DNA of 64,000 nt from Massilia sp. CF038 (GTDB lineage: Bacteria > Pseudomonadota > Gammaproteobacteria > Burkholderiales > Burkholderiaceae_D), in NCBI RefSeq assembly GCF_900129765.1, contig NZ_FQWU01000003.1, forward strand, positions 124,001 through 188,000, given 5' to 3'. Below, piece by piece: positions 1 to 64,000 of the stretch; the stretch's first letter is position 1, and each line of letters starts with the position of its first letter. The notes beneath the pieces were generated by a model. It saw only the letters and a program-made list of their open reading frames with translations. It searched no databases and had not been told where the DNA came from. A program made the position numbers and the translations under genes.

Positions 1-2
1 TG

Positions 3-1220
3 GCGATGTTCATGAATACCGCTATCGATCAGCAGATCGTGCGCTTCGAAGAAGAAAACAAGCGCCAGCCAACCGCGGACGAAAGCGCGAAGATTCGCGC
101 CTGGGTCCTGCAGAACGTGCGCGGCACGGTGCAGGCCGACATTCTGAAGGAAGACCAGGGGCAGAACACCTGCATCTTCTCGACCGAGTTCTCGCTCAAG
201 GTGATGGGCGACATTCAGGAATACTTCGTCCACCACCAGGTACGCAACTTCTATTCGGTGTCGATCTCGGGTTACCATATTGCCGAAGCAGGTGCGAACC
301 CGATTTCGCAGCTGGCGTTCACCCTGTCGAACGGCTTCACATTCGTGGAAGCGTATCTGGCGCGCGGCATGCACATTGACGATTTCGCGCCCAACCTGTC
401 GTTCTTCTTCAGTAACGGCATGGATCCGGAATACACGGTGCTGGGCCGGGTGGCACGCCGCCTGTGGGCCGTGGCCATGCGCGACAAGTATGGTGCCAAT
501 GACCGCAGCCAGAAGCTCAAGTACCACATCCAGACGTCGGGCCGTTCGCTGCACGCGCAGGAAATCGACTTCAACGATATCCGCACCACGCTGCAGGCGC
601 TGATCGCGATCTACGACAACTGCAACAGCCTGCACACCAACGCCTACGATGAAGCGATCACCACGCCGACGGATGAATCGGTCCGGCGCGCGCTGGCAAT
701 CCAGCTGATCATCAACCGCGAATGGGGCCTGGCCAAGAACGAAAATCCGAACCAGGGTTCGTTCATCATCGATGAACTGACCGACCTGGTGGAAGAAGCG
801 GTGCTGCAGGAGTTTGAGCGCATCGCTGAACGGGGCGGCGTGCTGGGGGCGATGGAAACCGGTTACCAGCGCGGCAAGATTCAGGAAGAGTCGATGCTGT
901 ACGAGCACCAGAAGCACGACGGCACGCTGCCGATCATTGGCGTGAACACCTTCCGCAATCCGAAAGCCAACGACACGCCACAGAAGATCGAACTGGCGCG
1001 CTCCACCGACGATGAAAAGCAGTCGCAGCTCACGCGTCTGGAAGACTTCCATCAGCGCCACGCGGCACAAGCGCCGCAAGCGCTGGCAGCGCTGCAGCAA
1101 GCCGCCATTGACAATGCCAATGTGTTTGAGAAGCTGATGGATGCGGTGCGTGTCTGCTCGCTGGGTCAGATCACCACGGCCTTGTTCGAGGTGGGTGGGC
1201 AGTACCGCCGCAATATGTAA
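3..1220 (+). CDS. icmF: Fused isobutyryl-CoA mutase IcmF, C-terminal fragment (cut by window edge)
   Basis: The frame is already open at the left edge and ends at TAA 1218-1220, so only about 405 C-terminal residues are seen. They match the catalytic TIM-barrel part of acyl-CoA mutases: the stretch [17 protein letters not shown] (about residue 86 of the visible part) is the substrate-site signature, followed by [17 protein letters not shown] and later the [16 protein letters not shown] region. IcmF is an adenosylcobalamin enzyme of roughly 1,090 residues that fuses a B12 domain, a MeaI-type GTPase chaperone and the mutase, and interconverts isobutyryl- and n-butyryl-CoA in the cytoplasm. The ending relative to the barrel fits IcmF better than methylmalonyl-CoA mutase, whose B12 domain would follow C-terminally. 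The upstream B12 and GTPase domains lie outside the window, so the fusion itself is inferred. Confidence 0.85.
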
Positions 1221-1234
1221 TCACCAACCACATC

Positions 1235-1310
1235 GCCCTCGCGAAGGCGGGGGCCCATACCACTTTGCCGAATTCGGTAACGTGCTATGGGTCCCCGCCT
1301 GCGCGAGGAC
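1235..1310. repeat. REP-like long inverted repeat between convergent genes
   Basis: Two arms of about 24 bases (1236-1259 and 1286-1309) are reverse complements with about three mismatches, each containing a core like GCGCAGGCGGGGACCCATA, separated by a 26-base spacer. It sits between the convergent icmF and LacI-type genes. This is the form of intergenic REP/BIME-type elements, and it could also act as a bidirectional transcription end through a strong hairpin. No T-run follows. Confidence 0.6.
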
Positions 1311-1333
1311 GATGTTATCACTGCTCTCCGTTC

Positions 1334-2344
1334 TTAATCCCGGCACGGCCCGGTACTGGCACCCTCCAGCAACACCGGCTGCCACAGCGCATGCTGGCTG
1401 GCCGGTGCCGCCCCACCCACAACCGCCGTTAGCATCTCGATCAGCTTGGCACCTGCCTGGTCAATATCGGGCAGGTCAACCGTGGTCAGCCGCGCACCGA
1501 GCAGGGAATCCTCAATCCCGCCCCACACGATCACCGACATCTCGCGCCCAATATCGATGCCCGCATCAAGCAAGGCGCGCACCGCGCCCACCGCGGACAG
1601 ATGATTGTCCACAATCACCGCGCTGGGGCGCGGACTGGTCGCCAGCAGCTGCTGCATGGCCTGGTAGCCCGAACGTCGGTCATGGGTATTGTCAACGCGG
1701 TAGTGCGGCGCGGGCGGCAGATCGGCGCGCCGCAGGCAATCGCTGAAACTGTCGCTGCGCTGGCGCGCAAAATTGAGGGTAAGCGGCGCACTGATCAGAG
1801 CGATGCGCGTGTGCCCCAGCGCCAGCAAATGCTCGCAGGCCAGACGCATGCCGGCCTCATTATCGTAATCGAACCAGGCGTAGGGAGATTTGGATTCCGT
1901 GCGTCCATGGGCGACGAAGGGAAACCCCTTTTTGGCCAGGAAAGCGATACGGTCGTCATGCACGCGCGTGCGCCCCACCACCAGCGCATCAACGCGGCGC
2001 GCCCGCACCATTTGTTCGTAGGAAGGCAGTTCGTTCTCGGCCGAGACGGGCACGATGATCAGGTTCTTGCCGCTTTTTTCCAGGGCCGAGGACATGCCGC
2101 TGACCACGTTGAGGAACATGGGATCGCCCAGGTCGCTGGAGTGCAAGGGATAGATGATGCCGAACACATTCGAGCGGCCCACGGCCAGGCCGCGTGCCAT
2201 GGGGTTGGCTTCGTACCCGACTTCGCGCGCCGCGGCCAGGACCCGCTCGCGGGTACGCGCATTCACTTCCGGATAACCGTTCAGCGCACGGCTGACGGTG
2301 GTTTTGGATACGCCGAGTGCATCGGCAAGACTCTTGAGGTTCAT
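1334..2344 (-). CDS. LacI family transcriptional regulator
   Basis: 336 residues, the usual LacI-family length. The N-terminus is a LacI helix-turn-helix plus hinge helix (VSKTTVSRALNG at about residues 13-24, hinge ANPMARGLA near 46-54). The rest is a periplasmic-binding-protein-like sensor domain with the usual GIIYPLHSSDLGDPMF start, HGRTESKSPYAWFDYDN in the middle and VIVDNHLSAVGAVRALLDAGIDIG near the C-terminus. It should act as a cytoplasmic sugar- or nucleoside-responsive repressor, but the ligand cannot be read from sequence. No sugar transport or catabolic operon is adjacent in the window, so its targets are probably remote or only itself. It ends tail-to-tail with icmF across the REP-like repeat. 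Confidence 0.9.
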   Translation of the reverse strand: MNLKSLADALGVSKTTVSRALNGYPEVNARTRERVLAAAREVGYEANPMARGLAVGRSNVFGIIYPLHSSDLGDPMFLNVVSGMSSALEKSGKNLIIVPVSAENELPSYEQMVRARRVDALVVGRTRVHDDRIAFLAKKGFPFVAHGRTESKSPYAWFDYDNEAGMRLACEHLLALGHTRIALISAPLTLNFARQRSDSFSDCLRRADLPPAPHYRVDNTHDRRSGYQAMQQLLATSPRPSAVIVDNHLSAVGAVRALLDAGIDIGREMSVIVWGGIEDSLLGARLTTVDLPDIDQAGAKLIEMLTAVVGGAAPASQHALWQPVLLEGASTGPCRD

Positions 2345-2379
2345 GGCGTCGATCTGCAGGGCGGTGAGGCGAACCTGCG

Positions 2380-2385
2380 ATTATA
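2380..2385 (-). promoter_or_regulatory. Possible -10 box for the LacI-type gene
   Basis: On the minus strand these bases read TATAAT, about 36 bases upstream of the LacI-type start codon. No convincing -35 hexamer is seen at 16-18 bases, so this is only a candidate. Confidence 0.3.
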
Positions 2386-2474
2386 GCAACGTCATTACAA
2401 CCTATGGACAAAGTGTAAAGATCCGCGGCGCAAGGCCGCGGTGGGATACCTGCAATGGGACCTGCGCGACCGGC

Positions 2475-2810
2475 TTAGTCGACGATCCATGTGTACTTGA
2501 CCTTGGCCCAGGTCGCTGCAGACTGGTCGCTCGCTGGCTTGAACTTGCAGCTGGCGCCAGCGCGGATGGAGGCACGGTCTACGCGCGGGTAGCCGCTCGA
2601 TTCGACCAGTTTGGAATCGAGGATTTTGCCATCGGCGCCAACCAGGAATGCCACCACGACATTGCCGCTGTCGCCTTCATTGAGCCAGCGGGCCGGGAAT
2701 TCAGGCTGCGTGCAATCTTTTGGGTCGACAGTGGCGGACATGGCCAGCGGCGCGGCCAGGGTCAACAACAGGGCGGAAGCGAGTGCGCTGAAATGCTTGG
2801 TGGACAACAT
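2475..2810 (-). CDS. Secreted TonB C-terminal-domain-like protein
   Basis: 112 residues. The start at 2810 is chosen over the longer frame because GGAGG lies immediately upstream (2816-2820 on the plus strand) and a signal peptide follows directly (residues 1-26, cleavage near LAMSA). The mature part has the TonB-C style pattern GNVVVAFLVGADGKI, then LVESSGYPRVD and the cysteine-containing SCKFKPA. Full TonB proteins have a membrane anchor and a proline-rich spacer, both absent here, so this is a stand-alone periplasmic TonB-C domain rather than a working energy transducer. Two cysteines could form a disulfide. The role is unknown, and no TonB-dependent receptor is adjacent. Confidence 0.75.
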   Translation of the reverse strand: MLSTKHFSALASALLLTLAAPLAMSATVDPKDCTQPEFPARWLNEGDSGNVVVAFLVGADGKILDSKLVESSGYPRVDRASIRAGASCKFKPASDQSAATWAKVKYTWIVD

Positions 2811-3088
2811 GAGAACCTCCTGAGATCGGGATAGATTCCTGGAGCGGGCGCCGGAACCAGCTGCTGAACGGCCAGCAGATGGATCCACAATACTGCGTTG
2901 CACCATTTTTTCTAAATTTATTATTCCAATGCCAGATATACCTGGAAATCATAACTAGTTGCCTTGCACCAACAAATTGCATACGCTTTTTGTATACCTG
3001 TTATGCAATCCTTTTTACGGTGCGGAATTAACGCCTGACAAGCCCTGACGCGCTAAAAGGGGTCAGCAAGCGGCCTTCCCGCACGTCC

Positions 3089-4216
3089 TCAGGGCGCCGT
3101 TGCGATTTCACCACGGCAAGAAGAATTGGATGACTCCGCCACACAATCGACCTGTTTCCACCAGTGCGTGAAGGCTTGCGGCTGCTTCAAATCCAGTGCC
3201 TGGCCCATTTCGGGCGTGGTCATCGGCACTTTTCCTGCCTCGGCCAAGGCCGCAATGCGGTCAAACGGCTCGCGCCAGGCGTGCATGCCCAGGTCGAAAG
3301 TGCCGTTGTGCACCGGCATTAGCCACTTGCCCTTGAGGTCGATGAACGCTTGCAGCGTTTCTTCTGGCTGCATGTGGACGTCGGGCCACAGCTTGTCGTA
3401 GGCACCGGTCTCGAGCATGGTGACATCGAAGGGGCCGTATTTCTCGCCAATGGCTTTGAAGCCATCGAAGTAGCCGGTGTCGCCACTGAAAAACACATTC
3501 AAGTCCTGATACTGGATCACCCAGGAAGCCCACAGGGTCGAGTTGCGGTCGCTCAGACTACGGCCCGAGAAGTGCTGGGCCGGCGTGGCAACAAACTTCA
3601 CGCCCCGCACTTCCGTCGATTCCCACCAGTCAAGCTGTTCGATTTTCGCCGCGCCAATGCCCCATTTGATGAGTCGGTCGCCGACGCCCAGCGGGGTCAG
3701 AAAACGCTCCGTCTTGGCGGCCAGCTGCAAAATGGAAGCGTGATCCAGATGGTCGTAATGGTCGTGCGACAAGATCACGGCCTTGATCGGGGGCAGGTCT
3801 TCAATGCTGATCGGGCTCTTGTGAAAACGCGCGGGGCCGGCCCATTGCACCGGCGAAGCTCGTTCAGAGAAGACAGGATCAGTCAGGAAAAACTCGTTAT
3901 GGATCTTCAGCAGCAGGGTCGAGTGGCCCAGGCGGAACAAGGTATTGTTCGGCGCTGCGACAAGTTGGGCGCGAGTGAGTACTTGCACCGGGATCGTACC
4001 AGAGGGTACCGTGTCCGGATTTTTGCCGGTGGCAAAGGTCCACATGAGCTTGAGCTGCTCGCCCATGCTCAATTCCTTCATCTGCACCGGGTTGCGGAAT
4101 TTGCCGTCGCTATATTGCGGCGACACATGGGGCTGGACACCATTGGCGGCGAGTGTGGAATAGGTCATGGTCGAAATGATCCCAAGTAAAAGGAGACTGA
4201 AAAGGAGGCGCTTCAT
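3089..4216 (-). CDS. MBL-fold metallo-hydrolase, NAPE-PLD/UlaG-like, exported
   Basis: 375 residues from the start at 4216, chosen because a signal-peptide-like segment (MKRLLFSLLLLGIISTM) begins there; a start at 4258 would run through the operator palindrome. The metal site is intact: SHDHYDHLDH at about residues 150-159 supplies HxHxDH, FSGDTGYFDG supplies the bridging Asp, and MPVHNGTFDLG supplies the last His. The upstream block LGHSTLLLKI and FLTDPVFSERASP is typical of the N-acyl-phosphatidylethanolamine phospholipase D-like branch. It probably hydrolyses a lipid or phosphodiester on the envelope side; the substrate is not known. It is divergent from the TetR gene, with two matching operators between, so it is probably that regulator's target. 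Confidence 0.85.
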   Translation of the reverse strand: MKRLLFSLLLLGIISTMTYSTLAANGVQPHVSPQYSDGKFRNPVQMKELSMGEQLKLMWTFATGKNPDTVPSGTIPVQVLTRAQLVAAPNNTLFRLGHSTLLLKIHNEFFLTDPVFSERASPVQWAGPARFHKSPISIEDLPPIKAVILSHDHYDHLDHASILQLAAKTERFLTPLGVGDRLIKWGIGAAKIEQLDWWESTEVRGVKFVATPAQHFSGRSLSDRNSTLWASWVIQYQDLNVFFSGDTGYFDGFKAIGEKYGPFDVTMLETGAYDKLWPDVHMQPEETLQAFIDLKGKWLMPVHNGTFDLGMHAWREPFDRIAALAEAGKVPMTTPEMGQALDLKQPQAFTHWWKQVDCVAESSNSSCRGEIATAP

Positions 4217-4238
4217 GGCTTGCCTGTCTAGAATGTAC

Positions 4239-4253
4239 ACTACACAGTGTAGT
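4239..4253. promoter_or_regulatory. Palindromic operator 1 in the TetR/MBL divergent region
   Basis: ACTACACAGTGTAGT is a perfect 7-1-7 palindrome. It lies 23 bases before the MBL hydrolase start and 43 bases before the TetR start. A near copy is at 4274-4288. This is the expected layout for autoregulation by the adjacent TetR protein. Confidence 0.65.
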
Positions 4254-4273
4254 TTCAATTTTTGGAAAAGTAA

Positions 4274-4288
4274 ACTACGCGGTGTAAA
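4274..4288. promoter_or_regulatory. Palindromic operator 2 in the TetR/MBL divergent region
   Basis: ACTACGCGGTGTAAA is a degenerate copy of operator 1 and ends eight bases before the TetR start codon. The centres of the two sites are 35 bases apart. Confidence 0.5.
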
Positions 4289-4296
4289 ATATCTGC

Positions 4297-4914
4297 ATGA
4301 ATGCTCCTCAACGCCTGACCGACCGCAAACGCCTTGCCATCCTCGAAGCGGCAGCTGACCAGTTCCGCCGCTTTGGTTTCGAGGCCACCAGCATGGACAA
4401 GATTGCCGCCATGGCCGGGGTGTCCAAGCGCACGGTGTACAACCATTTCCCCAGCAAGGATGAGTTGTTCGCGGAAACGCTGATGCAGTTGTTCCACAGC
4501 AGCGCGGCAGCCCTGGACCTGCCCTACCGCAAGGACGTACCGCTACGCGAGCAATTGCTGGCGATGATGCGCTTGAAAGTGGGCATGCTGGCGGACCGCA
4601 ATTTCCTGGACCTGGCGCGGGTGGCGATTGCCGAAGCGGTGGTGGCGCCCGAGCGGGCGCGTCCGATCATTGCGCGCATCAACGAGCGCGAGGAAGGCGT
4701 GACGACCTGGATCCGCGCCGCGCAGGCCGACGGCAGACTCAAGCCGGGCGATCCTCTGTTTGCCGCCACCTTGCTCCATGGTCAGGTGAAAGCCATGGCG
4801 TTCTGGCCGCAGGTGACCATGGGCGCGCCACCGCTGGCGCCTGAACTGATGGCGCCGCTGGTGGATGCGGCCGTCAGCATGTTTCTCGCTTACTTCGCGA
4901 ACGACACCGCATAA
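4297..4914 (+). CDS. TetR/AcrR family transcriptional regulator
   Basis: 205 residues. The N-terminal HTH is clear (MDKIAAMAGVSKRTVYNHF at about residues 33-51, followed by SKDEL). The C-terminal part resembles the AefR-like ligand domain of many proteobacterial TetR regulators (LARVAIAEAVVAPERARPI). It is a cytoplasmic repressor probably controlling itself and the divergent exported MBL hydrolase through the two palindromes at 4239-4288. The last 25 bases overlap the convergent Asp-box gene. Confidence 0.9.
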   Translation: MNAPQRLTDRKRLAILEAAADQFRRFGFEATSMDKIAAMAGVSKRTVYNHFPSKDELFAETLMQLFHSSAAALDLPYRKDVPLREQLLAMMRLKVGMLADRNFLDLARVAIAEAVVAPERARPIIARINEREEGVTTWIRAAQADGRLKPGDPLFAATLLHGQVKAMAFWPQVTMGAPPLAPELMAPLVDAAVSMFLAYFANDTA

Positions 4915-5981
4915 ATCGGTGGCAGCGTGGTTGACACGGTATGCCAGTGGTCGCCACCATCCTCGGTGGCCCAGAGGCCGCCGCTGGTCGACGCCATCAG
5001 CAATTGCTTGCCGTCGGGCGAAACGGCCAGGCCATGCCGATAGACCAGATCGTAACAATCCTGCTGGGGCAAGCCTTCGCGCAGGGCAGTGAAGGTCTTT
5101 CCACCATCCGTGGTACGGGTGACCGCCATGGCGCTGTCGACGGGAATGCGGCGCTGGTCGGCTTCGGCCGGGGCGAACCAGGCGGTGTTGCCGTCCTGCG
5201 GATGCACGGCCACGGCAAAGCCAAAGGTTGACACCGGCACCTGGCGCAACTCCTGCCACTGACGCCCGCCATTTTCAGAATGCCAAATGCCATTGTGATG
5301 CTGACACCACAGCCGGTCGGGCGTGCCTTCTGCGCGCACCACGCGGTGGGGATCCTGGACCGCTTCGTTTTCATTGAGCTCGGGCGGCATGTAGTCGGCC
5401 CGCATGCCGGTGGCCGACACCGTCCAGCTGGCGCCGCCATCCTCGGTGCGCCAGACCCCGCCGCAAGAGACCGCCACCAGTACATGGTCGCTATTGCGCG
5501 GGTCGACGCTGATGCTGTGAATGCCGGGCACGTCGTAGCCGCCGCCAAACCATTCGGCCCGCTGCGGCACGTCCCACAGGGCGCGCACCAGTTGCCAGGA
5601 GTCGCCCCGGTCGCTGGAACGGAACAAGCCGCCAGGCAAGGTGCCGGCCCACAGCACGCCGGGCTGGTCCGCACCGCCGGTTTCCAGCGACCAGATCAGC
5701 TTGTTTTTCCATTCGACTGAGTCGCTGCTGTCCTGCGGTTTGAGAGGATAGGCTGGTGCCGCGATTTCTGTCCAGCTGGTGCTGCCCTTGTCGCGCCGAT
5801 GCAGCTTGACGCCGAAATGGCCCAGGTTGAGCGCGGCATACAAGGTGCCATCGCGCCCGTCTTCCAGAGCGATCGAGACCGGGTCGCCCAGGAAATGGCG
5901 GGCGCCGATCTGCCAGCGGCCAGCATGGCGGTCGAGCTCGAACAAGCCCTTGCGGGTGGATAGGTATGCGCGATCGCTCAT
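4890..5981 (-). CDS. BNR/Asp-box beta-propeller protein (sialidase-like fold)
   Basis: 363 residues. The start at 5981 is set by GGAGGT ending four bases upstream. At least four good Asp-boxes of the form S/T-x-D/N-x-G-x-x-W are seen: SSDRGDSW (122-129), TEDGGASW (179-186), SENGGRQW (235-242) and TEDGGDHW (339-346), plus weaker ones (TTDGGKTF near 290-297). These mark a bladed propeller like exo-alpha-sialidases and photosynthesis-stability/glycosyl-hydrolase-type proteins. No signal peptide is visible, so it is probably cytoplasmic, and sialidase catalytic residues (Arg triad, FRIP motif) are not seen, so enzymatic activity is not supported. It directly follows a MoaD-like gene and is translationally coupled to it. 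Confidence 0.8.
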   Translation of the reverse strand: MSDRAYLSTRKGLFELDRHAGRWQIGARHFLGDPVSIALEDGRDGTLYAALNLGHFGVKLHRRDKGSTSWTEIAAPAYPLKPQDSSDSVEWKNKLIWSLETGGADQPGVLWAGTLPGGLFRSSDRGDSWQLVRALWDVPQRAEWFGGGYDVPGIHSISVDPRNSDHVLVAVSCGGVWRTEDGGASWTVSATGMRADYMPPELNENEAVQDPHRVVRAEGTPDRLWCQHHNGIWHSENGGRQWQELRQVPVSTFGFAVAVHPQDGNTAWFAPAEADQRRIPVDSAMAVTRTTDGGKTFTALREGLPQQDCYDLVYRHGLAVSPDGKQLLMASTSGGLWATEDGGDHWHTVSTTLPPIYAVSFAK

Positions 5982-5982
5982 G

Positions 5983-6252
5983 TCAACCTCCAGAAAGTGC
6001 CTGCAATATATAGACTTGGGAATCGGGCGCCAGCGCATCGGTCAAGTGCACGCGCTCGCTGGCGCGGCGTCCGTCAATGAAGATGGCGACGTTTTCGCGC
6101 AGATGGCCCTGCTCGTCCAGCACATACCCGCGCAGCACGGGGTTGAGGGCAAAGGCCGCTTCCAGGCCCGCGCGCAGATCGGCAGCGCCGGTCTCGACCT
6201 GCGGTACGGTGGTGAAGCGGGCAAGCTGCTGGGTAAAGAAAAGGCGCGCCAT
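5983..6252 (-). CDS. MoaD/ThiS family ubiquitin-like protein ending in Gly-Gly
   Basis: 89 residues with the beta-grasp pattern of MoaD/ThiS sulfur carriers (LRAGLEAAFALNPVLRGYVLD, VAIFIDGRR, then DSQVYILQALSGG). The C-terminal Gly-Gly is the residue pair adenylated and thiocarboxylated in this family. No molybdopterin or thiamine gene is adjacent; the partner is the Asp-box protein whose ATG begins one base after this stop. The two codons for the terminal glycines (GGA GGT) double as the Shine-Dalgarno of the next gene. A ThiF-like E1 candidate lies about 10 kb away (15666-16496), but any link is speculative. Confidence 0.85.
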   Translation of the reverse strand: MARLFFTQQLARFTTVPQVETGAADLRAGLEAAFALNPVLRGYVLDEQGHLRENVAIFIDGRRASERVHLTDALAPDSQVYILQALSGG

Positions 6253-6355
6253 ATGCGGTCCCGGCTTGGTAAAAGCTCAGGAATTTTATCCCGGATCGAC
6301 GTGCGTGTCGCCACCCTGGCCTAAAATGGGGCGTCCCAATCATCGAAAGAGCGCC

Positions 6356-6661
6356 ATGCCGATCAAACCGGACGAACTCGCTGCGCTGATGCTGGAAGTG
6401 GAGTTGGAAGACCCGATCGACTTTGCCGACCTGCCCTTTGGCGAAGCCGAATTGCGCCAGCTGGTTGCATCCCACCTGTGCGACATGGCAGCCGCCATGG
6501 AAAACTTCAGCACCGAGGACCGTCTCATGACACTGCTGGCCGTGTCGGCCAAGCTGGTGCTGGAAAACCTGGTGCTGCATCTGCAACTGCTGCGCCGCCA
6601 TGGCTTGCCGGTCAGCGACAGCGTCGAAGAACTGCTCAGCCGGCTGCGCAAGCCCGGCTGA
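6356..6661 (+). CDS. Small conserved-looking hypothetical protein
   Basis: 101 residues, not recognised. It is acidic at the N-terminus (MLEVELEDPIDFADLPFGEAE) and largely helical, with a leucine-rich segment (KLVLENLVLHLQLLRRHG) suggesting a coiled coil or helical bundle. There is no signal peptide or membrane segment. The start at 6356 has GAAAGAG upstream, and a TAAAAT -10-like box lies at about 6322. It is divergent from the MoaD-like gene and convergent with the degenerate MBL gene, two bases from its end. Codon use matches neighbours, so it is probably a real gene. Confidence 0.65.
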   Translation: MPIKPDELAALMLEVELEDPIDFADLPFGEAELRQLVASHLCDMAAAMENFSTEDRLMTLLAVSAKLVLENLVLHLQLLRRHGLPVSDSVEELLSRLRKPG

Positions 6662-6663
6662 AC

Positions 6664-7482
6664 TCAGATGCCCCGCTCGGCCAGGCGACCCAGCATGGCC
6701 AACAGCACCGTGCCAACCGTCTCGCAGCAAGTCTGGGCGCGGCGGCGCGCGGCAGCGGCGATATTCTGGCGCGGAGCGGCTGCAAACAGACCGCGTTCCG
6801 CGATGCGGCGCAAGTTGTCGGCGTGCCAGTGACGTTCAAGCGGGGTGGCAAAGTCACCCTTGCCCAGCAACTCGTCGAGCGGCAGGCGCGCGATGGCTGC
6901 AGCGGCTTCGCTATCGGGCAAGCGGGTGCGCAAGTCGCTGACGCGCGCGCCCAGACGGGACAAGTAGGCGCGCGCATTGCCCAGGGCCCGGTTACACACG
7001 GCGGCTGTGTGGCGCGGCACGATGCGGGTGCGGCCCTGGTCGAGCAAACGAACCAGCTTGTCGTCGGCCTGCTCGGGCGATAAGGGGCCCAGTACCGCGA
7101 TATTGCCCACAATACTGTCACCGACAAATTGCAGATCCGCGCTTGGCACGTCCACATACAAGCCGTCATCGCGTTGCTGCAGCGCCAGGGTATGGCGGCC
7201 CCATTGCAGTTGGGCGGGTGCGTGGTGCGGGTGCACCAGCTGGGCATCGGGAAACAGCGCCGCGGCGGCGGCATGCGCGCCACGTGCGTCAGTCAGGACA
7301 ATCGTGGTGACCTGCTTGCCTAGCGTGCCTTCCAGATAGTCGCGCAAATCGATGGCGTCGTACTGGCTGGCCAGCGCATCGACCAGCAACACACGCTCGC
7401 CATCGATGAACGCGGTGGCCAGGGCGGCCAGGCTGTCGCCACGAAACAGCAGGATGTCGGCACTAAGATAGTCGATGCGCAT
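6664..7482 (-). CDS. Degenerate MBL-fold protein, metal motif lost
   Basis: 272 residues. The order of elements is that of an MBL-fold protein: LSADILLFRGDSLAALATAF, then LLVDALASQ, then VTTIVLTDARGAHAAAAALFPDAQLVHPH. In active enzymes the last block carries HxHxDH; here it reads DxRxAH, so two metal-binding His and the Asp are gone and only the final His remains. Hydrolase activity is therefore unlikely unless metal binding is unusual. The C-terminal third is helical and Arg/Ala-rich. It is divergent from a LysR gene with a LysR-type site between, suggesting control by that regulator. The fold assignment is moderate and the function unknown. Confidence 0.6.
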   Translation of the reverse strand: MRIDYLSADILLFRGDSLAALATAFIDGERVLLVDALASQYDAIDLRDYLEGTLGKQVTTIVLTDARGAHAAAAALFPDAQLVHPHHAPAQLQWGRHTLALQQRDDGLYVDVPSADLQFVGDSIVGNIAVLGPLSPEQADDKLVRLLDQGRTRIVPRHTAAVCNRALGNARAYLSRLGARVSDLRTRLPDSEAAAAIARLPLDELLGKGDFATPLERHWHADNLRRIAERGLFAAAPRQNIAAAARRRAQTCCETVGTVLLAMLGRLAERGI

Positions 7483-7557
7483 GATGGGCTTTCGTGAGTG
7501 GGTATGCAGCCATCTTAGGAAGTGGCCAGTGCGCCGACAAACGAAAGCTTCTCCGCT

Positions 7558-7580
7558 TCAGATGAATGAAACTAATCTGA
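7558..7580. promoter_or_regulatory. LysR-type T-N11-A site
   Basis: TCAGAT, 11 bases, then ATCTGA forms a perfect 6-base inverted repeat with the T-N11-A spacing typical of LysR regulators. It lies in the 135-base divergent region, 38 bases before the LysR start. Confidence 0.5.
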
Positions 7581-7617
7581 TAGACTGCTTGCATTCCATT
7601 CCGACCCGACCTTTACC

Positions 7618-8517
7618 ATGGCCGCCCGTCCCAACCCGCCCCTGATTGCCGCCCGCAGCTTCGAGGCAGCGGCCCGCCACGCCAGCTTTCTGAAAGCGGC
7701 CGACGAGCTCAATGTGACGCCCACCGCCATCAGCCATCAGGTAAAAAAACTGGAGCAATACCTGGGGCAGGCGCTGTTCGTGCGGCTCAACCGCGCGGTG
7801 CAGCTGACGGCCGAGGGGGCAGCGCTGGCAGCGACCCTGCACACCCTGTTCGCCAGCCTGGATCAGGCGCTTGATCCGCGCCGGCGCGCGGCGCGCAGCA
7901 CCATCGTGATCAGTGCCATGCCTTCGCTGGCCGGCAAGTGGCTGGCGCCGCGGCTGGGCGAGTTCGAGGCGCTCTACCCGCAGTGGCGCGTGCTGATCGA
8001 TGTGGAAGACAAGCTGGTCGACTTCAAGAGCAGCAATATCGACATGGCCTTGCGCTACGGCCCCGGCAAGTACCCGGGCTTGCATGCGCGGCGCTGGATG
8101 GGCGCGACCATCGTGCCGGTGTGCAGCCCTGCCCTGCTGCAACGTACCCGTCTACGCCAGCCTGCCGACCTGCGCCGCCATAACCTGATCCACAACACCA
8201 CGGCAGCGCGGCGCGTGCGCCCGCCCGAGTGGGAAGAGTGGCTCGCTGCCCATGGCGTGGAGGGCGTCGACGCCACGGCCGGCCCCCTGTTTACCAGCAC
8301 CTACATGGCACTGGAAGCGGCCCAGGCTGGCCATGGGGTCACGCTGGCGCCAGCCCCGCTGGTCGAACGCGACCTGGCCGATGGGCGCCTGGTCAAGCCA
8401 CTGGCGCTGGAGATGGCCAATCCCTGGTCGTTCTGGATTGTGTGCCCGCGCCAGAACCTGCAGGATGAAAAAATCAAGGCCCTGACCGCCTGGCTGCTGC
8501 AGCAAGCCAGGACCTGA
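7618..8517 (+). CDS. LysR family transcriptional regulator (GcvA-like)
   Basis: 299 residues, standard length. The N-terminal winged HTH (SFEAAARHASFLKAADELNV, then TPTAISHQVKKLEQYLG) and the block LFVRLNRAVQLTAEG are typical of the GcvA/TrpI branch. The effector domain includes MPSLAGKWLAPRLGEF and DMALRYGPGKYPGL, also characteristic of GcvA-type proteins. Probable targets are itself and the divergent degenerate MBL gene through the inverted repeat at 7558-7580. The effector is unknown. Confidence 0.92.
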   Translation: MAARPNPPLIAARSFEAAARHASFLKAADELNVTPTAISHQVKKLEQYLGQALFVRLNRAVQLTAEGAALAATLHTLFASLDQALDPRRRAARSTIVISAMPSLAGKWLAPRLGEFEALYPQWRVLIDVEDKLVDFKSSNIDMALRYGPGKYPGLHARRWMGATIVPVCSPALLQRTRLRQPADLRRHNLIHNTTAARRVRPPEWEEWLAAHGVEGVDATAGPLFTSTYMALEAAQAGHGVTLAPAPLVERDLADGRLVKPLALEMANPWSFWIVCPRQNLQDEKIKALTAWLLQQART

Positions 8518-8530
8518 GCGCCGCCCCCGC

Positions 8531-9712
8531 CTAGTGCAGTTGCTGGGGCTTGAGGACCACCTTGATGCAATCTTCCTGCTTGTGCTTGAAGATTTCGTAG
8601 GCGTGCGCCGCCTCGTCCAGCGCCATGTGGTGGCTGATGATGGCGGCCGGATCGATCTCGCCTGCCACCACGCGCTCCAGCAGCGGCTGCATGTAGCGCT
8701 GCACATGGCACTGCCCCGTGCGGATGGTGAGCGAGCGGTTCATCACGGAGCCGAACGGGATCTTGTCGCTGAAGCCGCCATACACGCCGGGTACTGACAC
8801 GACCCCGCCATTGCGGCAGCTCATCATCGCTTGGCGCAGGGCTGTCGGCCGGTCGGATTCAAGCCGCATGGCTTGCTTGATGCGGTCGTAGGCGTAAGCC
8901 ACGCCAGCGCCATGCGCTTCCATGCCAACGGCATCGATGCAGGCATCGGGGCCGCGTCCGCCCGTCATGTAGCGCAGGGCGTCGGGTACATCGACCTGGT
9001 CGAAGTTGAGCGGCTCGGCCCGCGTGAGTCGGGCCGCCAGCGCCAGCCGCTCGGGGTAATGGTCGATCGCGATGACCCGTTCAGCGCCCAGCAGGAAGGC
9101 GCTCTGGATGGCGAACTGGCCCACCGGACCGCAGCCCCACACGGCCACGGTGGCGCCGGGCTGGATGTCGCAGGCTTCGGCCGCCATGTAGCCGGTGGGC
9201 AGAATATCGGACAGGAACAAGACTTTGTCGTCCGGCAGATCGGGCGGCACCACCAGCGGGCCCACATCGGCGTACGGCACACGCGCGTACTCGGCCTGCC
9301 CGCCCGCGTAGCCGCCGGTCAGGTGCGAATAGCCAAAAATGCCGCCCGTGCTGTGGCCCCACATGGCTTCGGCCAGATGGGCGTTGGGGTTGGAGTTTTC
9401 GCACACGGAAAACAGCTTCTGCTCGCAGAAGAAGCAGCGCCCGCATGCAATGGGGAACGGGACCACGACCCGGTCGCCCACCTTGAGGCGCTTGACGCCG
9501 GCCCCTGTTTCCACCACCTCGCCCATGAATTCGTGACCCAGAATGTCGCCCTGCTCCATGGTGGGCACAAAGCCGTTATACAGGTGCAGATCGGAGCCGC
9601 AGATGGCGGTGGAGGTAATGCGTACGATGGCGTCACCGGGATTGAGAATGGTGGGGTCGGGCACCTGGTCGACCCGCACATCCCTGGCGCCATGCCAGAC
9701 TGCCGCTCTCAT
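8531..9712 (-). CDS. Zinc-dependent alcohol dehydrogenase family protein
   Basis: 393 residues, medium-chain dehydrogenase. Catalytic zinc ligands are in TAICGSDLH (Cys38) and GHEFMGEV (His60, Glu61); the structural zinc loop has four cysteines in [16 protein letters not shown] (90, 93, 96, 104). The Rossmann motif [13 protein letters not shown] follows, then [11 protein letters not shown] for the NAD(P) site. This is the formaldehyde-dehydrogenase-like/threonine-dehydrogenase-like branch; the substrate is not defined. Its ATG overlaps the stop of the upstream SRPBCC gene (ATGA at 9709-9712), so the two are translationally coupled and probably work together. Confidence 0.9.
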
Positions 9713-10737
9713 GGTTCGACTCCTTTGCGAAACAGGCTGGCCTTGAAGGTACGCTTGCCTTCCGGCTGGCCTTTGGTGGTGGCGATTTCGCCGGTTTCAA
9801 TGAGTTGCTTGAAGCGGCGCAGATCCGCGCGCACCTGCACCAGCGGCTCTTCGCCGAACAGGCGTGCAATCAGCGCACCGGCGCGCCCTGCGGGGGGCCG
9901 GTAGCGCAGGTCGACCGCGAGCAGGGTGCCCTGCCCGCCCGGCCCCGCGTCAAAGCGGACTGTGCCTGCATTGTCGACGTCGGCACCTGGCACCGACTGC
10001 CAGGCCAGCAAGGCGCCCGGCTCGTCCTGGGTGATGTCGGCTTCCCACTCGACCCGGGTACCGGCCGGGCCGCGCGCGCACCAGTGCGAACGGCGCGCAT
10101 CGAGCACGGTGACCGATTCCAGGTGCTGCATGAAGCTGGGCAGGCGCTCCAGCTCGCGCCAGAAGGCGTAGCAGGTCTGCGGGGTCTGGTTGATGTGCAG
10201 GGTTTCGCGCACCTCCAGCGTGCCGCCCGCGCCAGCCAACGCCTGATGCGAAGGCGTCAGCCGCGGCGGATTGCCGGCGCGCAGATCGAGCGCGGACAAG
10301 GCGCCCAGCGCCAGCGTGGTGGAGACCAGACGGCGCCGGTCGCTGGCCGGGTGCAAGGCCGCCACGCCCAGCAGGCTCAGGTCCATGGCGTCGCCCGCCA
10401 CGCGCACCCAGCGCCATGCTTGATTGTCGGGCTGGCGCAGCAAGCCCACGCCGCTGGCGATTTCGCGCAGGCCCAGAGCACGCATGAGCAGCGGCCACTC
10501 GGGCAAGCCGGCCGTGCGTGCCACGGCGCGCGGTGCCAGCAGGCTGGCCACGCCGAGGCCGACGCTGATCCAGCCCAGCGCCAGGCCTAGCTGCTGCTCG
10601 CGCGGTGCCGCGCGGCCCGGCCGCGGCGCCTGCGTGGAAGGACCGGCTGCTTCAGTTGCCGGGGGGGCGGCATCGGCCGCGTGCCAGGGGCCGGGCCGGA
10701 CTTGCCGGGCCGCCAGATGTTCGCCAGCTTGGTTCAT
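9709..10737 (-). CDS. SRPBCC (START-like) domain protein with hydrophobic N-terminal region
   Basis: 342 residues from 10737, chosen for the strong AGGAGG just upstream; the longer frame to 10902 has no such signal. Residues about 50-150 form hydrophobic helices ([27 protein letters not shown]), possibly membrane-embedded. Residues about 165-310 form an SRPBCC/cyclase-dehydrase-like domain ([54 protein letters not shown]), which binds hydrophobic ligands. The C-terminal [12 protein letters not shown] is typical of this subfamily. It precedes and overlaps the zinc dehydrogenase gene. Confidence 0.8.
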
Positions 10738-11008
10738 CACACCTCCTGCACACAAAATAGGGATGCAATTTAGTCCCTGCGGCAGGCCGCATGTTCCCGT
10801 CAAGACGCAATATTCACGATCCGAGCGCCGCCACTTTGCGCGCGCACAAACGAAATCAGCTTGCGGCACAAATACGACGGGCAGGCGCTGGCGTACGCGC
10901 ACGTCATCAATAATGTTGCTTTTTAGCCAGCATTCATGTCACTATGCTAGCTTGGCGGCGGCCTTCGGGCGCGCCCATTTTCAGAGACGACATCACAAGG
11001 ACTACGAC

Positions 11009-13789
11009 ATGCCGCGCAACGCACACAAGCTGACCCTCACCGCCGCCGTGGTATCCGGCGCCATTTTGCTGGGCGCGGGCATCAGCGGCTGCAACCGCTC
11101 GCAGTCGGCCGACACGCTGGTGGCCGAAGCGAAGGCGTATCAGCAAAAAGGCGACAACAAATCGGCCCTGATCCAGCTCAAGAACGCTGCGGCCAAGAGC
11201 CCGGAAGACGCTGCGATCCGCCTGGCGCTGGCGCAGCTGTACATCGATACCGGCGACGCCGTATCGGCCGAGAAAGAATTCCGCAAGGCGGGCACGCTGG
11301 GGGCCACCCCGGCCCAGCACTTGCCAGGCCTGGCCCAGGCACTGCTGGCCCAGGGCCAGTACAAGAAAGTGATTGAAGAAACCGAAGCCGGCGTCGCCAG
11401 CGCCGATCCGACCCTGCTGGTGTCGCGCGGCAATGCTTACCTGGCGCTGGAACAGAAAGACCTGGCCCTGGCCAGCTTCGACAAGGTGCTCGCGGCCCAG
11501 CCCAACAGTGGCGCGGCCCTGCTGGGCAAGGCCGGACTGGCGTTTGCCAACAATGACATGGAAGGCGGCCAGCGTCTGGCCGAAGAAGCGACCCAGAAAG
11601 ACCCCAAGAATCCGGACGTCTGGATGTACCAAGGCATGCTGGCCGGCCGCATGGGCAAGCCGGACGTGGCCCTGGCCGCCTACGACAAGGTGCTGGCGAT
11701 CAAGCCCGATCACCGCAGCGCCCACATTGAAAAGGCGTACCTGGAAATCGGCATGGGCAAGTTCGATGCCGCCAAGGCCGACGTCGAGGTGGCGCGCAAG
11801 GCCAACCCCGGCAGCCTGATCGTGACCTACACCCAGGCGCTGCTCGACTTCACCCAGGGCAAAAATGAAGTGGCAATGGAATCGGTGCAGAAAGTCTTGC
11901 GCGGCGCCCCGGAACACATGCCCAGCATCTTGCTGGCCGGCGCCATCCATCTGAACCTGGGCCAGCTGGAACAGGCAGAACAGAACCTCAAGAAGTACCT
12001 GGAAAAATACCCCAACACCCTGTATGCGCGCAAACTGCTGGCCACGGCCCAGTTGCGCGCCGCCCATCCAAGCGAAGCCGCTGCCACCTTGGCGCCCGCG
12101 CTCAAGGACCCGTCCGAAGACGCCCAGCTGCTGGCGCTGGCCGGCGAATCGTTCATGCAGGCGCGCGACTACGACAAGGCCGCCGAATATTTTGAAAAGG
12201 CCTCCGGACTGTCGCCCAAGTCGGCGGCGCTGCGCACCTCGCTGGGTTTGAGCAAAGTGGGCCAGGGCGACAAGGAACAGGGCCTGGCCGACATGGAACA
12301 GGCGGCCGCGCTTGATCCGAAGTCGCAGCAGGCCGGCATTGCGCTGGTCCGCACCGCGCTTGGTCTGAAGCAATACGACAAGGCGCTCAAGGCAGTGCAG
12401 GCGCTGGAACAGCAGCAGCCCGACAACGCCATCGTGCAAAACCTGAAAGGCGGGGTGTACCTGGCCAAGAGCGATACGGCCTCGGCCCGCGCCGCCTTCA
12501 TGAAGTCGGCCCAGCTGCAGCCGAACTACTTCCCGTCGGTGGCCAACCTGGCCCAGCTTGACCTGAGCGAGCAAAAGCCGGCCGATGCCAAAAAGCGCCT
12601 GGAAGCCTTCCTCACGCTCGACAAAAAACATATTGGCGCCATGACGGCGCTGGCTGAACTGGCCATGATGCAAGGTCAGAAGGCCGAGGCCACCACCTGG
12701 CTCGAACGCGCCAGCAATGAAAATCCGGAGGTGCCGGAAGCGGCCATGCGCCTGTCCACCCAATACCTGAAGACCGGCGAGAAGGCCAAGGCGCTGACCC
12801 TGGTGCGCAAGCTGCAGACGGCCAATCCGACCAACCCGGACCTGATTGATCACCTGGGCCAGGCCCAGATCGCCAACAACGATGCCACCGGCGCCCTGGA
12901 GTCGTACAGCAAGCTGGTGGCCATTGTGCCGAAGTCGGCCAAGGCCCATCTGCGTCTGGCCTCGGTGCAAACCCTGCTCAAGAACGAAACCGCCGCTGCC
13001 GAATCCATCAAGCACGCGCTGGCGCTGGAACCGAACAGCGTGCAGGCACGGTTGGCCGAGATCGATCAGATGTTGCGCAAAGGGAAAAGCGATGATGCCC
13101 TGAGCGCGGCCCGCAAACTGCAGAAGGACAATCCGAACTCGCCAGTGGCGTTCCTGATTGAAGGCGACATCCTGCTGTCCCAGAAAAAGCCGGAACCGGC
13201 AGCGCGCGCCTACGAACAAGCGTACAACCTGGGCAAGTCGGCCCAGCTGCTGGTCAAGCTGGCCGCCACCCAGCGCATGCTGGGCAAGAACCGGGAAGCC
13301 GATGCGCGCCTCGCTGCATTCTTGAAGGACAACCCGGGTGAGCCCTTGGCCGCGATGTACTCGGCTGAATCAATGATGTCGGCCAAGCAGTTCAAGTCAG
13401 CCATTGCCCAGTTCGAAACCATCCTCAAGCGCTATCCGGACAATGTGGTCGCGCTCAACAATCTCGCCTTTGCTTACCAGCAAGATAAAGACGCGCGTGC
13501 CCTGGCCACCGCTGAAAAAGCCTTCAAGCTGGCACCGCAAAATCCGGCTGTGGCCGACACCCTGGCCTGGATCCTGATTGAACAGGGCGACACCAAGCGC
13601 GCCATTCCTGTTTTGGAACAAGCATTGTCCCGTGCGCCAGATGCGAACGATCTTCGTTACCATCTGGCATTTGGTTTACACAAAGCAGGGGACAAGGCGA
13701 AGGCACGCAAGGAAGTCGAAAAAGCATTGGCTAGCGGCAAGGATTTCCCGCTGGCCGATGACGCGCGCGCCCTCTTGAAACAACTGTAG
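11009..13789 (+). CDS. prsT: PrsT, XrtA/PEP-CTERM system TPR-repeat lipoprotein
   Basis: 926 residues from ATG 11009, with AAGGA upstream and a lipoprotein signal: hydrophobic 8-24 then lipobox ISGC with Cys28. The longer upstream frame is discarded. The rest is a long array of tetratricopeptide repeats, for example KSALIQLKNAAAKSPEDAAI, and near the end NVVALNNLAFAYQQ. Length and architecture match PrsT (TIGR02917), the TPR member of the PEP-CTERM regulatory/assembly set with PrsK and PrsR. It is probably anchored to a membrane facing the periplasm and scaffolds polysaccharide or protein export. In this window it stands about 40 kb from prsK/prsR and is not in their operon. Confidence 0.93.
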   Translation: MPRNAHKLTLTAAVVSGAILLGAGISGCNRSQSADTLVAEAKAYQQKGDNKSALIQLKNAAAKSPEDAAIRLALAQLYIDTGDAVSAEKEFRKAGTLGATPAQHLPGLAQALLAQGQYKKVIEETEAGVASADPTLLVSRGNAYLALEQKDLALASFDKVLAAQPNSGAALLGKAGLAFANNDMEGGQRLAEEATQKDPKNPDVWMYQGMLAGRMGKPDVALAAYDKVLAIKPDHRSAHIEKAYLEIGMGKFDAAKADVEVARKANPGSLIVTYTQALLDFTQGKNEVAMESVQKVLRGAPEHMPSILLAGAIHLNLGQLEQAEQNLKKYLEKYPNTLYARKLLATAQLRAAHPSEAAATLAPALKDPSEDAQLLALAGESFMQARDYDKAAEYFEKASGLSPKSAALRTSLGLSKVGQGDKEQGLADMEQAAALDPKSQQAGIALVRTALGLKQYDKALKAVQALEQQQPDNAIVQNLKGGVYLAKSDTASARAAFMKSAQLQPNYFPSVANLAQLDLSEQKPADAKKRLEAFLTLDKKHIGAMTALAELAMMQGQKAEATTWLERASNENPEVPEAAMRLSTQYLKTGEKAKALTLVRKLQTANPTNPDLIDHLGQAQIANNDATGALESYSKLVAIVPKSAKAHLRLASVQTLLKNETAAAESIKHALALEPNSVQARLAEIDQMLRKGKSDDALSAARKLQKDNPNSPVAFLIEGDILLSQKKPEPAARAYEQAYNLGKSAQLLVKLAATQRMLGKNREADARLAAFLKDNPGEPLAAMYSAESMMSAKQFKSAIAQFETILKRYPDNVVALNNLAFAYQQDKDARALATAEKAFKLAPQNPAVADTLAWILIEQGDTKRAIPVLEQALSRAPDANDLRYHLAFGLHKAGDKAKARKEVEKALASGKDFPLADDARALLKQL

Positions 13790-13979
13790 GACAGCGCTGG
13801 TCACGCCGCGCGGTGCAAGCTGCGCGGGTGATGAGATTCCATTGATGCACCAGTTTTACGGCTGAGTTCGTGCGCCGTGCTTTTCGCAAGGAAGTAGGTT
13901 ATTCTTTGCAAAATGCTACGTGGTTGGATACGAACAAGAACAATAGCCCGCCCTTAAACTTGCGCACTGGAATAACATC

Positions 13980-14798
13980 ATGCTGTTATTTGACAGGCTG
14001 TTCGGCAAGCGTGACATCCTCATCCCCTACTTCGATTTCAGCAAGGTACTGCGCGGAAATATGGAGTCCTTCATTCTGAAGGAAATCTATCGTCTGCGTT
14101 ACGAGGTGTACTGCCTCGAATGTGCCTATCTGGAAGCGAAGGATTTCGACGAAGGTCTGGAAACCGACGAGTTCGACGATTGCTCGATTCACTTTGCCGC
14201 GTACACGCTCGACCGCAACATCGTCGGCACAGTGCGGCTGGTGATGCCACCGGAAGGCCAGGATTATCCCTTCCAGGGGCATTGCAAAGTATTCGACGAC
14301 TTCACGTTTCCAGCCCATGCCCAGGCGGGGGAAATTTCCCGCCTGGTCGTCAGGAAAACCTTCCGCCGCCGCCGCGGCGATTCGATGGAAGGCATCTCCA
14401 AAGACTTTGTGGAAAAAGGCACCACAGCCAGCATCAAACCGCCAGCGGCGTCGCACGATAAGCGCGGCAACAGTCCGCTGTTATTGCTGGGTATGTACCG
14501 GGAAATGTACCGCCACAGCCGCGCCAACGGAATTCGATTCTGGTACGCGGCGATGGAGCGGTCACTGGCGCGTTCGCTCGAGAAGATGGGGTTCAAGTTT
14601 CTGCCGATTGGTCCGCAGGTTGATTATTACGGACCGGTCACGCCGCACATGGTGGACCTCAACGATCTGAACGATCGACTCCAGAAGGACAATAAATTCC
14701 TGGCCGCGTGGTTCAACGATGAGCCGATTCCGATCTGGGTAATGATTCGTACCCTGGCCGGCAACGTGCTCGTCAAGCGCACCAAACGCAAACAGTAA
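13980..14798 (+). CDS. PEP-CTERM/exosortase system-associated acyltransferase, copy 1
   Basis: 272 residues. It has a GNAT-like fold of the autoinducer-synthase/TIGR03694 type: an early block IYRLRYEVYCLECAYLEA, then FDDCSIHFAAYTLDRNIVGT, then VRLV, GEISRLVVRKTFRRRRGDS and LLLLGMYREMYRHSRANGIR. The same blocks, in the same order, occur in the next gene, so the two are tandem paralogs 27 bases apart. The expected role is transfer of an acyl group from a carrier to a sugar, lipid or protein in the exosortase pathway; the acceptor is not known. It follows prsT by 190 bases, in which no sigma-54 site was found. Confidence 0.88.
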   Translation: MLLFDRLFGKRDILIPYFDFSKVLRGNMESFILKEIYRLRYEVYCLECAYLEAKDFDEGLETDEFDDCSIHFAAYTLDRNIVGTVRLVMPPEGQDYPFQGHCKVFDDFTFPAHAQAGEISRLVVRKTFRRRRGDSMEGISKDFVEKGTTASIKPPAASHDKRGNSPLLLLGMYREMYRHSRANGIRFWYAAMERSLARSLEKMGFKFLPIGPQVDYYGPVTPHMVDLNDLNDRLQKDNKFLAAWFNDEPIPIWVMIRTLAGNVLVKRTKRKQ

Positions 14799-14825
14799 GG
14801 TGCGCATTGGACGAAGAGTGTATGA

Positions 14826-15686
14826 ATGGAATACGTATTTCCCGCCCTTGACTACAAAGCGTTTTTGTCCCGAGCCGAATTCGGCTCTCATGAAGAAACT
14901 GTTGACCACGTCAACCGCCAGATTTTCCGCTCCTACCAGGGGCAGAAACCAGGCGAAGTGCCGCATGAATTGTTCAAGCTGCGCTATGACGTGTATTGCA
15001 TCGAACGGGCCTTTCTGAATGCCGACGATGCGGTCGATGGCATGGAGTTCGACGACTTCGATGATCGTTCGACCCATTTCGCCGCGTTCACGATGGATGA
15101 GACACTGATCGGGACAGTGCGTCTTGTCACGCCCCGTCCGCTGCAGCCGTTTCCGTTCCAGCTCCACTGCACCACCTTCCCGGATTTCCGCATGCCCACG
15201 CACCACCAGTGCGGCGAGATTTCGCGCCTGGCGGTCAAGCGCACGCACCGCCGCCGGCGTGCCGACAGCGTGCTCGGCATTCCCGGCTTTTCGCCGCTGC
15301 GCGCGCAGCCGCTGGTCCTCAACCCGGACCTGGAACGGCGCAGCAGCAATTCGCCGATGCTGCTGCTGGGGATGTACCGCGAGATGTACCGGCACAGCCG
15401 CGCCAAGGGGATCCGCTACTGGTTTGCCGCGATGGAGCGTTCGCTCGCCTATTCGCTGGAAAAGATGGGATTCCGCTTCCGCGCCATTGGCCCGGTCTCG
15501 GATTACTACGGCGAAGTGACGCCTTATCTGCTGGACCTGGGCGCGCTGGCGCCCGAGCTGGCCGCCAGCAATCCCCCGCTCGGGGCCTGGATGGAAGAAA
15601 AGCCGCTGGTGTTTGCCAAGCCGCGCAGCAAACACGTGCGGGTCAGGACGGGCGCGCCCAAGGGCTTACTTGCTGATATCGATTAA
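14826..15686 (+). CDS. PEP-CTERM/exosortase system-associated acyltransferase, copy 2
   Basis: 286 residues, paralog of the preceding gene: LFKLRYDVYCIERAFLNADD, FDDRSTHFAAFTMDETLIGT, GEISRLAVKRTHRRRRADS and LLLGMYREMYRHSRAKGIR are aligned counterparts. It has an extra N-terminal extension (about 25 residues) and a different C-terminus, so the pair has probably specialised for different acceptors or acyl groups. Its last 21 bases overlap the convergent ThiF-like gene. Confidence 0.88.
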   Translation: MEYVFPALDYKAFLSRAEFGSHEETVDHVNRQIFRSYQGQKPGEVPHELFKLRYDVYCIERAFLNADDAVDGMEFDDFDDRSTHFAAFTMDETLIGTVRLVTPRPLQPFPFQLHCTTFPDFRMPTHHQCGEISRLAVKRTHRRRRADSVLGIPGFSPLRAQPLVLNPDLERRSSNSPMLLLGMYREMYRHSRAKGIRYWFAAMERSLAYSLEKMGFRFRAIGPVSDYYGEVTPYLLDLGALAPELAASNPPLGAWMEEKPLVFAKPRSKHVRVRTGAPKGLLADID

Positions 15687-16496
15687 TTTGGTGACGTGGT
15701 TGCGGAAACTGTGCGCCACCATCTGCGGCGAGGCCGGCACCGGCATGCCAGCCAGTAAGTCGTGCATCATCGACACGGCCAGCGCCGCCACCGTGAAGCT
15801 GCCCACCGAAATTTGCGAGGCCGGGCAGGGCCGCCCATCTTCCATGATGGTCAGCGCCTTGGCCACCTGCTCGACCACCTGGCGGTCGAGGTGGGCGCCA
15901 ATGCGGCCCATGATCTTGCCGAACACGGCCGCATAACTGGCATCGCCCTCGCTGCTGGCCAGCGCAATATCGTTCTGAATGATCTGCGCCAGCGAGGCCT
16001 TGGAGTCGGCCGGGAAATACAGCACGCCCGCGCCAAAGCCGATCGACAGCGCCGTAAACACCCCCTTGCCCTGGGCCTGGGCCGTGGTGTGCAGGGCAAG
16101 AATCGCTTCCAGATCCAGAAAATCGATGGTGTCGAAAATAATGTCCACCTGGGTCACCAGGGCCACCGCATTGGTTTGATCGAGATTGGCTTGCACCGCC
16201 TCGACCTGGGCTTGCGGATTGATGCGCAAGATGTGCTTCTTCAGGGCCTGGACCTTGGGCGTGCCGATATCGTCGAAATCGTAGAACTGGCGGTTCAGAT
16301 TGTGGGCATCGACCGTGTCACCGTCAATCAGTACAAAATGCTGGAACCCCATGCGCGTGGCGGCAATGGCAGTCGAGGCGCCCAGCCCGCAGCCCGCGAT
16401 CAGGAGCCGGGTTTCCCGGATCTTGCTCTGGGTGGTGGCATCAACATAACCAGTATTGCGGGTGACAAAGGTATCGTAATTGAACGCTGCGCTCAT
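15666..16496 (-). CDS. ThiF/MoeB-like E1 adenylyltransferase
   Basis: 276 residues from 16496, chosen for GAGGA upstream; the longer frame to 16583 lacks a signal. The nucleotide site is clear: LLIAGCGLGAS (about 32-41), the acidic residues in VLIDGDTVDAHNLNRQ (55-70, with the conserved Arg69) and Lys81 in GTPKVQALK. No CxxC zinc knuckles and no obvious catalytic cysteine in the usual crossover region are seen. It is therefore a stand-alone, probably non-thiolating member that adenylates a C-terminus or small substrate. The C-terminal 80 residues (GRPCPASQISVGSFTVAALAV) are unlike MoeB. Partner unknown; it sits between exosortase-associated genes but on the opposite strand. Confidence 0.8.
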   Translation of the reverse strand: MSAAFNYDTFVTRNTGYVDATTQSKIRETRLLIAGCGLGASTAIAATRMGFQHFVLIDGDTVDAHNLNRQFYDFDDIGTPKVQALKKHILRINPQAQVEAVQANLDQTNAVALVTQVDIIFDTIDFLDLEAILALHTTAQAQGKGVFTALSIGFGAGVLYFPADSKASLAQIIQNDIALASSEGDASYAAVFGKIMGRIGAHLDRQVVEQVAKALTIMEDGRPCPASQISVGSFTVAALAVSMMHDLLAGMPVPASPQMVAHSFRNHVTKLIDISK

Positions 16497-16667
16497 GATG
16501 GTCCTCGCTTGGTGGAAGGGTTTGCCAGCTGTGCCTGCTCGAGCATAGTAGAACAAAATGGGCCGCCGCGCGATTGCAAACATGACATCACTTTCCGCTG
16601 TCGGCGTTTCTTACACCTCCTACCCGGTGTATGCGAGAGGAATGTAGGCATAGTCTTACTAAATAGA

Positions 16668-16699
16668 GGAAAACGACAATTTTCCATTCTAGCTGGAAA
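16668..16699. promoter_or_regulatory. Clustered inverted repeats, possible activator site
   Basis: GGAAAA (16668-16673) is followed by TTTTCC (16680-16685), which overlaps a second pair TTTCCA (16681-16686) and TGGAAA (16694-16699). They lie about 200 bases upstream of the sigma-54 promoter, a common distance for enhancer-binding-protein sites. PrsR binding is inference only. Confidence 0.3.
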
Positions 16700-16891
16700 G
16701 TTAAACGTGCCGCCTCTTGCCATTTTCATTGCATTTATTTACACACTGCAAGTTCTAGATAACTGCACAGAAAGCAATGTCGAATTTTCTTACAGGACTT
16801 GTCTTTATTGCAAAATAGCATCCATGGAAAATGCCGGGAAAAATCCATCCCTCCTATGAGATTGCGCAATATGCGCGTTGCATAGGCCATC

Positions 16892-16907
16892 TGGCACGGG
16901 GTTTGCT
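16892..16907 (+). promoter_or_regulatory. Sigma-54 promoter of the PEP-CTERM protein gene
   Basis: TGGCACGGGGTTTGCT matches the sigma-54 consensus TGGCACG-N4-TTGCW at every fixed position, with the required 10 bases between GG and GC. Transcription would begin near 16918, leaving a leader of about 50 bases before ATG 16968. Confidence 0.88.
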
Positions 16908-16967
16908 TACAAGGAGGGAACGCTACATAAACAACTCAGCGCCTTCAACGAATCGGAGAGTAATAAT

Positions 16968-17849
16968 ATGAATATCAAGAAAATCGCAATGGCAGTAACG
17001 CTGGGCCTGGCTTCCTTCGCCGCAGCAGCTGATCCAATCACCAGCGTCACTGGCGCCCTGGAAATCAAACTGGGCGGTCTGACCACCGAGTCGAACCGTA
17101 CCGCTGGCACCAATGAATCGACCTGGGGCGTTGGCTACCTGAGCACGATCAGCTCGTTCAACACCGACTCGTCGTGGACCGCAGGCGCCACCGACGGCTA
17201 CCTGTACTACATGATCTACGGTATTGCTGACCAGTCGATCATCGCCAACAACACCAATGGCTTCGACATCTACAACATCGGCGCCACCGGCGGCGTTGCT
17301 GACGGCAAGATCCACCTGGATCTGTACTACTCGCCAACCAAGATCAAGGCAATTGACCAGTTCAAGAACGCCAATCCAGGCGACCGCACCGGCTTCGATT
17401 CGTACTCGGCCTTCGCTGGTCTGGGCCCAGCTTTCCTGAAGCTGACCTTCGGCCAAGGCATCCAGTCGGTTGACCGTCCAGAAACCGTCGGTATCGACGA
17501 GTCGCTGGCGACCATGGTGCAGGACGTGAACGCACAAACCCTGCCAGCTTCGGGCAGCGGCCGCTTCTTCCTGGACGTTGTCGGCGGTACCGATGCGATC
17601 CACTGGGATACCAACACCCGCGCTGGCGGCCACGACATGAGCGGCAACTTCACGCTGCGTCCTAACTTCGGCGCTGACAACAACCCGAACTGCACCCAGG
17701 CACAAGCCCTGGCAGGCATCTGCTTCGCTGGTCTGATCAACGATCCGATCCTGACCGCACGCGCTGTTCCTGAGCCAGCATCGCTGGCCCTGTTCGGCCT
17801 GGGCCTGGTTGGTCTGGCAGGTCTGCGTCGTCGCAAAAGCGCGAAGTAA
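16968..17849 (+). CDS. PEP-CTERM sorting domain-containing secreted protein
   Basis: 293 residues. The start at 16968 has GGAG upstream and begins a signal peptide (KKIAMAVTLGLASFAAA, cleavage near residue 19). The mature part is rich in Gly, Ser, Thr and Asn with aromatic beta-strand patterns and is not a known enzyme. The C-terminus has the full sorting signal: VPEPASLAL, a hydrophobic helix (FGLGLVGLAGL) and a basic RRRKSAK tail, as recognised by exosortase A. Pro codons are mostly CCA and many Ala codons GCT, unlike the CCG/GCC-rich neighbours, suggesting strong expression. It is driven by the sigma-54 promoter at 16892 and ended by the terminator at 17871. Confidence 0.95.
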   Translation: MNIKKIAMAVTLGLASFAAAADPITSVTGALEIKLGGLTTESNRTAGTNESTWGVGYLSTISSFNTDSSWTAGATDGYLYYMIYGIADQSIIANNTNGFDIYNIGATGGVADGKIHLDLYYSPTKIKAIDQFKNANPGDRTGFDSYSAFAGLGPAFLKLTFGQGIQSVDRPETVGIDESLATMVQDVNAQTLPASGSGRFFLDVVGGTDAIHWDTNTRAGGHDMSGNFTLRPNFGADNNPNCTQAQALAGICFAGLINDPILTARAVPEPASLALFGLGLVGLAGLRRRKSAK

Positions 17850-17870
17850 TTCCCGCTAGCGTCAGATTGA

Positions 17871-17904
17871 AAAGCCGCCGGGTGCAAACCCGGCGGCTTT
17901 TTTT
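17871..17904. terminator. Rho-independent terminator after the PEP-CTERM gene
   Basis: A perfect 13-base stem (17871-17883 with 17888-17900) and a GCAA loop are followed by four more T. The A-run on the left arm lets it work on both strands; it also abuts the stop codon of the minus-strand cassette at 17903. Confidence 0.92.
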
Positions 17905-19000
17905 ACGTCTTGGGCGGAGAAATAAAGGCTTTGTGGAACAGGTGGCGCGCCAGCAGCAGAGGCGGCATGCGCAGCCAGTTGCCGCGAATGTACAAGGCCT
18001 TGCGCGCCGCCGCATCACCGGGACGGGCGCAACTGGCGTGCATGGGCAGCAGTGCGCGCAGGAACAGCGCGTCCATCAGGGCCCGCAGCGGCTGCACCGG
18101 GCCGGCCTTGGCCAGCGCCGCGGTGACGGCCGCCGGCACCGCCGTGCCCAGCAGGCGGGCCGTGTAACGCAAGGCATAGAACAAGGGCCGCGCCAGTTCG
18201 AGTTCGTAGGCGCGCGCGGCCAAGCCCTCCCAGAAGCCGGGCTGCCCGCCAAACTCCGTCAACAGGCGATGCAAGTCGAGCAAGTCGCGCAAACCCTTGT
18301 CGAACTCGCCGTCGTAGAACAGATGGGTGGCGCTGTGAATCACCATGTCGGCCGGCGCCAGTACCAGCACGCCGCTTTGGCCCGGCACCGGCAGCGCGCT
18401 GGCGCGCAGTTTGGCTGGATCGGGCCGGGCGCGCGCGGTGAGCGGCAAGATGGCGTGGTGCACATCGATCACGCTGCCGCGCTGCACATGCTGCATTGGG
18501 GGAATTTCGTGCATCCAGACGCGGTAATAGCGCTGGTCGTAGGCGTCGTGATGGTGGGACATCCAGCCAGCCAGCATCAAGGCCGGCTCGACTTCGTCAA
18601 TCCGCTCTTTTGGCACCAGGATATCGATATCGGAAAACAGGCGGCCACGGCTGGCAGCCAGGCCGCTGACCGCATAGGCAGCGCCCTTGAGCAATATCAG
18701 CGGCACATCCAGCTGAGCCAGCGCGGCGCGGATGCGCGTCACTTCCCATTGCACCCCGGCGCCATGGCGGCGCAGCAGCGACGCGGCCCACTCCAGATGG
18801 CGGCGCGGCGCGGCCGGCACCGCGTGCAGCACGCGGTATTGCTCGGCCAGCCCGTGCAGGGTGGCTGTCAGATTTGCCGCCAGCGCCTGGCGCAGCAGGA
18901 GATCCCATTCACTGAGCGTGAGCGCGCCCATGCGCTGGGGTTCGCGCAGCACTTCCAGCAGCAAAGGCTCGGTGTCGGATTCAGGCACGGGTGCAGTCAA
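17903..19000 (-). CDS. Nucleotidyltransferase family protein of an HPr-rel-A-type cassette
   Basis: 365 residues. The N-terminal half resembles the NTP_transf_5-type nucleotidyltransferases: ILLKGAAYAVSG then GRLFSDIDILVP (metal-binding DxD at about 129-131), and later VIDVHHAILPL. The C-terminal part is helical and has a DLLDLHRLL segment. No membrane segment. It is the last gene of a four-gene operon, with its ATG overlapping the stop of the kinase gene (18997-19000). It probably transfers a nucleotide or similar group to the product of this cassette or to a protein; the true substrate is not known. Confidence 0.85.
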   Translation of the reverse strand: MTAPVPESDTEPLLLEVLREPQRMGALTLSEWDLLLRQALAANLTATLHGLAEQYRVLHAVPAAPRRHLEWAASLLRRHGAGVQWEVTRIRAALAQLDVPLILLKGAAYAVSGLAASRGRLFSDIDILVPKERIDEVEPALMLAGWMSHHHDAYDQRYYRVWMHEIPPMQHVQRGSVIDVHHAILPLTARARPDPAKLRASALPVPGQSGVLVLAPADMVIHSATHLFYDGEFDKGLRDLLDLHRLLTEFGGQPGFWEGLAARAYELELARPLFYALRYTARLLGTAVPAAVTAALAKAGPVQPLRALMDALFLRALLPMHASCARPGDAAARKALYIRGNWLRMPPLLLARHLFHKAFISPPKT

Positions 19001-19914
19001 GGGGTCGGGGGCGCCAGCTGCGCGAAGGTAGCCATCGCATCATCGAGTGCACTGTAGCAGAAACGGAAGCTGCGGCTGCCCTCGATCAAGCCGGCCAGGG
19101 CCGCAAAGCCCTGCTCGGCCAGCAGACTGTAATTGAAGGCATTCTGCGCCACATCCATCATGGCCTGACCCTGGGCAATGGGGGTGAGCACGGGCGCGGA
19201 ACCGGCCACGTATTGCGGGAACACGATCCAGGCGGCACGCACCGCGTCGGCCGCGCGCGCCACGCTTTCGGCCGGCGCCCGGACATGGGCCACCGTGCCC
19301 TTGTTGGTATCGGCCACCGGACGGCTAAACACGGCATCGGGCGCATAGCCGCGGATCACTTCGATCGAGGCGTTTTTCAGACTGATGGGGCGCGGCAGCG
19401 GTTCGATCAGGCCGTCGGACAGGCGCACCATGGTCAGTTCGTCCGACAGCAAACGCCAGCCGCGGCTGACCAGCGCGGCGCACAAGGTGCTTTTGCCCGA
19501 GCCAGGCGGGGCCGGCAGGATGGCGGCGTGGCCGCCCCGCTCCACCACGGCGGCATGGATGATCAGGTAATCGTGGGCCCGGCTCGACACGCACCAGTTC
19601 ATGGCCCATTCAAACATGGGAAAGGCCTGGTCGACCGGCAAGGGTTTGAACGGTGTATGGCCATCGTGGTCAAACAGGACCTGGCGCCCGGCAAAGCGGC
19701 GCAGCCCGGTCGAATGCATCATGTTGACCTGAAAATCCGTGAACGGCGCATCTGCCAGCAGCGGATAGGCGCCGTACAGCAGGCCAATGCCATCGGCCAC
19801 GTGGCCGATGTCCGAGCGCAGGCGCGTCACAAAGGCGCCGGTGCGCAGGCAGATGCCAGGGCCGGCCAGGCGGGCGCGCAAGGTGGCCGGGTCGAGCGCG
19901 CCAACGGTCAGCAT
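18997..19914 (-). CDS. HprK-related kinase A
   Basis: 305 residues. A P-loop APPGSGKS (135-142) and the HPr-kinase-type block GWRLLSDELTMV (Asp158, Glu159) are seen, with a His120 in LIIHAAVV before the P-loop. This matches the HPr kinase/phosphorylase catalytic core, but the N-terminal HprK domain and the HPr-binding signature are absent, so HPr is not a likely substrate. It belongs to a family (HprK-related kinase A) found next to a PqqD-like protein, as here. It overlaps the PqqD gene by seven bases and the nucleotidyltransferase by four. Confidence 0.88.
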   Translation of the reverse strand: MLTVGALDPATLRARLAGPGICLRTGAFVTRLRSDIGHVADGIGLLYGAYPLLADAPFTDFQVNMMHSTGLRRFAGRQVLFDHDGHTPFKPLPVDQAFPMFEWAMNWCVSSRAHDYLIIHAAVVERGGHAAILPAPPGSGKSTLCAALVSRGWRLLSDELTMVRLSDGLIEPLPRPISLKNASIEVIRGYAPDAVFSRPVADTNKGTVAHVRAPAESVARAADAVRAAWIVFPQYVAGSAPVLTPIAQGQAMMDVAQNAFNYSLLAEQGFAALAGLIEGSRSFRFCYSALDDAMATFAQLAPPTP

Positions 19915-20183
19915 GGGAGGAGTTCAATCAAAAACAGCGCGGCCAGCTGGTCCAGTACGGCGCCGGCCTGCTCGTCAAAGGCGGCGTCGCGTGCGCTGTC
20001 ATGGGCAGCGGCGAGCGCGTCCAGCAGACGGGCAGCGGGCGCCGGCCCCTGCTGCAGCAAGCTGAGCAGATGGGCCGCGCTGTCGCCCAGCAGATGGGTG
20101 TCGCCAGAAAGATCGTTGTACACGACGACCTGGTCGTCGAACTGCCGGAAGCGCAAGGCCTGGCCCGGCATCAGCCGCCACAT
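19908..20183 (-). CDS. HPr-rel-A system PqqD family peptide chaperone
   Basis: 91 residues, winged-helix PqqD-like: LRFRQFDDQVVVYNDLSGDT, HLLGDSAAHLLSLLQQ and AVLDQLAALFLIEL. PqqD domains bind leader peptides of ribosomally made precursors and hand them to modifying enzymes. Here the likely client is the protein encoded nine bases upstream (20193-20765), and the likely receiver the HprK-related kinase downstream. No radical SAM enzyme, the usual partner, is present. Confidence 0.85.
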   Translation of the reverse strand: MWRLMPGQALRFRQFDDQVVVYNDLSGDTHLLGDSAAHLLSLLQQGPAPAARLLDALAAAHDSARDAAFDEQAGAVLDQLAALFLIELLPC

Positions 20184-20192
20184 GCCCAGCGC

Positions 20193-20765
20193 TCAGGACA
20201 TGGTGGCAGACAGGTAGTCGACCAGCTGGCTGCCGCTCCATGCCTTTTTGGCCCCGGCCGGCGTGTAGGTGCCGTAGGTGTTGTACTGGGCCCAGATATC
20301 GAGCACGGCTTGCGGCGTGAGGAAGGTGATGCGGCCCGACAGCACGTTCAGGTAGGTGGCCAGAATGTGCATGGCCACATTGTTTTTGTCGGCTTTTTGC
20401 TTGTTCAGAATTTGCATGCAGCTGATGGTGCTGAGCGGGCCGGAACAATAGAAATGCTGGGAAAACTTGTCGCTGGTCTTGACCTGGGCTGGCCAGGCGC
20501 TCGGATGGTTCTTCCAGTAGCCTGGCGAAACGCCGTTGCAAACCACGTTCGGACGCTGGCTGTTCAAGTCGCCCGACAAGGCGCCCGACGGCGACTTGCA
20601 CACCAGGGCAGCCATGGCATGGTTACTGGCCACGGTCATGACCACACCGGATACGCCCAGTCCGGCCAGACGGCGGCGGGAAGCGCCCGCAGGCGACAAT
20701 GGCGGAATCGCTGCTGGCGCCGCGGGGGCGACGGCATTTCCGTCTTGATGTTCTTGGTTAACCAT
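20193..20765 (-). CDS. Tat-leader protein with GYWKNHP motif, candidate cassette substrate
   Basis: 190 residues from ATG 20765 (AGGAA upstream; a TTG start at 20789 is less likely). The first 25 residues are polar and Ala/Pro-rich, then SRRRLAGLGVSGVV with an Ala-x-Ala end (NHAMA) gives a twin-arginine-like signal. The mature part begins with cysteines (VCKSPSGAL, VVCNGVSPGYWKNHPSAWP) followed by FYCSG and SCMQI; the GYWKNHPxxW pattern occurs in diverse secreted bacterial proteins. The remainder is helical. It is first in the operon with PqqD, kinase and nucleotidyltransferase genes, so it is the natural candidate for modification or escort. No PEP-CTERM tail. Function unknown. Confidence 0.75.
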   Translation of the reverse strand: MVNQEHQDGNAVAPAAPAAIPPLSPAGASRRRLAGLGVSGVVMTVASNHAMAALVCKSPSGALSGDLNSQRPNVVCNGVSPGYWKNHPSAWPAQVKTSDKFSQHFYCSGPLSTISCMQILNKQKADKNNVAMHILATYLNVLSGRITFLTPQAVLDIWAQYNTYGTYTPAGAKKAWSGSQLVDYLSATMS

Positions 20766-20850
20766 GGCGCTGGTTCCTAAATGATGCAACCGTTCGGGTT
20801 ACAGAGAAATACAGATCTGTCCAAAGACAGAACAAACTTTTCCAATAAGG

Positions 20851-20867
20851 AAGCAAATATCATTCCA
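20851..20867 (-). promoter_or_regulatory. Candidate sigma-54 promoter of the HPr-rel-A cassette
   Basis: On the minus strand the bases read TGGAATGATATTTGCTT: GG and GC are 10 apart and the -12 TTGCT is perfect; the -24 part has two mismatches to TGGCACG. Transcription would start near 20840, giving a leader of about 75 bases. Confidence 0.5.
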
Positions 20868-20890
20868 CGTAGTTACATGCCCAAATGCAT

Positions 20891-20904
20891 TTGATATAAA
20901 TCAA
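20891..20904. promoter_or_regulatory. Perfect FNR/Anr-type box
   Basis: TTGATATAAATCAA fits TTGAT-N4-ATCAA exactly. It lies about 57 bases upstream of the predicted start of the cassette transcript and about 130 bases before the first gene. Confidence 0.6.
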
Positions 20905-20931
20905 ACACTTATGGTGTGGTCCCGCGAAACC

Positions 20932-20960
20932 GGGTGAGCTTGTCCTTATGACAAGCACCC
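20932..20960 (-). terminator. Hairpin after the polysaccharide export gene
   Basis: GCTTGTC (20938-20944) and GACAAGC (20950-20956) pair across a five-base loop, with the stem extended by GGGTG/CACCC around a one-base bulge. It lies just past the minus-strand stop at 20993. There is no clear T-run, so it is a weak terminator or a processing hairpin. Confidence 0.45.
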
Positions 20961-20992
20961 CGGCCTGTAAAGTCCACCGACAACTCTATGTC

Positions 20993-21625
20993 TTAGAAGA
21001 AACTTTCAGGGATCACCAGCACGTCGCCCGGGCGCATGGCCGTGTTGGCCGAGATATCGCCTTCCTTGATCAAGTCATTCAGGCGCACTGGCATCTTCTG
21101 CAGTTTGCCATCGACTTTACGGATGATACTCGCGTTGTTGCCAGAAGCAAACTCCGTCACACCGCCCACGGCAATCAGCACATCCATCAAGGACATGTCG
21201 CGGCGGTAAGGCAGCGCCTGCGGACGGGCAGCCTGGCCAATCACGCGGATCTGCTCGCCATAGGTGCCGGTGAAGCCGGTCACCACCACGGTGACCACAG
21301 GTTGCTGAATGAACTTGGCCAGCGCTTTTTCGATGTCGCGCGCCAATTCAGTCGATGTTTTGCCGGAGGCTTGCAAGTCTTCCACCAGCGGGGTGGTGAT
21401 CTTGCCATCGGGACGCACCGGCACCGACATCGACACTTCCGGATTGCGCCAGACAATGATGTTGACGTTGTCGCCAGGGCCAATCAGGTAGTCGTGCAGC
21501 GGCGCTGCGGTCATGTCGCCGGCCACCAGTTCGCCTTTGGTGGCGCAACCGCCCAGAGCCAGCGCCGACAGGGCCAGCGCGCAGCAGGCCAGGCGCTGCA
21601 ACATATGTGTCATCTTGTTCTTCAT
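20993..21625 (-). CDS. XrtA-associated polysaccharide export lipoprotein (Wza-like)
   Basis: 210 residues from 21625 (GAGGAAA upstream); the frame extends to 21775 but without a signal. A lipoprotein signal ends in LGGC (Cys27). The Poly_export block YLIGPGDNVNIIVWRNPEVS is followed by VPVRPDGKITTPLVEDLQA and an SLBB-type block VTGFTGTYGEQIRVIG with PGDVLVIPESFF at the end. This matches the EpsE/TIGR03027 export protein that forms the outer-membrane channel or its periplasmic part. It is on the opposite strand to the main operon. Confidence 0.93.
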   Translation of the reverse strand: MKNKMTHMLQRLACCALALSALALGGCATKGELVAGDMTAAPLHDYLIGPGDNVNIIVWRNPEVSMSVPVRPDGKITTPLVEDLQASGKTSTELARDIEKALAKFIQQPVVTVVVTGFTGTYGEQIRVIGQAARPQALPYRRDMSLMDVLIAVGGVTEFASGNNASIIRKVDGKLQKMPVRLNDLIKEGDISANTAMRPGDVLVIPESFF

Positions 21626-21775
21626 GATTCGGATTTCCTCAGTGCGAGTGCGGCGGATGCCGCGCTGTCGGGTTGTTTTCAAGACAAACTGCTTACTCTT
21701 TAATAATTGTCTTTTAAATACTAAATGCGCCATTGTAAACCAAGAAAACCACCTGCACGGGGCGGCGACGGACAA

Positions 21776-22552
21776 TTATTTTGCACGCGTGTCTTTACGC
21801 TGCAATAAATCGCGGGCATGGTTGGCAGGCACGGCATAGGTGATCCCGCTCGGGTCGGTGATCGCGCTTTCCTTCAAGCCCTTCACGAACACCATGTTAA
21901 TGATGCCGTAGACGGTGCCGCTGGCCGGGTCATACACGGGGCTGCCACTGTTGCCGGGATAGGCGGTGGCATCGAGCTGGAAGATCGGAAAGCCATCCCT
22001 TTGCAAGGCTGCAATCGCGCCGGGTTTGAGCTTGCCCGAGGTGAGCGAGGGCATCACCACGGGCGTGATGGCGGACAACAGCGCGCGGTGGGTGACCGGG
22101 TGCAAACCGAGCATCATGCCGAGCGGGTACCCAGTGAAGGCCAGCTCGCGTCCTTCCTGCATCTGGCCCGAATCACCCAGTTGCAGGGCGGGCAGCGGCT
22201 TGCCGGAAATGGCCAGGTGGGCCAGGTCGTGCTCGCGGTCAATGCTGACCACGACAGCTGGGCGGAATTCAAAGTTGACGCCGTGGCCAATCGAGATGCC
22301 CAGCGTTTCCATGTTGTTGGTGTCGAGCACGGATGGGACCACATGCGCGTTGGTAATGATCTGCAAGCCGTCGCCCGTGGCGAAACCGGTGCCATTGAAA
22401 CGCACGGCCGGGCTGCGGGTTTTCTGGAAACTGCCGACGCCGACCACCGATTGCTTGACCTGGGCAATGGTGGTGGGAAAGTCAGCGGCCAGCCCGGGCA
22501 CGATGGCACCGATTGAGCAAAAAAGCAACACTATTGATTGTCGGAATGACAT
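21776..22552 (-). CDS. Trypsin-like (S1C/DegP-type) serine protease, exported
   Basis: 258 residues from 22552, with GGAG upstream and a signal peptide (residues 1-23, cleavage after GLAA). The catalytic triad is complete: His70 in IITNAHVV, Asp109 in DREHDLAHL and Ser202 in YPGNSGSPV. No PDZ domain follows, unlike DegP. It probably acts in the periplasm on envelope proteins; a role in exosortase or polysaccharide quality control is inferred from position only. Divergent from the large EPS operon. Confidence 0.88.
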   Translation of the reverse strand: MSFRQSIVLLFCSIGAIVPGLAADFPTTIAQVKQSVVGVGSFQKTRSPAVRFNGTGFATGDGLQIITNAHVVPSVLDTNNMETLGISIGHGVNFEFRPAVVVSIDREHDLAHLAISGKPLPALQLGDSGQMQEGRELAFTGYPLGMMLGLHPVTHRALLSAITPVVMPSLTSGKLKPGAIAALQRDGFPIFQLDATAYPGNSGSPVYDPASGTVYGIINMVFVKGLKESAITDPSGITYAVPANHARDLLQRKDTRAK

Positions 22553-22932
22553 CGAGGTCTCCCTGCTGGACAAGTTGAAAAGTTTTGTAATTTTCACATT
22601 ATATATAGCGTTTTGTCTTAAGCAACAATACAATGTGCATGGGTCCGAAACCGGCCCGCGCGGCCGCCCTTCCCGGCCTAGGGGACGATTCATTTGAATG
22701 CATGAGCTGCACAAAAAATGTGTATCATGCGACATTTATGCTGTTAATTAAACAACGGAGTTGCGTTGTGCAGGACGGCGGTACAGCACCGCACCGAAGG
22801 CCGTGGCTGGCTTGTCACACTTTTCCATAATGCAATTGCAATTGCAATGTTTGCAAGCGATGATAGCCAGCCCGGCCCCACTTTTTGCGCACCAGCGCTC
22901 CGACAGATTCTTATGATGGCGAGATCGACGAG
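22553..22932. other. 380-base divergent region before the EPS operon
   Basis: No gene supported. It should hold the promoter of the 15-gene plus-strand operon, but I found no sigma-54 match on either strand. It contains an AT-rich stretch (about 22590-22640 and 22720-22755) and three tandem TGCAAT units at 22831-22848. Confidence 0.55.
22831..22848. repeat. Triple TGCAAT repeat upstream of the EPS operon
   Basis: Three exact tandem copies of TGCAAT, about 85 bases before the chain-length gene. Each junction forms the palindrome TTGCAA-like ATTGCAAT. Possible regulator site. Confidence 0.4.
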
Positions 22933-24453
22933 ATGGCAGAACTGACAGCCGTATTACTTACCTTTTTAAAGGCGATCGGCAAGTACCGCTGGTACGCCGT
23001 GGTGATTTCCTGGACCGTGGCCGTGATTGGCTGGTTCGTGGTGTATTCCCTGCCCAACGACTACCAGGCCTCGGCGCGGGTGTACGTCGATACCCAGAGC
23101 GTGCTCAAGCCGCTGCTGTCGAACATGGCCACCTTGCCCAATCTGGACCAGCAAGTCATGTTCATGCGGCGCACCCTGATCAGTCGTCCGAACGTCGAAC
23201 GCGTCATGCGCATGGTCGACCTGGACGTCAAATCGACCACCCCCAAGCAGCACGAAAAACAGGTCGACGAGCTGATCGAGAAGATCAAGATCACTGGCAC
23301 CGAACGCGACGATATCTACACCATCTCGTACAACAATCCAAACCCGAAACTGGGCAAGGATGTGGTGCAGTCGCTGCTGACCATCTTCGTCGAAGGCAGT
23401 TTTGGCGGGAAGAAACAGGATTCCGACAAGGCCATCCAGTTCATTGATGATCAGATCAAGTCGTATGAAGAAAAGCTGACCGCCGCCGAAAACGAGCTGA
23501 AGGACTTCAAGATCAAGAACATGGGCATGCTGCCACGCGGCAACACGGACTACACGGCCAGCATGGTCGAGATCACCGACAAGCTCAACCAGGCACGTTT
23601 GGAACTGGTCGAAGCCGAGCAGAGCCGCAATGCCATCAAGCGCCAGATTGGCGACAGTGGTTCCGGCAAGCCAGGCAGCATTGCCAATCCAGAACTGGAC
23701 GCACGCATTACCCAGGTCAACAAGCAGCTCGACGCCCTGCGCATGCAATTTACCGAAGAGCATCCGGACATCGTTGGCGCCAAGCGCCTGCTGGCCCAGC
23801 TGGAAGAAAAGAAAAAGGAAGATGCCCGTACCCGCGTGCCTGGCAACGATCCTGGCGTCAACTACAGCCCCATGCTGCAACAGATGAAAGTGTCGCTGTC
23901 GGAAGCCGAATCGCGCGTGGCGGCACTGCGCGCCCGGGTCGACGAATTCTCCTCGCGTGCCCAGCGCCTGAAATTGCAGAGCACGACAGCGCCAGAGATT
24001 GAAGCACAATTGTCGCAGCTCAACCGTGACTATGCTGTAAACAAGGAAAACTATCAGAAGCTGGTAGAGAAGCGCGAATCGGCCAAGCTGTCCGGCGACA
24101 TCAGTTCCGCCACCGACATGCTGACCTTCCGCGTGATCGACCCGCCAACCGCGCCCATCACGCCGGCTGGCCCCAACCGTCCACGCCTGTTCTCGGTCGT
24201 GTTCGTGGTGGCCCTGGCCTGTGGCCTCGGTGTGGCATTGCTGATGAGCCAGTTCCGTCCGACCTTCCTGAGCCAGGCTTCCCTGCGCGAAGTGACGGGC
24301 GTGCCGATTCTGGGCAGCATCAGCATGAACTGGACGCCGGAACAGCAATCGCGCCATAAAAAGCGCCTGTACGGTCTGGCGGCGTCGGTATTCATGTTGT
24401 TTGGTACATACGGCGCCGTGATGGCGGCCATACTGATCAGGCCTTCGGTCTGA
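22933..24453 (+). CDS. XrtA system polysaccharide chain-length determinant protein
   Basis: 506 residues from ATG 22933, where the conserved N-terminus begins. First transmembrane helix at about 20-40, a long periplasmic coiled-coil (for example ADENELKDFKI-type region and LEEKKKED), the GNVR-like FRVIDPPTAPITPAG before the second helix (about 425-445), and a third hydrophobic segment at the C-terminus. This matches the Wzz/TIGR03007 family that sets polymer length and pairs with the tyrosine autokinase encoded next (23 bases downstream). First gene of the long operon. Confidence 0.94.
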   Translation: MAELTAVLLTFLKAIGKYRWYAVVISWTVAVIGWFVVYSLPNDYQASARVYVDTQSVLKPLLSNMATLPNLDQQVMFMRRTLISRPNVERVMRMVDLDVKSTTPKQHEKQVDELIEKIKITGTERDDIYTISYNNPNPKLGKDVVQSLLTIFVEGSFGGKKQDSDKAIQFIDDQIKSYEEKLTAAENELKDFKIKNMGMLPRGNTDYTASMVEITDKLNQARLELVEAEQSRNAIKRQIGDSGSGKPGSIANPELDARITQVNKQLDALRMQFTEEHPDIVGAKRLLAQLEEKKKEDARTRVPGNDPGVNYSPMLQQMKVSLSEAESRVAALRARVDEFSSRAQRLKLQSTTAPEIEAQLSQLNRDYAVNKENYQKLVEKRESAKLSGDISSATDMLTFRVIDPPTAPITPAGPNRPRLFSVVFVVALACGLGVALLMSQFRPTFLSQASLREVTGVPILGSISMNWTPEQQSRHKKRLYGLAASVFMLFGTYGAVMAAILIRPSV

Positions 24454-24475
24454 CCGACGATCACGGGAGAACTTT

Positions 24476-25420
24476 GTGAGCATCATCGAAAAAGCAGCAA
24501 AACGGATGGACGAAAAGCGCGAGGCAGCCGCGCTGCACGCGCCTGTTGACGGCGCTGCACCGGCCCCAGCCGCGGCCACCGCCGCAGCAGTGCCTGCACC
24601 AGCACCTGCAGCACCGGCAGCAGCGACCGGTCCGGCAGCAGCGCCCGCCATGGCGGCCCCGGCCCCGGCCGAAGCGCCGCGCGCCCGCGCTGCCACCAAG
24701 CGGGTCGAGCTGGACCTGAACCACATGCGCGACTCGGGCATGGTCACCGCCGCGGGCGGACGCACCACCCTGGTGGAAGACTTCCGCATCATCAAGCGGC
24801 CCCTGATCAAGCGCGCCTTTGCCGCGCGCAACCCGGGCGACAAGCCAGGCAACCTGATCATGATCACCAGCTCGCTGCCGGGTGAAGGCAAGACCTATTG
24901 CGCCATCAATCTGGCCATGAGCATTGCCATGGAGCTGGACCACACGGTCTTGCTGGTCGATGCCGACGTGGCGCGTCCTTCAGTGCTGCGCGTGCTTGGC
25001 CTGCCAGCCCAGCGCGGCTTGATGGACCTGCTGCTCGACGACAAGATCGACATGGCTGACGTCATGCTGCGCACCAACGTTGACACGCTCAGCCTGCTGC
25101 CCGCCGGCACCAGCAACGCGCGCGCCACCGAACTGCTGGCCAGCCACACCATGAGCCAGTTCGTCACCGAAATTGCCAACCGCTACCCGGACCGGATCGT
25201 CATCTTCGATTCGCCGCCGCTGCTGCTCACCAGCGAAGCGCACGTGCTGGCCAGCCACATGGGCCAGATCGTGGTTGTGGTGGAATCGGAAACCACCACC
25301 CAGCATGCGGTCAAGGAATCGCTGCGCCAGCTCGAAGGCTGCAGCAACGTCAATCTCATCTACAACAAGACGCGTGAATTCCCCGGTGTCGAAGAAACTT
25401 ATGACTATCACTACGGCTAA
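24476..25420 (+). CDS. XrtA-associated tyrosine autokinase
   Basis: 314 residues with a GTG start preceded by GGGAGAA. Residues 24-70 are an Ala/Pro linker. The bacterial tyrosine kinase core has Walker A LPGEGKT (134-140), Walker A' VLLVDADVARP (158-168) and a Walker B-like VIFDSPPLL. The C-terminal Tyr cluster (Tyr309, 311, 313) is the autophosphorylation tail. It matches TIGR03018 and controls polymer length with the preceding Wzz-like protein. The end overlaps the next gene by 20 bases. Confidence 0.94.
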   Translation: MSIIEKAAKRMDEKREAAALHAPVDGAAPAPAAATAAAVPAPAPAAPAAATGPAAAPAMAAPAPAEAPRARAATKRVELDLNHMRDSGMVTAAGGRTTLVEDFRIIKRPLIKRAFAARNPGDKPGNLIMITSSLPGEGKTYCAINLAMSIAMELDHTVLLVDADVARPSVLRVLGLPAQRGLMDLLLDDKIDMADVMLRTNVDTLSLLPAGTSNARATELLASHTMSQFVTEIANRYPDRIVIFDSPPLLLTSEAHVLASHMGQIVVVVESETTTQHAVKESLRQLEGCSNVNLIYNKTREFPGVEETYDYHYG

Positions 25421-27122
25421 GCTGGCACAGGCGGTTGCGCACGCCTATGCCCGCCCACTGGCCGTGCCGCTGGCGCTCACTGCGCTGCTGCTGGGTCAGG
25501 GCGCGCGCGCGGCCGACGCGCCGCCCCTGATGCCGGAAGCGCCCGTGGCCCCGCTCACCCCGGGCGAAGCTGAAACCGGCTTGAGCAAGTGGGCGCCGCT
25601 GGCCGGCCGTGACGTGCCGACTGCCAGCTTCCCTCTGGCCGCACCGCTGCTGCGCAAGGAGAAATTTTTCACGCCCACGCTGGATTTGCGCCAAAGCTAT
25701 TCCGACAATGTGGCCCTGCGTCCTGATGGTCTGGAGCGCGGCAGTTTCGTCAGCGAAATTGCACCTGGTTTCCGCGTCAAGCACACGGGTCCGCGCCTGG
25801 CCCTGAACGGCCAGTACGAGTTTCATTATTACAAAATGTCGGACAGCGACATCCCGGGCGTGCGCCGTTCTTCACGCATGCTGCGCGCCGACGGCAAGGC
25901 CGAACTGGTCAACGAATTGCTGTACATGGATGCCAACGCCGGCATCGCGAACCAGAGCATTTCCGCCTTCGCCCAGACGCGCAGCGGCAGCCCCTACACC
26001 ACGGCCAACCAGACCGAAGTGCGCAGCTGGCGCATCAGCCCCTACCTGGTGCACCGCTTTGGCAGCACCGCCAGCGGCGAGCTGCGCTATGCCCGCGACG
26101 CGGTCGACTCGGGCACCAGCGGTCTGGGCAATACCGATGGCGACACGCTCTCGCTGCGCTTGAACAGCGGCCCCAGCTTCAAGAAATTCAGCTGGAACCT
26201 GACTGCCAGCCAGCAGGAAATCAGGGACACGGAACGCAACGATTCCACCATCAAGACCACCAACCTGGGCATGGCCTATCAGCTCGGCCACACCTTCAAT
26301 GTGCTGGCCGGCGTGGGCTACGATGACTACGATTACCAGGCCCTGGGCGGCAGCACAGCCGGGCGCGCCTGGAATGCGGGCCTGGGCTGGACGCCCAGCC
26401 GGCGCACCAGCATCCAGGCCACCCTGGGCCACCGTTATTACGGCCCCAGCCGCACCCTGAACGCCACCCATCGCAGCCGCCGCACGGTGTGGAGCATCAA
26501 ATACGACGACACTGTTACCACCACGCGCGCCAACTTCATCATCCCAAGCGCGGTCGACACTGCCACCTTGCTGGACGGCTTGTTCCTGGGCACCTTCCCG
26601 GATCCGGCCGAGCGCGCCCGCGCGGTGGACGCCTACATCCGCGCTGCCGGTCTGCCGCCTTCGATTGCTGACAATATCAATTTCTTCAGCAACCGTTACA
26701 TGCTCCAGAAACAATTGCGCGCTACCATGGCATTTCGCGGTGGGCGCAGCGGTGCCGTGGTCAGTCTGTTCCACCTGCGGCGCGATGCGCTGTCAGTGCG
26801 CGCCACCGACAGCGAACTGCTGGGCAGCTCGCTCAATACCATTAACGACAACGTCAAGCAAGCCGGGATCGAAACCCAGTTCAGCTATCGGCTGAGCGGG
26901 CGCACCAACCTGAACCTGGTGGCAAATGTCACCAACAATGAATCGCTGACCACGGCACTGCAGACGCGTACCCATGCCCTGCGCCTGAGCGCAAACCACC
27001 AGCTGGGCGCGAGAATGGTCGGCACGGTCGAACTGCGTCACATTCGCGGCAACGCGGCGGTGCAGATCGACAATCCGTACACCGAAAATGCGGTGGCGGC
27101 ATCCATTTCAATGCAGCTATAG
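25401..27122 (+). CDS. TIGR03016-type PEP-CTERM system outer-membrane protein
   Basis: 573 residues from ATG 25401, overlapping the kinase gene. Signal peptide with cleavage near ARA-A (about 37). The mature protein shows alternating beta-strand patterns typical of an outer-membrane barrel (LDLRQSYSDNVALRPDG, LNLVANVTNNES) and a final SMQL with a terminal hydrophobic residue. It matches the family always found in exosortase A EPS loci; it is probably the outer-membrane export or anchoring component. Confidence 0.9.
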   Translation: MTITTAKLAQAVAHAYARPLAVPLALTALLLGQGARAADAPPLMPEAPVAPLTPGEAETGLSKWAPLAGRDVPTASFPLAAPLLRKEKFFTPTLDLRQSYSDNVALRPDGLERGSFVSEIAPGFRVKHTGPRLALNGQYEFHYYKMSDSDIPGVRRSSRMLRADGKAELVNELLYMDANAGIANQSISAFAQTRSGSPYTTANQTEVRSWRISPYLVHRFGSTASGELRYARDAVDSGTSGLGNTDGDTLSLRLNSGPSFKKFSWNLTASQQEIRDTERNDSTIKTTNLGMAYQLGHTFNVLAGVGYDDYDYQALGGSTAGRAWNAGLGWTPSRRTSIQATLGHRYYGPSRTLNATHRSRRTVWSIKYDDTVTTTRANFIIPSAVDTATLLDGLFLGTFPDPAERARAVDAYIRAAGLPPSIADNINFFSNRYMLQKQLRATMAFRGGRSGAVVSLFHLRRDALSVRATDSELLGSSLNTINDNVKQAGIETQFSYRLSGRTNLNLVANVTNNESLTTALQTRTHALRLSANHQLGARMVGTVELRHIRGNAAVQIDNPYTENAVAASISMQL

Positions 27123-27137
27123 CGGAGTCGAATCGCG

Positions 27138-28184
27138 ATGTATGAATCATTCTACGGGCTCAGCGCCAAACCATTCCGGCTGCGCCCCGATCCCCACTTC
27201 TTTTTCGGAAGCAAGGGACACAAGCGCGCCATGGCTTACCTCGAGTACGGCCTGTCGCAAGGCGAAGGCTTCATCGTCATCACTGGCGAAGTCGGGGCCG
27301 GCAAGACCACGCTGGTGCGCAACCTGTTCAACAAGCTCTCGTCCGAGCAAATTGTCGCTGCCCACATCGTCAACACCCACCTCGATTCGGATGATACCTT
27401 GCGCATGGTCGTGTCGGCCTTCGGCTTGCCATACGAAAACGTCAGCAAGGCCGATCTGCTGACCCGCCTGGAACAATTCCTGCGCGCCTCCGACCAGCAA
27501 GGCCGGCGCGCCCTGCTGGTGGTCGATGAAGCGCAAAACCTGAAGCCGGGCACGGTGGAAGAGTTGCGCATGCTGTCGAATTTCCAGACCGATGACAAAT
27601 GCCTGCTGCAAACCTTCCTGATTGGCCAGCCGGAATTTCGCGGCACCCTGCACAGCCCCGGCATGCAGCAGTTGCGCCAGCGCGTCATTGCCAGCTACCA
27701 CCTGGGTCCCATGGATGCGGAAGAAACCCGTCTCTATATTGAACACCGTCTGAGCACGGTCGGCTGGAAGGGCGACCCGCGCTTTTCCGATGGCGCCCAC
27801 GATGCGATTTTCGCCTACACAGGCGGCATTCCGCGCAAGGTCAACACCCTGTGCGACCGCATCCTGCTGATGGGCTTCCTGGAAGACATGCATGCCTTCG
27901 AGGAAAGCGACGTGGCCAACGTGATTGGCGACATTGCCGAAGAGTTCGAAGTGCCCCTGAGCGCCGCGCCCGCACCGGCCCCGGCCGCCAGCCCGGCACC
28001 GCGCCGCGCCCAGCCCGATGCCGAGCTGGACGGCGACGAACTGCCCCTGTCCGACACCAGCCCCTTGCTCGACGAGCGCATGATGCGCCTGGAAAAATCG
28101 GTGGTCTCGGTGCTGAACATCCTGAAAAAAATCGTGGCCACGCCGGCCGGGGCGAATTCGCCCCTTAACCACAATAACGACTAA
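27138..28184 (+). CDS. XrtA/PEP-CTERM-associated AAA ATPase
   Basis: 348 residues. It starts MYESFYGLSAKPFRLRPDP as in the GspA/ExeA-like ATPases. Walker A GEVGAGKTT (50-58), Walker B LLVVDEAQNL (Asp130, Glu131) and sensor-type QLRQRVIASYHL follow. The C-terminal 70 residues are an Ala/Pro linker and a short coiled coil. It matches TIGR03015. Likely membrane-associated energising of EPS assembly. Its stop shares a base with the next ATG. Confidence 0.94.
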   Translation: MYESFYGLSAKPFRLRPDPHFFFGSKGHKRAMAYLEYGLSQGEGFIVITGEVGAGKTTLVRNLFNKLSSEQIVAAHIVNTHLDSDDTLRMVVSAFGLPYENVSKADLLTRLEQFLRASDQQGRRALLVVDEAQNLKPGTVEELRMLSNFQTDDKCLLQTFLIGQPEFRGTLHSPGMQQLRQRVIASYHLGPMDAEETRLYIEHRLSTVGWKGDPRFSDGAHDAIFAYTGGIPRKVNTLCDRILLMGFLEDMHAFEESDVANVIGDIAEEFEVPLSAAPAPAPAASPAPRRAQPDAELDGDELPLSDTSPLLDERMMRLEKSVVSVLNILKKIVATPAGANSPLNHNND

Positions 28185-29059
28185 TGATCCTCGCTCCTGC
28201 ACGATCCCGCGCCCCGGGCGCGCCGATTCCGAACGCCATGACCTGCGACGTGGAAGATTACTTCCAGGTATCCGCCTTCGCGCCCCACATCGACCGCGCC
28301 AGCTGGCCCACGCGCGAATGCCGGGTCGAAGCGAACATCGACCGCATCCTGGCGCTCATGGCTGACGGCAACGTCAAAGCCACCTTCTTTACCTTGGGCT
28401 GGATTGCCGAGCGCTATCCCGCCATGGTGCGCCGCATTGTCGACGGCGGCCACGAACTGGCAAGCCACGGCTATGGCCACTTGCGCGCTTCCGACCAGGA
28501 TCTGGCTGCCTTCACTGAAGACATCACCAGCAGCAAGAAAATGCTGGAAGACATAGGCGGCCAGCAAGTGCGCGGCTACCGCGCGCCCAGTTTTTCGATT
28601 GGCACCGGCAATCTGTGGGCGCTGGACGCCCTGCTGGCCGCCGGCTACCGCTACAGCTCCAGCATTTATCCGATCAAGCACGACCATTACGGCATGCCGG
28701 ACGCGCCCCGCTTCGCGTTTTATCCGAACGGGACTGACGGTTTGCTGGAAGTGCCGATCACCACGGTCCGCATGGGCCAGCGCAACCTGCCGGCCGGCGG
28801 CGGCGGCTATTTCCGCCTGCTGCCCTACGCCCTGTCGCGCTGGATGATGGCCAAGGTCAACGACGACGATCAGGAATCGGCCATTTTCTACTTCCACCCG
28901 TGGGAAATTGATCCGGGCCAGCCGCGCCCGGAAGGCGTGGACCTCAAGTCGCGCTTCCGCCACTACGTCAATCTGGACCGCATGGAAGGGCGCATCAAGG
29001 CCCTGACCCGCGATTTTGCGTGGGACCGCATGGACAACATTTTCCTGGGCCGCGCATGA
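28184..29059 (+). CDS. XrtA-associated polysaccharide deacetylase (DUF3473-type)
   Basis: 291 residues. The NodB-type metal and catalytic residues are seen: Asp22 and Asp25 in TCDVEDYF, His95 and His99 in SHGYGHLR, and RGYRAPSFSI. The C-terminal block FYFHPWEIDPGQP is typical of the TIGR03006/DUF3473 subfamily. It probably removes N-acetyl groups from the polymer or its precursor. It overlaps the FemAB gene by four bases. Confidence 0.94.
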   Translation: MILAPARSRAPGAPIPNAMTCDVEDYFQVSAFAPHIDRASWPTRECRVEANIDRILALMADGNVKATFFTLGWIAERYPAMVRRIVDGGHELASHGYGHLRASDQDLAAFTEDITSSKKMLEDIGGQQVRGYRAPSFSIGTGNLWALDALLAAGYRYSSSIYPIKHDHYGMPDAPRFAFYPNGTDGLLEVPITTVRMGQRNLPAGGGGYFRLLPYALSRWMMAKVNDDDQESAIFYFHPWEIDPGQPRPEGVDLKSRFRHYVNLDRMEGRIKALTRDFAWDRMDNIFLGRA

Positions 29060-30144
29060 GCACCATGACCGATACCGTTCTGGCGCAAGCCGGCGCTGCC
29101 GCTGCCAGCCCCGCCGTCCTGAAACTGCTGACCCCGGCCGAGTATGCCCGCTGGGACGCCTTTGTCGACGCCACGCCCGACGCCACCTTCTTCCACAAGG
29201 CTGGCTGGCAAACCGTGATCGAGCGCGTCTACGGCCACAAGACCTGGTTCTATTATGTGGAGCAGGACGGCCGCATCGTCGGCATCTTGCCGCTGGCACA
29301 AATGAAGAGCCGCCTGTTCGGCCACTGGCTCGGTTCGCTGCCGTTTTGCGTGCTGGGCGGCGCCATCGCCAGCACCGAGTCCGCACGCACCATGCTCGAC
29401 GCCGCCGCCGACAAGCTGGCGCGCGAACTGCAGGTCGGCCATCTGGAATACCGCCAGCTGGTGCGGGCCCATCCCAACGACCCCAACTGGCATACCAAGG
29501 AACTGTACGTCACCTTCCGCAAAGCCATTTCCGCGGACGATGAAGAAAACCTCAACGCCATCCCGCGCAAGCAGCGCGCCATGGTGCGCAAGGGCATCAA
29601 GCTGGGCCTGACGGGCGAAATCGACCAGGGCGTGGACCGCTTCTTCACCTGCTACGCCACGAGCGTGCACCGCCTGGGCACGCCCGTGTTTCCGAAGTCG
29701 TATTTCAAAGTGATCAAGGAAGTCTTTGGCGAAGCCTGCGAAATCCGCGTGATCGTGCGCGAAGGCGAGCTGATTGCTGCCGTAATGAGCTTCTACTTCC
29801 GCGACGAAGTGCTGCCTTACTACGGCGGCGGCATGCCCGCTGCGCGCGAAACCGCCGGCAACGACTTCATGTACTGGAACCTGATGCAGGCGGCCGCCGC
29901 ACGTGGCGCACGCATCTTCGACTTTGGCCGCAGCAAGCTGGGCACCGGCGCCTTCGACTTCAAAAAGAACTGGGGCTTCGAGCCCACCCCGCTGGAATAC
30001 GAATACCGTTTGTACGCGGCCACCGAGCTGCCGGACAACAATCCGCTCAACCCGAAATACCAGCTCTTCATCAAGATGTGGAAAAAGATGCCGATCGGAT
30101 TGGCCAATTTCCTCGGCCCGTTCATCGTCCGGAGCCTGGGCTGA
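29056..30144 (+). CDS. FemAB family PEP-CTERM system-associated protein
   Basis: 362 residues from ATG 29056 (ATGA overlap). Two GNAT-like halves as in FemAB: FVDATPDATFFHKAGWQTVI with WFYYVEQDGRIVGILPLAQM, then VREGELIAAVMSFYF and FDFGRSKLGTGAFDFKKNWG. It matches TIGR03019. FemAB enzymes transfer amino acids from aminoacyl-tRNA; here an aminoacyl or acyl addition to the polysaccharide is inferred. Confidence 0.92.
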   Translation: MSTMTDTVLAQAGAAAASPAVLKLLTPAEYARWDAFVDATPDATFFHKAGWQTVIERVYGHKTWFYYVEQDGRIVGILPLAQMKSRLFGHWLGSLPFCVLGGAIASTESARTMLDAAADKLARELQVGHLEYRQLVRAHPNDPNWHTKELYVTFRKAISADDEENLNAIPRKQRAMVRKGIKLGLTGEIDQGVDRFFTCYATSVHRLGTPVFPKSYFKVIKEVFGEACEIRVIVREGELIAAVMSFYFRDEVLPYYGGGMPAARETAGNDFMYWNLMQAAAARGARIFDFGRSKLGTGAFDFKKNWGFEPTPLEYEYRLYAATELPDNNPLNPKYQLFIKMWKKMPIGLANFLGPFIVRSLG

Positions 30145-30146
30145 TC

Positions 30147-31340
30147 GTGGAAAACCTGCTCCTGCTGATCCACCGGATTCCCTACCCGCCCAACAAGGGC
30201 GACAAGATCCGCTCCTACCATTTGCTCAAGCATCTGGCGCAGCACTACCACGTGCATCTGGCCACCTTTGTCGACGACGAAGACGACTGGCAGCACGTGC
30301 CAACGGTGCAAGCCATGTGCACCAGCAGCCATTTCGGCAAGCTCAACCCGCTGAGCGGCAAGCTGCGCAGCCTGGCCGCGCTGACGTCAAAGCGCTCGCT
30401 CTCGTTCGACTACTACCGTAGCAGCGCCATGCAAGCCTGGGTCGACCAGACCATGGCGGCCCACAAGATCGAGCGCGTGCTGGTGTTTTCCTCGCCCATG
30501 GCGCAGTACGCCGAAGCGTATCCGGCCGCGCGCCGCGTGGTTGATTTCTGCGATGTCGACTCCGACAAGTGGCGCCAGTACGCCAGCCAGAAGCCATGGC
30601 CCATGAGCTGGCTGTACCGGCGCGAAGCGGACACCCTGCTGACCTACGAACGCCACGTGGCCGCTACCTGCGACGCCTCGCTGTTTGTGTCCGATCCGGA
30701 AGCGGAATTGTTCCGCACCCTGGCGCCCGAAAGCGCGGCCAAGATCGGCTACTTCAACAACGGCGTCGACACCGACTATTTTTCGCCCGAGCGCACTTAC
30801 GCGCGGCCCTACGCTGCCGGCGAGCGCGCCCTGGTATTCACCGGCGCCATGGACTACTGGCCCAACATCGACGCGGTGCAGTGGTTCGCCAACGAGATTT
30901 TCCCGCCCCTGTTCAAGGCCAATCCGGCGCTGCGCTTTTACATTGTGGGCGCGCGTCCCACGCCGGCTGTCAGCGCCCTGGGCCAGCTGCCTGGCGTGAC
31001 CGTGACCGGCACCGTGCCCGATGTGCGGCCGTACATTCATCACGCCGAAGTCACCGTAGCGCCGCTGCGCATCGCTCGCGGCATCCAGAACAAGGTGCTC
31101 GAGGCGATGGCCATGGCGCGCCCGATGGTGGTCTCGCCCCAGGCGCTGGAAGGCATTGACGCCATTCCCGGCAGCGAATTGCTGCTGGCCGATGGCGCCG
31201 ACGCCTTCATTGCCACCTTGTCGGCCCTGGTGGCCACCCCCAACGCCGCCCTTGGCAGCGCCGCCCGCAGCAAGGTTGAACGCCAGTACAGCTGGCCGAG
31301 CAATCTGGCGCGCATCGAAGCGAGACTCGAATGCTCCTGA
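30147..31340 (+). CDS. TIGR03087-type XrtA system glycosyltransferase
   Basis: 397 residues with a GTG start at 30147, two bases after the FemAB stop. N-terminus LLLLIHRIPYPPNKGDKIRS is diagnostic of this family. GT-B fold with DVDSDKWRQYA, then VFTGAMDYWPNIDAVQWF and the retaining-GT4 block NKVLEAMAMARPMV. It adds a sugar to the lipid-linked repeat in the cytoplasm. It overlaps xrtA by ten bases. Confidence 0.93.
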   Translation: MENLLLLIHRIPYPPNKGDKIRSYHLLKHLAQHYHVHLATFVDDEDDWQHVPTVQAMCTSSHFGKLNPLSGKLRSLAALTSKRSLSFDYYRSSAMQAWVDQTMAAHKIERVLVFSSPMAQYAEAYPAARRVVDFCDVDSDKWRQYASQKPWPMSWLYRREADTLLTYERHVAATCDASLFVSDPEAELFRTLAPESAAKIGYFNNGVDTDYFSPERTYARPYAAGERALVFTGAMDYWPNIDAVQWFANEIFPPLFKANPALRFYIVGARPTPAVSALGQLPGVTVTGTVPDVRPYIHHAEVTVAPLRIARGIQNKVLEAMAMARPMVVSPQALEGIDAIPGSELLLADGADAFIATLSALVATPNAALGSAARSKVERQYSWPSNLARIEARLECS

Positions 31341-32884
31341 ACGACAATCCCGCGCTGGCCGGTTCCGCCACGCCGCCGGTGCCTGCCCTGTCTGCGGCCA
31401 CCCTGGCCATGATCGTGCTGGCCATCCTGGCGCCCTTCCTGTTTTACTTTGACACGGCGCGCTCGATCGTCGAGGTGTGGAACAGCTCCGAGACCTTCGC
31501 CCACGGCTACATCATTGCCCCCATCAGTCTGTGGCTGATCTGGCGCCGGCGCGCCAACTTCCGCGCCCTGCCGCCGGGACCATGCTGGCCCGCGCTGCTG
31601 CTGTTGCTGGCGCTGGGCGCCGGCTGGCTGGTGGCGCGCATGGGCGAAGTGCAGGTGGTGCAGCAGTATGCTTTTGTCGCCATGCTGCCCGTGATTGCGC
31701 TGGCCATTCTGGGGCGCCGCCTGGCCGGCTCGCTGGCCTTTCCCCTCCTGTTCCTGCTGTTCGCGGTGCCCTTTGGCGAAATCTTCATTGGCCCGCTGAT
31801 TGAATTTACCGCCGACTTCACCATCTGGGCGGTGCAGGCCACCGGCATTCCGGTCCTGCGCAACGGCACCCATTTCGAACTCCCGACCGGCAACTGGTCG
31901 GTGGTGGAAGCCTGCAGTGGCGTGCGCTATCTGATTTCCTCGGTCACCATCGGCAGCCTGTACGCCTACCTGACCTACCGTTCGACCCTGCGCCGGGCCG
32001 TGTTCATTGCCGCCTCGATCGTGGTGCCCGTGATCGCCAACGGCATGCGCGCCTACCTGATCGTCATGATCGGCCACACCAGCAATATGGAACTGGCCAC
32101 CGGCGTGGACCACCTGATCTACGGCTGGATCTTCTTTGGCATCGTCATGTTCATCATGTTCTGGGTGGGCAGCTACTGGCGCCAGGATACCGACGCCGAA
32201 AGCGCCGCCCTGCCGCCGGCGCGCGCTGCCGACGCTACGGCACCGGCCGCCATCGCCAAAATGCTGCTGGCGGTGCTTGCCGCCTGCGCGCTGTGGCCGG
32301 CGTTCGCCTATTACAGCGACCGCGCCACGCATAATCCGAAACCGGTGGCCCTGGCGCCGATCACTCTCGGCGGCGAAGCTGCCGGCGCATTCTCAAGCTG
32401 GGTACCGAGCTTCATGCCGGCCGATGCAGGCTTCAACAGCGTGGTGCAAAGCCAAGGCGGCAAGCCGGTGGCACTGACCATTCTGTACTACCGCAACCAG
32501 ACCCGCGACAAGGCCTTGATCAGTTCCGTCAACCGCCTGGCTGCCGAGAAGGACCCTTACCATGAGCTGGGCGGGGCAGTGCGCACCGAGCAAATTGACG
32601 GGCGCACCCTGACCGTGCGCGAAACGCGCATGCGCGGCGCGACCGGCACCTTCCTGGTCTGGCACTGGCTGCGCGTGGACGGCCACCCGGTCACCAACCC
32701 GTATGCGGGCAAACTGCGCCAGGCCGCCGCCAAGCTGATGCTGCGCGGTGACGACGGCGCTGCCATCATGCTCTCTTCGCCCTACAGCGAAGATCAGGAA
32801 GCCGCACGCACTGCCCTGCGCGCCTTCCTCAATACCAATCTGAAAGCGATCGACGCCGCGCTCGATACGACCGCCGCGAATTAA
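31331..32884 (+). CDS. xrtA: Exosortase A fused to an EpsI-type C-terminal domain
   Basis: 517 residues. Residues about 22-285 are a multi-helix exosortase with the catalytic residues Cys195 in VVEACSGVRY, Arg240 in NGMRAYL and His261 in GVDHLIYGW, plus the early ETFAHGYIIAPISLW. Residues about 300-510 are a periplasmic EpsI-like domain (VLYYRNQTRDKALISS-type pattern). This is the exosortase A arrangement. It is the transpeptidase-like membrane enzyme that cuts PEP-CTERM tails, such as that of the protein at 16968, and links or releases the mature protein. Confidence 0.96.
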   Translation: MLLNDNPALAGSATPPVPALSAATLAMIVLAILAPFLFYFDTARSIVEVWNSSETFAHGYIIAPISLWLIWRRRANFRALPPGPCWPALLLLLALGAGWLVARMGEVQVVQQYAFVAMLPVIALAILGRRLAGSLAFPLLFLLFAVPFGEIFIGPLIEFTADFTIWAVQATGIPVLRNGTHFELPTGNWSVVEACSGVRYLISSVTIGSLYAYLTYRSTLRRAVFIAASIVVPVIANGMRAYLIVMIGHTSNMELATGVDHLIYGWIFFGIVMFIMFWVGSYWRQDTDAESAALPPARAADATAPAAIAKMLLAVLAACALWPAFAYYSDRATHNPKPVALAPITLGGEAAGAFSSWVPSFMPADAGFNSVVQSQGGKPVALTILYYRNQTRDKALISSVNRLAAEKDPYHELGGAVRTEQIDGRTLTVRETRMRGATGTFLVWHWLRVDGHPVTNPYAGKLRQAAAKLMLRGDDGAAIMLSSPYSEDQEAARTALRAFLNTNLKAIDAALDTTAAN

Positions 32885-32888
32885 TTCC

Positions 32889-34496
32889 ATGCACATCATT
32901 ATTTTCACGGCCAATCTGGATTTCAACGTGCGCTGGGGTGTCATCACCCTGGCCGAGCGTTTTCCGGATGCCCGCTTCACAATCGTTCAGCAGGTGGCGC
33001 ACAAGCCGCTCAAGCGCCTGCTGCGCAACCAGGTGCGCAACCTGAGCCGCCACGGCTGGCGCTGGGTACCGTATCAGGGCGCCGAAATCGTCAGCCTGTT
33101 GCTGGGCCGTGGCCGTCAATCGCCCGTGGCCAGTCCGGACCGTCCGGGCCGCATGTACGGCTCGGCTGCGCTGGCCAGCCACCCGCGCATCGCCGTGCGC
33201 CAGTTCAGCGCCATCAACGGTCCCGAAGCCTGCGCCTTCGTGCAATCGCAGCAGGCGGACCTGGGCATTGCCCTGGGCGCGCCGATTCTGAAAAGCGCAC
33301 TGTTCGAACTGCCCCGCCTGGGCACCATCAATCTGCACAAGGGTAAGCTGCCGGACTTTCGCGGCATGCCGCCGGCATTCTGGGAACTGCACGCAGGCGC
33401 GGCCAGCGTCGGCTGTACCGTGCACCGGGTGGCCGCTGGCCTGGATACCGGCGAGATTCTGCTCGCGCGCGAGGTCCCGGTCGACGCCTTTTCCACCGTG
33501 GCCGGCATGCAGATCAAACTGCACCGCGTCGGGGTGGAACTGGTGGCCGAAGCAGTGGCCGCGATTGTGGCCGGCACGGCGCAGTTCCGTGCCCAGCCTG
33601 CGGGCGGCAACACCAACACCCGGCCCACACTGGCGCTCGAAGCGCGCGTCAAGGCGCAGCTGGCCGCACGCGATCCTTCGCGTGGCAGTGCGCCCAAGCG
33701 CCTGGCCAAACATCTGATGTTCCGCAGTTATGCCCAGCTGCTGACCCCTGCCATCAATTACTGGCACGGCCTGACCGGCCAGCAGCGCGTTATCATTTTG
33801 CTGTACCACCGCGTCAGCGACCAGTTCCGCGACAACGTCACCATCGGCATCGAGCGCTTTGACCAGCACATGGCTTACCTGGCCGCCAACTGCCAGGTGG
33901 TGTCGCTGCGCCAGATCGTCGAAGGCGACATCGACCGCCATGCCAAAAAGCCGGTAATTGCGGTCTCGTTCGACGACGGCTATCTGGACAACTTCGAGCA
34001 TGCGGCCCCGATACTGATCAAGCACCAGGTGCCGTGCACCTTCTTCATCAGCACCGAAAAAATCCGCGACAACAAGCCGTTTGACCACGACATGCGTGCG
34101 CTCGGCTTCGGCCTGGACAACATGAGCTGGGACCAGGTGCGCCAGATGCGCGACTGGGGCCTGCACTTTGGCAGCCACACGCGCAACCACGTCAACCTGG
34201 CCGAGATCGACGACGCCCTGGCGCACGAGGAACTGGCGGGCTCGCTGGCCGACATTCGCGCCGAACTGGGTCAGGAACAGGTCTACATCGCCTTCCCTTA
34301 TGGACGCAAGAAGCACATCACGCCGGCGCGCATCGAGACCATGCGCGAACTCGGTTACGGGGCCTGCTTCTCCGCTTACGGCGGCTTGAATGACGCCAGC
34401 ATGGACCGCTTTAACATTCGCAGGATCGGCGTCAACTGGGCCTTCGACCTGACCACGCTGCAGGCGCGCCTGCGCGGATGGGACAAGACCCAATGA
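32889..34496 (+). CDS. Formyltransferase-polysaccharide deacetylase fusion protein
   Basis: 535 residues with two domains. Residues 1-230 look like a formyl-transferase: GTINLHKGKLPDFRGMPP carries Asn148 and His150, and LDTGEILL carries Asp186, the catalytic trio of the family. Residues about 305-530 are a NodB-type deacetylase: ILLYHRVSD, SFDDGYLDN and GSHTRNHVNL, then IAFPYGRK. Together they suggest removal of an acetyl group followed by N-formylation of the freed amine on an amino sugar. This coupling is inferred. It overlaps the next gene by four bases. Confidence 0.85.
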   Translation: MHIIIFTANLDFNVRWGVITLAERFPDARFTIVQQVAHKPLKRLLRNQVRNLSRHGWRWVPYQGAEIVSLLLGRGRQSPVASPDRPGRMYGSAALASHPRIAVRQFSAINGPEACAFVQSQQADLGIALGAPILKSALFELPRLGTINLHKGKLPDFRGMPPAFWELHAGAASVGCTVHRVAAGLDTGEILLAREVPVDAFSTVAGMQIKLHRVGVELVAEAVAAIVAGTAQFRAQPAGGNTNTRPTLALEARVKAQLAARDPSRGSAPKRLAKHLMFRSYAQLLTPAINYWHGLTGQQRVIILLYHRVSDQFRDNVTIGIERFDQHMAYLAANCQVVSLRQIVEGDIDRHAKKPVIAVSFDDGYLDNFEHAAPILIKHQVPCTFFISTEKIRDNKPFDHDMRALGFGLDNMSWDQVRQMRDWGLHFGSHTRNHVNLAEIDDALAHEELAGSLADIRAELGQEQVYIAFPYGRKKHITPARIETMRELGYGACFSAYGGLNDASMDRFNIRRIGVNWAFDLTTLQARLRGWDKTQ

Positions 34497-35665
34497 GCGA
34501 ACGTCCCCTGATTGTCCACCTGACCTATGTGCTTGACTTTGGCGGCCTCGAGACCCTCATCGTCGAAGCCATCAACAAGATGCCGGTCGACCAGTACCGC
34601 CACGCGATCATATGCCTGACCAAGTTCACCGACTTCCGCCACCGCATCACGCGCCCCGGTGTCGAAGTGATCGCGCTGGACAAGCAGCCCGGCCTGGGTC
34701 TGGGCACCCACGCCACCCTGTGGCGCCTGCTGCGCCGCCTGCGCCCGACCATTCTGCACACCTACAATCTGGCCTGCGCCGAATATGCGTTCACGGCCAC
34801 CCTGGCCGGCGTGCCGGTGCGGGTGCACGCCGAACATGGCCGCGACGCGGCCGACCCGCAGGGCAAGAACCGCAAGCACCAGTTGCTGCGGCGCCTGCTG
34901 GCGCCCTTCATCGATTGCTATGTGGCCGTCTCGGACGACTTGCAGCAATGGCTGCTGCGCGAAGTCGGCATCGCACGCGACAAGGTCCTGCTGATCGACA
35001 ATGGCGTCGATACCGCCCGCTTTGCACCCGCACCCGCGCCTGCCGCACCGTCGCTGTTCGGCTTTGCCGACGACAGCTTCGTCATTGGCACCGTGGGCCG
35101 GGTCCAGGACGTGAAGAACCACGCCTGCCTGATCGACGCCTTCATCGCCCTGCGCGCCCTGCTGCCCCACCAGCGCGATCGCATGAAGCTGGTCATCGTT
35201 GGCACCGGCCCTCTGCTTGGCGCGCTGGAACGGCAAGTCGCCGCGGCCGGACTGGGCGACGCGGTGCTGCTCACGGGCGCGCGCAATGACATTGCCCAGA
35301 TCATGCAGTCGTTCTCGCTGTTTGCCATGTCCTCGATTGCCGAAGGCACGCCGGTCACCCTGCTTGAAGCCATGGCCAGCGGCTTGCCAGTGGTATCGAC
35401 CCGTGTCGGTGGCATTCCCGACCTGGTACGCGAAAACCACACCGGCGCCCTGGTCCCATCCGGCGACCCGCAGGCCATGGCCAGCGCCCTGGCAGCCTAC
35501 GTCGAAGACCCGGCGCTGGCGCGCCACCACGGCGCCGCCGCGCGCGCGCTGGTGGTCGGCAAATACAGTATCGACGCCATGCTGGCGGCCTACACGGCCC
35601 TGTATGCGCGCCTGTGCAAAAGTAAAACCCATTCAAAAGAAAACATCACACCATGTGCGGAATAG
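34493..35665 (+). CDS. TIGR03088-type XrtA system glycosyltransferase
   Basis: 390 residues from ATG 34493 (ATGA overlap with the fusion gene). N-terminus VHLTYVLDFGGLETLIVEAI is characteristic. GT4-type: IDNGVDTARFAP, VGRVQDVKNH, and the phosphate-binding EGTPVTLLEAMASGLPVV. Overlaps the amidotransferase by 13 bases. Confidence 0.93.
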   Translation: MSERPLIVHLTYVLDFGGLETLIVEAINKMPVDQYRHAIICLTKFTDFRHRITRPGVEVIALDKQPGLGLGTHATLWRLLRRLRPTILHTYNLACAEYAFTATLAGVPVRVHAEHGRDAADPQGKNRKHQLLRRLLAPFIDCYVAVSDDLQQWLLREVGIARDKVLLIDNGVDTARFAPAPAPAAPSLFGFADDSFVIGTVGRVQDVKNHACLIDAFIALRALLPHQRDRMKLVIVGTGPLLGALERQVAAAGLGDAVLLTGARNDIAQIMQSFSLFAMSSIAEGTPVTLLEAMASGLPVVSTRVGGIPDLVRENHTGALVPSGDPQAMASALAAYVEDPALARHHGAAARALVVGKYSIDAMLAAYTALYARLCKSKTHSKENITPCAE

Positions 35666-37560
35666 TCGGATTGTTTGATATGCGCGGTGGACGAGAGATC
35701 GACCGCGCCCTGCTGAACCGGATGAACGAGGCCCAGTTCCACCGCGGCCCGGTCGAAGGTGGCTTGCACCTTGAGCCCGGAGTTGGCTTTGGCCACCGGC
35801 GCCTGTCGATCATCGACCTGGCGTCCGGCCAGCAGCCGCTGTTCAACGAAGATCACAGCGTGGTGGTGGTATTCAACGGCGAGATCTACAACTTCCAGGC
35901 GCTGATGGCCGAGCTGCAGGGACTGGGCCACACCTTCCGCACCCATTGCGACACGGAGGTCATCGTGCACGCCTGGGAGCAGTGGGGCGAAGCCTGCGTG
36001 CCGCGCCTGCGCGGCATGTTCGCCTTCACCATCTGGGACCGCAACGCGCAAGTGCTGTTCATGGCGCGCGACCGCCTTGGCATCAAACCGATGCACTATG
36101 CCTTCCTGCCGGACGGCATGCTGGCCTTCGGTTCCGAACTCAAGACACTGCTATGCCTGCCCAACCTGTCGCGCGAAATTGATCCGCGCGCCGTGGAAGA
36201 CTATTTCGCCTACGGCTATGTGCCCGAGCCGCGCACCATCTTCACCAGTGCGCTCAAGCTCGAACCTGGCCACACCCTGACGCTCAAGGTGGGCCAGAGC
36301 GCACCGGCGCCAAAAAAATATTGGGACGTGCCATTCACACCGCACGCCCCCATGCGCGACGAAGAGATGGAAGCCGAACTGGTAACGCGCCTGCGCGAAG
36401 CGGTATCGAGCCACCTGATTGCTGATGTACCGCTGGGCGCCTTTCTGTCGGGCGGAGTCGATTCCAGCGCGGTGGTGGCCATGATGGCCGGCCTGTCCAA
36501 GGAACCGGTCAACACCTGCTCGATCGCCTTCAATGATCCACGCTTTGACGAATCCGAATACGCCAGCCAGGTGGCGGCCCAGTACAAGACCGACCACCAC
36601 CGCGAGACCGTGGAGTCCGACGACTACGGCCTGGTCGACACCCTGGCCAGCCTGTACGACGAACCCTATGCCGACAGTTCGGCCATTCCCACCTATCGCG
36701 TATGCGAACTGGCACGCAAGCGCGTGACGGTGGCGCTGTCGGGCGACGGCGGCGACGAAAACTTTGCCGGCTACCGGCGTCACCGCTTCGCCATGGGCGA
36801 AGAAAAAGTGCGTTCGATGCTGCCGCTGACAGTGCGCAAACCGCTGTTTGGCTTCCTGGGCAAAACCTACCCCAAGGCCGACTGGGCGCCGCGCATGTTC
36901 CGCGCCAAGACCACCTTTGAAGCACTGGCGCGCGATCTGGTCGAAGGCTACTTCCACGGCGTGTCGGTGCAGTCGGACCGCGTGCGTGACCAGCTGTTTT
37001 CGGGCAGCTTCCGCCAGCGCCTGCAAGGCTACCGTGCCATTGAAGTGATGCGTGCGCACGCGGCCAATGCGCCGACCGACGATCCGCTCTCGGTCATCCA
37101 GTACATCGACATGAAAACCTATCTGCCGGGCGACATTCTGACCAAGGTCGACCGCGCCAGCATGGCGCACGCGCTGGAAGTACGCGTGCCGCTGCTGGAC
37201 CATCAATTCGTGGAATGGGTGTCCGGGCTGCCATCGTCATCCAAGCTGCGCAACGGCGAAGGCAAGCATATCTTCAAGAAGGCGCTCAAGCCCTTCCTGT
37301 CCGACGATATCCTGTACCGCAAAAAAATGGGCTTCACCATTCCGCTTGGCGACTGGCTGCGCGGACCCTTGCACGAATCGATGCGCAAGGCAGTTCTTAA
37401 CCCGGTGCTTCTGGAGACCGGTATTTTCAATGAAAGCTATCTGAAGCAAATGATCGAACAACACCAAGCCGGCACCCAGGACCACGCCGTCACACTATGG
37501 TCGGTATTGATGTTCGAAGCATTCCTGCGCAAGAACGGCGCCTCGGCGGGAGCACACTGA
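35653..37560 (+). CDS. XrtA/PEP-CTERM amidotransferase (asparagine synthase-like)
   Basis: 635 residues. The N-terminal glutamine amidotransferase class II domain has the catalytic Cys2 (MCGIVG), FNGEIYN and ARDRLGIKP; the usual HRGPD motif reads HRGPV here. The C-terminal synthetase domain has the PP-loop SGGVDSS (266-272), SGDGGDENFAGY and DHQFVEW. It matches TIGR03108. It makes an amide on a carboxylate, plausibly an uronic acid of the polymer or an acid of the carrier pathway. Confidence 0.94.
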   Translation: MCGIVGLFDMRGGREIDRALLNRMNEAQFHRGPVEGGLHLEPGVGFGHRRLSIIDLASGQQPLFNEDHSVVVVFNGEIYNFQALMAELQGLGHTFRTHCDTEVIVHAWEQWGEACVPRLRGMFAFTIWDRNAQVLFMARDRLGIKPMHYAFLPDGMLAFGSELKTLLCLPNLSREIDPRAVEDYFAYGYVPEPRTIFTSALKLEPGHTLTLKVGQSAPAPKKYWDVPFTPHAPMRDEEMEAELVTRLREAVSSHLIADVPLGAFLSGGVDSSAVVAMMAGLSKEPVNTCSIAFNDPRFDESEYASQVAAQYKTDHHRETVESDDYGLVDTLASLYDEPYADSSAIPTYRVCELARKRVTVALSGDGGDENFAGYRRHRFAMGEEKVRSMLPLTVRKPLFGFLGKTYPKADWAPRMFRAKTTFEALARDLVEGYFHGVSVQSDRVRDQLFSGSFRQRLQGYRAIEVMRAHAANAPTDDPLSVIQYIDMKTYLPGDILTKVDRASMAHALEVRVPLLDHQFVEWVSGLPSSSKLRNGEGKHIFKKALKPFLSDDILYRKKMGFTIPLGDWLRGPLHESMRKAVLNPVLLETGIFNESYLKQMIEQHQAGTQDHAVTLWSVLMFEAFLRKNGASAGAH

Positions 37561-38774
37561 TGCGCATTCTGCACGTACTCGATCATTCGATCCCGCTGCA
37601 CAGCGGCTACACCTTCCGCACCCGATCGATTCTGCGCGAGCAGCAGGCGCTGGGCTGGGAAACCTTCCACGTGACTGGCTCCAAGCAAGGCCCGACCGAC
37701 GCACTGGAAGAAGACGTCGACGGGCTGCATTTCTACCGCACGCCAAAAGGCACGGGCGCGCTGTCCAAGCTGCCTGTGCTGAACCAGAAGGAAGTCATTG
37801 ACGGCCTGACGCGCCGTCTTGAGCAGATCATCCCGCAAATCAAGCCCGATGTGCTGCACGCCCATTCGCCCAGCCTGAACGCGGTTGCCGCTTTGCGCGC
37901 CGGTAAAAAATTCGGCATCCCCGTGGTGTACGAAGTGCGCGCCTTCTGGGAAGACGCCGCTGTCGACCATGGCACCGCCAAGGAAAACGGCCTGCGCTAC
38001 CGCCTGACACGCGCGCTGGAAACCTACGCCCTGAAAAACGCCAGCGCCGTGACCACCATCTGCGAAGGCCTGCGCAAAGACATCGTCGCGCGCGGCATTG
38101 CAGCCGACAAGGTCACGGTGATTCCGAACGCGGTTGACATCGACAAGTTCGCCGTGGGCGGCCTGGCCGACCTGGAACTGAAACGTTCACTGGGCCTGCA
38201 GGACATGCGCCTGATCGGCTTTATCGGCTCGTTCTATGCCTACGAAGGACTGGACGTCCTGCTGCGCGCGGTACCGGCCATGGTCGCGAAACAGCCCGAT
38301 CTGCGCGTGCTGCTGGTCGGCGGCGGCCCCCAGGATGCGCAGCTGCGCCAGCTGGCCAAGGATCTGAAGATCGAAGACAAGGTGGTATTTACCGGCCGCG
38401 TGCCGCACGATCAGGTGGCGCGTTACTACGACCTGCTCGACGTCCTGGTCTACCCGCGCCTGTCGATGCGCCTGACTGACCTGGTCACGCCGCTCAAACC
38501 GCTCGAAGCGATGGCCCAGGGCCGCGTGCTGGCCGCCTCCGACGTGGGCGGGCACCTGGAACTGATCGAACATGGTAAAACCGGGGTGCTGTTCAAGTCG
38601 GACGATCCGCAATCGCTGGCCGAAAACGTGGGCGAGCTGCTCGCCGGCCAGCAGCAATGGCCAGCGCTGCGCGCGGCCGGGCGCCATTTTGTTGAAACGG
38701 AGCGCAACTGGCCAGTCAGCGTAGCCCGCTACAAGGCGATCTACGGCCGCCTGACGGGGCAGCAGACTGCATGA
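37560..38774 (+). CDS. TIGR04063-type exosortase A system glycosyltransferase
   Basis: 404 residues from ATG 37560 (TGATG overlap). N-terminus RILHVLDHSIPLHSGYTFRT is diagnostic. GT4 signatures IPNAVDIDKFAV, IGFIGSFYAYEGLDVL and KPLEAMAQGRVLAASDVGG. Overlaps the next gene by four bases. Confidence 0.93.
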   Translation: MRILHVLDHSIPLHSGYTFRTRSILREQQALGWETFHVTGSKQGPTDALEEDVDGLHFYRTPKGTGALSKLPVLNQKEVIDGLTRRLEQIIPQIKPDVLHAHSPSLNAVAALRAGKKFGIPVVYEVRAFWEDAAVDHGTAKENGLRYRLTRALETYALKNASAVTTICEGLRKDIVARGIAADKVTVIPNAVDIDKFAVGGLADLELKRSLGLQDMRLIGFIGSFYAYEGLDVLLRAVPAMVAKQPDLRVLLVGGGPQDAQLRQLAKDLKIEDKVVFTGRVPHDQVARYYDLLDVLVYPRLSMRLTDLVTPLKPLEAMAQGRVLAASDVGGHLELIEHGKTGVLFKSDDPQSLAENVGELLAGQQQWPALRAAGRHFVETERNWPVSVARYKAIYGRLTGQQTA

Positions 38775-39961
38775 AGATTTTGACGTTCAGCACGCTGTTC
38801 CCGAACGCGGAAAAGCCCGGCCACGGCATTTTTGTCGAGACGCGCCTGCGCCACCTGGTCGCCAGCGGCCAGGTCGAAGCACGCGTGGTGGCACCCGTGC
38901 CCTGGTTCCCGTTCAAGCATCCGCGCTTTGGCAGCTACAGCGCGCACGCGCGTGCGCCGGCAGCCGAAATGCGCTCCGGCGTGCCGGTGCTGCACCCGCG
39001 TTACCCCGTGCTGCCGAAAATCGGCATGAACATGGCCCCGAAGCTGCTGGCCAATGCCGTGCGCCCGGTCATCGCGCGCATGATCGCCGAAGGCTTCGAT
39101 TTCGACCTGATCGACGCCCATTACTTTTACCCTGATGGCGTGGCCGCAGCGCTGCTGGGCCAGTATTTCAACAAGCCGGTGGTGATCACGGCGCGCGGCT
39201 CCGACATCACCCTGATTCCCTCGTTTCCGAAGCCGCGTGCCCAGATCGACTGGGCCGCGCGCCAGGCTGCCGGCGTGATTACGGTGTGCGATGCGCTGCG
39301 CGATGAAGTGCTGCGCATGGGCGTCGATGGCGCCAAGGTTGTCTCGCTGCGTAACGGCGTCGACCTGCAGCTGTTCCAGCCGGTCGAGCGCGATGCAGTG
39401 CGCGCGCGCCTGGGTTTGAACGGCTTTACTTTGCTCGCGGTGGGCCACCTTGTGCCCGTCAAGGCGCAGGCGCTGGCCATTGGCGCCCTGGCCCAGCTGC
39501 CCGATGTGCAGCTGCTGCTGGCCGGGAATGGGCCTGACCGCGCCATGCTGGAACAACTGGCGCACAGCGAAGGCGTGGCCGGGCGCGTGCGCTTCCTGGG
39601 CGCGCTGCCGCAAAACCAGCTGCGCGACTATTATGGCGCCGCCGACGCCTTGGTGCTGCCGTCCGAGCGCGAAGGCTGGGCCAATGTGCTGCTCGAATCG
39701 ATGGCATGCGGCACCCCCGTCATCGCCAGCCGCGTCTGGGGCACGCCCGAAGTGGTGGCGGCACCCGAGGCGGGTCTGCTCATGAGCGAACGCAGTGCGC
39801 GCGGCGTGGCCGACGCTGTCAATGCGCTACGCAGCGCCTACCCCGACCGCGCTGCCACGCGCCGCTATGCCGAGCGTTTCAGCTGGGACGCGACGACCGC
39901 TGGCCAGCTGGCCCTGTTCCGGCGCATACTGGCGAAAGAGGGAGTGCCAGAGCATGCCTGA
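38771..39961 (+). CDS. GT4-type glycosyltransferase
   Basis: 396 residues: KILTFSTLFPNAEKPGHGIF at the start, then ITARGSDITLIPSFP, LRNGVDLQLFQPVE, VGHLVPVKAQALAI and the donor-site block SEREGWANVLLESMACGTPV. Acceptor and donor not readable. Overlaps the next gene by eight bases. Confidence 0.9.
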   Translation: MKILTFSTLFPNAEKPGHGIFVETRLRHLVASGQVEARVVAPVPWFPFKHPRFGSYSAHARAPAAEMRSGVPVLHPRYPVLPKIGMNMAPKLLANAVRPVIARMIAEGFDFDLIDAHYFYPDGVAAALLGQYFNKPVVITARGSDITLIPSFPKPRAQIDWAARQAAGVITVCDALRDEVLRMGVDGAKVVSLRNGVDLQLFQPVERDAVRARLGLNGFTLLAVGHLVPVKAQALAIGALAQLPDVQLLLAGNGPDRAMLEQLAHSEGVAGRVRFLGALPQNQLRDYYGAADALVLPSEREGWANVLLESMACGTPVIASRVWGTPEVVAAPEAGLLMSERSARGVADAVNALRSAYPDRAATRRYAERFSWDATTAGQLALFRRILAKEGVPEHA

Positions 39962-42293
39962 TGCCTTGAACGGTCTGCAGCAAAGCCTGATCCGCGGTGC
40001 CGGCAATTTGTTCGCCCGCAGCGGCAAGGGCAACGAGCGCCTGTGCGTGGTGAATTACCACCGCATCCTGGAGCACAAGGACCCGCTGCTCGAATCCGAG
40101 CCCGATGTGGCCACCTTCCGCTGGCAGATGGCCACACTGGCCAAGTGCTTCAACGTGCTGCCACTGCACGAGGCAATCGCCCTGCTGGGGACCGGACGCA
40201 TGCCGCCACGCGCGGTCTGCATCACCTTCGACGACGGCTACCGCTCGGTGCACGATCTGGCGCTGCCGATTCTGAAGGAATACAAACTGCCAGCCACCGT
40301 GTTCGTCACCACCGGCTACATTGGTGGCGGCAGCATGTGGAACGACCGCATCATCGAAGCGGTGCAGAACCTGCCGGCCGGTCAGCTTGACCTGTCCGAA
40401 CTGGGACTGGGCGCGTATTCGCTGGCCAGCCTGGGCGACCGCAAGCAAACTGTCGGCAAACTGACCGAAGCGTCCAAGTACCTGCCGCCCAAGGCGCGCC
40501 TGGAGCTGATCAAGCGGCTCGATGCGCTGGTGGGCGAAGACATCGACAACGGCTTGATGCTCACCCCGCAAATGGTCATCAACCTGGACCGCGCCGGCAT
40601 CGAGATTGGCGCGCACACGATTTCGCATCCGATTCTCACCAGTCTGGACGACGACAGCTCGCGCGTGGAAATCGCAGGCGGTAAAAAGGACCTGGAAGCC
40701 ATCATTGGCAAACCCGTGCGCCTGTTTGCTTACCCAAATGGTAAAGTTGGCAAGGATTTCGACCAGCGCCACACGCGCATGGCCGAAGAAGCAGGATTTA
40801 CGGCCGCTTTCACCACCAGTGTGGGCGCCGTCACCAGCACCCACGACCGCTTCCAGCTGCCACGCAGCCGGCCGTGGGACAAGACGCCTTTCCTGTTCGC
40901 CCTGCGCCTGCTGCGCTGGCTGGCATGGGACGAGCGCTACGACCATGCGCATGACCAGTACCACACGCACGACCATACATCGACCCGTCCGGCGCTTGCG
41001 CCGCAAGACGGGCATGCGGGTAGAGAGCCCCACGGAAAACAACCAGTCATGAATAACAGAGTACTACTCACCGCATTTCACTTTCCGCCGCAGGCGGCCA
41101 GCAGTGGCATCCAGCGCACGCTGAGTTTTTCGCGCCATCTGGGCACCAATGGCTGGGAGCCGATGGTGCTGTCGGCCAGTCCGCGTGCCTACAGCGTGCA
41201 AAATCCATCGCAGCTGGCCAGCGTGCCGCAGCAGCTGGTGGTCCGGCGCGCCTTTGCGCTCGACACCAAGCGCCATATCGGCATCAAGGGCCGCTATCCC
41301 GAAGCACTGGCCCTGCCCGACCGCTGGATTTCGTGGTGGTTTGCGGCCGTGCCGACCGGCCTGTCGCTGATTCGCAAATACAAGCCGCAAGTGTTGTGGT
41401 CCACCTTCCCGATCGCGACCTCGCACCTGATCGCGCTTGCCCTGCACCGCATGACCGGTCTGCCCTGGGTGGCCGACTTCCGCGATCCCATGCTGCAAAG
41501 TTCGTATCCGGTGTCGCGCCCGCAGCGCAAGATCTACGCCTGGATCGAACGCGAAACCATCATGCGCTGCTCGGCGGCCGTGTTCACCACCCATAGCGCA
41601 CGCGACTCCTACCGCGAGCGCTTTCCGATGCTGGCACCCGAGAAATTCCACGTGATCGAAAACGGCTACGACGAAGACGGTTTCGGCGACCAGGAACCGG
41701 TACCGACCAAACCGGGCACGCGCATCACGCTCATTCACAGCGGCGTGCTGTATCAGACCGGGCGCGACCCGTCCCCCTTCCTGCAAGCCATTGCTGCGCT
41801 CAAGGCCGGCGGCAAGGTCAGCGCCGACACGCTGCGCGTGGTCCTGCGCGCGCCAGGCGAGATCGACGAAGTCCAGGGCATGGTCGACAAATGCGGCGTG
41901 ACCGACATTGTGGCTGTCGAGCCACCGGTGCCTTACCGCGCCGCCCTGTCCGAAATGCTGGCTGCCGACGCGCTGGTGGTGTTCCAGGGTACACCGTTCA
42001 ACACCCAGATTCCTGCCAAGATCTACGAATACTTCCGTGCCCGTAAACCCATCCTCGGCCTGGTCGACACCAGCGGTGAAACCTGCCGCGTACTGCGCGC
42101 CGCCGGCTTTGACAGCGTGGCATCGATGGACAGCTGCGAGGCCATTCTGCCGGTGCTGGAACGCTTTCTGGACGAGGTGCGCAGCGAACGCGCCTACGTC
42201 GCCACCGAAGAACTGATCGCATCCTCGTCGCGCACCCACCGGGCAAGCCAGCTGGCGGCAGTGCTCAACCAGGCGGTCGGCAATGGCGTCTGA
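39954..42293 (+). CDS. Polysaccharide deacetylase fused in frame to a GT4-like glycosyltransferase
   Basis: 779 residues from ATG 39954. Residues 1-340 are a NodB-type deacetylase (ITFDDGYRSVHD with Asp93/94, IGAHTISHPILTS). A low-complexity linker of about 25 residues (340-365) is His-rich, then residues 366-779 are a glycosyltransferase: NNRVLLTAFHFPPQAASSGIQ, WSTFPIATSHLIAL, and ENGYDEDGFGD. An internal ATG at 41049 (Met366) has a GGAAA upstream, so separate translation is also possible. No stop or frameshift lies between. Overlaps the flippase gene by 11 bases. Confidence 0.85.
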   Translation: MPDALNGLQQSLIRGAGNLFARSGKGNERLCVVNYHRILEHKDPLLESEPDVATFRWQMATLAKCFNVLPLHEAIALLGTGRMPPRAVCITFDDGYRSVHDLALPILKEYKLPATVFVTTGYIGGGSMWNDRIIEAVQNLPAGQLDLSELGLGAYSLASLGDRKQTVGKLTEASKYLPPKARLELIKRLDALVGEDIDNGLMLTPQMVINLDRAGIEIGAHTISHPILTSLDDDSSRVEIAGGKKDLEAIIGKPVRLFAYPNGKVGKDFDQRHTRMAEEAGFTAAFTTSVGAVTSTHDRFQLPRSRPWDKTPFLFALRLLRWLAWDERYDHAHDQYHTHDHTSTRPALAPQDGHAGREPHGKQPVMNNRVLLTAFHFPPQAASSGIQRTLSFSRHLGTNGWEPMVLSASPRAYSVQNPSQLASVPQQLVVRRAFALDTKRHIGIKGRYPEALALPDRWISWWFAAVPTGLSLIRKYKPQVLWSTFPIATSHLIALALHRMTGLPWVADFRDPMLQSSYPVSRPQRKIYAWIERETIMRCSAAVFTTHSARDSYRERFPMLAPEKFHVIENGYDEDGFGDQEPVPTKPGTRITLIHSGVLYQTGRDPSPFLQAIAALKAGGKVSADTLRVVLRAPGEIDEVQGMVDKCGVTDIVAVEPPVPYRAALSEMLAADALVVFQGTPFNTQIPAKIYEYFRARKPILGLVDTSGETCRVLRAAGFDSVASMDSCEAILPVLERFLDEVRSERAYVATEELIASSSRTHRASQLAAVLNQAVGNGV
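40984..41012. other. Hairpin inside the linker of the deacetylase-glycosyltransferase gene
   Basis: CCCGTC (40984-40989) pairs with GACGGG (41007-41012), enclosing a second stem GGCGC/GCGCC. It lies exactly between the two domains, as an intergenic hairpin would. Confidence 0.5.
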
Positions 42294-43731
42294 AGCAGAC
42301 GTCGTCAGCGGGATCAAGTGGACGTCGGTATCAACCTTTGGCCGCCGCATCCTGTCGCTGCTGGTCAATATCATTCTGGCGCGCCTGCTGCTGCCGGAAG
42401 ACTTTGGCCTGGTCGCCATGGCCGCCGTGGTGCTGGGCTTCATCGATATTTTCAAGGACCTGGGCACGGGCGCGGCGCTGATTCAGCGCAAGGAAGTCAG
42501 CGACGATCTGTTCTCCAGCATCTTCTGGTTTAACGTCGGCTTCGGCGTGCTCGCCACTGGGGTGACCATCGCCTGCGCGCCGCTGGTAGCGGCCTTCTAC
42601 AAAGAGCCGCGCGTCACGCCGGTGCTGATGGCCATGTCGGTATCGTTCCTGCTGTCGGCCCTGACCATCGTGCACAATGGCCTGATGCAGCGCCAGATGC
42701 GCTTCATCACCCTGGCCAAGATCGAAGTGGCGGCAGCGGCTGTGTCGTACACGGTCGGCATTGGCGGCGCCCTGCTTGGCCATGGCGTATGGAGCCTGGT
42801 GTACCAGGTGGTGGCCAACAGCGCCGTGTTCCTGGTGCTGATCTGGTTCGTCAGCAGCTGGCGTCCACGCTTCATGTTCCACTGGGGCGAAGTGCGCTCG
42901 GTGATGAGCTACAGCCTGAATCTGGCAGTCTTCAACGTCTTCTTTTACTTCGCGCAAAACGTCGACAACTTCCTGATCGGGCGCTACCTGGGCAGTGAAG
43001 CGCTGGGCTACTACGACCTTGCCTACAAGCTGATGACCTTCCCGATGCAAGCCATTTCGGCCGTCTTCGGCAAAGTCATGCTGCCGTTTTACGCACGCGC
43101 ACAGGACGATCTGCCACGCTTCCGCCAAGCCTTCCTGCGCTCGGCCGAGGCGATTGCCTTTATCACTTTCCCGCTCATGCTGGGATTGCTGGCCACGCGC
43201 GAGCCGTTCGTGATGACTGTGTTCGGTCCCAAATGGACGCCCGTGATCACCCTGCTGGCCCTGTTTGCACCAGTCGCCGCGATCCGCTCCATCACCACCA
43301 CCACCGGATCGATCTTCATGGCGATGGGCCGCGCCGATCTGCAGCTGCGCTGGGGCGTGTTCACCAATCTGTTCGTGATCGCCGGTCTGGTCATCGGCCT
43401 GCAGTGGGGGATCATTGGCGTGGCAGCAGGCTTCACCATTGCCACCCTGCTGCTCAGCTACCATTATTTTGCCGTGCCGCTGCGGCTAATTGACATGCGG
43501 GTTGGCGCTGTCGTCGACGCTCTGCGCCCGACCACGATCTGCAGTCTGCTGATGTTCATCGTGATTTTTGGCGCCGATATGGCACTCAGGGGCCGCTTTG
43601 CACCAGGCGTGCTGCTGGTGGCTTACATCGCACTGGGCGCGGTGGCCTACACCGGCTTTACCTGGCTGTTCAACCGCAAGCTGCTGCTGGAATTCCTGCA
43701 CACGGCAGGCATTCGCAAACAGGCAGCGTAA
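42283..43731 (+). CDS. Lipopolysaccharide/EPS flippase (Wzx, MOP superfamily)
   Basis: 482 residues with 12-14 hydrophobic helices; early SGIKWTSVSTFGRRILSLL, LPEDFGLVAMAAVV, then FLIGRYLGSEALGYYDLAYK typical of the WzxC/Polysacc_synt_3 group. It moves lipid-linked repeats from the cytoplasmic to the periplasmic side. Last gene of the plus-strand operon, ending four bases from the convergent decarboxylase. Confidence 0.92.
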   Translation: MASEADVVSGIKWTSVSTFGRRILSLLVNIILARLLLPEDFGLVAMAAVVLGFIDIFKDLGTGAALIQRKEVSDDLFSSIFWFNVGFGVLATGVTIACAPLVAAFYKEPRVTPVLMAMSVSFLLSALTIVHNGLMQRQMRFITLAKIEVAAAAVSYTVGIGGALLGHGVWSLVYQVVANSAVFLVLIWFVSSWRPRFMFHWGEVRSVMSYSLNLAVFNVFFYFAQNVDNFLIGRYLGSEALGYYDLAYKLMTFPMQAISAVFGKVMLPFYARAQDDLPRFRQAFLRSAEAIAFITFPLMLGLLATREPFVMTVFGPKWTPVITLLALFAPVAAIRSITTTTGSIFMAMGRADLQLRWGVFTNLFVIAGLVIGLQWGIIGVAAGFTIATLLLSYHYFAVPLRLIDMRVGAVVDALRPTTICSLLMFIVIFGADMALRGRFAPGVLLVAYIALGAVAYTGFTWLFNRKLLLEFLHTAGIRKQAA

Positions 43732-43734
43732 GCG

Positions 43735-44970
43735 TCAGACCAGTACTTCAGCTGCCTGCGGATGGCTGAGGAAGCTGGCGGGGCTGGCCGACAGGCCATA
43801 AGCGCCCGACTGGAACACCACCACCAGGTCGCCCACCTGGGCGTGGCCCAGGTCCATCTTGTCTGCCAGCAGATCAAGCGGTGTGCACAAGGGACCGACC
43901 ACATAGGCCGGCGAATCGGGTTGTTGCGCAACGCGGTTGCCAATCACGACCGGATAGTTCTTGCGAATCACCTGGCCGAAGTTACCCGATGCTGCCAGGT
44001 GGTGATGCAGACCGCCATCCGTCACCAGGAACACCTGGCCGCGCGAGACCTTGCGGTCGATTACCCGGGCCACGTACACACCCGCTTCACCCACCAGATA
44101 GCGTCCCAGTTCAATGGCCAGCTGCGCCTGCGGCAGTGCGCTGGCGACCTGCTGCTGCAGCTGCGCCAAGTGGGCACCAATGGGGGCGATATCGAGCGCG
44201 GCTTCGCCAGGAAAGTACGGAATGCCAAAGCCGCCGCCGATATTCAGTGCGCGAATCGGCGCCGGTGCCTCGGCCGCCAGACGCAGTGCCAGTTCCACCG
44301 TCTGCGACTGGGCGTCGATGATGGCGTCGGCCTTCAGGCTTTGCGAGCCGCTGAAAATCTGAAAACCGCGAATCTCGATACCGGCGCCGTGCGCTAGCGC
44401 CAGCATGGCCGGCACCTGTTCGGCGTCGATGCCGAACTGTTTGGCACCGCCGCCCATCTTCATGCCCGATGAGCGCAATTCGAAGTCCGGATTGACCCGC
44501 AATACCGCCGCCGCGCCGACGCCGGATTGTTGCGACAGCGCGGCCAGTACGCGAATTTCGCGCTCCGATTCGATGTTAACGCACACCCCGGCAGCCAGTG
44601 CCTGCGACAGTTCGGCATCCGACTTGCAGGGACCGGCAAAGCTGATGCGGCCTGGTGCCATGCCGGTATCGAGCGCGACCTTCATTTCGCCGCCCGAGGC
44701 CACATCGAGGCCGTCAACCAGCGTGGCCATATGCTGCACCAGGGCCGGCATCGGGTTTGCCTTGATCGAAAAATGCAGCGCCACCTGCGGCGGCAGGTGG
44801 GCGCGCAAATGGGCCACCCGCTTGCTGAGCAGCGCGCGGTCATAGGCATAAAACGGCGTGCTGCCCACCCGCTGCGCCAGCCGCGTGAGCGGCATGCCGC
44901 CCACTTGCAGGCAGTCGTCAATGACAGGGAACTGGGTCTGCGGTGCGTGCACCGGCTTGGAACCGCTCAT
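43735..44970 (-). CDS. PLP-dependent decarboxylase, exosortase A system-associated
   Basis: 411 residues, group IV (DapDC/ODC-like) alanine-racemase fold. The PLP lysine is Lys70 in LHFSIKANP; glycine-rich GGGFGIPYF binds phosphate, and the C-terminal GPLCTPLD holds the cysteine that completes the active site across the dimer. It matches TIGR03099. It decarboxylates an amino acid, perhaps bound to the carrier protein of the nearby operon. ATGA overlap with the ligase gene. Confidence 0.93.
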   Translation of the reverse strand: MSGSKPVHAPQTQFPVIDDCLQVGGMPLTRLAQRVGSTPFYAYDRALLSKRVAHLRAHLPPQVALHFSIKANPMPALVQHMATLVDGLDVASGGEMKVALDTGMAPGRISFAGPCKSDAELSQALAAGVCVNIESEREIRVLAALSQQSGVGAAAVLRVNPDFELRSSGMKMGGGAKQFGIDAEQVPAMLALAHGAGIEIRGFQIFSGSQSLKADAIIDAQSQTVELALRLAAEAPAPIRALNIGGGFGIPYFPGEAALDIAPIGAHLAQLQQQVASALPQAQLAIELGRYLVGEAGVYVARVIDRKVSRGQVFLVTDGGLHHHLAASGNFGQVIRKNYPVVIGNRVAQQPDSPAYVVGPLCTPLDLLADKMDLGHAQVGDLVVVFQSGAYGLSASPASFLSHPQAAEVLV

Positions 44971-46538
44971 GGTGTGGGGGTACTTTCAAACAGCGTTGTA
45001 TAGGAAAGGCGCAGCAGCTTGCGGTCGATCTTGCCGTTCGGGTTGCGCGGAAAGGTCCCGGCATGCAGCGCGATATGGGCCGGCACCATATAGGCAGGCA
45101 GGCGGCGCTGGCAGTGCTTGAGCAAGGCATCGGCATCGGTGCCGCTTGCCACTGCCAGCACGACGATGGCCTGCCCCAGCACGGGGTGCGGCACGCCAAA
45201 CGCCACCACTTCACTGACCAGGCCTGTGGCGTGCACCACCTCTTCGATTTCGGTCGGGCTGATGCGGTAGCCAGAAACCTTGATCATTTCGTCGCTGCGG
45301 CCCACAAAATACAGGAAGCCTTCCGCATCCTGGCGCACAGTGTCGCCCGACCAGACGGCAATCTCCTGCAGCGGCAGCGCCGGGTCCTGGCCGGGCGCGG
45401 GTTTGAAGCGCTCGGCCGTTTTGGCGGGATCGTTCCAGTAACCCAGCGCGACCAGCGCGCCACGGTGCACCAGTTCACCCGGCTCGTTCGGATCGCAGCG
45501 GCTGCCATCCGCCCGCACCACCATGATTTCGGCATTGGGAATGGCGCGGCCCATCGAGTCCGGGCGGCGCGCCAGTTCCGACGGCGGCAGATAGGTCGAA
45601 CGAAACGCTTCGGTCAGTCCGTACATGAGAAACAGGTCGGCATTGGGCAGCGCCGCGCGCAGGGCAGCAACGGTGGGCTGCGGCATGGCGCCGCCCGAAT
45701 TGGTCAGATAGCGCAAGCTGCAGTTGGCAGGCCAGGCCAGCGGCGCCAGTTGCATCCACAAAGGGGGCACGGCGGCCAGGCCGGTAATGGCTTCTTCCTG
45801 CACCGCCTTGACGATATCGCGCGCAAACAGATGATTGATCAGGACCACGCTGGCGCCCGCATGGAAAGCGGTCGTCAGCTGGGACAGGCCGTAGTCAAAA
45901 CTGAGCGGCAGCACGGCCAGGACCCGGTCGGCTGGTGTGAGCGCCAGATAGCTGGCCACGCTGACGGCGCCGGCCACCATGTTCCGGTGCGACAGCACCA
46001 CGCCCTTGGGGTTGCCGGTGCTGCCCGATGTGTAGAGGATGGCGGCCATGTCGGTGTCGATCACCCGGTGCGGCTGTGCGCTACCCGCGCCTGCTTCCCA
46101 CGGGCGGATCGTCAGGCCGGGCACCTGCGGGATGTCGGCCGGCGCGCCGGCCAGCAGCACGGTGCGCAGATCGGGGCAGCTGGCCAGCACTGGCAGCAAC
46201 AGCCGCAGGCGCTCGACCGAGGTGACCAGGACACGCACGTTGCAGTCGGCCAGGATGTACGCCACCTGCTCGGCCTTGAGCAGGGGATTGACCGGCACAA
46301 AGACGGCACCGGCCAGGCTGGCGCCGAAGCAGGCAGCGACGGTTTCGATGCGCTTTTCCAGATACACGGCGACCCGTTCCGCGCGCCCGATGCCGGCGCC
46401 CAGCAGCGTCTGCGAAGCGTCCGCCACGGCCTGGGCCAGAGCGGCATAATCGAGCCGCGCGGCGCCGTAAGCGAGGGCCGGCGCGGCAGGCGTACGGCGC
46501 GCCGAACAGAAGATGAAGTCGTGAACCAGGTCGCTCAT
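44967..46538 (-). CDS. Acyl-CoA ligase (AMP-forming), exosortase A system-associated
   Basis: 523 residues from 46538 (AGGG upstream; an earlier in-frame ATG at 46574 is possible). ANL signatures: LYTSGSTGNPKG, MYGLTEAFRSTY, GRSDEMIKVSGYRIS, and the catalytic lysine in PNGKIDRK. It matches TIGR03098. It probably activates an amino acid or acyl group and loads it on the acyl carrier protein encoded at 48839. Divergent from the aminotransferase operon. Confidence 0.93.
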   Translation of the reverse strand: MSDLVHDFIFCSARRTPAAPALAYGAARLDYAALAQAVADASQTLLGAGIGRAERVAVYLEKRIETVAACFGASLAGAVFVPVNPLLKAEQVAYILADCNVRVLVTSVERLRLLLPVLASCPDLRTVLLAGAPADIPQVPGLTIRPWEAGAGSAQPHRVIDTDMAAILYTSGSTGNPKGVVLSHRNMVAGAVSVASYLALTPADRVLAVLPLSFDYGLSQLTTAFHAGASVVLINHLFARDIVKAVQEEAITGLAAVPPLWMQLAPLAWPANCSLRYLTNSGGAMPQPTVAALRAALPNADLFLMYGLTEAFRSTYLPPSELARRPDSMGRAIPNAEIMVVRADGSRCDPNEPGELVHRGALVALGYWNDPAKTAERFKPAPGQDPALPLQEIAVWSGDTVRQDAEGFLYFVGRSDEMIKVSGYRISPTEIEEVVHATGLVSEVVAFGVPHPVLGQAIVVLAVASGTDADALLKHCQRRLPAYMVPAHIALHAGTFPRNPNGKIDRKLLRLSYTTLFESTPTP

Positions 46539-46565
46539 TAAAACCCTGTTTTTCGGGCACATCAA

Positions 46566-46584
46566 AGGTGTCATCTTAACACCT
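46566..46584. promoter_or_regulatory. Inverted repeat in the 77-base divergent region
   Basis: AGGTGT (46566-46571) and ACACCT (46579-46584), seven bases apart, lie between the divergent ligase and aminotransferase genes. Candidate shared operator. Confidence 0.35.
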
Positions 46585-46615
46585 CGACCAACCGGGCTTG
46601 CACCGTTTATACTGA

Positions 46616-47806
46616 ATGATGCTCACAACGATTGCCCCACCAGCCACAGGACGTCCACGGGTTCCGCTCGCACCAGTCCTGTCGCGCGCGTCGTTTGTTT
46701 CCGGCGGCTTGCCGCAGCCGCCCTCGGTGCTCGATGCCGGCGCCGTGCGCCTGGTTACCAGCGGGCGCATTGCAATTGCCCTCGCCTTGCGTGAAATGGG
46801 CATCCGCGCCGGCGATAGCGTGCTGGTACCGGCCTACCACAGCATGTCGATGGTGGCGCCGGTCCTTGCCTGTGGCGCGCGTCCGCAGTTCTACAAGGTT
46901 GGCGCCGATGCGGCCATCGATCTGGCCGATGTGGCCAGCAAGCTCGATGCCTCGGTCAAAGCCATCATGGTGACCAGCTATTTCGGCTTTCCCCAGCCGC
47001 TGGCGGCCGTGCGCGCATTTTGCGACCGCCACGGCATCGCCTTGCTGGAAGACTGCGCCCATGCCTTTTTTGGGCGCCACGGCGGCCGTTCGCTGGGCTC
47101 CTGGGGCGACTACGCCATTGCCAGCAGCATGAAATTTTTTCCCATTTACGAAGGCGGCGCCCTGGTGTCGGCGCGCCACGCGCTGACGACTCCCGCGCCC
47201 CACTCGGCCGGCCTGGGGTTCGAAGCCAAAGCGGCACTCAACGCATTGGAAAACAGTTTTTCCTGGCGCCGTCTGCCGCTGGTGCACGCGGCCTTGTGGC
47301 TGCCGCTGCGCGTGAAGGCGTTGGTCTGGCGCCTGGTCAAACGGGGCGGTGCGCCCGCCCTGACGCCATCATCGTCCGACAGCAGCTACGAATTCGATCC
47401 GCGCTGGCTTGACAAGCGCTCCTCGTTCTTTTCGCGCCAAGTGCTGGGGCATGCCTCGCACGGCCGCATCGTGGTGCGGCGGCGGGCCAATTACACCGAA
47501 CTGGCCAATGCCCTGGGCAGCCTGCCAGGCTGCCGCCCGCTGCACGCACAACTGCCCGAAGGGACCTGCCCCTGGCTGTTTCCACTGCTGGTGGACGATC
47601 CCGAGCCACTGGTCCAGCGCCTGCTGGCAGCGGGCGTGCCGATGACGCGCTTTGCCGAGACGCTGTGGCCGGGCGTTGATGCCAGCGTGTGCGCCAACAG
47701 TGTGCACCTGTCACGCCACGTGCTGGGCTTTCCGTGTCACCAGGAACTGCAACCGGACGAAATGGCGTGGCTGATTGACGCCATTGACAAGGCGGTATGC
47801 ACATGA
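46616..47806 (+). CDS. DegT/DnrJ/EryC1-type PLP aminotransferase
   Basis: 396 residues. SGRIAIALALREMG and VLVPAYHSMSMVAPV match the sugar-aminotransferase fold; the acidic pair LLEDCAHAFFG and Lys173 in SSMKFFPIYEGG form the PLP site. It could aminate a keto-sugar or a carrier-bound keto acid. It overlaps the GNAT gene by ten bases. Confidence 0.87.
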   Translation: MMLTTIAPPATGRPRVPLAPVLSRASFVSGGLPQPPSVLDAGAVRLVTSGRIAIALALREMGIRAGDSVLVPAYHSMSMVAPVLACGARPQFYKVGADAAIDLADVASKLDASVKAIMVTSYFGFPQPLAAVRAFCDRHGIALLEDCAHAFFGRHGGRSLGSWGDYAIASSMKFFPIYEGGALVSARHALTTPAPHSAGLGFEAKAALNALENSFSWRRLPLVHAALWLPLRVKALVWRLVKRGGAPALTPSSSDSSYEFDPRWLDKRSSFFSRQVLGHASHGRIVVRRRANYTELANALGSLPGCRPLHAQLPEGTCPWLFPLLVDDPEPLVQRLLAAGVPMTRFAETLWPGVDASVCANSVHLSRHVLGFPCHQELQPDEMAWLIDAIDKAVCT

Positions 47807-48849
47807 AGTGGCGCCTCACACCGGCAAGCGAGTTTGGCGCGCACGCGAACGCATGGAATGCGCTGCATGCCCAATGCCAGGCCTCCCCCATGCTGGCATA
47901 CGAGTTTGTGGCGCCGCTGCTGACTGAATTTGGCAGCGGCGTGGAGCTGCTGGCCCATTGCGAAGATGGGGGCCGCACCATCGCCATGGCTGTCATTACG
48001 CCGCAGGGCAAGGGCCGCTGGGCCAGCTTTCAGCCGGCGCAGGCCCCCATCGGACTGTGGCTGCAGGCGCACGATCTGGCCTTGGCGCCCCTGCTGGAAA
48101 CGCTGATGGGTGCGCTGCCAGGTGTGCCGCTGGTGTTCGGCCTGACCCAGTGCGACCCCGACCTGCTGCCACGGCCCGCACCATCGAGCCAGCTGCGCAC
48201 CATGGATTACATCGATACCGCCAAAATCACCCTGCGCGGCAGCTTCGACGACTACTGGAATGCGCGCGGCAAGAATTTGCGCAGCAACCTGAAAAAGCAG
48301 CGCGCCAAGCTGGAGAAAGATGGTGTCGCGTTGCGCATGCAAGTGAGCCGCAGCGCGCAGGATGTGGCTGCAGCCGTGGCCGACTACGGCCGTCTCGAGA
48401 GCGCCGGCTGGAAGGCTGGCGGCGGCACCGCCGTCAGCGCCGACAACGATCAGGGCCGCTATTACCGCGCCATGCTCGAAGGCTTCTGCCGGCGTGACGC
48501 AGGCAGTATCTACCGCTACTGGTTTGATCAGCAGCTGGTGGCAATGGACCTGTGCATCGAGGATGCGCAGCAGATCATCGTACTCAAGACCACCTACGAC
48601 GAGAGTGTGCCAAAAAGCCTGTCGCCGACGCTGCTGATGCGCGAAGAAGCCTGCCGCAGCCTGTTTGACAGTGGCCGCTTCGCACGGCTCGAATTTTATG
48701 GCAAGGTGATGGAGTGGCACACGCGCTGGACCGACGAGGTGCGCACTCTGTACCATGTTAATTACTACCGCTGGCCGGCCCTGGGCCGCCTGCACGCTCT
48801 GTGGCAGTCGCGCCGCAGCCGCACCCCGAAAGAAGACCATGTATCTTGA
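47797..48849 (+). CDS. GNAT family N-acetyltransferase (CelD/BcsL-like)
   Basis: 350 residues. C-terminal GNAT-like domain with FDDYWNARGKNLRSNLKKQ, RLESAGWKAGGGTA, and WFDQQLVAMDLCIEDAQQ; this is the Acetyltransf_6/CelD-type arrangement often in exosortase loci. It transfers an acyl group, plausibly from the acyl carrier protein encoded next. Overlaps that gene by 11 bases. Confidence 0.85.
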   Translation: MHMKWRLTPASEFGAHANAWNALHAQCQASPMLAYEFVAPLLTEFGSGVELLAHCEDGGRTIAMAVITPQGKGRWASFQPAQAPIGLWLQAHDLALAPLLETLMGALPGVPLVFGLTQCDPDLLPRPAPSSQLRTMDYIDTAKITLRGSFDDYWNARGKNLRSNLKKQRAKLEKDGVALRMQVSRSAQDVAAAVADYGRLESAGWKAGGGTAVSADNDQGRYYRAMLEGFCRRDAGSIYRYWFDQQLVAMDLCIEDAQQIIVLKTTYDESVPKSLSPTLLMREEACRSLFDSGRFARLEFYGKVMEWHTRWTDEVRTLYHVNYYRWPALGRLHALWQSRRSRTPKEDHVS

Positions 48850-49084
48850 CGATGTAAAGCAAATCCTGATCGACGTACTCGCACTGGGCCCGCAAGGCCA
48901 GTCCCTGAACGCGCAGTCCACTCTGCTGGGCAGCATTCCGGAGCTCGATTCGATGGCAGTGGTGAACCTGATTACCGCGCTGGAAGAACATTTCGGCATC
49001 ACCGTCGAAGACGACGAAATCGGCGCAGCCACCTTTGAAACGCTGGGCAGCCTGGCCGACTTTGTGGCCGCCAAACTGGCTTGA
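48839..49084 (+). CDS. Acyl carrier protein
   Basis: 81 residues from ATG 48839. The 4'-phosphopantetheine site is Ser38 in PELDSMAVVNLI; the rest (ALEEHFGITVEDDEIGAATF) is a typical ACP helix bundle. It is dedicated to this locus, next to an acyltransferase, and probably receives a substrate from the ligase at 44967. Confidence 0.93.
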   Translation: MYLDDVKQILIDVLALGPQGQSLNAQSTLLGSIPELDSMAVVNLITALEEHFGITVEDDEIGAATFETLGSLADFVAAKLA

Positions 49085-49086
49085 CG

Positions 49087-49902
49087 ATGCCTGATCACGC
49101 GCCCGCGCATGCATTTTTCCTGGCGGTGCCGCCGGGAGAGCGTTACTGCCTGTACCACGCCCCCGTGGGGGCGTGCCGCGGGGCGCTGGTCTACGTCCAT
49201 CCGTTTGCCGAAGAAATGAACAAATCGCGCCGCATGGCGGCCTTGCAGGCGCGCGCGCTGGCAGCGGCCGGCTACGGCGTGCTGCAGATCGACCTGTACG
49301 GCTGTGGCGACAGCGATGGCGACTTCGGCCAGGCCCGTTGGGAGCAGTGGCACGCGGACCTGGCCGCAGCGCGTGCCTGGCTGGGGCAGCAACTGGGCCG
49401 TCCGGCCGGTTTGTGGGGCCTGCGCCTGGGCGCCCTGCTCGCGCTGGAGCATGCCCACACCAATCCGGTGCCGCAACTGCTGCTATGGCAGCCGGTTCTG
49501 CAAGGCGCGAGCTACCTGACGCAATTCCTGCGCCTGCGAGTTGCCAACGACATGCTGGACGAGGGTGCAAACAGCGGCGGTACCAAGGCCCTGCGCGCTG
49601 AACTCGACGCAGGCCACGCACTGGAAATCGCCGGTTACGAACTGGCTCCGCAACTGGCCGCCCGTATCGATGCACTCGATGCGGCGCAACTGGCACCGGC
49701 ATGCCCGACCCACTGGATTGAGATCGTGGCTGCCGCCGAGCGCCCGCTGCCGCCGGCCGCAGGGCGCGTGGCACAAACATGGGGCCAGCAGCCACCGGTC
49801 AAGGTGGCTGGCGCCGCCTTCTGGTCAACCCAGGAAATTGCCGAATGCCCGGAACTGATCGCAGCCACCTGCGCAATGCTCACGGATGCACAGCATGTCT
49901 GA
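49087..49902 (+). CDS. Hydrolase 2, exosortase A system-associated
   Basis: 271 residues from ATG 49087 (a TTG at 49081 is possible). Alpha/beta-hydrolase fold: LVYVHPFAEEMNKSRRM and IDLYGCGDSDGDF. The nucleophile elbow reads WGLRLGALLAL, with Arg113 where Ser is expected, so a classical mechanism is unlikely. It matches TIGR03101. It probably removes mischarged groups or acts as a thioesterase-like protein on the carrier pathway. Confidence 0.9.
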   Translation: MPDHAPAHAFFLAVPPGERYCLYHAPVGACRGALVYVHPFAEEMNKSRRMAALQARALAAAGYGVLQIDLYGCGDSDGDFGQARWEQWHADLAAARAWLGQQLGRPAGLWGLRLGALLALEHAHTNPVPQLLLWQPVLQGASYLTQFLRLRVANDMLDEGANSGGTKALRAELDAGHALEIAGYELAPQLAARIDALDAAQLAPACPTHWIEIVAAAERPLPPAAGRVAQTWGQQPPVKVAGAAFWSTQEIAECPELIAATCAMLTDAQHV

Positions 49903-50719
49903 ACAGCGCGCACTGACCTTTGCCTGCGCCGGCAACTGGCTGTACGGCGTCGCGCACGTACCGGCTGTACCGCACAAACGTGGCGTACTGGTGGTGGTCG
50001 GTGGACCACAGTACCGGGCCGGCAGCCATCGCCAGTTCACGCTGCTGGCGCGCAGCCTGGCTGGTGCGGGCGTAGCCTGCATGCGCTTTGACTACCGCGG
50101 CATGGGCGACAGCGAAGGCGCCATGCGCGACTTCGAGGACGTGGGCGAGGACCTGCGCGCCGCAATCGATACCTTTTTTCAGCAAGTGCCGCAGCTCGAA
50201 GAAGTGGTGCTGTGGGGCCTGTGCGACGCCGCCTCCGCGGCCATGCTGTATGCACGCAACGACGCCCGCGTCGGTGCGCTGGTCCTGCTCAATCCCTGGG
50301 TGCGCACCGACGCCGGCGCGGCCAAGGCCACGATCAAGCATTACTACCGGGGGCGCCTGCTCGAGGGCGCCTTCTGGAAAAAAATCGTCAGCGGCAGATT
50401 CAATGTGCGTGCGGCAGCGGCGTCGCTGTTCCGCCTTGTGGGTGCGGCCGCGGCCAAGCCGGCATCGGGCGCCCTGCCCGACCGCATGCACGCAGCCATG
50501 GCCGAATTCAAGGGCAAATCGCTGGTGATTCTGAGCGGCGCCGATCTGACTGCGCGCGAGTTCGAGGACCTGGCCGGCGCCTCGGACAAGTGGCAGCAGC
50601 TGATGCAGCCCCCGCGCGTAACGCGGCACGCGCTGCCGAAAGCCGACCATACGTTTTCGCGCGCGGAGTGGAGCGAACAGGTCGCCCGCTGGACCGCTGA
50701 CTGGGTTCAGTCCTTCTGA
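49886..50719 (+). CDS. Hydrolase 1, exosortase A system-associated
   Basis: 277 residues (ATG 49886; ATG 49895 is an alternative). Alpha/beta-hydrolase: VVVGGPQYRAGSHRQF, FDYRGMGDSEG and a late PKADHTFSR with the His. The elbow is WGLCDAASAAM with Cys113 instead of Ser. It matches TIGR03100. Its end overlaps the convergent beta-helix gene by 13 bases. Confidence 0.92.
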   Translation: MHSMSEQRALTFACAGNWLYGVAHVPAVPHKRGVLVVVGGPQYRAGSHRQFTLLARSLAGAGVACMRFDYRGMGDSEGAMRDFEDVGEDLRAAIDTFFQQVPQLEEVVLWGLCDAASAAMLYARNDARVGALVLLNPWVRTDAGAAKATIKHYYRGRLLEGAFWKKIVSGRFNVRAAAASLFRLVGAAAAKPASGALPDRMHAAMAEFKGKSLVILSGADLTAREFEDLAGASDKWQQLMQPPRVTRHALPKADHTFSRAEWSEQVARWTADWVQSF

Positions 50720-52134
50720 ACGAAGCAGGCAGCAATGTCGTCGAACGCCCCGTAAGAGAGCGTGGTGGCGCGGACCGCGCCACACAGGTCCGGCACAAAG
50801 TCGGCGCCCCGTTCGCGCCTGGGCGGTTCGCCACTCCATGAAAAATTGAATGCTGCCGGGTTGGCAAACAGGCTTCGCACCGGATGGTAGCCCGCATACA
50901 GCAGCGCAATTGGCGTGGTCTTGTTATCGATCAGACGCACCGCGCCCCCATTGCGCGCGCGGATGTCGCCATCAATCAGATTGCCCTCGATATCGGCGCT
51001 GCTGGCCGGGAAGCGGACCTGGATGCCGCCCGTATCGAGCAGCGTATTGTGCGTGACCTTGCTGGCCGCGGCGCTGTTGATGTAGATGCCATCATCGGAA
51101 CAGGCTGAAATGAGGTTGGCACGAATTTCCGATTTTTCCTGCTCCACGATGCAGCGCTTGTCACGGCAGTAGTCCTTGCCGGTGCCGCCGCCGCCCAGCG
51201 ACAGGCCGACACGCTGGCCAGGCAAGCCTTGCAGGCGCGCTTCGCACAGCACCAGGTTCTGTTCAAAGATATTGTCACTGCCCGCGCCCTTGGCGAAGGC
51301 GCCGTAGCTGATGCGGTCCCCCGATCCTTTGACGAAGTCGCTGATCTGGTTGCGCCGGATGCGCCAGTGGCTGGCGGCCACCAGGTCGATCAGCGTGACC
51401 GGATTCATGGTCTCGCGCACGCTGTCGTTGCGCAGGGTATTGTCCTCGATGCGGCCATGGTCGGGAAACTGGCCGCGCATGCCATTGATTTTGAAATGCG
51501 CGTTGAAGTCGACAATGGTGTTGTTACGCGCTCTGAAGTCGGCCGCGGCGCCCACCACGTGGAAGGCGTGCTCGCAATTGGCCTGCACCTTGCAGGTGCC
51601 ACGAATGGTCAGATTTTCAAAATACCAGTGCGGGGCACTGACCTGAAATCCTTCGGCCAGGTCCATCTCGATGGTGACGCTGCCCGGCGCGGCGGCGCGC
51701 ACCACGATCGGTGCCAGGGCGGTACCGGCGCGGCCAGCTGTCAGCGGGGTGCGCTCGAAGCGGTACACGCCGGGCAGGAAGGTGATGACGTCGCCAGGTG
51801 CAGCTTCGGCCAGCGCGCGGCGCGCATCGTCGCTGGTGGAGACCAGCCGCACGGTGCCGGCTGCTGGCGCGGGCACCGCCGCGGCACGCGCGCCCACGCC
51901 GCCGATGGCAGGGGCGCCGCCGACCACGTCGCCGCGGTCGAGCCGCACCAGCAGGTCGGCACTCCACTGGCCAAGCCCGGTAATGAGGGGGTTATGTCCG
52001 GAACTGCGTTTTTCGATGTAGGGCGCGAGCGCACGCGGCGTGACACTCTGCTGCTGCAAAACGAAGGCAGCAACGCCGGCAGCGAGCAGGCCAAGCAGCA
52101 GCAGAGCGGCCAGCCAGCGCAGCGCGCGTGCCAT
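50707..52134 (-). CDS. Right-handed parallel beta-helix protein, membrane-anchored
   Basis: 475 residues. An N-terminal helix (about 6-25) anchors it. The rest has pectate-lyase/chondroitinase-B-like repeats: ALAEAAPGDVITFLPGVYRF, TIRGTCKVQANCEHAFHVVG, NTLRNDSVRETMNPVTLID, with ISDFVKGSGDRISYG. Such proteins in EPS clusters act as lyases, epimerases or polymer-binding proteins; catalytic residues were not verified. Last gene of the minus-strand operon. Confidence 0.82.
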   Translation of the reverse strand: MARALRWLAALLLLGLLAAGVAAFVLQQQSVTPRALAPYIEKRSSGHNPLITGLGQWSADLLVRLDRGDVVGGAPAIGGVGARAAAVPAPAAGTVRLVSTSDDARRALAEAAPGDVITFLPGVYRFERTPLTAGRAGTALAPIVVRAAAPGSVTIEMDLAEGFQVSAPHWYFENLTIRGTCKVQANCEHAFHVVGAAADFRARNNTIVDFNAHFKINGMRGQFPDHGRIEDNTLRNDSVRETMNPVTLIDLVAASHWRIRRNQISDFVKGSGDRISYGAFAKGAGSDNIFEQNLVLCEARLQGLPGQRVGLSLGGGGTGKDYCRDKRCIVEQEKSEIRANLISACSDDGIYINSAAASKVTHNTLLDTGGIQVRFPASSADIEGNLIDGDIRARNGGAVRLIDNKTTPIALLYAGYHPVRSLFANPAAFNFSWSGEPPRRERGADFVPDLCGAVRATTLSYGAFDDIAACFVQKD

Positions 52135-52139
52135 CGGGA

Positions 52140-53501
52140 TCAGGTCCCCGTCTTGATGTTGTGACGGCTCATCAGGTCGTACATGGTGGGGCGGCTGATC
52201 CCCAGCAGTTCGGATGCCTTGACGATGTTGCCATCGACCCGGGCCAGTGCCTTGATCAGCGCCTTGTGCTCGGCCTCGTCACGCACCTGGCGCAGGTTGA
52301 GCGGCTCGTCTTCGGGCGCGGCGGCTGACAGGCCCAGATCGTCGGCGCTGATCTGCGGGCCGTCCGTCATGATGACGGCGCGCTTGATGCAGTTTTCCAT
52401 TTCGCGCACGTTGCCGGGCCAGCCATAGGTTTCGATGGCGCTCATGGCTTCGGACGAGAAATGCAAGCCCGAACGCGACTCCTGCGCGCTGAACTTGTTC
52501 TTGAAATGGTGGGCCAGCAGGGCCGCGTCGCCAAGGCGCGCGCGCAGCGGCGGAATGGTGACCACGATCTCGGACAAGCGATAGTACAAGTCTTCGCGGA
52601 AGCGGCCGGCAGCGGTCAGGTCTTTCAGGTTCTGGTGGGTCGCACAGACGATGCGTACATCGACCGGAATTTCTTCGTGCCCGCCCACGCGCTCAATCAC
52701 GCGTTCCTGCAAAAAGCGCAGCAGCTTTGCCTGCAGCGCCATGGGCAGGTCGCCCACTTCATCGAGGAAGAAAGTGCCGCCGTGGGCCAGTTCGACCTTG
52801 CCCTTGGTTTGCTTGGCGGCGCCCGTGTACGCGCCTTTTTCGTAGCCGAACAATTCGCTCTCGAGCAGATTTTCGGGAATCGCGGCGCAATTGATGGCCA
52901 TGAAGCGGTTGTTCGCGCGCGGCGAGAGCTGATGCAGCGCGCGCGCCAGCACTTCCTTGCCGGTGCCGCTTTCGCCCAGCACCATGACCGAGGCCGTGGT
53001 GGGTGCGACCTTCTCCATCATGCGGCACACCTTCTGCATGCCGGCGTCGCGTGTGATCAGGCCAGTCATGGGCGAATCAGCCTGCAGCTGCAGCATGCGC
53101 TGGTTTTCCTGCTGCAACGCGTGCAGGAAGAAGGCGCGCTGCAGCACCAGGCCCAGCACTTCGCTGTCGCAAGGCTTCTGGTGGAAGTCATAGGCGCCCA
53201 GGGCAATCGCCTTGACCGCGTTGGCGTGGTCCTGGTTACCGGTCAGCACGATCACGCGCGTGGCCGGCGCCAGCGCCAGGATCTGCTGCAGCGTGGCCAG
53301 GCCTTCGGTCGAGCCGTCCGGGTCGGGCGGCAAGCCCAGGTCCATGGTGACAACCGCCGGTTCGTGGCGGCGAATCTGGGCCAGCGCGCTTTCGCGGTCG
53401 CCGGCGACCACCACATCGTAGGCGTCAAAACTCCAGCGCAACTGCTTTTGCAGTCCCGGGTCGTCTTCGATGATGAGCAGCTTTTGTTTACTTTGGGTCA
53501 C
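52140..53501 (-). CDS. prsR: PrsR, PEP-CTERM-box response regulator
   Basis: 453 residues: receiver (Asp54 in VTMDLGLP, acidic pair EDD at 12-14), sigma-54 AAA+ domain (Walker A GESGTGKE at 176-183, the sigma-54 contact loop GAYTGA at 223-228 instead of GAFTGA, Walker [11 protein letters not shown]), and a C-terminal Fis-type HTH ([18 protein letters not shown]). It activates sigma-54 promoters, such as that at 16892. Follows prsK by 15 bases. Confidence 0.96.
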
Positions 53502-53516
53502 AGCAATCCTCTGGCC

Positions 53517-55592
53517 TTATACGGCGAAATCGAGCGTTTGCGCTTCGTGTTGGTGGAGCGGCAAAATGACATGGAAGGTGGTGCCTTCGCCGGGCACGCT
53601 GACGACATCGAGCTTGCCGCCCAATTCGCCAATGTACTCGCGGCTTTCGAATACGCCAATGCCCATGCCGGCGGATTTGGTCGTTTCGAAGGGTTTGAAC
53701 AGGCGTTCGCGAATGAATTCTTCACTCATTCCTTCGCCCGTGTCGGTGATGGTGATCAGCGCGTTGGCGTCGTCGCGCACCAGGGCCACCGTGACCGTGC
53801 CATCCTTGGGCGTGGCTTCGATGGCGTTCTGGATCAAGTGGCCCAGCACGCGCTCGAGGCGTTCGCGGTCGGCCAGCACCTGCAGCCCGGCCTGCTTGAC
53901 GTCGACCAGCGGATGGGGCTCGAACGCCGCCTTGAGCGCCACCGCCTGACGCAGAACCTGGTCCAGTGGCAGAGGCGCCAGTTGCTCGGGCGACTCGTTG
54001 CGCGACAGGCGCTGCAGCAGCAGGGTCATTTTCTGCACCGAATGCTTGACGGTGTCGAGCATGTCGCGCTGGAACTCTGGATTGTTGCGGTGCTTCTCGG
54101 CATTGGGAATGAGCAGCGACAATTGCGACACCAGGTTCTTGAGATCGTGCACCACAAAGGTGGACATGCGATTGAAGGACTCGAACTGGCGCGCCACCAT
54201 CAGGGCGTTCGCCGCTTCCTGCTGGGCCAGGTAGCTGGCGGCCTGGCTGCCGGCAATCTTGAGCAGATCGATCACTTCCCAGTTCAGCGGCACCGGGCTG
54301 CGCGGCTGGGTCAGCAGCATGAAGCCGAACAGCTTGCCTTGCATCATGAGCGGAACCACCAGCCAGCGGCGCTGGAACTGGTTCAGCCAGTCCGGCATCG
54401 GCACGTCTTCGTACATGGCGGGATTGGCATCGTATTCTTGCAGATCAACTACCCACTGCTTGGTTTCCAGAAAGCGGCAAAACCGCGAATCGGGTGCCTC
54501 GCTCACCACCCGCGCCGGCACCTGGCAATAGGCAGCCGGTTCAAAGGCGCCGCTTTCGGCACGCAGAAACAGAACGCCGCCCGGACTTTCGACCAGTTCG
54601 CCCACCGCCTGAATGGTGCGCACGCCAAGTCCTGGCCCATCTTCCGACAAAGTGCGGGTAAAGCGCAGCCATTCTTCGCGATAATCGTAGTTGTAGCTGT
54701 AAAAGTGCTTGCTGATGAAGACCTTGAGCCAGGCACGGAAGGTGCCGGAGAACAGAATGACAACCAGCAGAATCAAGGCCCCGAACAGGAAGGCCGCTTG
54801 CATTACCGTGCCCCAGCTGCCGCCCACGTAGCGCAGATAGTAGCCAGCCGAACCCATGGCCAGCAGATAGATCGCCGAGCCAAACAAGGCTGCCGAATGG
54901 AACATCACCCGCCGCGACAGCGCCATTTCGGACGACCAGGTGGCGCTGCGGCTCATGGAAATGGCAATCAAGGGCACGGTCAGCGCATTGATCACACCGC
55001 GCGCGGCCCAGATGTCGATATCGATCTGGTGGAACAGCATGGTGTTGCTGTACAAGTAAAAATCATAGGCAAACATGCCGCCGATGCCCAGGCAGGCAAA
55101 CTTGATGGCCCAGCGCTCGGCCGGTGGCTTGTTGCGGTACAACTGCTCGACCAGCACGATGCCCAGCACGGCACTGCCGACGCGCGCCGTGACATTGGCC
55201 ATCAGGCCCGCCTGCTGCAGGAAGTCCAGATGCCAGGCGCCGGCTGCGGTGGCAAGGAAAAACACCAGATAGAAGGCGGCCATCGCCAGCGCCCAGCCGG
55301 TCAGCTTGAGCGGCAGCTTGCTGGCGGGATCGCGGTAGTTGCCGATCATGAGCACCAGGAAGGCGGACCAGGCGCCGTTGCGAATGACCTCGACGCAATC
55401 GTTCCAGGCCGACCATTCCGCCGGATGAGCGGCAGACCAGGACATGGTGGCGCTCCAGGCCAGGCTGGCCAGGGCCGCGATGGTGATGGCCGTCGCCTGG
55501 GTACGGCTGCGCCAGCGCGTCATCAGCATCAGGCTGAGGAACGCGAACGCCAGGGCAGCGATCAAATAGCTGTAGGTTGCGATACTGGTCAA
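53517..55592 (-). CDS. prsK: PrsK, PEP-CTERM system sensor histidine kinase
   Basis: About 691 residues from the TTG at 55592, where the family N-terminus (TSIATYSYLIAALAF) begins; the frame continues to a GTG at 55652 (20 extra residues), so the start is uncertain. About eight membrane helices, then a GAF-like domain (VGELVESPGGVLFLRAE), the phospho-acceptor FVVHDLKNLVSQL, and HATPase boxes LGHLIQNAIEATP, DTGEGMS, FKPFETTKSAGMGIGV. It matches TIGR02916. The stimulus is unknown. Confidence 0.94.
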   Translation of the reverse strand: MTSIATYSYLIAALAFAFLSLMLMTRWRSRTQATAITIAALASLAWSATMSWSAAHPAEWSAWNDCVEVIRNGAWSAFLVLMIGNYRDPASKLPLKLTGWALAMAAFYLVFFLATAAGAWHLDFLQQAGLMANVTARVGSAVLGIVLVEQLYRNKPPAERWAIKFACLGIGGMFAYDFYLYSNTMLFHQIDIDIWAARGVINALTVPLIAISMSRSATWSSEMALSRRVMFHSAALFGSAIYLLAMGSAGYYLRYVGGSWGTVMQAAFLFGALILLVVILFSGTFRAWLKVFISKHFYSYNYDYREEWLRFTRTLSEDGPGLGVRTIQAVGELVESPGGVLFLRAESGAFEPAAYCQVPARVVSEAPDSRFCRFLETKQWVVDLQEYDANPAMYEDVPMPDWLNQFQRRWLVVPLMMQGKLFGFMLLTQPRSPVPLNWEVIDLLKIAGSQAASYLAQQEAANALMVARQFESFNRMSTFVVHDLKNLVSQLSLLIPNAEKHRNNPEFQRDMLDTVKHSVQKMTLLLQRLSRNESPEQLAPLPLDQVLRQAVALKAAFEPHPLVDVKQAGLQVLADRERLERVLGHLIQNAIEATPKDGTVTVALVRDDANALITITDTGEGMSEEFIRERLFKPFETTKSAGMGIGVFESREYIGELGGKLDVVSVPGEGTTFHVILPLHQHEAQTLDFAV

Positions 55593-55659
55593 TGTGCACC
55601 ATCCATCAGGGCAGCCATCCAACGCCCGCGCAAGCGTGGCTTGCGCGCGCACATTCGCA

Positions 55660-57060
55660 TTAACGACCGCTGCGGAACAGAACGACCTTGAGCGTATCGA
55701 TGAGGATCAGGATATCCAGGAACAGACTGTTGTTCTTTACATAGTACAGGTCGTATTGCAGCTTCTGCAAGGCGTCGTCCGCCGATGCGCCATAGCCGTA
55801 ACGAACCTGGGCCCAGCCGGTAATACCGGGTTTGATGCTGTGACGTACGTTGTAATAAGGCACCACATCGATGAGTTGCTCGACGAAATAAGGCCGTTCC
55901 GGACGCGGGCCGACAAAGCTCATCTCGCCCTTGAACACGTTCAGAATCTGCGGCAATTCATCGATCCGGGTCTTGCGGATGAAGTTGCCCACGCGGGTGA
56001 CGCGCGGATCGTTTTGCGCCGCCCACTGCGGCTTGCCGCCTTTTTCAGCGTCATTGCGCATGCTGCGGAACTTGAGCACATTGAACGGACGGCCATCGAG
56101 ACCGACCCGCTCCTGCGAATAGAAAATTGGCGAGCGGTCTTCGAGATAGATGACCAGCGCAGTGAGCACCATCACCGGGAACGACACGGTCAGGATGATT
56201 GCGCTGCAGATCAAGTCAAAGCCGCGCTTCATGAAGGTACGGATGAAGCTTTGGTCAAAGCCGCCGCCGAACACCAGCCAGCTTGGCTGCAGCGAGTCGA
56301 CCCGGATCTGGCACGTTTCGCGTTCAAAGAAGTTGGCGGCATCGGTCACCTTGATGCCTTGCAGCTTGCAAGCGAGCAGCTCCTTGATCGGGAAGCCGGC
56401 ACGGCGGTTTTGCACCGATACGACAATTTCTTCGACATTGTGGGCTGCTGCCAGCGAAGCGAGGGACTCGCCTTCACGCACCTTGAGCAGCATGCTGGTT
56501 GGCACGCAGCACTCTTCGGACGGAATCGGAATGAAGCCGGCAATATCGTACTTGTGGTAACTGGTGTTATGCATGGCCAGATCGCTGCATTCCTTGGCCA
56601 GCGGACCGCCGCCGAGGAAGATGATGCGCGACTCGAGGAAACGCAGTTCGCTGGTCTTGAAGAACACCATGCGCGCAATAAAGATGCCGCCTGCACCGAT
56701 CACGAACACCGCCAGCAGCACGCCGCGGCCGATTTGCAGTTCGGGGGCGATGTAGAAGATCAGCGTCAGAATCACGAAGCCCATCGCGAACGAGGGCATC
56801 AGCTTGAGGAAGAAGGGATTGCGCAAGCCTTCGGTAAAGTTGAGCTGGTACATGCCCATCGCGCTCATGGAAAACACGATGGCGACCGCAAAGCACACTG
56901 CCGAGAGGAAGAAGTGTTCCAGATGGGGCCCGGTGGCCCCGCCCAGGTCGAAAAAGCGCACGGCAGCGCCGGCATAGGCCGCGCCCACCAGCACCATGAC
57001 TTCGACGAACAATAGGAAGAACACTATTTTCGACACGTAGTGATTAGAGATCTTTAACAC
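55660..57060 (-). CDS. TIGR03013-type XrtA system priming glycosyltransferase
   Basis: 466 residues. Four or five N-terminal membrane helices, a central Rossmann-like region ([17 protein letters not shown]), then the bacterial sugar transferase core: [41 protein letters not shown] and the active-site [21 protein letters not shown]. It starts the repeat by moving a sugar-1-phosphate to undecaprenyl phosphate. Confidence 0.94.
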
Positions 57061-57133
57061 TTTTTCCTCCGGAATTCTTATTACCTACTGGGAAGCGAGC
57101 ACGGTGCCACCTGGCACCAGCGCGACCTTGCAC

Positions 57134-58198
57134 TCAGCGCGTTCGGTCGAGATGGTCGATGTACCACGCCATGGCTTGCTCCATGCCTTCGCCGATGCGA
57201 TGGGTAGGGGCAAAGCCAAGCAGGGTTTCTGCTTTTGAAATGTCCGCTTGCGAGTGGCGTACATCGCCCGCGCGGAAATCCTTGAACTGTGGCTGATGGT
57301 CTGCCACGTGGGGATACTTGCTGCTGAGAAGATCGCGCATCATCGCGTGCAGCTGGTTCAGGCTGGTGCGCTCATTCAGGGCCACGTTGTAGACCTGGTT
57401 GGCGGCGCTGGCCGGGGCCATGGCTGACAGCAAATTGGCTTGCACGACATTGTCGATGAAACAGAAGTCGCGACTGGTTTCGCCATCGCCATTGATGAAC
57501 AGGTCGCGGTTTTCGATCAGCGCGGCAATCCACTGGGGAATCACGGCAGCGTAAGCGCCGTGCGGATCCTGGCGCGGGCCGAACACATTGAAGTAGCGCA
57601 GGCCAATGGTTTCGGTGCCGTAGCAGCGCGCAAACACATCGGCAAACAGCTCATTGACGTACTTGGTGACCGCGTACGGCGAGAGCGGATTGCCAATCAC
57701 CGACTCGACCTTTGGCAAACCTGGATGGTCGCCATAGGTGGAGCTGGAGGCGGCGTACACGAAGCGCTGGACCTTGGCGTCGCGCGCGGCGGTGAGCATG
57801 TTCAGGAAACCGGTGACGTTGGTATCGTTGGTGGTGATCGGGTCCTGGATCGAGCGCGACACGGAACCGAGCGCGGCCTGGTGCAGCACAAAGTCGACAC
57901 CTTCGCAGGCGCGCACGCAATCGCCCAGCTGGCGGATATCGCCTTCGATGAAGCGGAAGTTGGCCCACGCCTTGGCGCCCACCAGCTCGCGCACCTCGTC
58001 CAGATTGCGCTGGTGGCCCGTGGCAAAATTGTCCAGGCCGGTGACCTGCTGGCCCAGCTTGAGCAAGGCCTCGACCAGGTTCGAGCCGATAAAACCGGCC
58101 GCTCCGGTCACGAGCCAGTGATGGCGTTGCTCGCGCAACTGCGCCTGCACCTCGGTAAACTTATTCACGATATCCTTTTTACTGGTCAAGCCATGCAT
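57134..58198 (-). CDS. NAD-dependent UDP-hexosamine 4-epimerase, WbpP/TviC-like
   Basis: 354 residues. SDR signatures: [13 protein letters not shown], the Ser in AASSSTYGD and [16 protein letters not shown] (YxxxK), and [19 protein letters not shown]. Next to a TviB-type dehydrogenase, it would interconvert UDP-GlcNAcA and UDP-GalNAcA, as in Vi antigen synthesis. It follows tviB by 22 bases. Confidence 0.92.
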
Positions 58199-58220
58199 GT
58201 TCGGGCTGCTGTCGGTGCGC

Positions 58221-59510
58221 TTACAGGCGCCAGACGCTGTAACCAGCTTCGATCAGCGCGTTCTTGTCGAACTGCGACTTAACGTCGATAAAGCAACCGT
58301 TTGGATTGAGCTTGGATTGCAGGTCGCCCAGCGGACGGGCCATCAATTCCTTGTGCGCGACAGCAGCAACCACAGCATCGGCACGCGGCAAGTCTTCCCA
58401 GCGGTCCAGGCGGATGCCGTATTCGTGCTGGGCTTCATCGGCCTCGGCCACCGGATCGTAGACATGCACATCCACGCCGTAGCTCTGCAATTCATAGACA
58501 ATGTCCGCCACCTTGGAGTTGCGCAAATCGGGGCAGTTTTCCTTGAACGTCAAACCAAGCACATTGACCTTGGCACCTTTGACATGGAAACCAGCGGCAA
58601 TGATGGACTTGACGGTTTTTTCGGCAACGAATTTGGCCATGCCGTCATTGATGCGGCGCCCGGCCAGGATCACCTGTGGGTGGTAGCCGATCATTTCGGC
58701 CTTGTGGGTCAGATAGTAAGGATCGACGCCGATGCAGTGGCCGCCCACCAGACCCGGACGGAAAGGCAGGAAGTTCCACTTGGTGCCGGCCGCCTTGAGC
58801 ACTTCCAGCGTGTCGATGCCGATCTTGTCGAAAATGATGGCCAGTTCATTCATCAGGGCGATGTTCAGGTCGCGCTGGGTATTCTCGATGACTTTGGCGG
58901 CCTCGGCCACTTTGATGCTGGAGGCGCGGTACACGCCGGCAGTGATGATCGACTCGTACAGGCGGGCAATGCTCTCAAGCGTAGGCGCATCGTCGCCCGA
59001 AACCACCTTGAGGATGGTGGTCAGGGTGTGTTCCTTGTCGCCTGGATTGATACGCTCTGGCGAGAAGCCCACGTGGAAGTCCTGCTTCCATTTCAGGCCG
59101 GAATGCTTTTCAAGGATGGGGATGCAGACTTCTTCCGTGGCGCCCGGGTACACGGTGGACTCGAAAATGACAATCGCGCCCTTCTTCATGTGCAGACCGA
59201 CGGTCTTGCTGGCGCCGGCGAGCGGCGTGAAATCAGGGTTGTGGGCTTCGTCCACCGGGGTCGGCACAGCAACCACGATGTAATCGGCGTCGCGCAGCGC
59301 GGCGGGATCGGTGCTGACCGACAAGCCCTTGGCCGCGCGCAGTTCGTCGCTGGACAATTCGCCGGTCGGATCGACAAAGCGGCGATACGCCTCGATCTTG
59401 GTGGCGGACAGATCAAACCCGATGGTGGTGCGTTTTTTACCGAACTCTACGGCCAAAGGCAGACCCACATAACCCAGGCCAACTACCGCGACGACATCAT
59501 CTGATTTCAT
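58221..59510 (-). CDS. tviB: UDP-N-acetylglucosamine 6-dehydrogenase, TviB/WbpO-like
   Basis: 429 residues from 59510 (GGAA upstream; the frame runs to 59543). [18 protein letters not shown] binds [28 protein letters not shown] and the catalytic Cys in [12 protein letters not shown] follow, then [17 protein letters not shown]. It oxidises UDP-GlcNAc to UDP-GlcNAcA. First gene of the minus-strand operon. Confidence 0.93.
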
Positions 59511-60100
59511 TATCAAGTTCCGTTTAAGAATTAGTTTTTGCAATTATACTAACTAGAATAGCATATTTTTATGCATTGCCTCAATATAAAAAGCAATGAG
59601 ATTTACAGCAAGGCAACATCACCTTCATATAAACATTGATAAAAACACACCACTATAGACAAAATTTTGGGGCGCATAAACCACCCCCTGTGTTTCCTTG
59701 CCGTGCGCTTGCCACTTTTATGCAATCTGCATGTCACCCGTTCCAGAACCAGCAGTTTATGCAAGCAATGTGACGCTGTTTTGACACGCGCCCGCTGGCG
59801 TTACTGCTGCCACGCGGATCAAGCCGACGCGGCAAGAACGGAAACGGGCCGGTTTTCGCACCCCGATGCAAGGCCACTATACGCAGTTTGACGTGGTCAA
59901 AAAGCGCATTTTGTAACACTGTTGTTATGCACCGGCAGACAAGAAAAAGTGCTGTTCAATTGAACGGCGGAATGTCATTTTATCATTTTTTTGGACAGAA
60001 TGGCATGTCGCACAATTAAGCGTGTGTTGTCATTACGCCGCAAAGCCGCAGTCGGAGCTGGCGCGAATGCCGACGTGCGGCGCCAGGCCATGGAAGATGG
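59511..60100. other. 590-base intergenic region before the tviB operon
   Basis: No gene seen. Very AT-rich near 59520-59650. It holds a TATAAT -10-like box, the inverted repeat CATTGC/GCAATG (59574-59579, 59593-59598), and the perfect 12-base palindrome GTTCAATTGAAC (59954-59965). No sigma-54 match. Probably the promoter of the EPS/PrsKR operon. Confidence 0.55.
59543..59548 (-). promoter_or_regulatory. Candidate -10 box of the tviB operon
   Basis: Minus strand TATAAT, 33 bases before the tviB start; the -35 region at 17 bases is A-rich and weak. Confidence 0.35.
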
Positions 60101-60397
60101 CTAAAGCGCCAACTGGCCGTAGCGGCGCTTGCGCTCTTCGGTGAAATCCCACCAGGGACGCGGCGCGCCACCAGCCAGAAAATCGCTCACCGACATGAAC
60201 ACATCGAGCACGCAGGGATCCTGGCGCTGGCCGGTGGCACGGCACAGCGCCTGATACAGATGGAAGGGATCGACGCCAAGCAGCTGGGCGGGTGCGCTGT
60301 AGCCGAGCAGGGCAAAGTCGGCGGCGCCGGCCTTGCCGATGTTGGGCAGGTCGGTGAAGTGCTGCAGATGTGCGCGTCTGACTTTGGATGGATGCAT
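60101..60397 (-). CDS. Helix-hairpin-helix 'pathogenicity locus' (Cdd1-like) protein
   Basis: 98 residues from ATG 60397. LQHFTDLPNIGKAGAADFAL is a HhH DNA-binding motif; then YSAPAQLLGVDPFHLYQALC, QDPCVLDVFMSVSDF and PRPWWDFTEERK, as in the Cdd1/mitomycin-resistance-type family. The longer frame is non-coding upstream. Role probably DNA-related; not characterised. Confidence 0.8.
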   Translation of the reverse strand: MHPSKVRRAHLQHFTDLPNIGKAGAADFALLGYSAPAQLLGVDPFHLYQALCRATGQRQDPCVLDVFMSVSDFLAGGAPRPWWDFTEERKRRYGQLAL

Positions 60398-60465
60398 GGG
60401 CCGATAACCGCTTTCCGAGAATGGCGCGGGTGCATTGAAGAAGACCTCAGTCGCAAAGTATACAC

Positions 60466-60486
60466 CGGGGTCTGACCCCGTTTTTT
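60466..60486. repeat. GGGGTC/GACCCC palindrome with T-run
   Basis: CGGGGTCTGACCCCG is a 7-1-7 palindrome followed by six T. A degenerate copy lies about 25 bases downstream. The palindrome resembles a small repeat common in Oxalobacteraceae genomes (recalled, not checked) and could also terminate transcription. Confidence 0.5.
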
Positions 60487-60651
60487 GCAATGTGACCGAG
60501 CGGAGGTCTGACCACGGGGTTGGAGTAGAGGCGCTGTTGATATCGCAATGCGTAGTGGGGCGATGCAAGGGGAAACGGCAGGCTGATGCGAAACGATGTG
60601 CGCGCCGCTTCCTTGGCAGTACACGCTCGACAGACAATGAAGGGGAAAAAC

Positions 60652-60727
60652 TGGTGCGGCTGGCGGGGATCGAACCCACGACCCTTGGCTTCGGAGGCCA
60701 ATACTCTATCCACTGAGCTACAGCCGC
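60652..60727 (-). tRNA. tRNA-Arg (CCG anticodon)
   Basis: 76 bases with encoded CCA. The acceptor stem GCGGCTG/CAGCCGC, D-arm, TTGGC-CTCCGAA-GCCAA anticodon arm (anticodon CCG) and GGTTCGATCC T-loop are all complete. Confidence 0.97.
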
Positions 60728-60836
60728 GTAGGGGGATTACTTGAAGAGAGCCGAAGGATACCGTTTTTCTGCCACTGCGTCCATGGAAAGTGTCGTTCCA
60801 CGGGCAATTTGCGTTCCAAAACAGGGCCTTTGGGTC

Positions 60837-60842
60837 TATAAT
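60837..60842 (+). promoter_or_regulatory. -10 box of the cytochrome c gene
   Basis: TATAAT about 84 bases before the start, with TTCCAA at a 17-base spacing as a weak -35. Confidence 0.55.
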
Positions 60843-60925
60843 CGCGGGTTTGGCGAGCATTTGCACAATCCCTATGCAAAACGCAAGCGCCCACGCAGCT
60901 TTTTGAAAATAGTACTAAGGACATC

Positions 60926-61807
60926 ATGAGCGACGCACACAACGAACACGAATCCGCGATCCGGACCCCTAAGCAGCTGGTCGCTGCGATCGCTGGCTTT
61001 TTCCTGGTTACCGTCATCGGCATCATTCTGCTGGTGAAATTCGTGACCACCACCAAGCTCGAAGGTGCCGGCACGGAAAGCCAAAGCGCCGCTGCCGTGG
61101 AAACCCGTGTGCGTCCAATCGCTGACGAAGGCTACACGCTGAAAGACGCCAACGCACCGAAAGTGCTGCTCGCTGGCGATGCTGTCTATAACGCAAACTG
61201 CGCCGCTTGCCACGCCAGCGGCGCGGCCGGTGCACCAAAACTCGGCGATGCTGCTGGCTGGGGCAAGCGCATTGCACAAGGCGTCGACACCCTGGTCAAG
61301 CACGCGATCGGCGGCCTGAACGCCATGCCTGCCAAGGGCGGCAATCCTGACCTGGACGACGTGGAAGTGGCCCGTGCCGTGGTATTCATGGCCAACAAGG
61401 CTGGCGCCAAATTCGATGAACCGAAAGTACCAGCGCTGGTCACCACTCCGTCACCAGCTGCCGATGCCGCCGCAGCACCTGCTGCCGCGCCAGCCGCAGC
61501 GCCTGCCGCAGCGCCTGCACCAGCAGCTGCACCGGCAGCCGAACCTGCAAAAGTCGCCATCGACGGTCAGAAAGTATTCAACACCAGTTGCGTGGCTTGC
61601 CACGGCGCCGGTATCGCTGGTGCACCCAAAGTCGGCGACAAAGCTGCCTGGGCAGCCCGCATCAAGCAAGGCAACCCGGTTCTGTACGAGCACGCCGTCA
61701 AGGGCTTCCAGGGCAAAGCCGGGATGATGCCTGCCAAAGGCGGCTCGAGCGCGTCCGATGACGAAGTCAAAGCTGCTGTGGATTACATGGTGGGTGCTTC
61801 GAAGTAA
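60926..61807 (+). CDS. Dihaem cytochrome c5 family protein
   Basis: 293 residues. An N-terminal helix (about 17-40) anchors it in the membrane. Two c-type haem sites: CAACH (92-96) and CVACH (222-226), with distal Met in NAMPAKGGN and GMMPAKGGS. The two domains are joined by an Ala/Pro linker (177-210). It carries electrons in the periplasm, probably to a terminal oxidase. Monocistronic, with a clear promoter and terminator. Confidence 0.94.
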   Translation: MSDAHNEHESAIRTPKQLVAAIAGFFLVTVIGIILLVKFVTTTKLEGAGTESQSAAAVETRVRPIADEGYTLKDANAPKVLLAGDAVYNANCAACHASGAAGAPKLGDAAGWGKRIAQGVDTLVKHAIGGLNAMPAKGGNPDLDDVEVARAVVFMANKAGAKFDEPKVPALVTTPSPAADAAAAPAAAPAAAPAAAPAPAAAPAAEPAKVAIDGQKVFNTSCVACHGAGIAGAPKVGDKAAWAARIKQGNPVLYEHAVKGFQGKAGMMPAKGGSSASDDEVKAAVDYMVGASK

Positions 61808-61824
61808 TTTGCGCTACGCACATC

Positions 61825-61850
61825 AAACCGCCTTTCGGGGCGGTTTTTTT
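61825..61850 (+). terminator. Rho-independent terminator of the cytochrome c gene
   Basis: AAACCGCC pairs with GGCGGTTT around a six-base loop, with seven T at the end. Confidence 0.93.
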
Positions 61851-61952
61851 ACGTCTGTCGCCGCCCCCATGTATACAGTACAGTGCCCGGCAAACCCATC
61901 TGTCGGCCAATCGGTCTATCATGCGGTACTTGCCACTTCTGCACGCCTGCCC

Positions 61953-64000
61953 ATGCCGCGCTTTCTGACTGGTCTGCTATTCCTGCTTGCAAGTGCGTCG
62001 CTGCCATCGGCCGCCCTGGCACAGGCGGTTGGCTTGCCGGAAGGCCATCCGGTGCGCATGCCGGGGACCACCCCCGCCTCGCCGGTGCCCGCCGCGGCCG
62101 CCAAAGCCGCGCGCTTGCCCAAGCCCGTCAAACCAATGCCTGGCGCCATTACCGCCCTGTGGCTCGAGAGCACGGCGGATGCAGTTCAGAACGCTGTGCC
62201 GCTTACCTTTGGCCAGATCTTTGCCGCAGGCGATCTGCCGGCCGGCCAAAGCCTGGTTGGTAAACTGGACGATGGCACCCGGATTGCGCTCCAGGTCGAT
62301 GTGAAGGCAAGTCACGCGGATCGTTCAGTGCGGCACGCCATTATTTCCGCCATTGTGCCCGCGCTGGCGCCAGGACAGCCGTTACGCCTCAGTCTGCTCA
62401 AAGCGGCGCCGGCCGCCAGCGCGCCAATCGAAGCGGCCACGCTGCTGGAAAAAGGTTTTCGCGCCGGTGTCAGCCTGACCGTTGACGGAAAAAAATATCA
62501 AGCGTCGGCCGATGCCTTGCTTCGCAAACATGACAGCACTACCTGGCTGGCTGGCCCGGCCGCCACCGAATGGCTGCTCGACGCGCCCTTTACCGACGCC
62601 GATGGCAAGCCCCACCCGCACTTGTCCGCCCGCTTTGCCGTGCGCGCGGCCGGGTCAAGGGCGCGGGTTGATGTGACGGTGGAAAACGACTGGGCTTTTG
62701 AGCCGGGACCGCGCAACTTTACCTATGACGCCAGCATCAGCGTGGGCGGCAAGCAGGTCTGGCAGCGCCAGGCCCTGACCCACTTTCACCACGCGCGCTG
62801 GCGCAAGGTGTTCTGGTGGGGGGCCGAACCGCAAATACATGTTCGCCACGACAGCGCCTATCTGATCGCCTCGCGCGCCCTGCCCAATTACGACCAGCGC
62901 ATTGTGGTGGCCGAATCTGCCCTGGCCGGCTGGCAGCGGGCATGGACCGGCCCGGCCACGGAACCCATGGGGGTCGGGCTGGCCAACCCTTACATGCCCA
63001 CTACTGGCGGGCGCCCCGACCTGGGCCTGCTGCCAGCCTGGGGCGCTGCCTATTTGTTGAGCATGGATGCGCGCGCCCGCCTGGTCACCCTGGGCACGGC
63101 CGATCTGGCCGGCAGCTGGTCGTCCCACTATCGCGACAAGGCCACAGGACGCCCGGTCACCTTGGCCGACTACCCTTATATGACGATACTGGGACAGCGC
63201 AGCGACACGCTCAATCCCGCCACCAAGAAACTCGAAGCCTTCCCGCCCTGCGCCACGCCCGACGGCTGCAAGACACCCAACACCCACGACGCCTCGCACC
63301 AGCCGGCGTTTGCCTATCTGCCCTATCTTCTCACGGGCGACTATTACTATCTGGAAGAATTGCAGTTCTGGGCCATGTGGAATGCCTTCATGAACAACCC
63401 CAGTTACCGCCAGCATGCCAAGGGTTTGCTGCAGGGCGAACAGGTGCGCGGCCAGGCCTGGAGTCTGCGCACGCTGGCCGAAGCAGCGTACATCACGCCC
63501 GACGCCGACCCGTTCAAGGCCCAGCTGCGCGCCATGCTCGATGCCAATCTGGACTGGTATAACCGTACTTACACCAATAATGAAGACGCCAACCAATTGG
63601 GCGCCCTGGTCCATGGCTACGCCGTGGTGTATCACGAAAACACGGGCCTGGCGCCCTGGATGGATGACTTTTTCACGGCCGCCGTGGGGCATGTCGCCGA
63701 ACTCGGCTTTGAGCAGGCAATACCGCTGCTGGCCTGGAAGGTGCGGTTCCCCATCGCCCGCATGGAAGGCAAAGGGGCATGCTGGCTGACCGCAGCTGCC
63801 TACACGCTCAAGGTGCGCGACAGTGCCAAGGCACCGATCTATGCCGACATGGCTCAGGTGTGGAAAGCAAGCAACACCGACAGCATTGCCCAATTGCCTT
63901 GCGCCAGCCCCGAAATGGCGCAGGCGCTCAAGCTCAAAACAGGCGAGATGAGCGGGTACGCGAGCTCCAATGCCGGCTATCCATCGAACCTGCAGCCAGC
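61953..64000 (+). CDS. Large secreted protein of unknown function, partial at right edge
   Basis: At least 682 codons are open from ATG 61953 to the window edge with no stop. Signal peptide: MPRFLTGLLFLLASASLPS with cleavage near ALA-QA (about 23-25). Residues about 60-130 have a beta-rich block (PLTFGQIFAAGDLPAGQSL) that could be a RIFT-barrel-like domain; residues about 430-680 are rich in aromatic and His residues (THDASHQPAFAYLPYLLTGD, YYYLEELQFWAMW) as in alpha/alpha-barrel carbohydrate-active enzymes. A glycan-degrading role is suggested only weakly. Confidence 0.75.
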   Translation, partial: MPRFLTGLLFLLASASLPSAALAQAVGLPEGHPVRMPGTTPASPVPAAAAKAARLPKPVKPMPGAITALWLESTADAVQNAVPLTFGQIFAAGDLPAGQSLVGKLDDGTRIALQVDVKASHADRSVRHAIISAIVPALAPGQPLRLSLLKAAPAASAPIEAATLLEKGFRAGVSLTVDGKKYQASADALLRKHDSTTWLAGPAATEWLLDAPFTDADGKPHPHLSARFAVRAAGSRARVDVTVENDWAFEPGPRNFTYDASISVGGKQVWQRQALTHFHHARWRKVFWWGAEPQIHVRHDSAYLIASRALPNYDQRIVVAESALAGWQRAWTGPATEPMGVGLANPYMPTTGGRPDLGLLPAWGAAYLLSMDARARLVTLGTADLAGSWSSHYRDKATGRPVTLADYPYMTILGQRSDTLNPATKKLEAFPPCATPDGCKTPNTHDASHQPAFAYLPYLLTGDYYYLEELQFWAMWNAFMNNPSYRQHAKGLLQGEQVRGQAWSLRTLAEAAYITPDADPFKAQLRAMLDANLDWYNRTYTNNEDANQLGALVHGYAVVYHENTGLAPWMDDFFTAAVGHVAELGFEQAIPLLAWKVRFPIARMEGKGACWLTAAAYTLKVRDSAKAPIYADMAQVWKASNTDSIAQLPCASPEMAQALKLKTGEMSGYASSNAGYPSNLQP

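Follow-up and report, generated by a model that had tools for sequence, protein, structure and literature searches.

A four-gene cassette of Massilia sp. CF038 as a probable leader-guided protein-modification system with a small twin-arginine protein as candidate substrate

The stretch of DNA analysed here, referred to as the window, comprises 64,000 nucleotides of contig NZ_FQWU01000003.1 of Massilia sp. CF038. A cassette at positions 17903–20765 encodes, on the minus strand, a small protein, a PqqD-type RRE, an HprK-related kinase A and a PF14907 nucleotidyltransferase. Gene calls were made with our own codon-usage and HMM scripts. An earlier, sequence-only reading had described four overlapping or nearly touching minus-strand genes, and all four ORFs were found at these places, with the spacing given in Table 1. 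A hairpin 3' of the nucleotidyltransferase gene is visible by eye; a terminator scan gave none there. The order small protein, PqqD, kinase, nucleotidyltransferase, which the same reading proposed to look for in other genomes, was present in all 24 loci with a kinase over cut-off among 97 genomes of the window's family, and is thus no chance arrangement. Another 59 genomes carried a kinase over cut-off, and loci were read in 40 of these.

Table 1. Features of the cassette and its surroundings (window coordinates)
Feature	Position	Strand	Remarks
Small precursor protein, proposed substrate	20193..20765	-	190 aa from ATG; 198 from TTG
Twin-arginine leader, residues 29-53	20607..20681	-	Best-conserved precursor region; proposed PqqD site and Tat signal
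Cys/Ser segment, residues 56-64 (C56, P59, S60, S64)	20574..20600	-	Directly behind leader; S60/S64 proposed phosphate acceptors
Helical C-terminal domain, residues 71-190	20196..20555	-	Predicted model
PqqD-family RRE	19908..20183	-	91 aa; 9-base gap to small protein gene
HprK-related kinase A	18997..19914	-	305 aa; 7-base overlap with PqqD gene
Kinase P-loop GSGKST, residues 138-143	19486..19503	-	
PF14907 nucleotidyltransferase	17903..19000	-	365 aa; TTG start; 4-base overlap with kinase gene
Nucleotidyltransferase DxD motif, residues 124-126	18623..18631	-	
XrtA/PEP-CTERM exopolysaccharide export protein	20993..21775	-	TIGR03027 237.1 bits, cut-off 180
Trypsin-like serine protease, possible processing enzyme	21776..22735	-	MarP/HtrA-type models below cut-offs
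Exosortase A (XrtA), neighbouring exopolysaccharide locus	31331..32884	+	TIGR03109 347.4 bits, cut-off 208

The kinase (TIGR04352, 383.7 bits, cut-off 200) and the adjoining PqqD (TIGR04353, 61.7 bits, cut-off 35) both exceed the curated cut-offs of the HPr-rel-A system in NCBIfam, a naming that covers these two proteins only. Literature searches returned no paper on the HPr-rel-A kinase or PqqD and no stated substrate, in line with the earlier description of a known pair whose modified target is not established. Its assignment of a PqqD-like peptide binder was likewise borne out by profile and model, although the general Pfam PqqD model gave 18.5 bits, under its cut-off of 23.4. The protein is predicted to adopt the RRE fold (pLDDT 97). 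The top Foldseek matches of the model were 5v1v, 5v1u, 6jx3 and 5sxy (prob 1.00), the top ones being lasso B1 proteins solved with leader, and the best was TbiB1 with leader (5v1v, E 4.5e-5). The PqqD alignment held 41 of 54 sequences. The PqqD profile missed 10 of 64 and 7 of 80 loci, in some of which short ORFs were seen by eye in that place; in one genome (G177) no PqqD ORF was present beside the precursor or the kinase.

The nucleotidyltransferase was recognised by PF14907 with 186.5 bits (cut-off 31.2), and the active-site residues D124, D126 and D179 were invariant in the 39 sequences aligned out of 59, so that the DxD nucleotidyltransferase of the sequence-only reading stands. Its profile gave one chance-like match against PDB sequences (E 0.27). 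Of the kinase loci, 59 of 64 and 78 of 80 also carry this gene, in most cases with an overlap between the two genes; some of the five and two loci missed by the profile lie at contig ends.

In the kinase, an HPr-kinase core without the HPr-binding part had been proposed, and HPr kinase models indeed match just 46–48 residues around the P-loop. The active-site residues H120, K141, D158 and E159 are kept in all 64 kinases; where HprK and the lasso-type-locus kinases have a DD pair, the second acid is Glu here in every case. A kinase profile matched six weak-scoring kinases of lasso-type loci with E 1.7e-21 over 196 columns (loci assigned to this type by Pfam for two and by our own reading for the rest) and HPr kinases with E 8.4e-7 over 155 columns. 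The alignments held 44 of 64 kinases, 6 of 9 weak-kinase (lasso-type) loci and 10 of 16 HPr kinase loci. Two of the six compared kinases have Pfam-confirmed Asn-synthetase and sulfotransferase neighbours, and TIGR04352 is their best model, below cut-off. Judged by these profile matches, the kinase has its closer relatives in lasso-type loci, with HPr kinase further away.

The small protein had no Pfam or NCBIfam match above cut-off. In 24 homologues its leader is the best-kept part, with a mean majority fraction of 0.67 against 0.45 for the folded domain and with R30, R31 and S47 invariant; the mature part varies by lineage. Directly behind the leader, S60 and S64 are present in 24 of 24 homologues, C56 has a fraction of 0.96 and P59 of 0.83. 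The C-terminal domain is modelled with block means of pLDDT of 91–98 from residue 81 and of 73 for block 71–80. A Foldseek search of the precursor against the PDB returned nothing at E <= 0.001, and a precursor profile had no match among PDB sequences.

For the survey of precursors, 138 rows were collected, with near-duplicates (L040/L168) and a few over-long ORFs (L184, L111) among them; after two truncated rows were dropped, 136 remained. A twin arginine before a mildly hydrophobic stretch, as in Tat substrates, is present in the window precursor (R30-R31), and RR occurred in 133 of 136 precursors with a leader finder that gives RR a bonus. The leader thus appears compatible with Tat export, and the small protein is probably exported. 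The motif [YW]xxPx[LVIFAY], which is read by the RREs of lasso peptides and of linear polyphosphorylated peptides (LPPs), was found in 1 of 136 precursors, that one a truncated misplaced call; since it is absent, binding of the leader by PqqD is proposed without support from this motif.

No single candidate acceptor was shared by all types: S60/S64 were conserved in the beta type, and a Ser near the C-terminus in the alignments of the gamma type (made from 12 of 14 precursors) and of the alpha type (8 of 9). The C-terminal Ser of lasso peptides has no general counterpart here, the C-termini of the beta type being variable. One motif for all types gained partial support from counts against shuffles. 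Of 136 mature parts, 122 contain the pattern [ST][CGA]xxS, where shuffles gave a mean of 55, and serines at a spacing of 4 were in excess with z 12.2 over the 136 precursors, both values uncorrected for the kinship of the sequences; the excess was small (z 2.8) in the 31 C-motif sequences. Neither of the two acceptor motifs was matched by 31 of 136 precursors.

The distribution of the small protein follows that of the kinase. In the window's family, kinase over cut-off and precursor were found in the identical 24 of 97 genomes, where the beta precursor profile was built from those same 24 and the independent part of the result is its absence from the other 73. In a second, sphingomonad-like family the two coincided in 33 of 99 genomes, plus one stray of 21 bits, with an alpha profile of which five of eight source genomes were among the 99 searched. 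This links small protein and kinase in two bacterial families. As a case against its proposal, the sequence-only reading had named genomes in which PqqD, kinase and nucleotidyltransferase always lack the small protein; the opposite was found, every kinase-bearing genome of the two families (24 of 24, 33 of 33) having a precursor.

The precursor adjoins the cassette in 59 of 64 loci read, under a rule that accepts the leader motif (L094, L102 and L114 were counted by leader alone), and it was present in 77 of 80 organism-named loci. In the remaining five of the 64 it lies elsewhere in the genome, in three of them next to a PqqD gene, so that PqqD stays with the precursor away from the kinase. 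Plasmid records of Vibrio alfacsensis and Sphingomonas parapaucimobilis list the upstream gene as 'hypothetical protein', and both translate to precursors with a twin-arginine leader. The coupling supplies a substrate candidate for the HPr-rel-A system and, at the sequence level, indicates that the small protein may be the target so far missing from this named modification system; a precursor that depends on the enzymes in some other way would show the same coupling.

The closest published systems are the gene sets of the lasso peptides paeninodin and pseudomycoidin and the LPPs of Bacillota. The former (PMC9266682, PMC8498205) share with the cassette a B1 RRE, an HprK-like kinase and a nucleotidyltransferase. 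They differ in that no cyclase or B2 protease is among the four cassette genes and in their short peptide substrates, whereas the substrate here would be a protein that exceeds 100 residues and carries an export-type leader. According to reviews, lasso kinases phosphorylate a C-terminal Ser and PsmN adds a hexose; LppN is reported to have no detectable activity in its test host. LPPs, described as restricted to Bacillota, likewise combine a discrete RRE, an HprK-like kinase and an NTP transferase without a macrolactam cyclase, with precursors of 35–200 aa that have a conserved N-terminus and a variable C-terminus, and are patchily distributed, frequently within loci for capsular polysaccharide (PMC13381572). 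Unlike LPPs, the cassette has a twin-arginine leader instead of YxxP and Pseudomonadota as hosts. A SpI/SipW-type leader peptidase (TIGR02228), an LPP feature, was over cut-off in 0 of 24 kinase-bearing family genomes, with one match below it, and an ORF with the ABC-ATPase motif, as expected for the MsbA-like transporter of LPPs, lay within 3.5 kb of the kinase in just 2 of 144 loci. Because this peptidase, the transporter and the YxxP leader were looked for and not found, the cassette was not classed as LPP.

We consider the cassette to be a leader-guided protein-modification system of Pseudomonadota with the small protein as its substrate, at a probability of roughly two in three, and infer that the cassette enzymes modify this protein. 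In the cytoplasm, the PqqD/RRE would capture the conserved twin-arginine leader, after which the HprK-related kinase would place one or more phosphates on a conserved Ser/Thr residue. For the beta type, which includes the precursor of the window, the most likely acceptor is S60 or S64 directly behind the leader; for the gamma and alpha types it is the [ST]-C-[WFY]-x-S motif close to the C-terminus. The PF14907 enzyme might then add a sugar or a nucleotide to the phosphate, by analogy with the hexose of PsmN; this is the least certain step. Finally, the folded, modified protein would be exported by Tat and act at the envelope, often near exopolysaccharide loci.

This neighbourhood also suggests another explanation, in which a small molecule or sugar of the adjacent exopolysaccharide pathway is the target of kinase and nucleotidyltransferase, and the small protein serves that pathway as a periplasmic cofactor and is no substrate. 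Within the window's family, 23 of 24 kinase-bearing genomes against 29 of 73 others have an exosortase over cut-off, in 22 of the 24 on the same contig at 11–40 kb, and second-family loci adjoin glmU-glmS in the examples read. However, in 96 of 144 loci the fetched flanks, which were of limited length, contained no export/chain-length gene and no other XrtA gene; a strict dependence on XrtA loci was therefore rejected, their presence being common in the window's family but not general. A pathway of this kind would also leave the RRE and its leader-bearing partner unexplained, and in three genomes PqqD accompanies the small protein apart from the kinase. This explanation seems unlikely to us.

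PqqD/RRE domains are frequent partners of radical SAM enzymes. The PqqD might thus serve a distant enzyme, for instance a radical SAM protein, leaving kinase and nucleotidyltransferase to secondary tailoring. The SynChlorMet cassette has a relative of the kinase, ScmC (TIGR04249; 31.1 bits, below cut-off), and includes radical SAM enzymes; in contrast, no radical SAM gene was seen beside the window cassette, and a literature search under the SynChlorMet name found no paper. The earlier reading had noted the lack of such an enzyme at the locus, and a scan of 144 loci for same-strand ORFs of at least 250 aa with CxxxCxxC within 3.5 kb agreed, giving two hits, both spurious by eye. Together with the exact coincidence of kinase and precursor in two families, this makes a distant partner improbable.

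A direct transfer of a nucleotide such as AMP onto the protein, independent of the kinase, would suit the intact DxD and third Asp of the nucleotidyltransferase. The steady company of the two genes, mostly overlapping, speaks against it, as does a lasso enzyme called nucleotidyltransferase that is reported to act on the phosphate; we regard it as very improbable. Least credible is a regulatory HPr-type kinase/phosphorylase controlling carbon metabolism or PTS, suggested by the weak HPr kinase matches over the P-loop (16.1 bits with TIGR00679, HPr(Ser) kinase, cut-off 240), given a separate HPr kinase of 317 bits in the same genome, the Glu in the DD pair, the nearness to lasso-type-locus kinases and the tie to a leader-bearing protein.

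If the preferred reading of a leader-guided modification system is true, RRE-guided phospho-modification is not limited to short peptides but also covers proteins of Pseudomonadota that are folded and exported, with a leader that may double as Tat signal. A bolder version, which we would hold only tentatively and with the odds clearly against it, is a RiPP-like pathway on whole secreted proteins. Here the N-terminal segment would be both RRE leader and Tat signal, kinase and nucleotidyltransferase would build a phosphate-linked sugar or nucleotide on a portable motif of the S-x3-S type, and the exported product would be a protein that primes or anchors the exopolysaccharide of the neighbouring locus.

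Among the surrounding genes, downstream Asn-synthetase-like genes were considered as lasso cyclases and rejected: those of sphingomonad-like loci are GlmS-like, and that in the window is the XrtA amidotransferase of the nearby locus, over its own cut-off and below that for lasso cyclases. Of 144 cassette loci, 43 have a relative of the serine protease in their fetched flanks.

Four closely packed genes were found on the minus strand at 17903-20765 of the window, bearing out the four-gene cassette proposed in the sequence-only reading. The kinase is an HprK-related kinase A (NCBIfam TIGR04352, 383.7 bits against a cut-off of 200), the PqqD protein is of the HPr-rel-A type (NCBIfam TIGR04353, 61.7 bits, cut-off 35) and the last gene encodes a PF14907 nucleotidyltransferase (Pfam, 186.5 bits). 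For the 190-amino-acid product of the first gene, no Pfam or NCBIfam family scored above a cut-off. The cassette is real and conserved. Searches of the open-licence literature on the themes kinase, PqqD, nucleotidyltransferase, exosortase and RiPP recognition element yielded no publication on it, and the words kinase, HPr and nucleotidyltransferase are all absent from the main text of the RRE-Finder paper. What is new is the identification of the small protein as the cassette's missing partner, together with its diversity; the chemistry of the cassette we infer.

In the window's family, the kinase scored above the cut-off in 24 of 97 genomes, with an additional 28.5-bit fragment in genome G020. 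The small-protein profile matched the same 24 genomes (weakest E 1.7e-46), apart from three further matches of about 20 bits which cover approximately the leader part. Both genes are patchily distributed within genera, which indicates that they were gained or lost together. A second family, that of genome G318, we call sphingomonad-like based on gene neighbours and plasmid record NZ_CP155749. Here the kinase was above the cut-off in 33 of 99 genomes, and the profile of the alpha-type precursor matched these same 33 and one extra at 21.4 bits with an internal stop. Precursor matches were weak (25-34 bits) in five of the 33, in four of which a match adjoins the kinase. Kinase matches at E <= 0.001 occurred in 94 of the 99 genomes, including weak sub-cut-off relatives in 61 of the 66 lacking an over-cut-off kinase. 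Since such relatives are common in other genomes, the precursor is tied to the kinases above the cut-off. Fisher p values for co-occurrence, uncorrected for kinship, were 3e-23 (window's family) and 2e-25 (second family).

The surroundings of over-cut-off kinases were read in 64 loci, 24 from the window's family and 40 from the 59 other over-cut-off genomes of a 398-genome phylum sample. A precursor was located beside the cassette in 59: 55 of these were called by rule, and inspection by eye or a tblastn search added the other four (L082, L084, L103 and L111). In the other five it was found elsewhere in the genome (a weak match of 31.7 bits in G363), and in three of these genomes a PqqD gene adjoins the displaced precursor, apart from the kinase. 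Among 80 organism-named loci, profiles detected the precursor in 76, with weak matches (E 3e-6 to 5e-4) in four of these; it was recognised by eye in L233, and in L202 and L234 the sequence begins too near PqqD for a call. A Phycisphaeraceae MAG contig (L221) carries, by eye, a transposase-like ORF upstream of PqqD at the expected precursor position, possibly a disruption or a misassigned contig. The usual order is small protein-PqqD-kinase-nucleotidyltransferase, with a precursor downstream in organism-named loci L188 and L201. Profiles matched PqqD in 54/64 and 73/80 loci and the nucleotidyltransferase in 59/64 and 78/80. Two precursor-like ORFs are present in each of L184, L188 and L231, comparable to multi-precursor RiPP clusters.

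The mature part separates three main precursor types: beta, the type of the window's protein, with an SPGYWKNH-like mature part, gamma with C-terminal SCWxSF-like motifs and alpha with C-terminal FTCFASLQ. Some precursors, for example those of L094, L102 and L114, fall outside all three. The types have in common a leader with twin Arg followed by a mildly hydrophobic stretch. In 24 beta proteins the mean majority fraction was 0.67 for the leader, in which S47 is invariant, 0.54 for the linker, 0.45 for the folded domain and 0.32 for the N-tail; conservation scores in 12 gamma proteins were 0.72 (leader), 0.69 (C-terminus) and 0.36 (mature middle). Export signals rarely form the most conserved region of a protein, so this conservation would most naturally reflect a further partner that recognises the leader, namely the RRE. 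The leader signal across types is weak: a beta leader-only profile matched 6 of 31 C-motif precursors, and the beta folded-domain profile matched none of the 31.

Candidate acceptors lie at two places. Directly after the beta leader, S60 and S64 are invariant; near the C-terminus, the alignments show invariant C178, W179 and S181 (gamma) and T119, C120 and S123 (alpha). Later gamma-profile matches, L198, L199 and L211 among them, have different C-terminal ends. Both arrangements conform to [ST]-x3-S, a spacing that is enriched over composition shuffles, with most of the excess in the beta-like set. There is a precedent for each of the two places: LppK is reported to act on core Ser3, directly after the leader (PMC13381572), and lasso kinases on a C-terminal Ser (PMC9266682, PMC8498205).

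The predicted PqqD model (pLDDT 97) matched lasso B1 proteins solved with leader first (5v1v, E 4.5e-5; 6jx3, 5.8e-4), followed by PqqD (5sxy) and by RREs from further RiPP enzymes. The sequence profile agreed weakly, with TfuB1 the best natural protein (E 0.0015), ranked under two designed ones. Kinase residues H120, K141, D158 and E159 were kept in 64/64 and nucleotidyltransferase D124, D126 and D179 in 39/39 aligned sequences. The kinase profile aligned with six weaker homologues, found in genomes G318, G120 and G489, at E 1.7e-21, versus 8.4e-7 with HPr kinases. Several of the six have PqqD-like genes next to them as well as short ORFs resembling lasso precursors, and two have Pfam-confirmed Asn-synthetase and sulfotransferase neighbours. 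Besides an HPr-rel-A cassette, G318 carries four separate HprK-type kinase loci (L236-L239); in three of them, short ORFs look like lasso precursors and have Ser as their last residue.

The same three enzyme kinds are described for pseudomycoidin and paeninodin tailoring (PMC9266682, PMC8498205) and for the LPPs of Bacillota (PMC13381572). The features specific to LPPs were looked for and not found: the SpI peptidase was above the cut-off in 0 of 24 kinase-bearing genomes of the window's family, an ABC-ATPase ORF that might be the transporter lay within 3.5 kb of the kinase in 2 of 144 loci, and the YxxP leader motif occurred in 1 of 136 precursors, a truncated misplaced call. By analogy, the cassette would operate like these tailoring sets, and it is filed neither as an LPP nor as a lasso system.

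In the window the cassette adjoins an XrtA exopolysaccharide locus, in which export protein, chain-length protein, ATPase, deacetylase, glycosyltransferase, exosortase A and amidotransferase scored above NCBIfam cut-offs. Within the window's family, exosortase was above the cut-off in 23/24 kinase-bearing versus 29/73 other genomes, and shared a contig with the cassette, 11-40 kb apart, in 22/24; outside this family the tie is loose. Capsular polysaccharide loci are also reported as a frequent setting of LPPs (PMC13381572). The cassette may plausibly serve the envelope or exopolysaccharide.

Neighbouring features of the cassette in the window
Feature	Position	Strand	Remark
Exosortase-system acyltransferase	14826-15686		one flank of ThiF gene
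E1-like ThiF protein	15666-16583	-	below listed NCBIfam ThiF/MoeB cut-offs
PEP-CTERM protein gene	16878-17849		other flank of ThiF gene
Trypsin-like serine protease	21776-22735	-	relative in fetched flanks of 43/144 cassette loci
Formyltransferase-deacetylase fusion ORF	32889-34496	+	methionyl-tRNA formyltransferase-like and PgaB-like deacetylase models, both sub-cut-off; polysaccharide locus

The trypsin-like protease may process the exported small protein. XrtA genes were not detected in 18 of its 43 loci, and in eight loci its end lies about 2.8 kb beyond the kinase start, directly after the nucleotidyltransferase.

Kinase and nucleotidyltransferase were also found in three plasmid records of Vibrio alfacsensis (L246, 4875-7942), so the cassette can be plasmid-borne; in the one record read, an upstream 'hypothetical protein' has a twin-Arg leader and a precursor-like Cys/Ser segment. 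On a Leisingera caerulea plasmid (L248, 5740-7813), whose record has no annotated PqqD, a distant kinase adjoins a nucleotidyltransferase family protein, and next to the pair are an export protein and a giant protein resembling cadherins; this is perhaps another variant.
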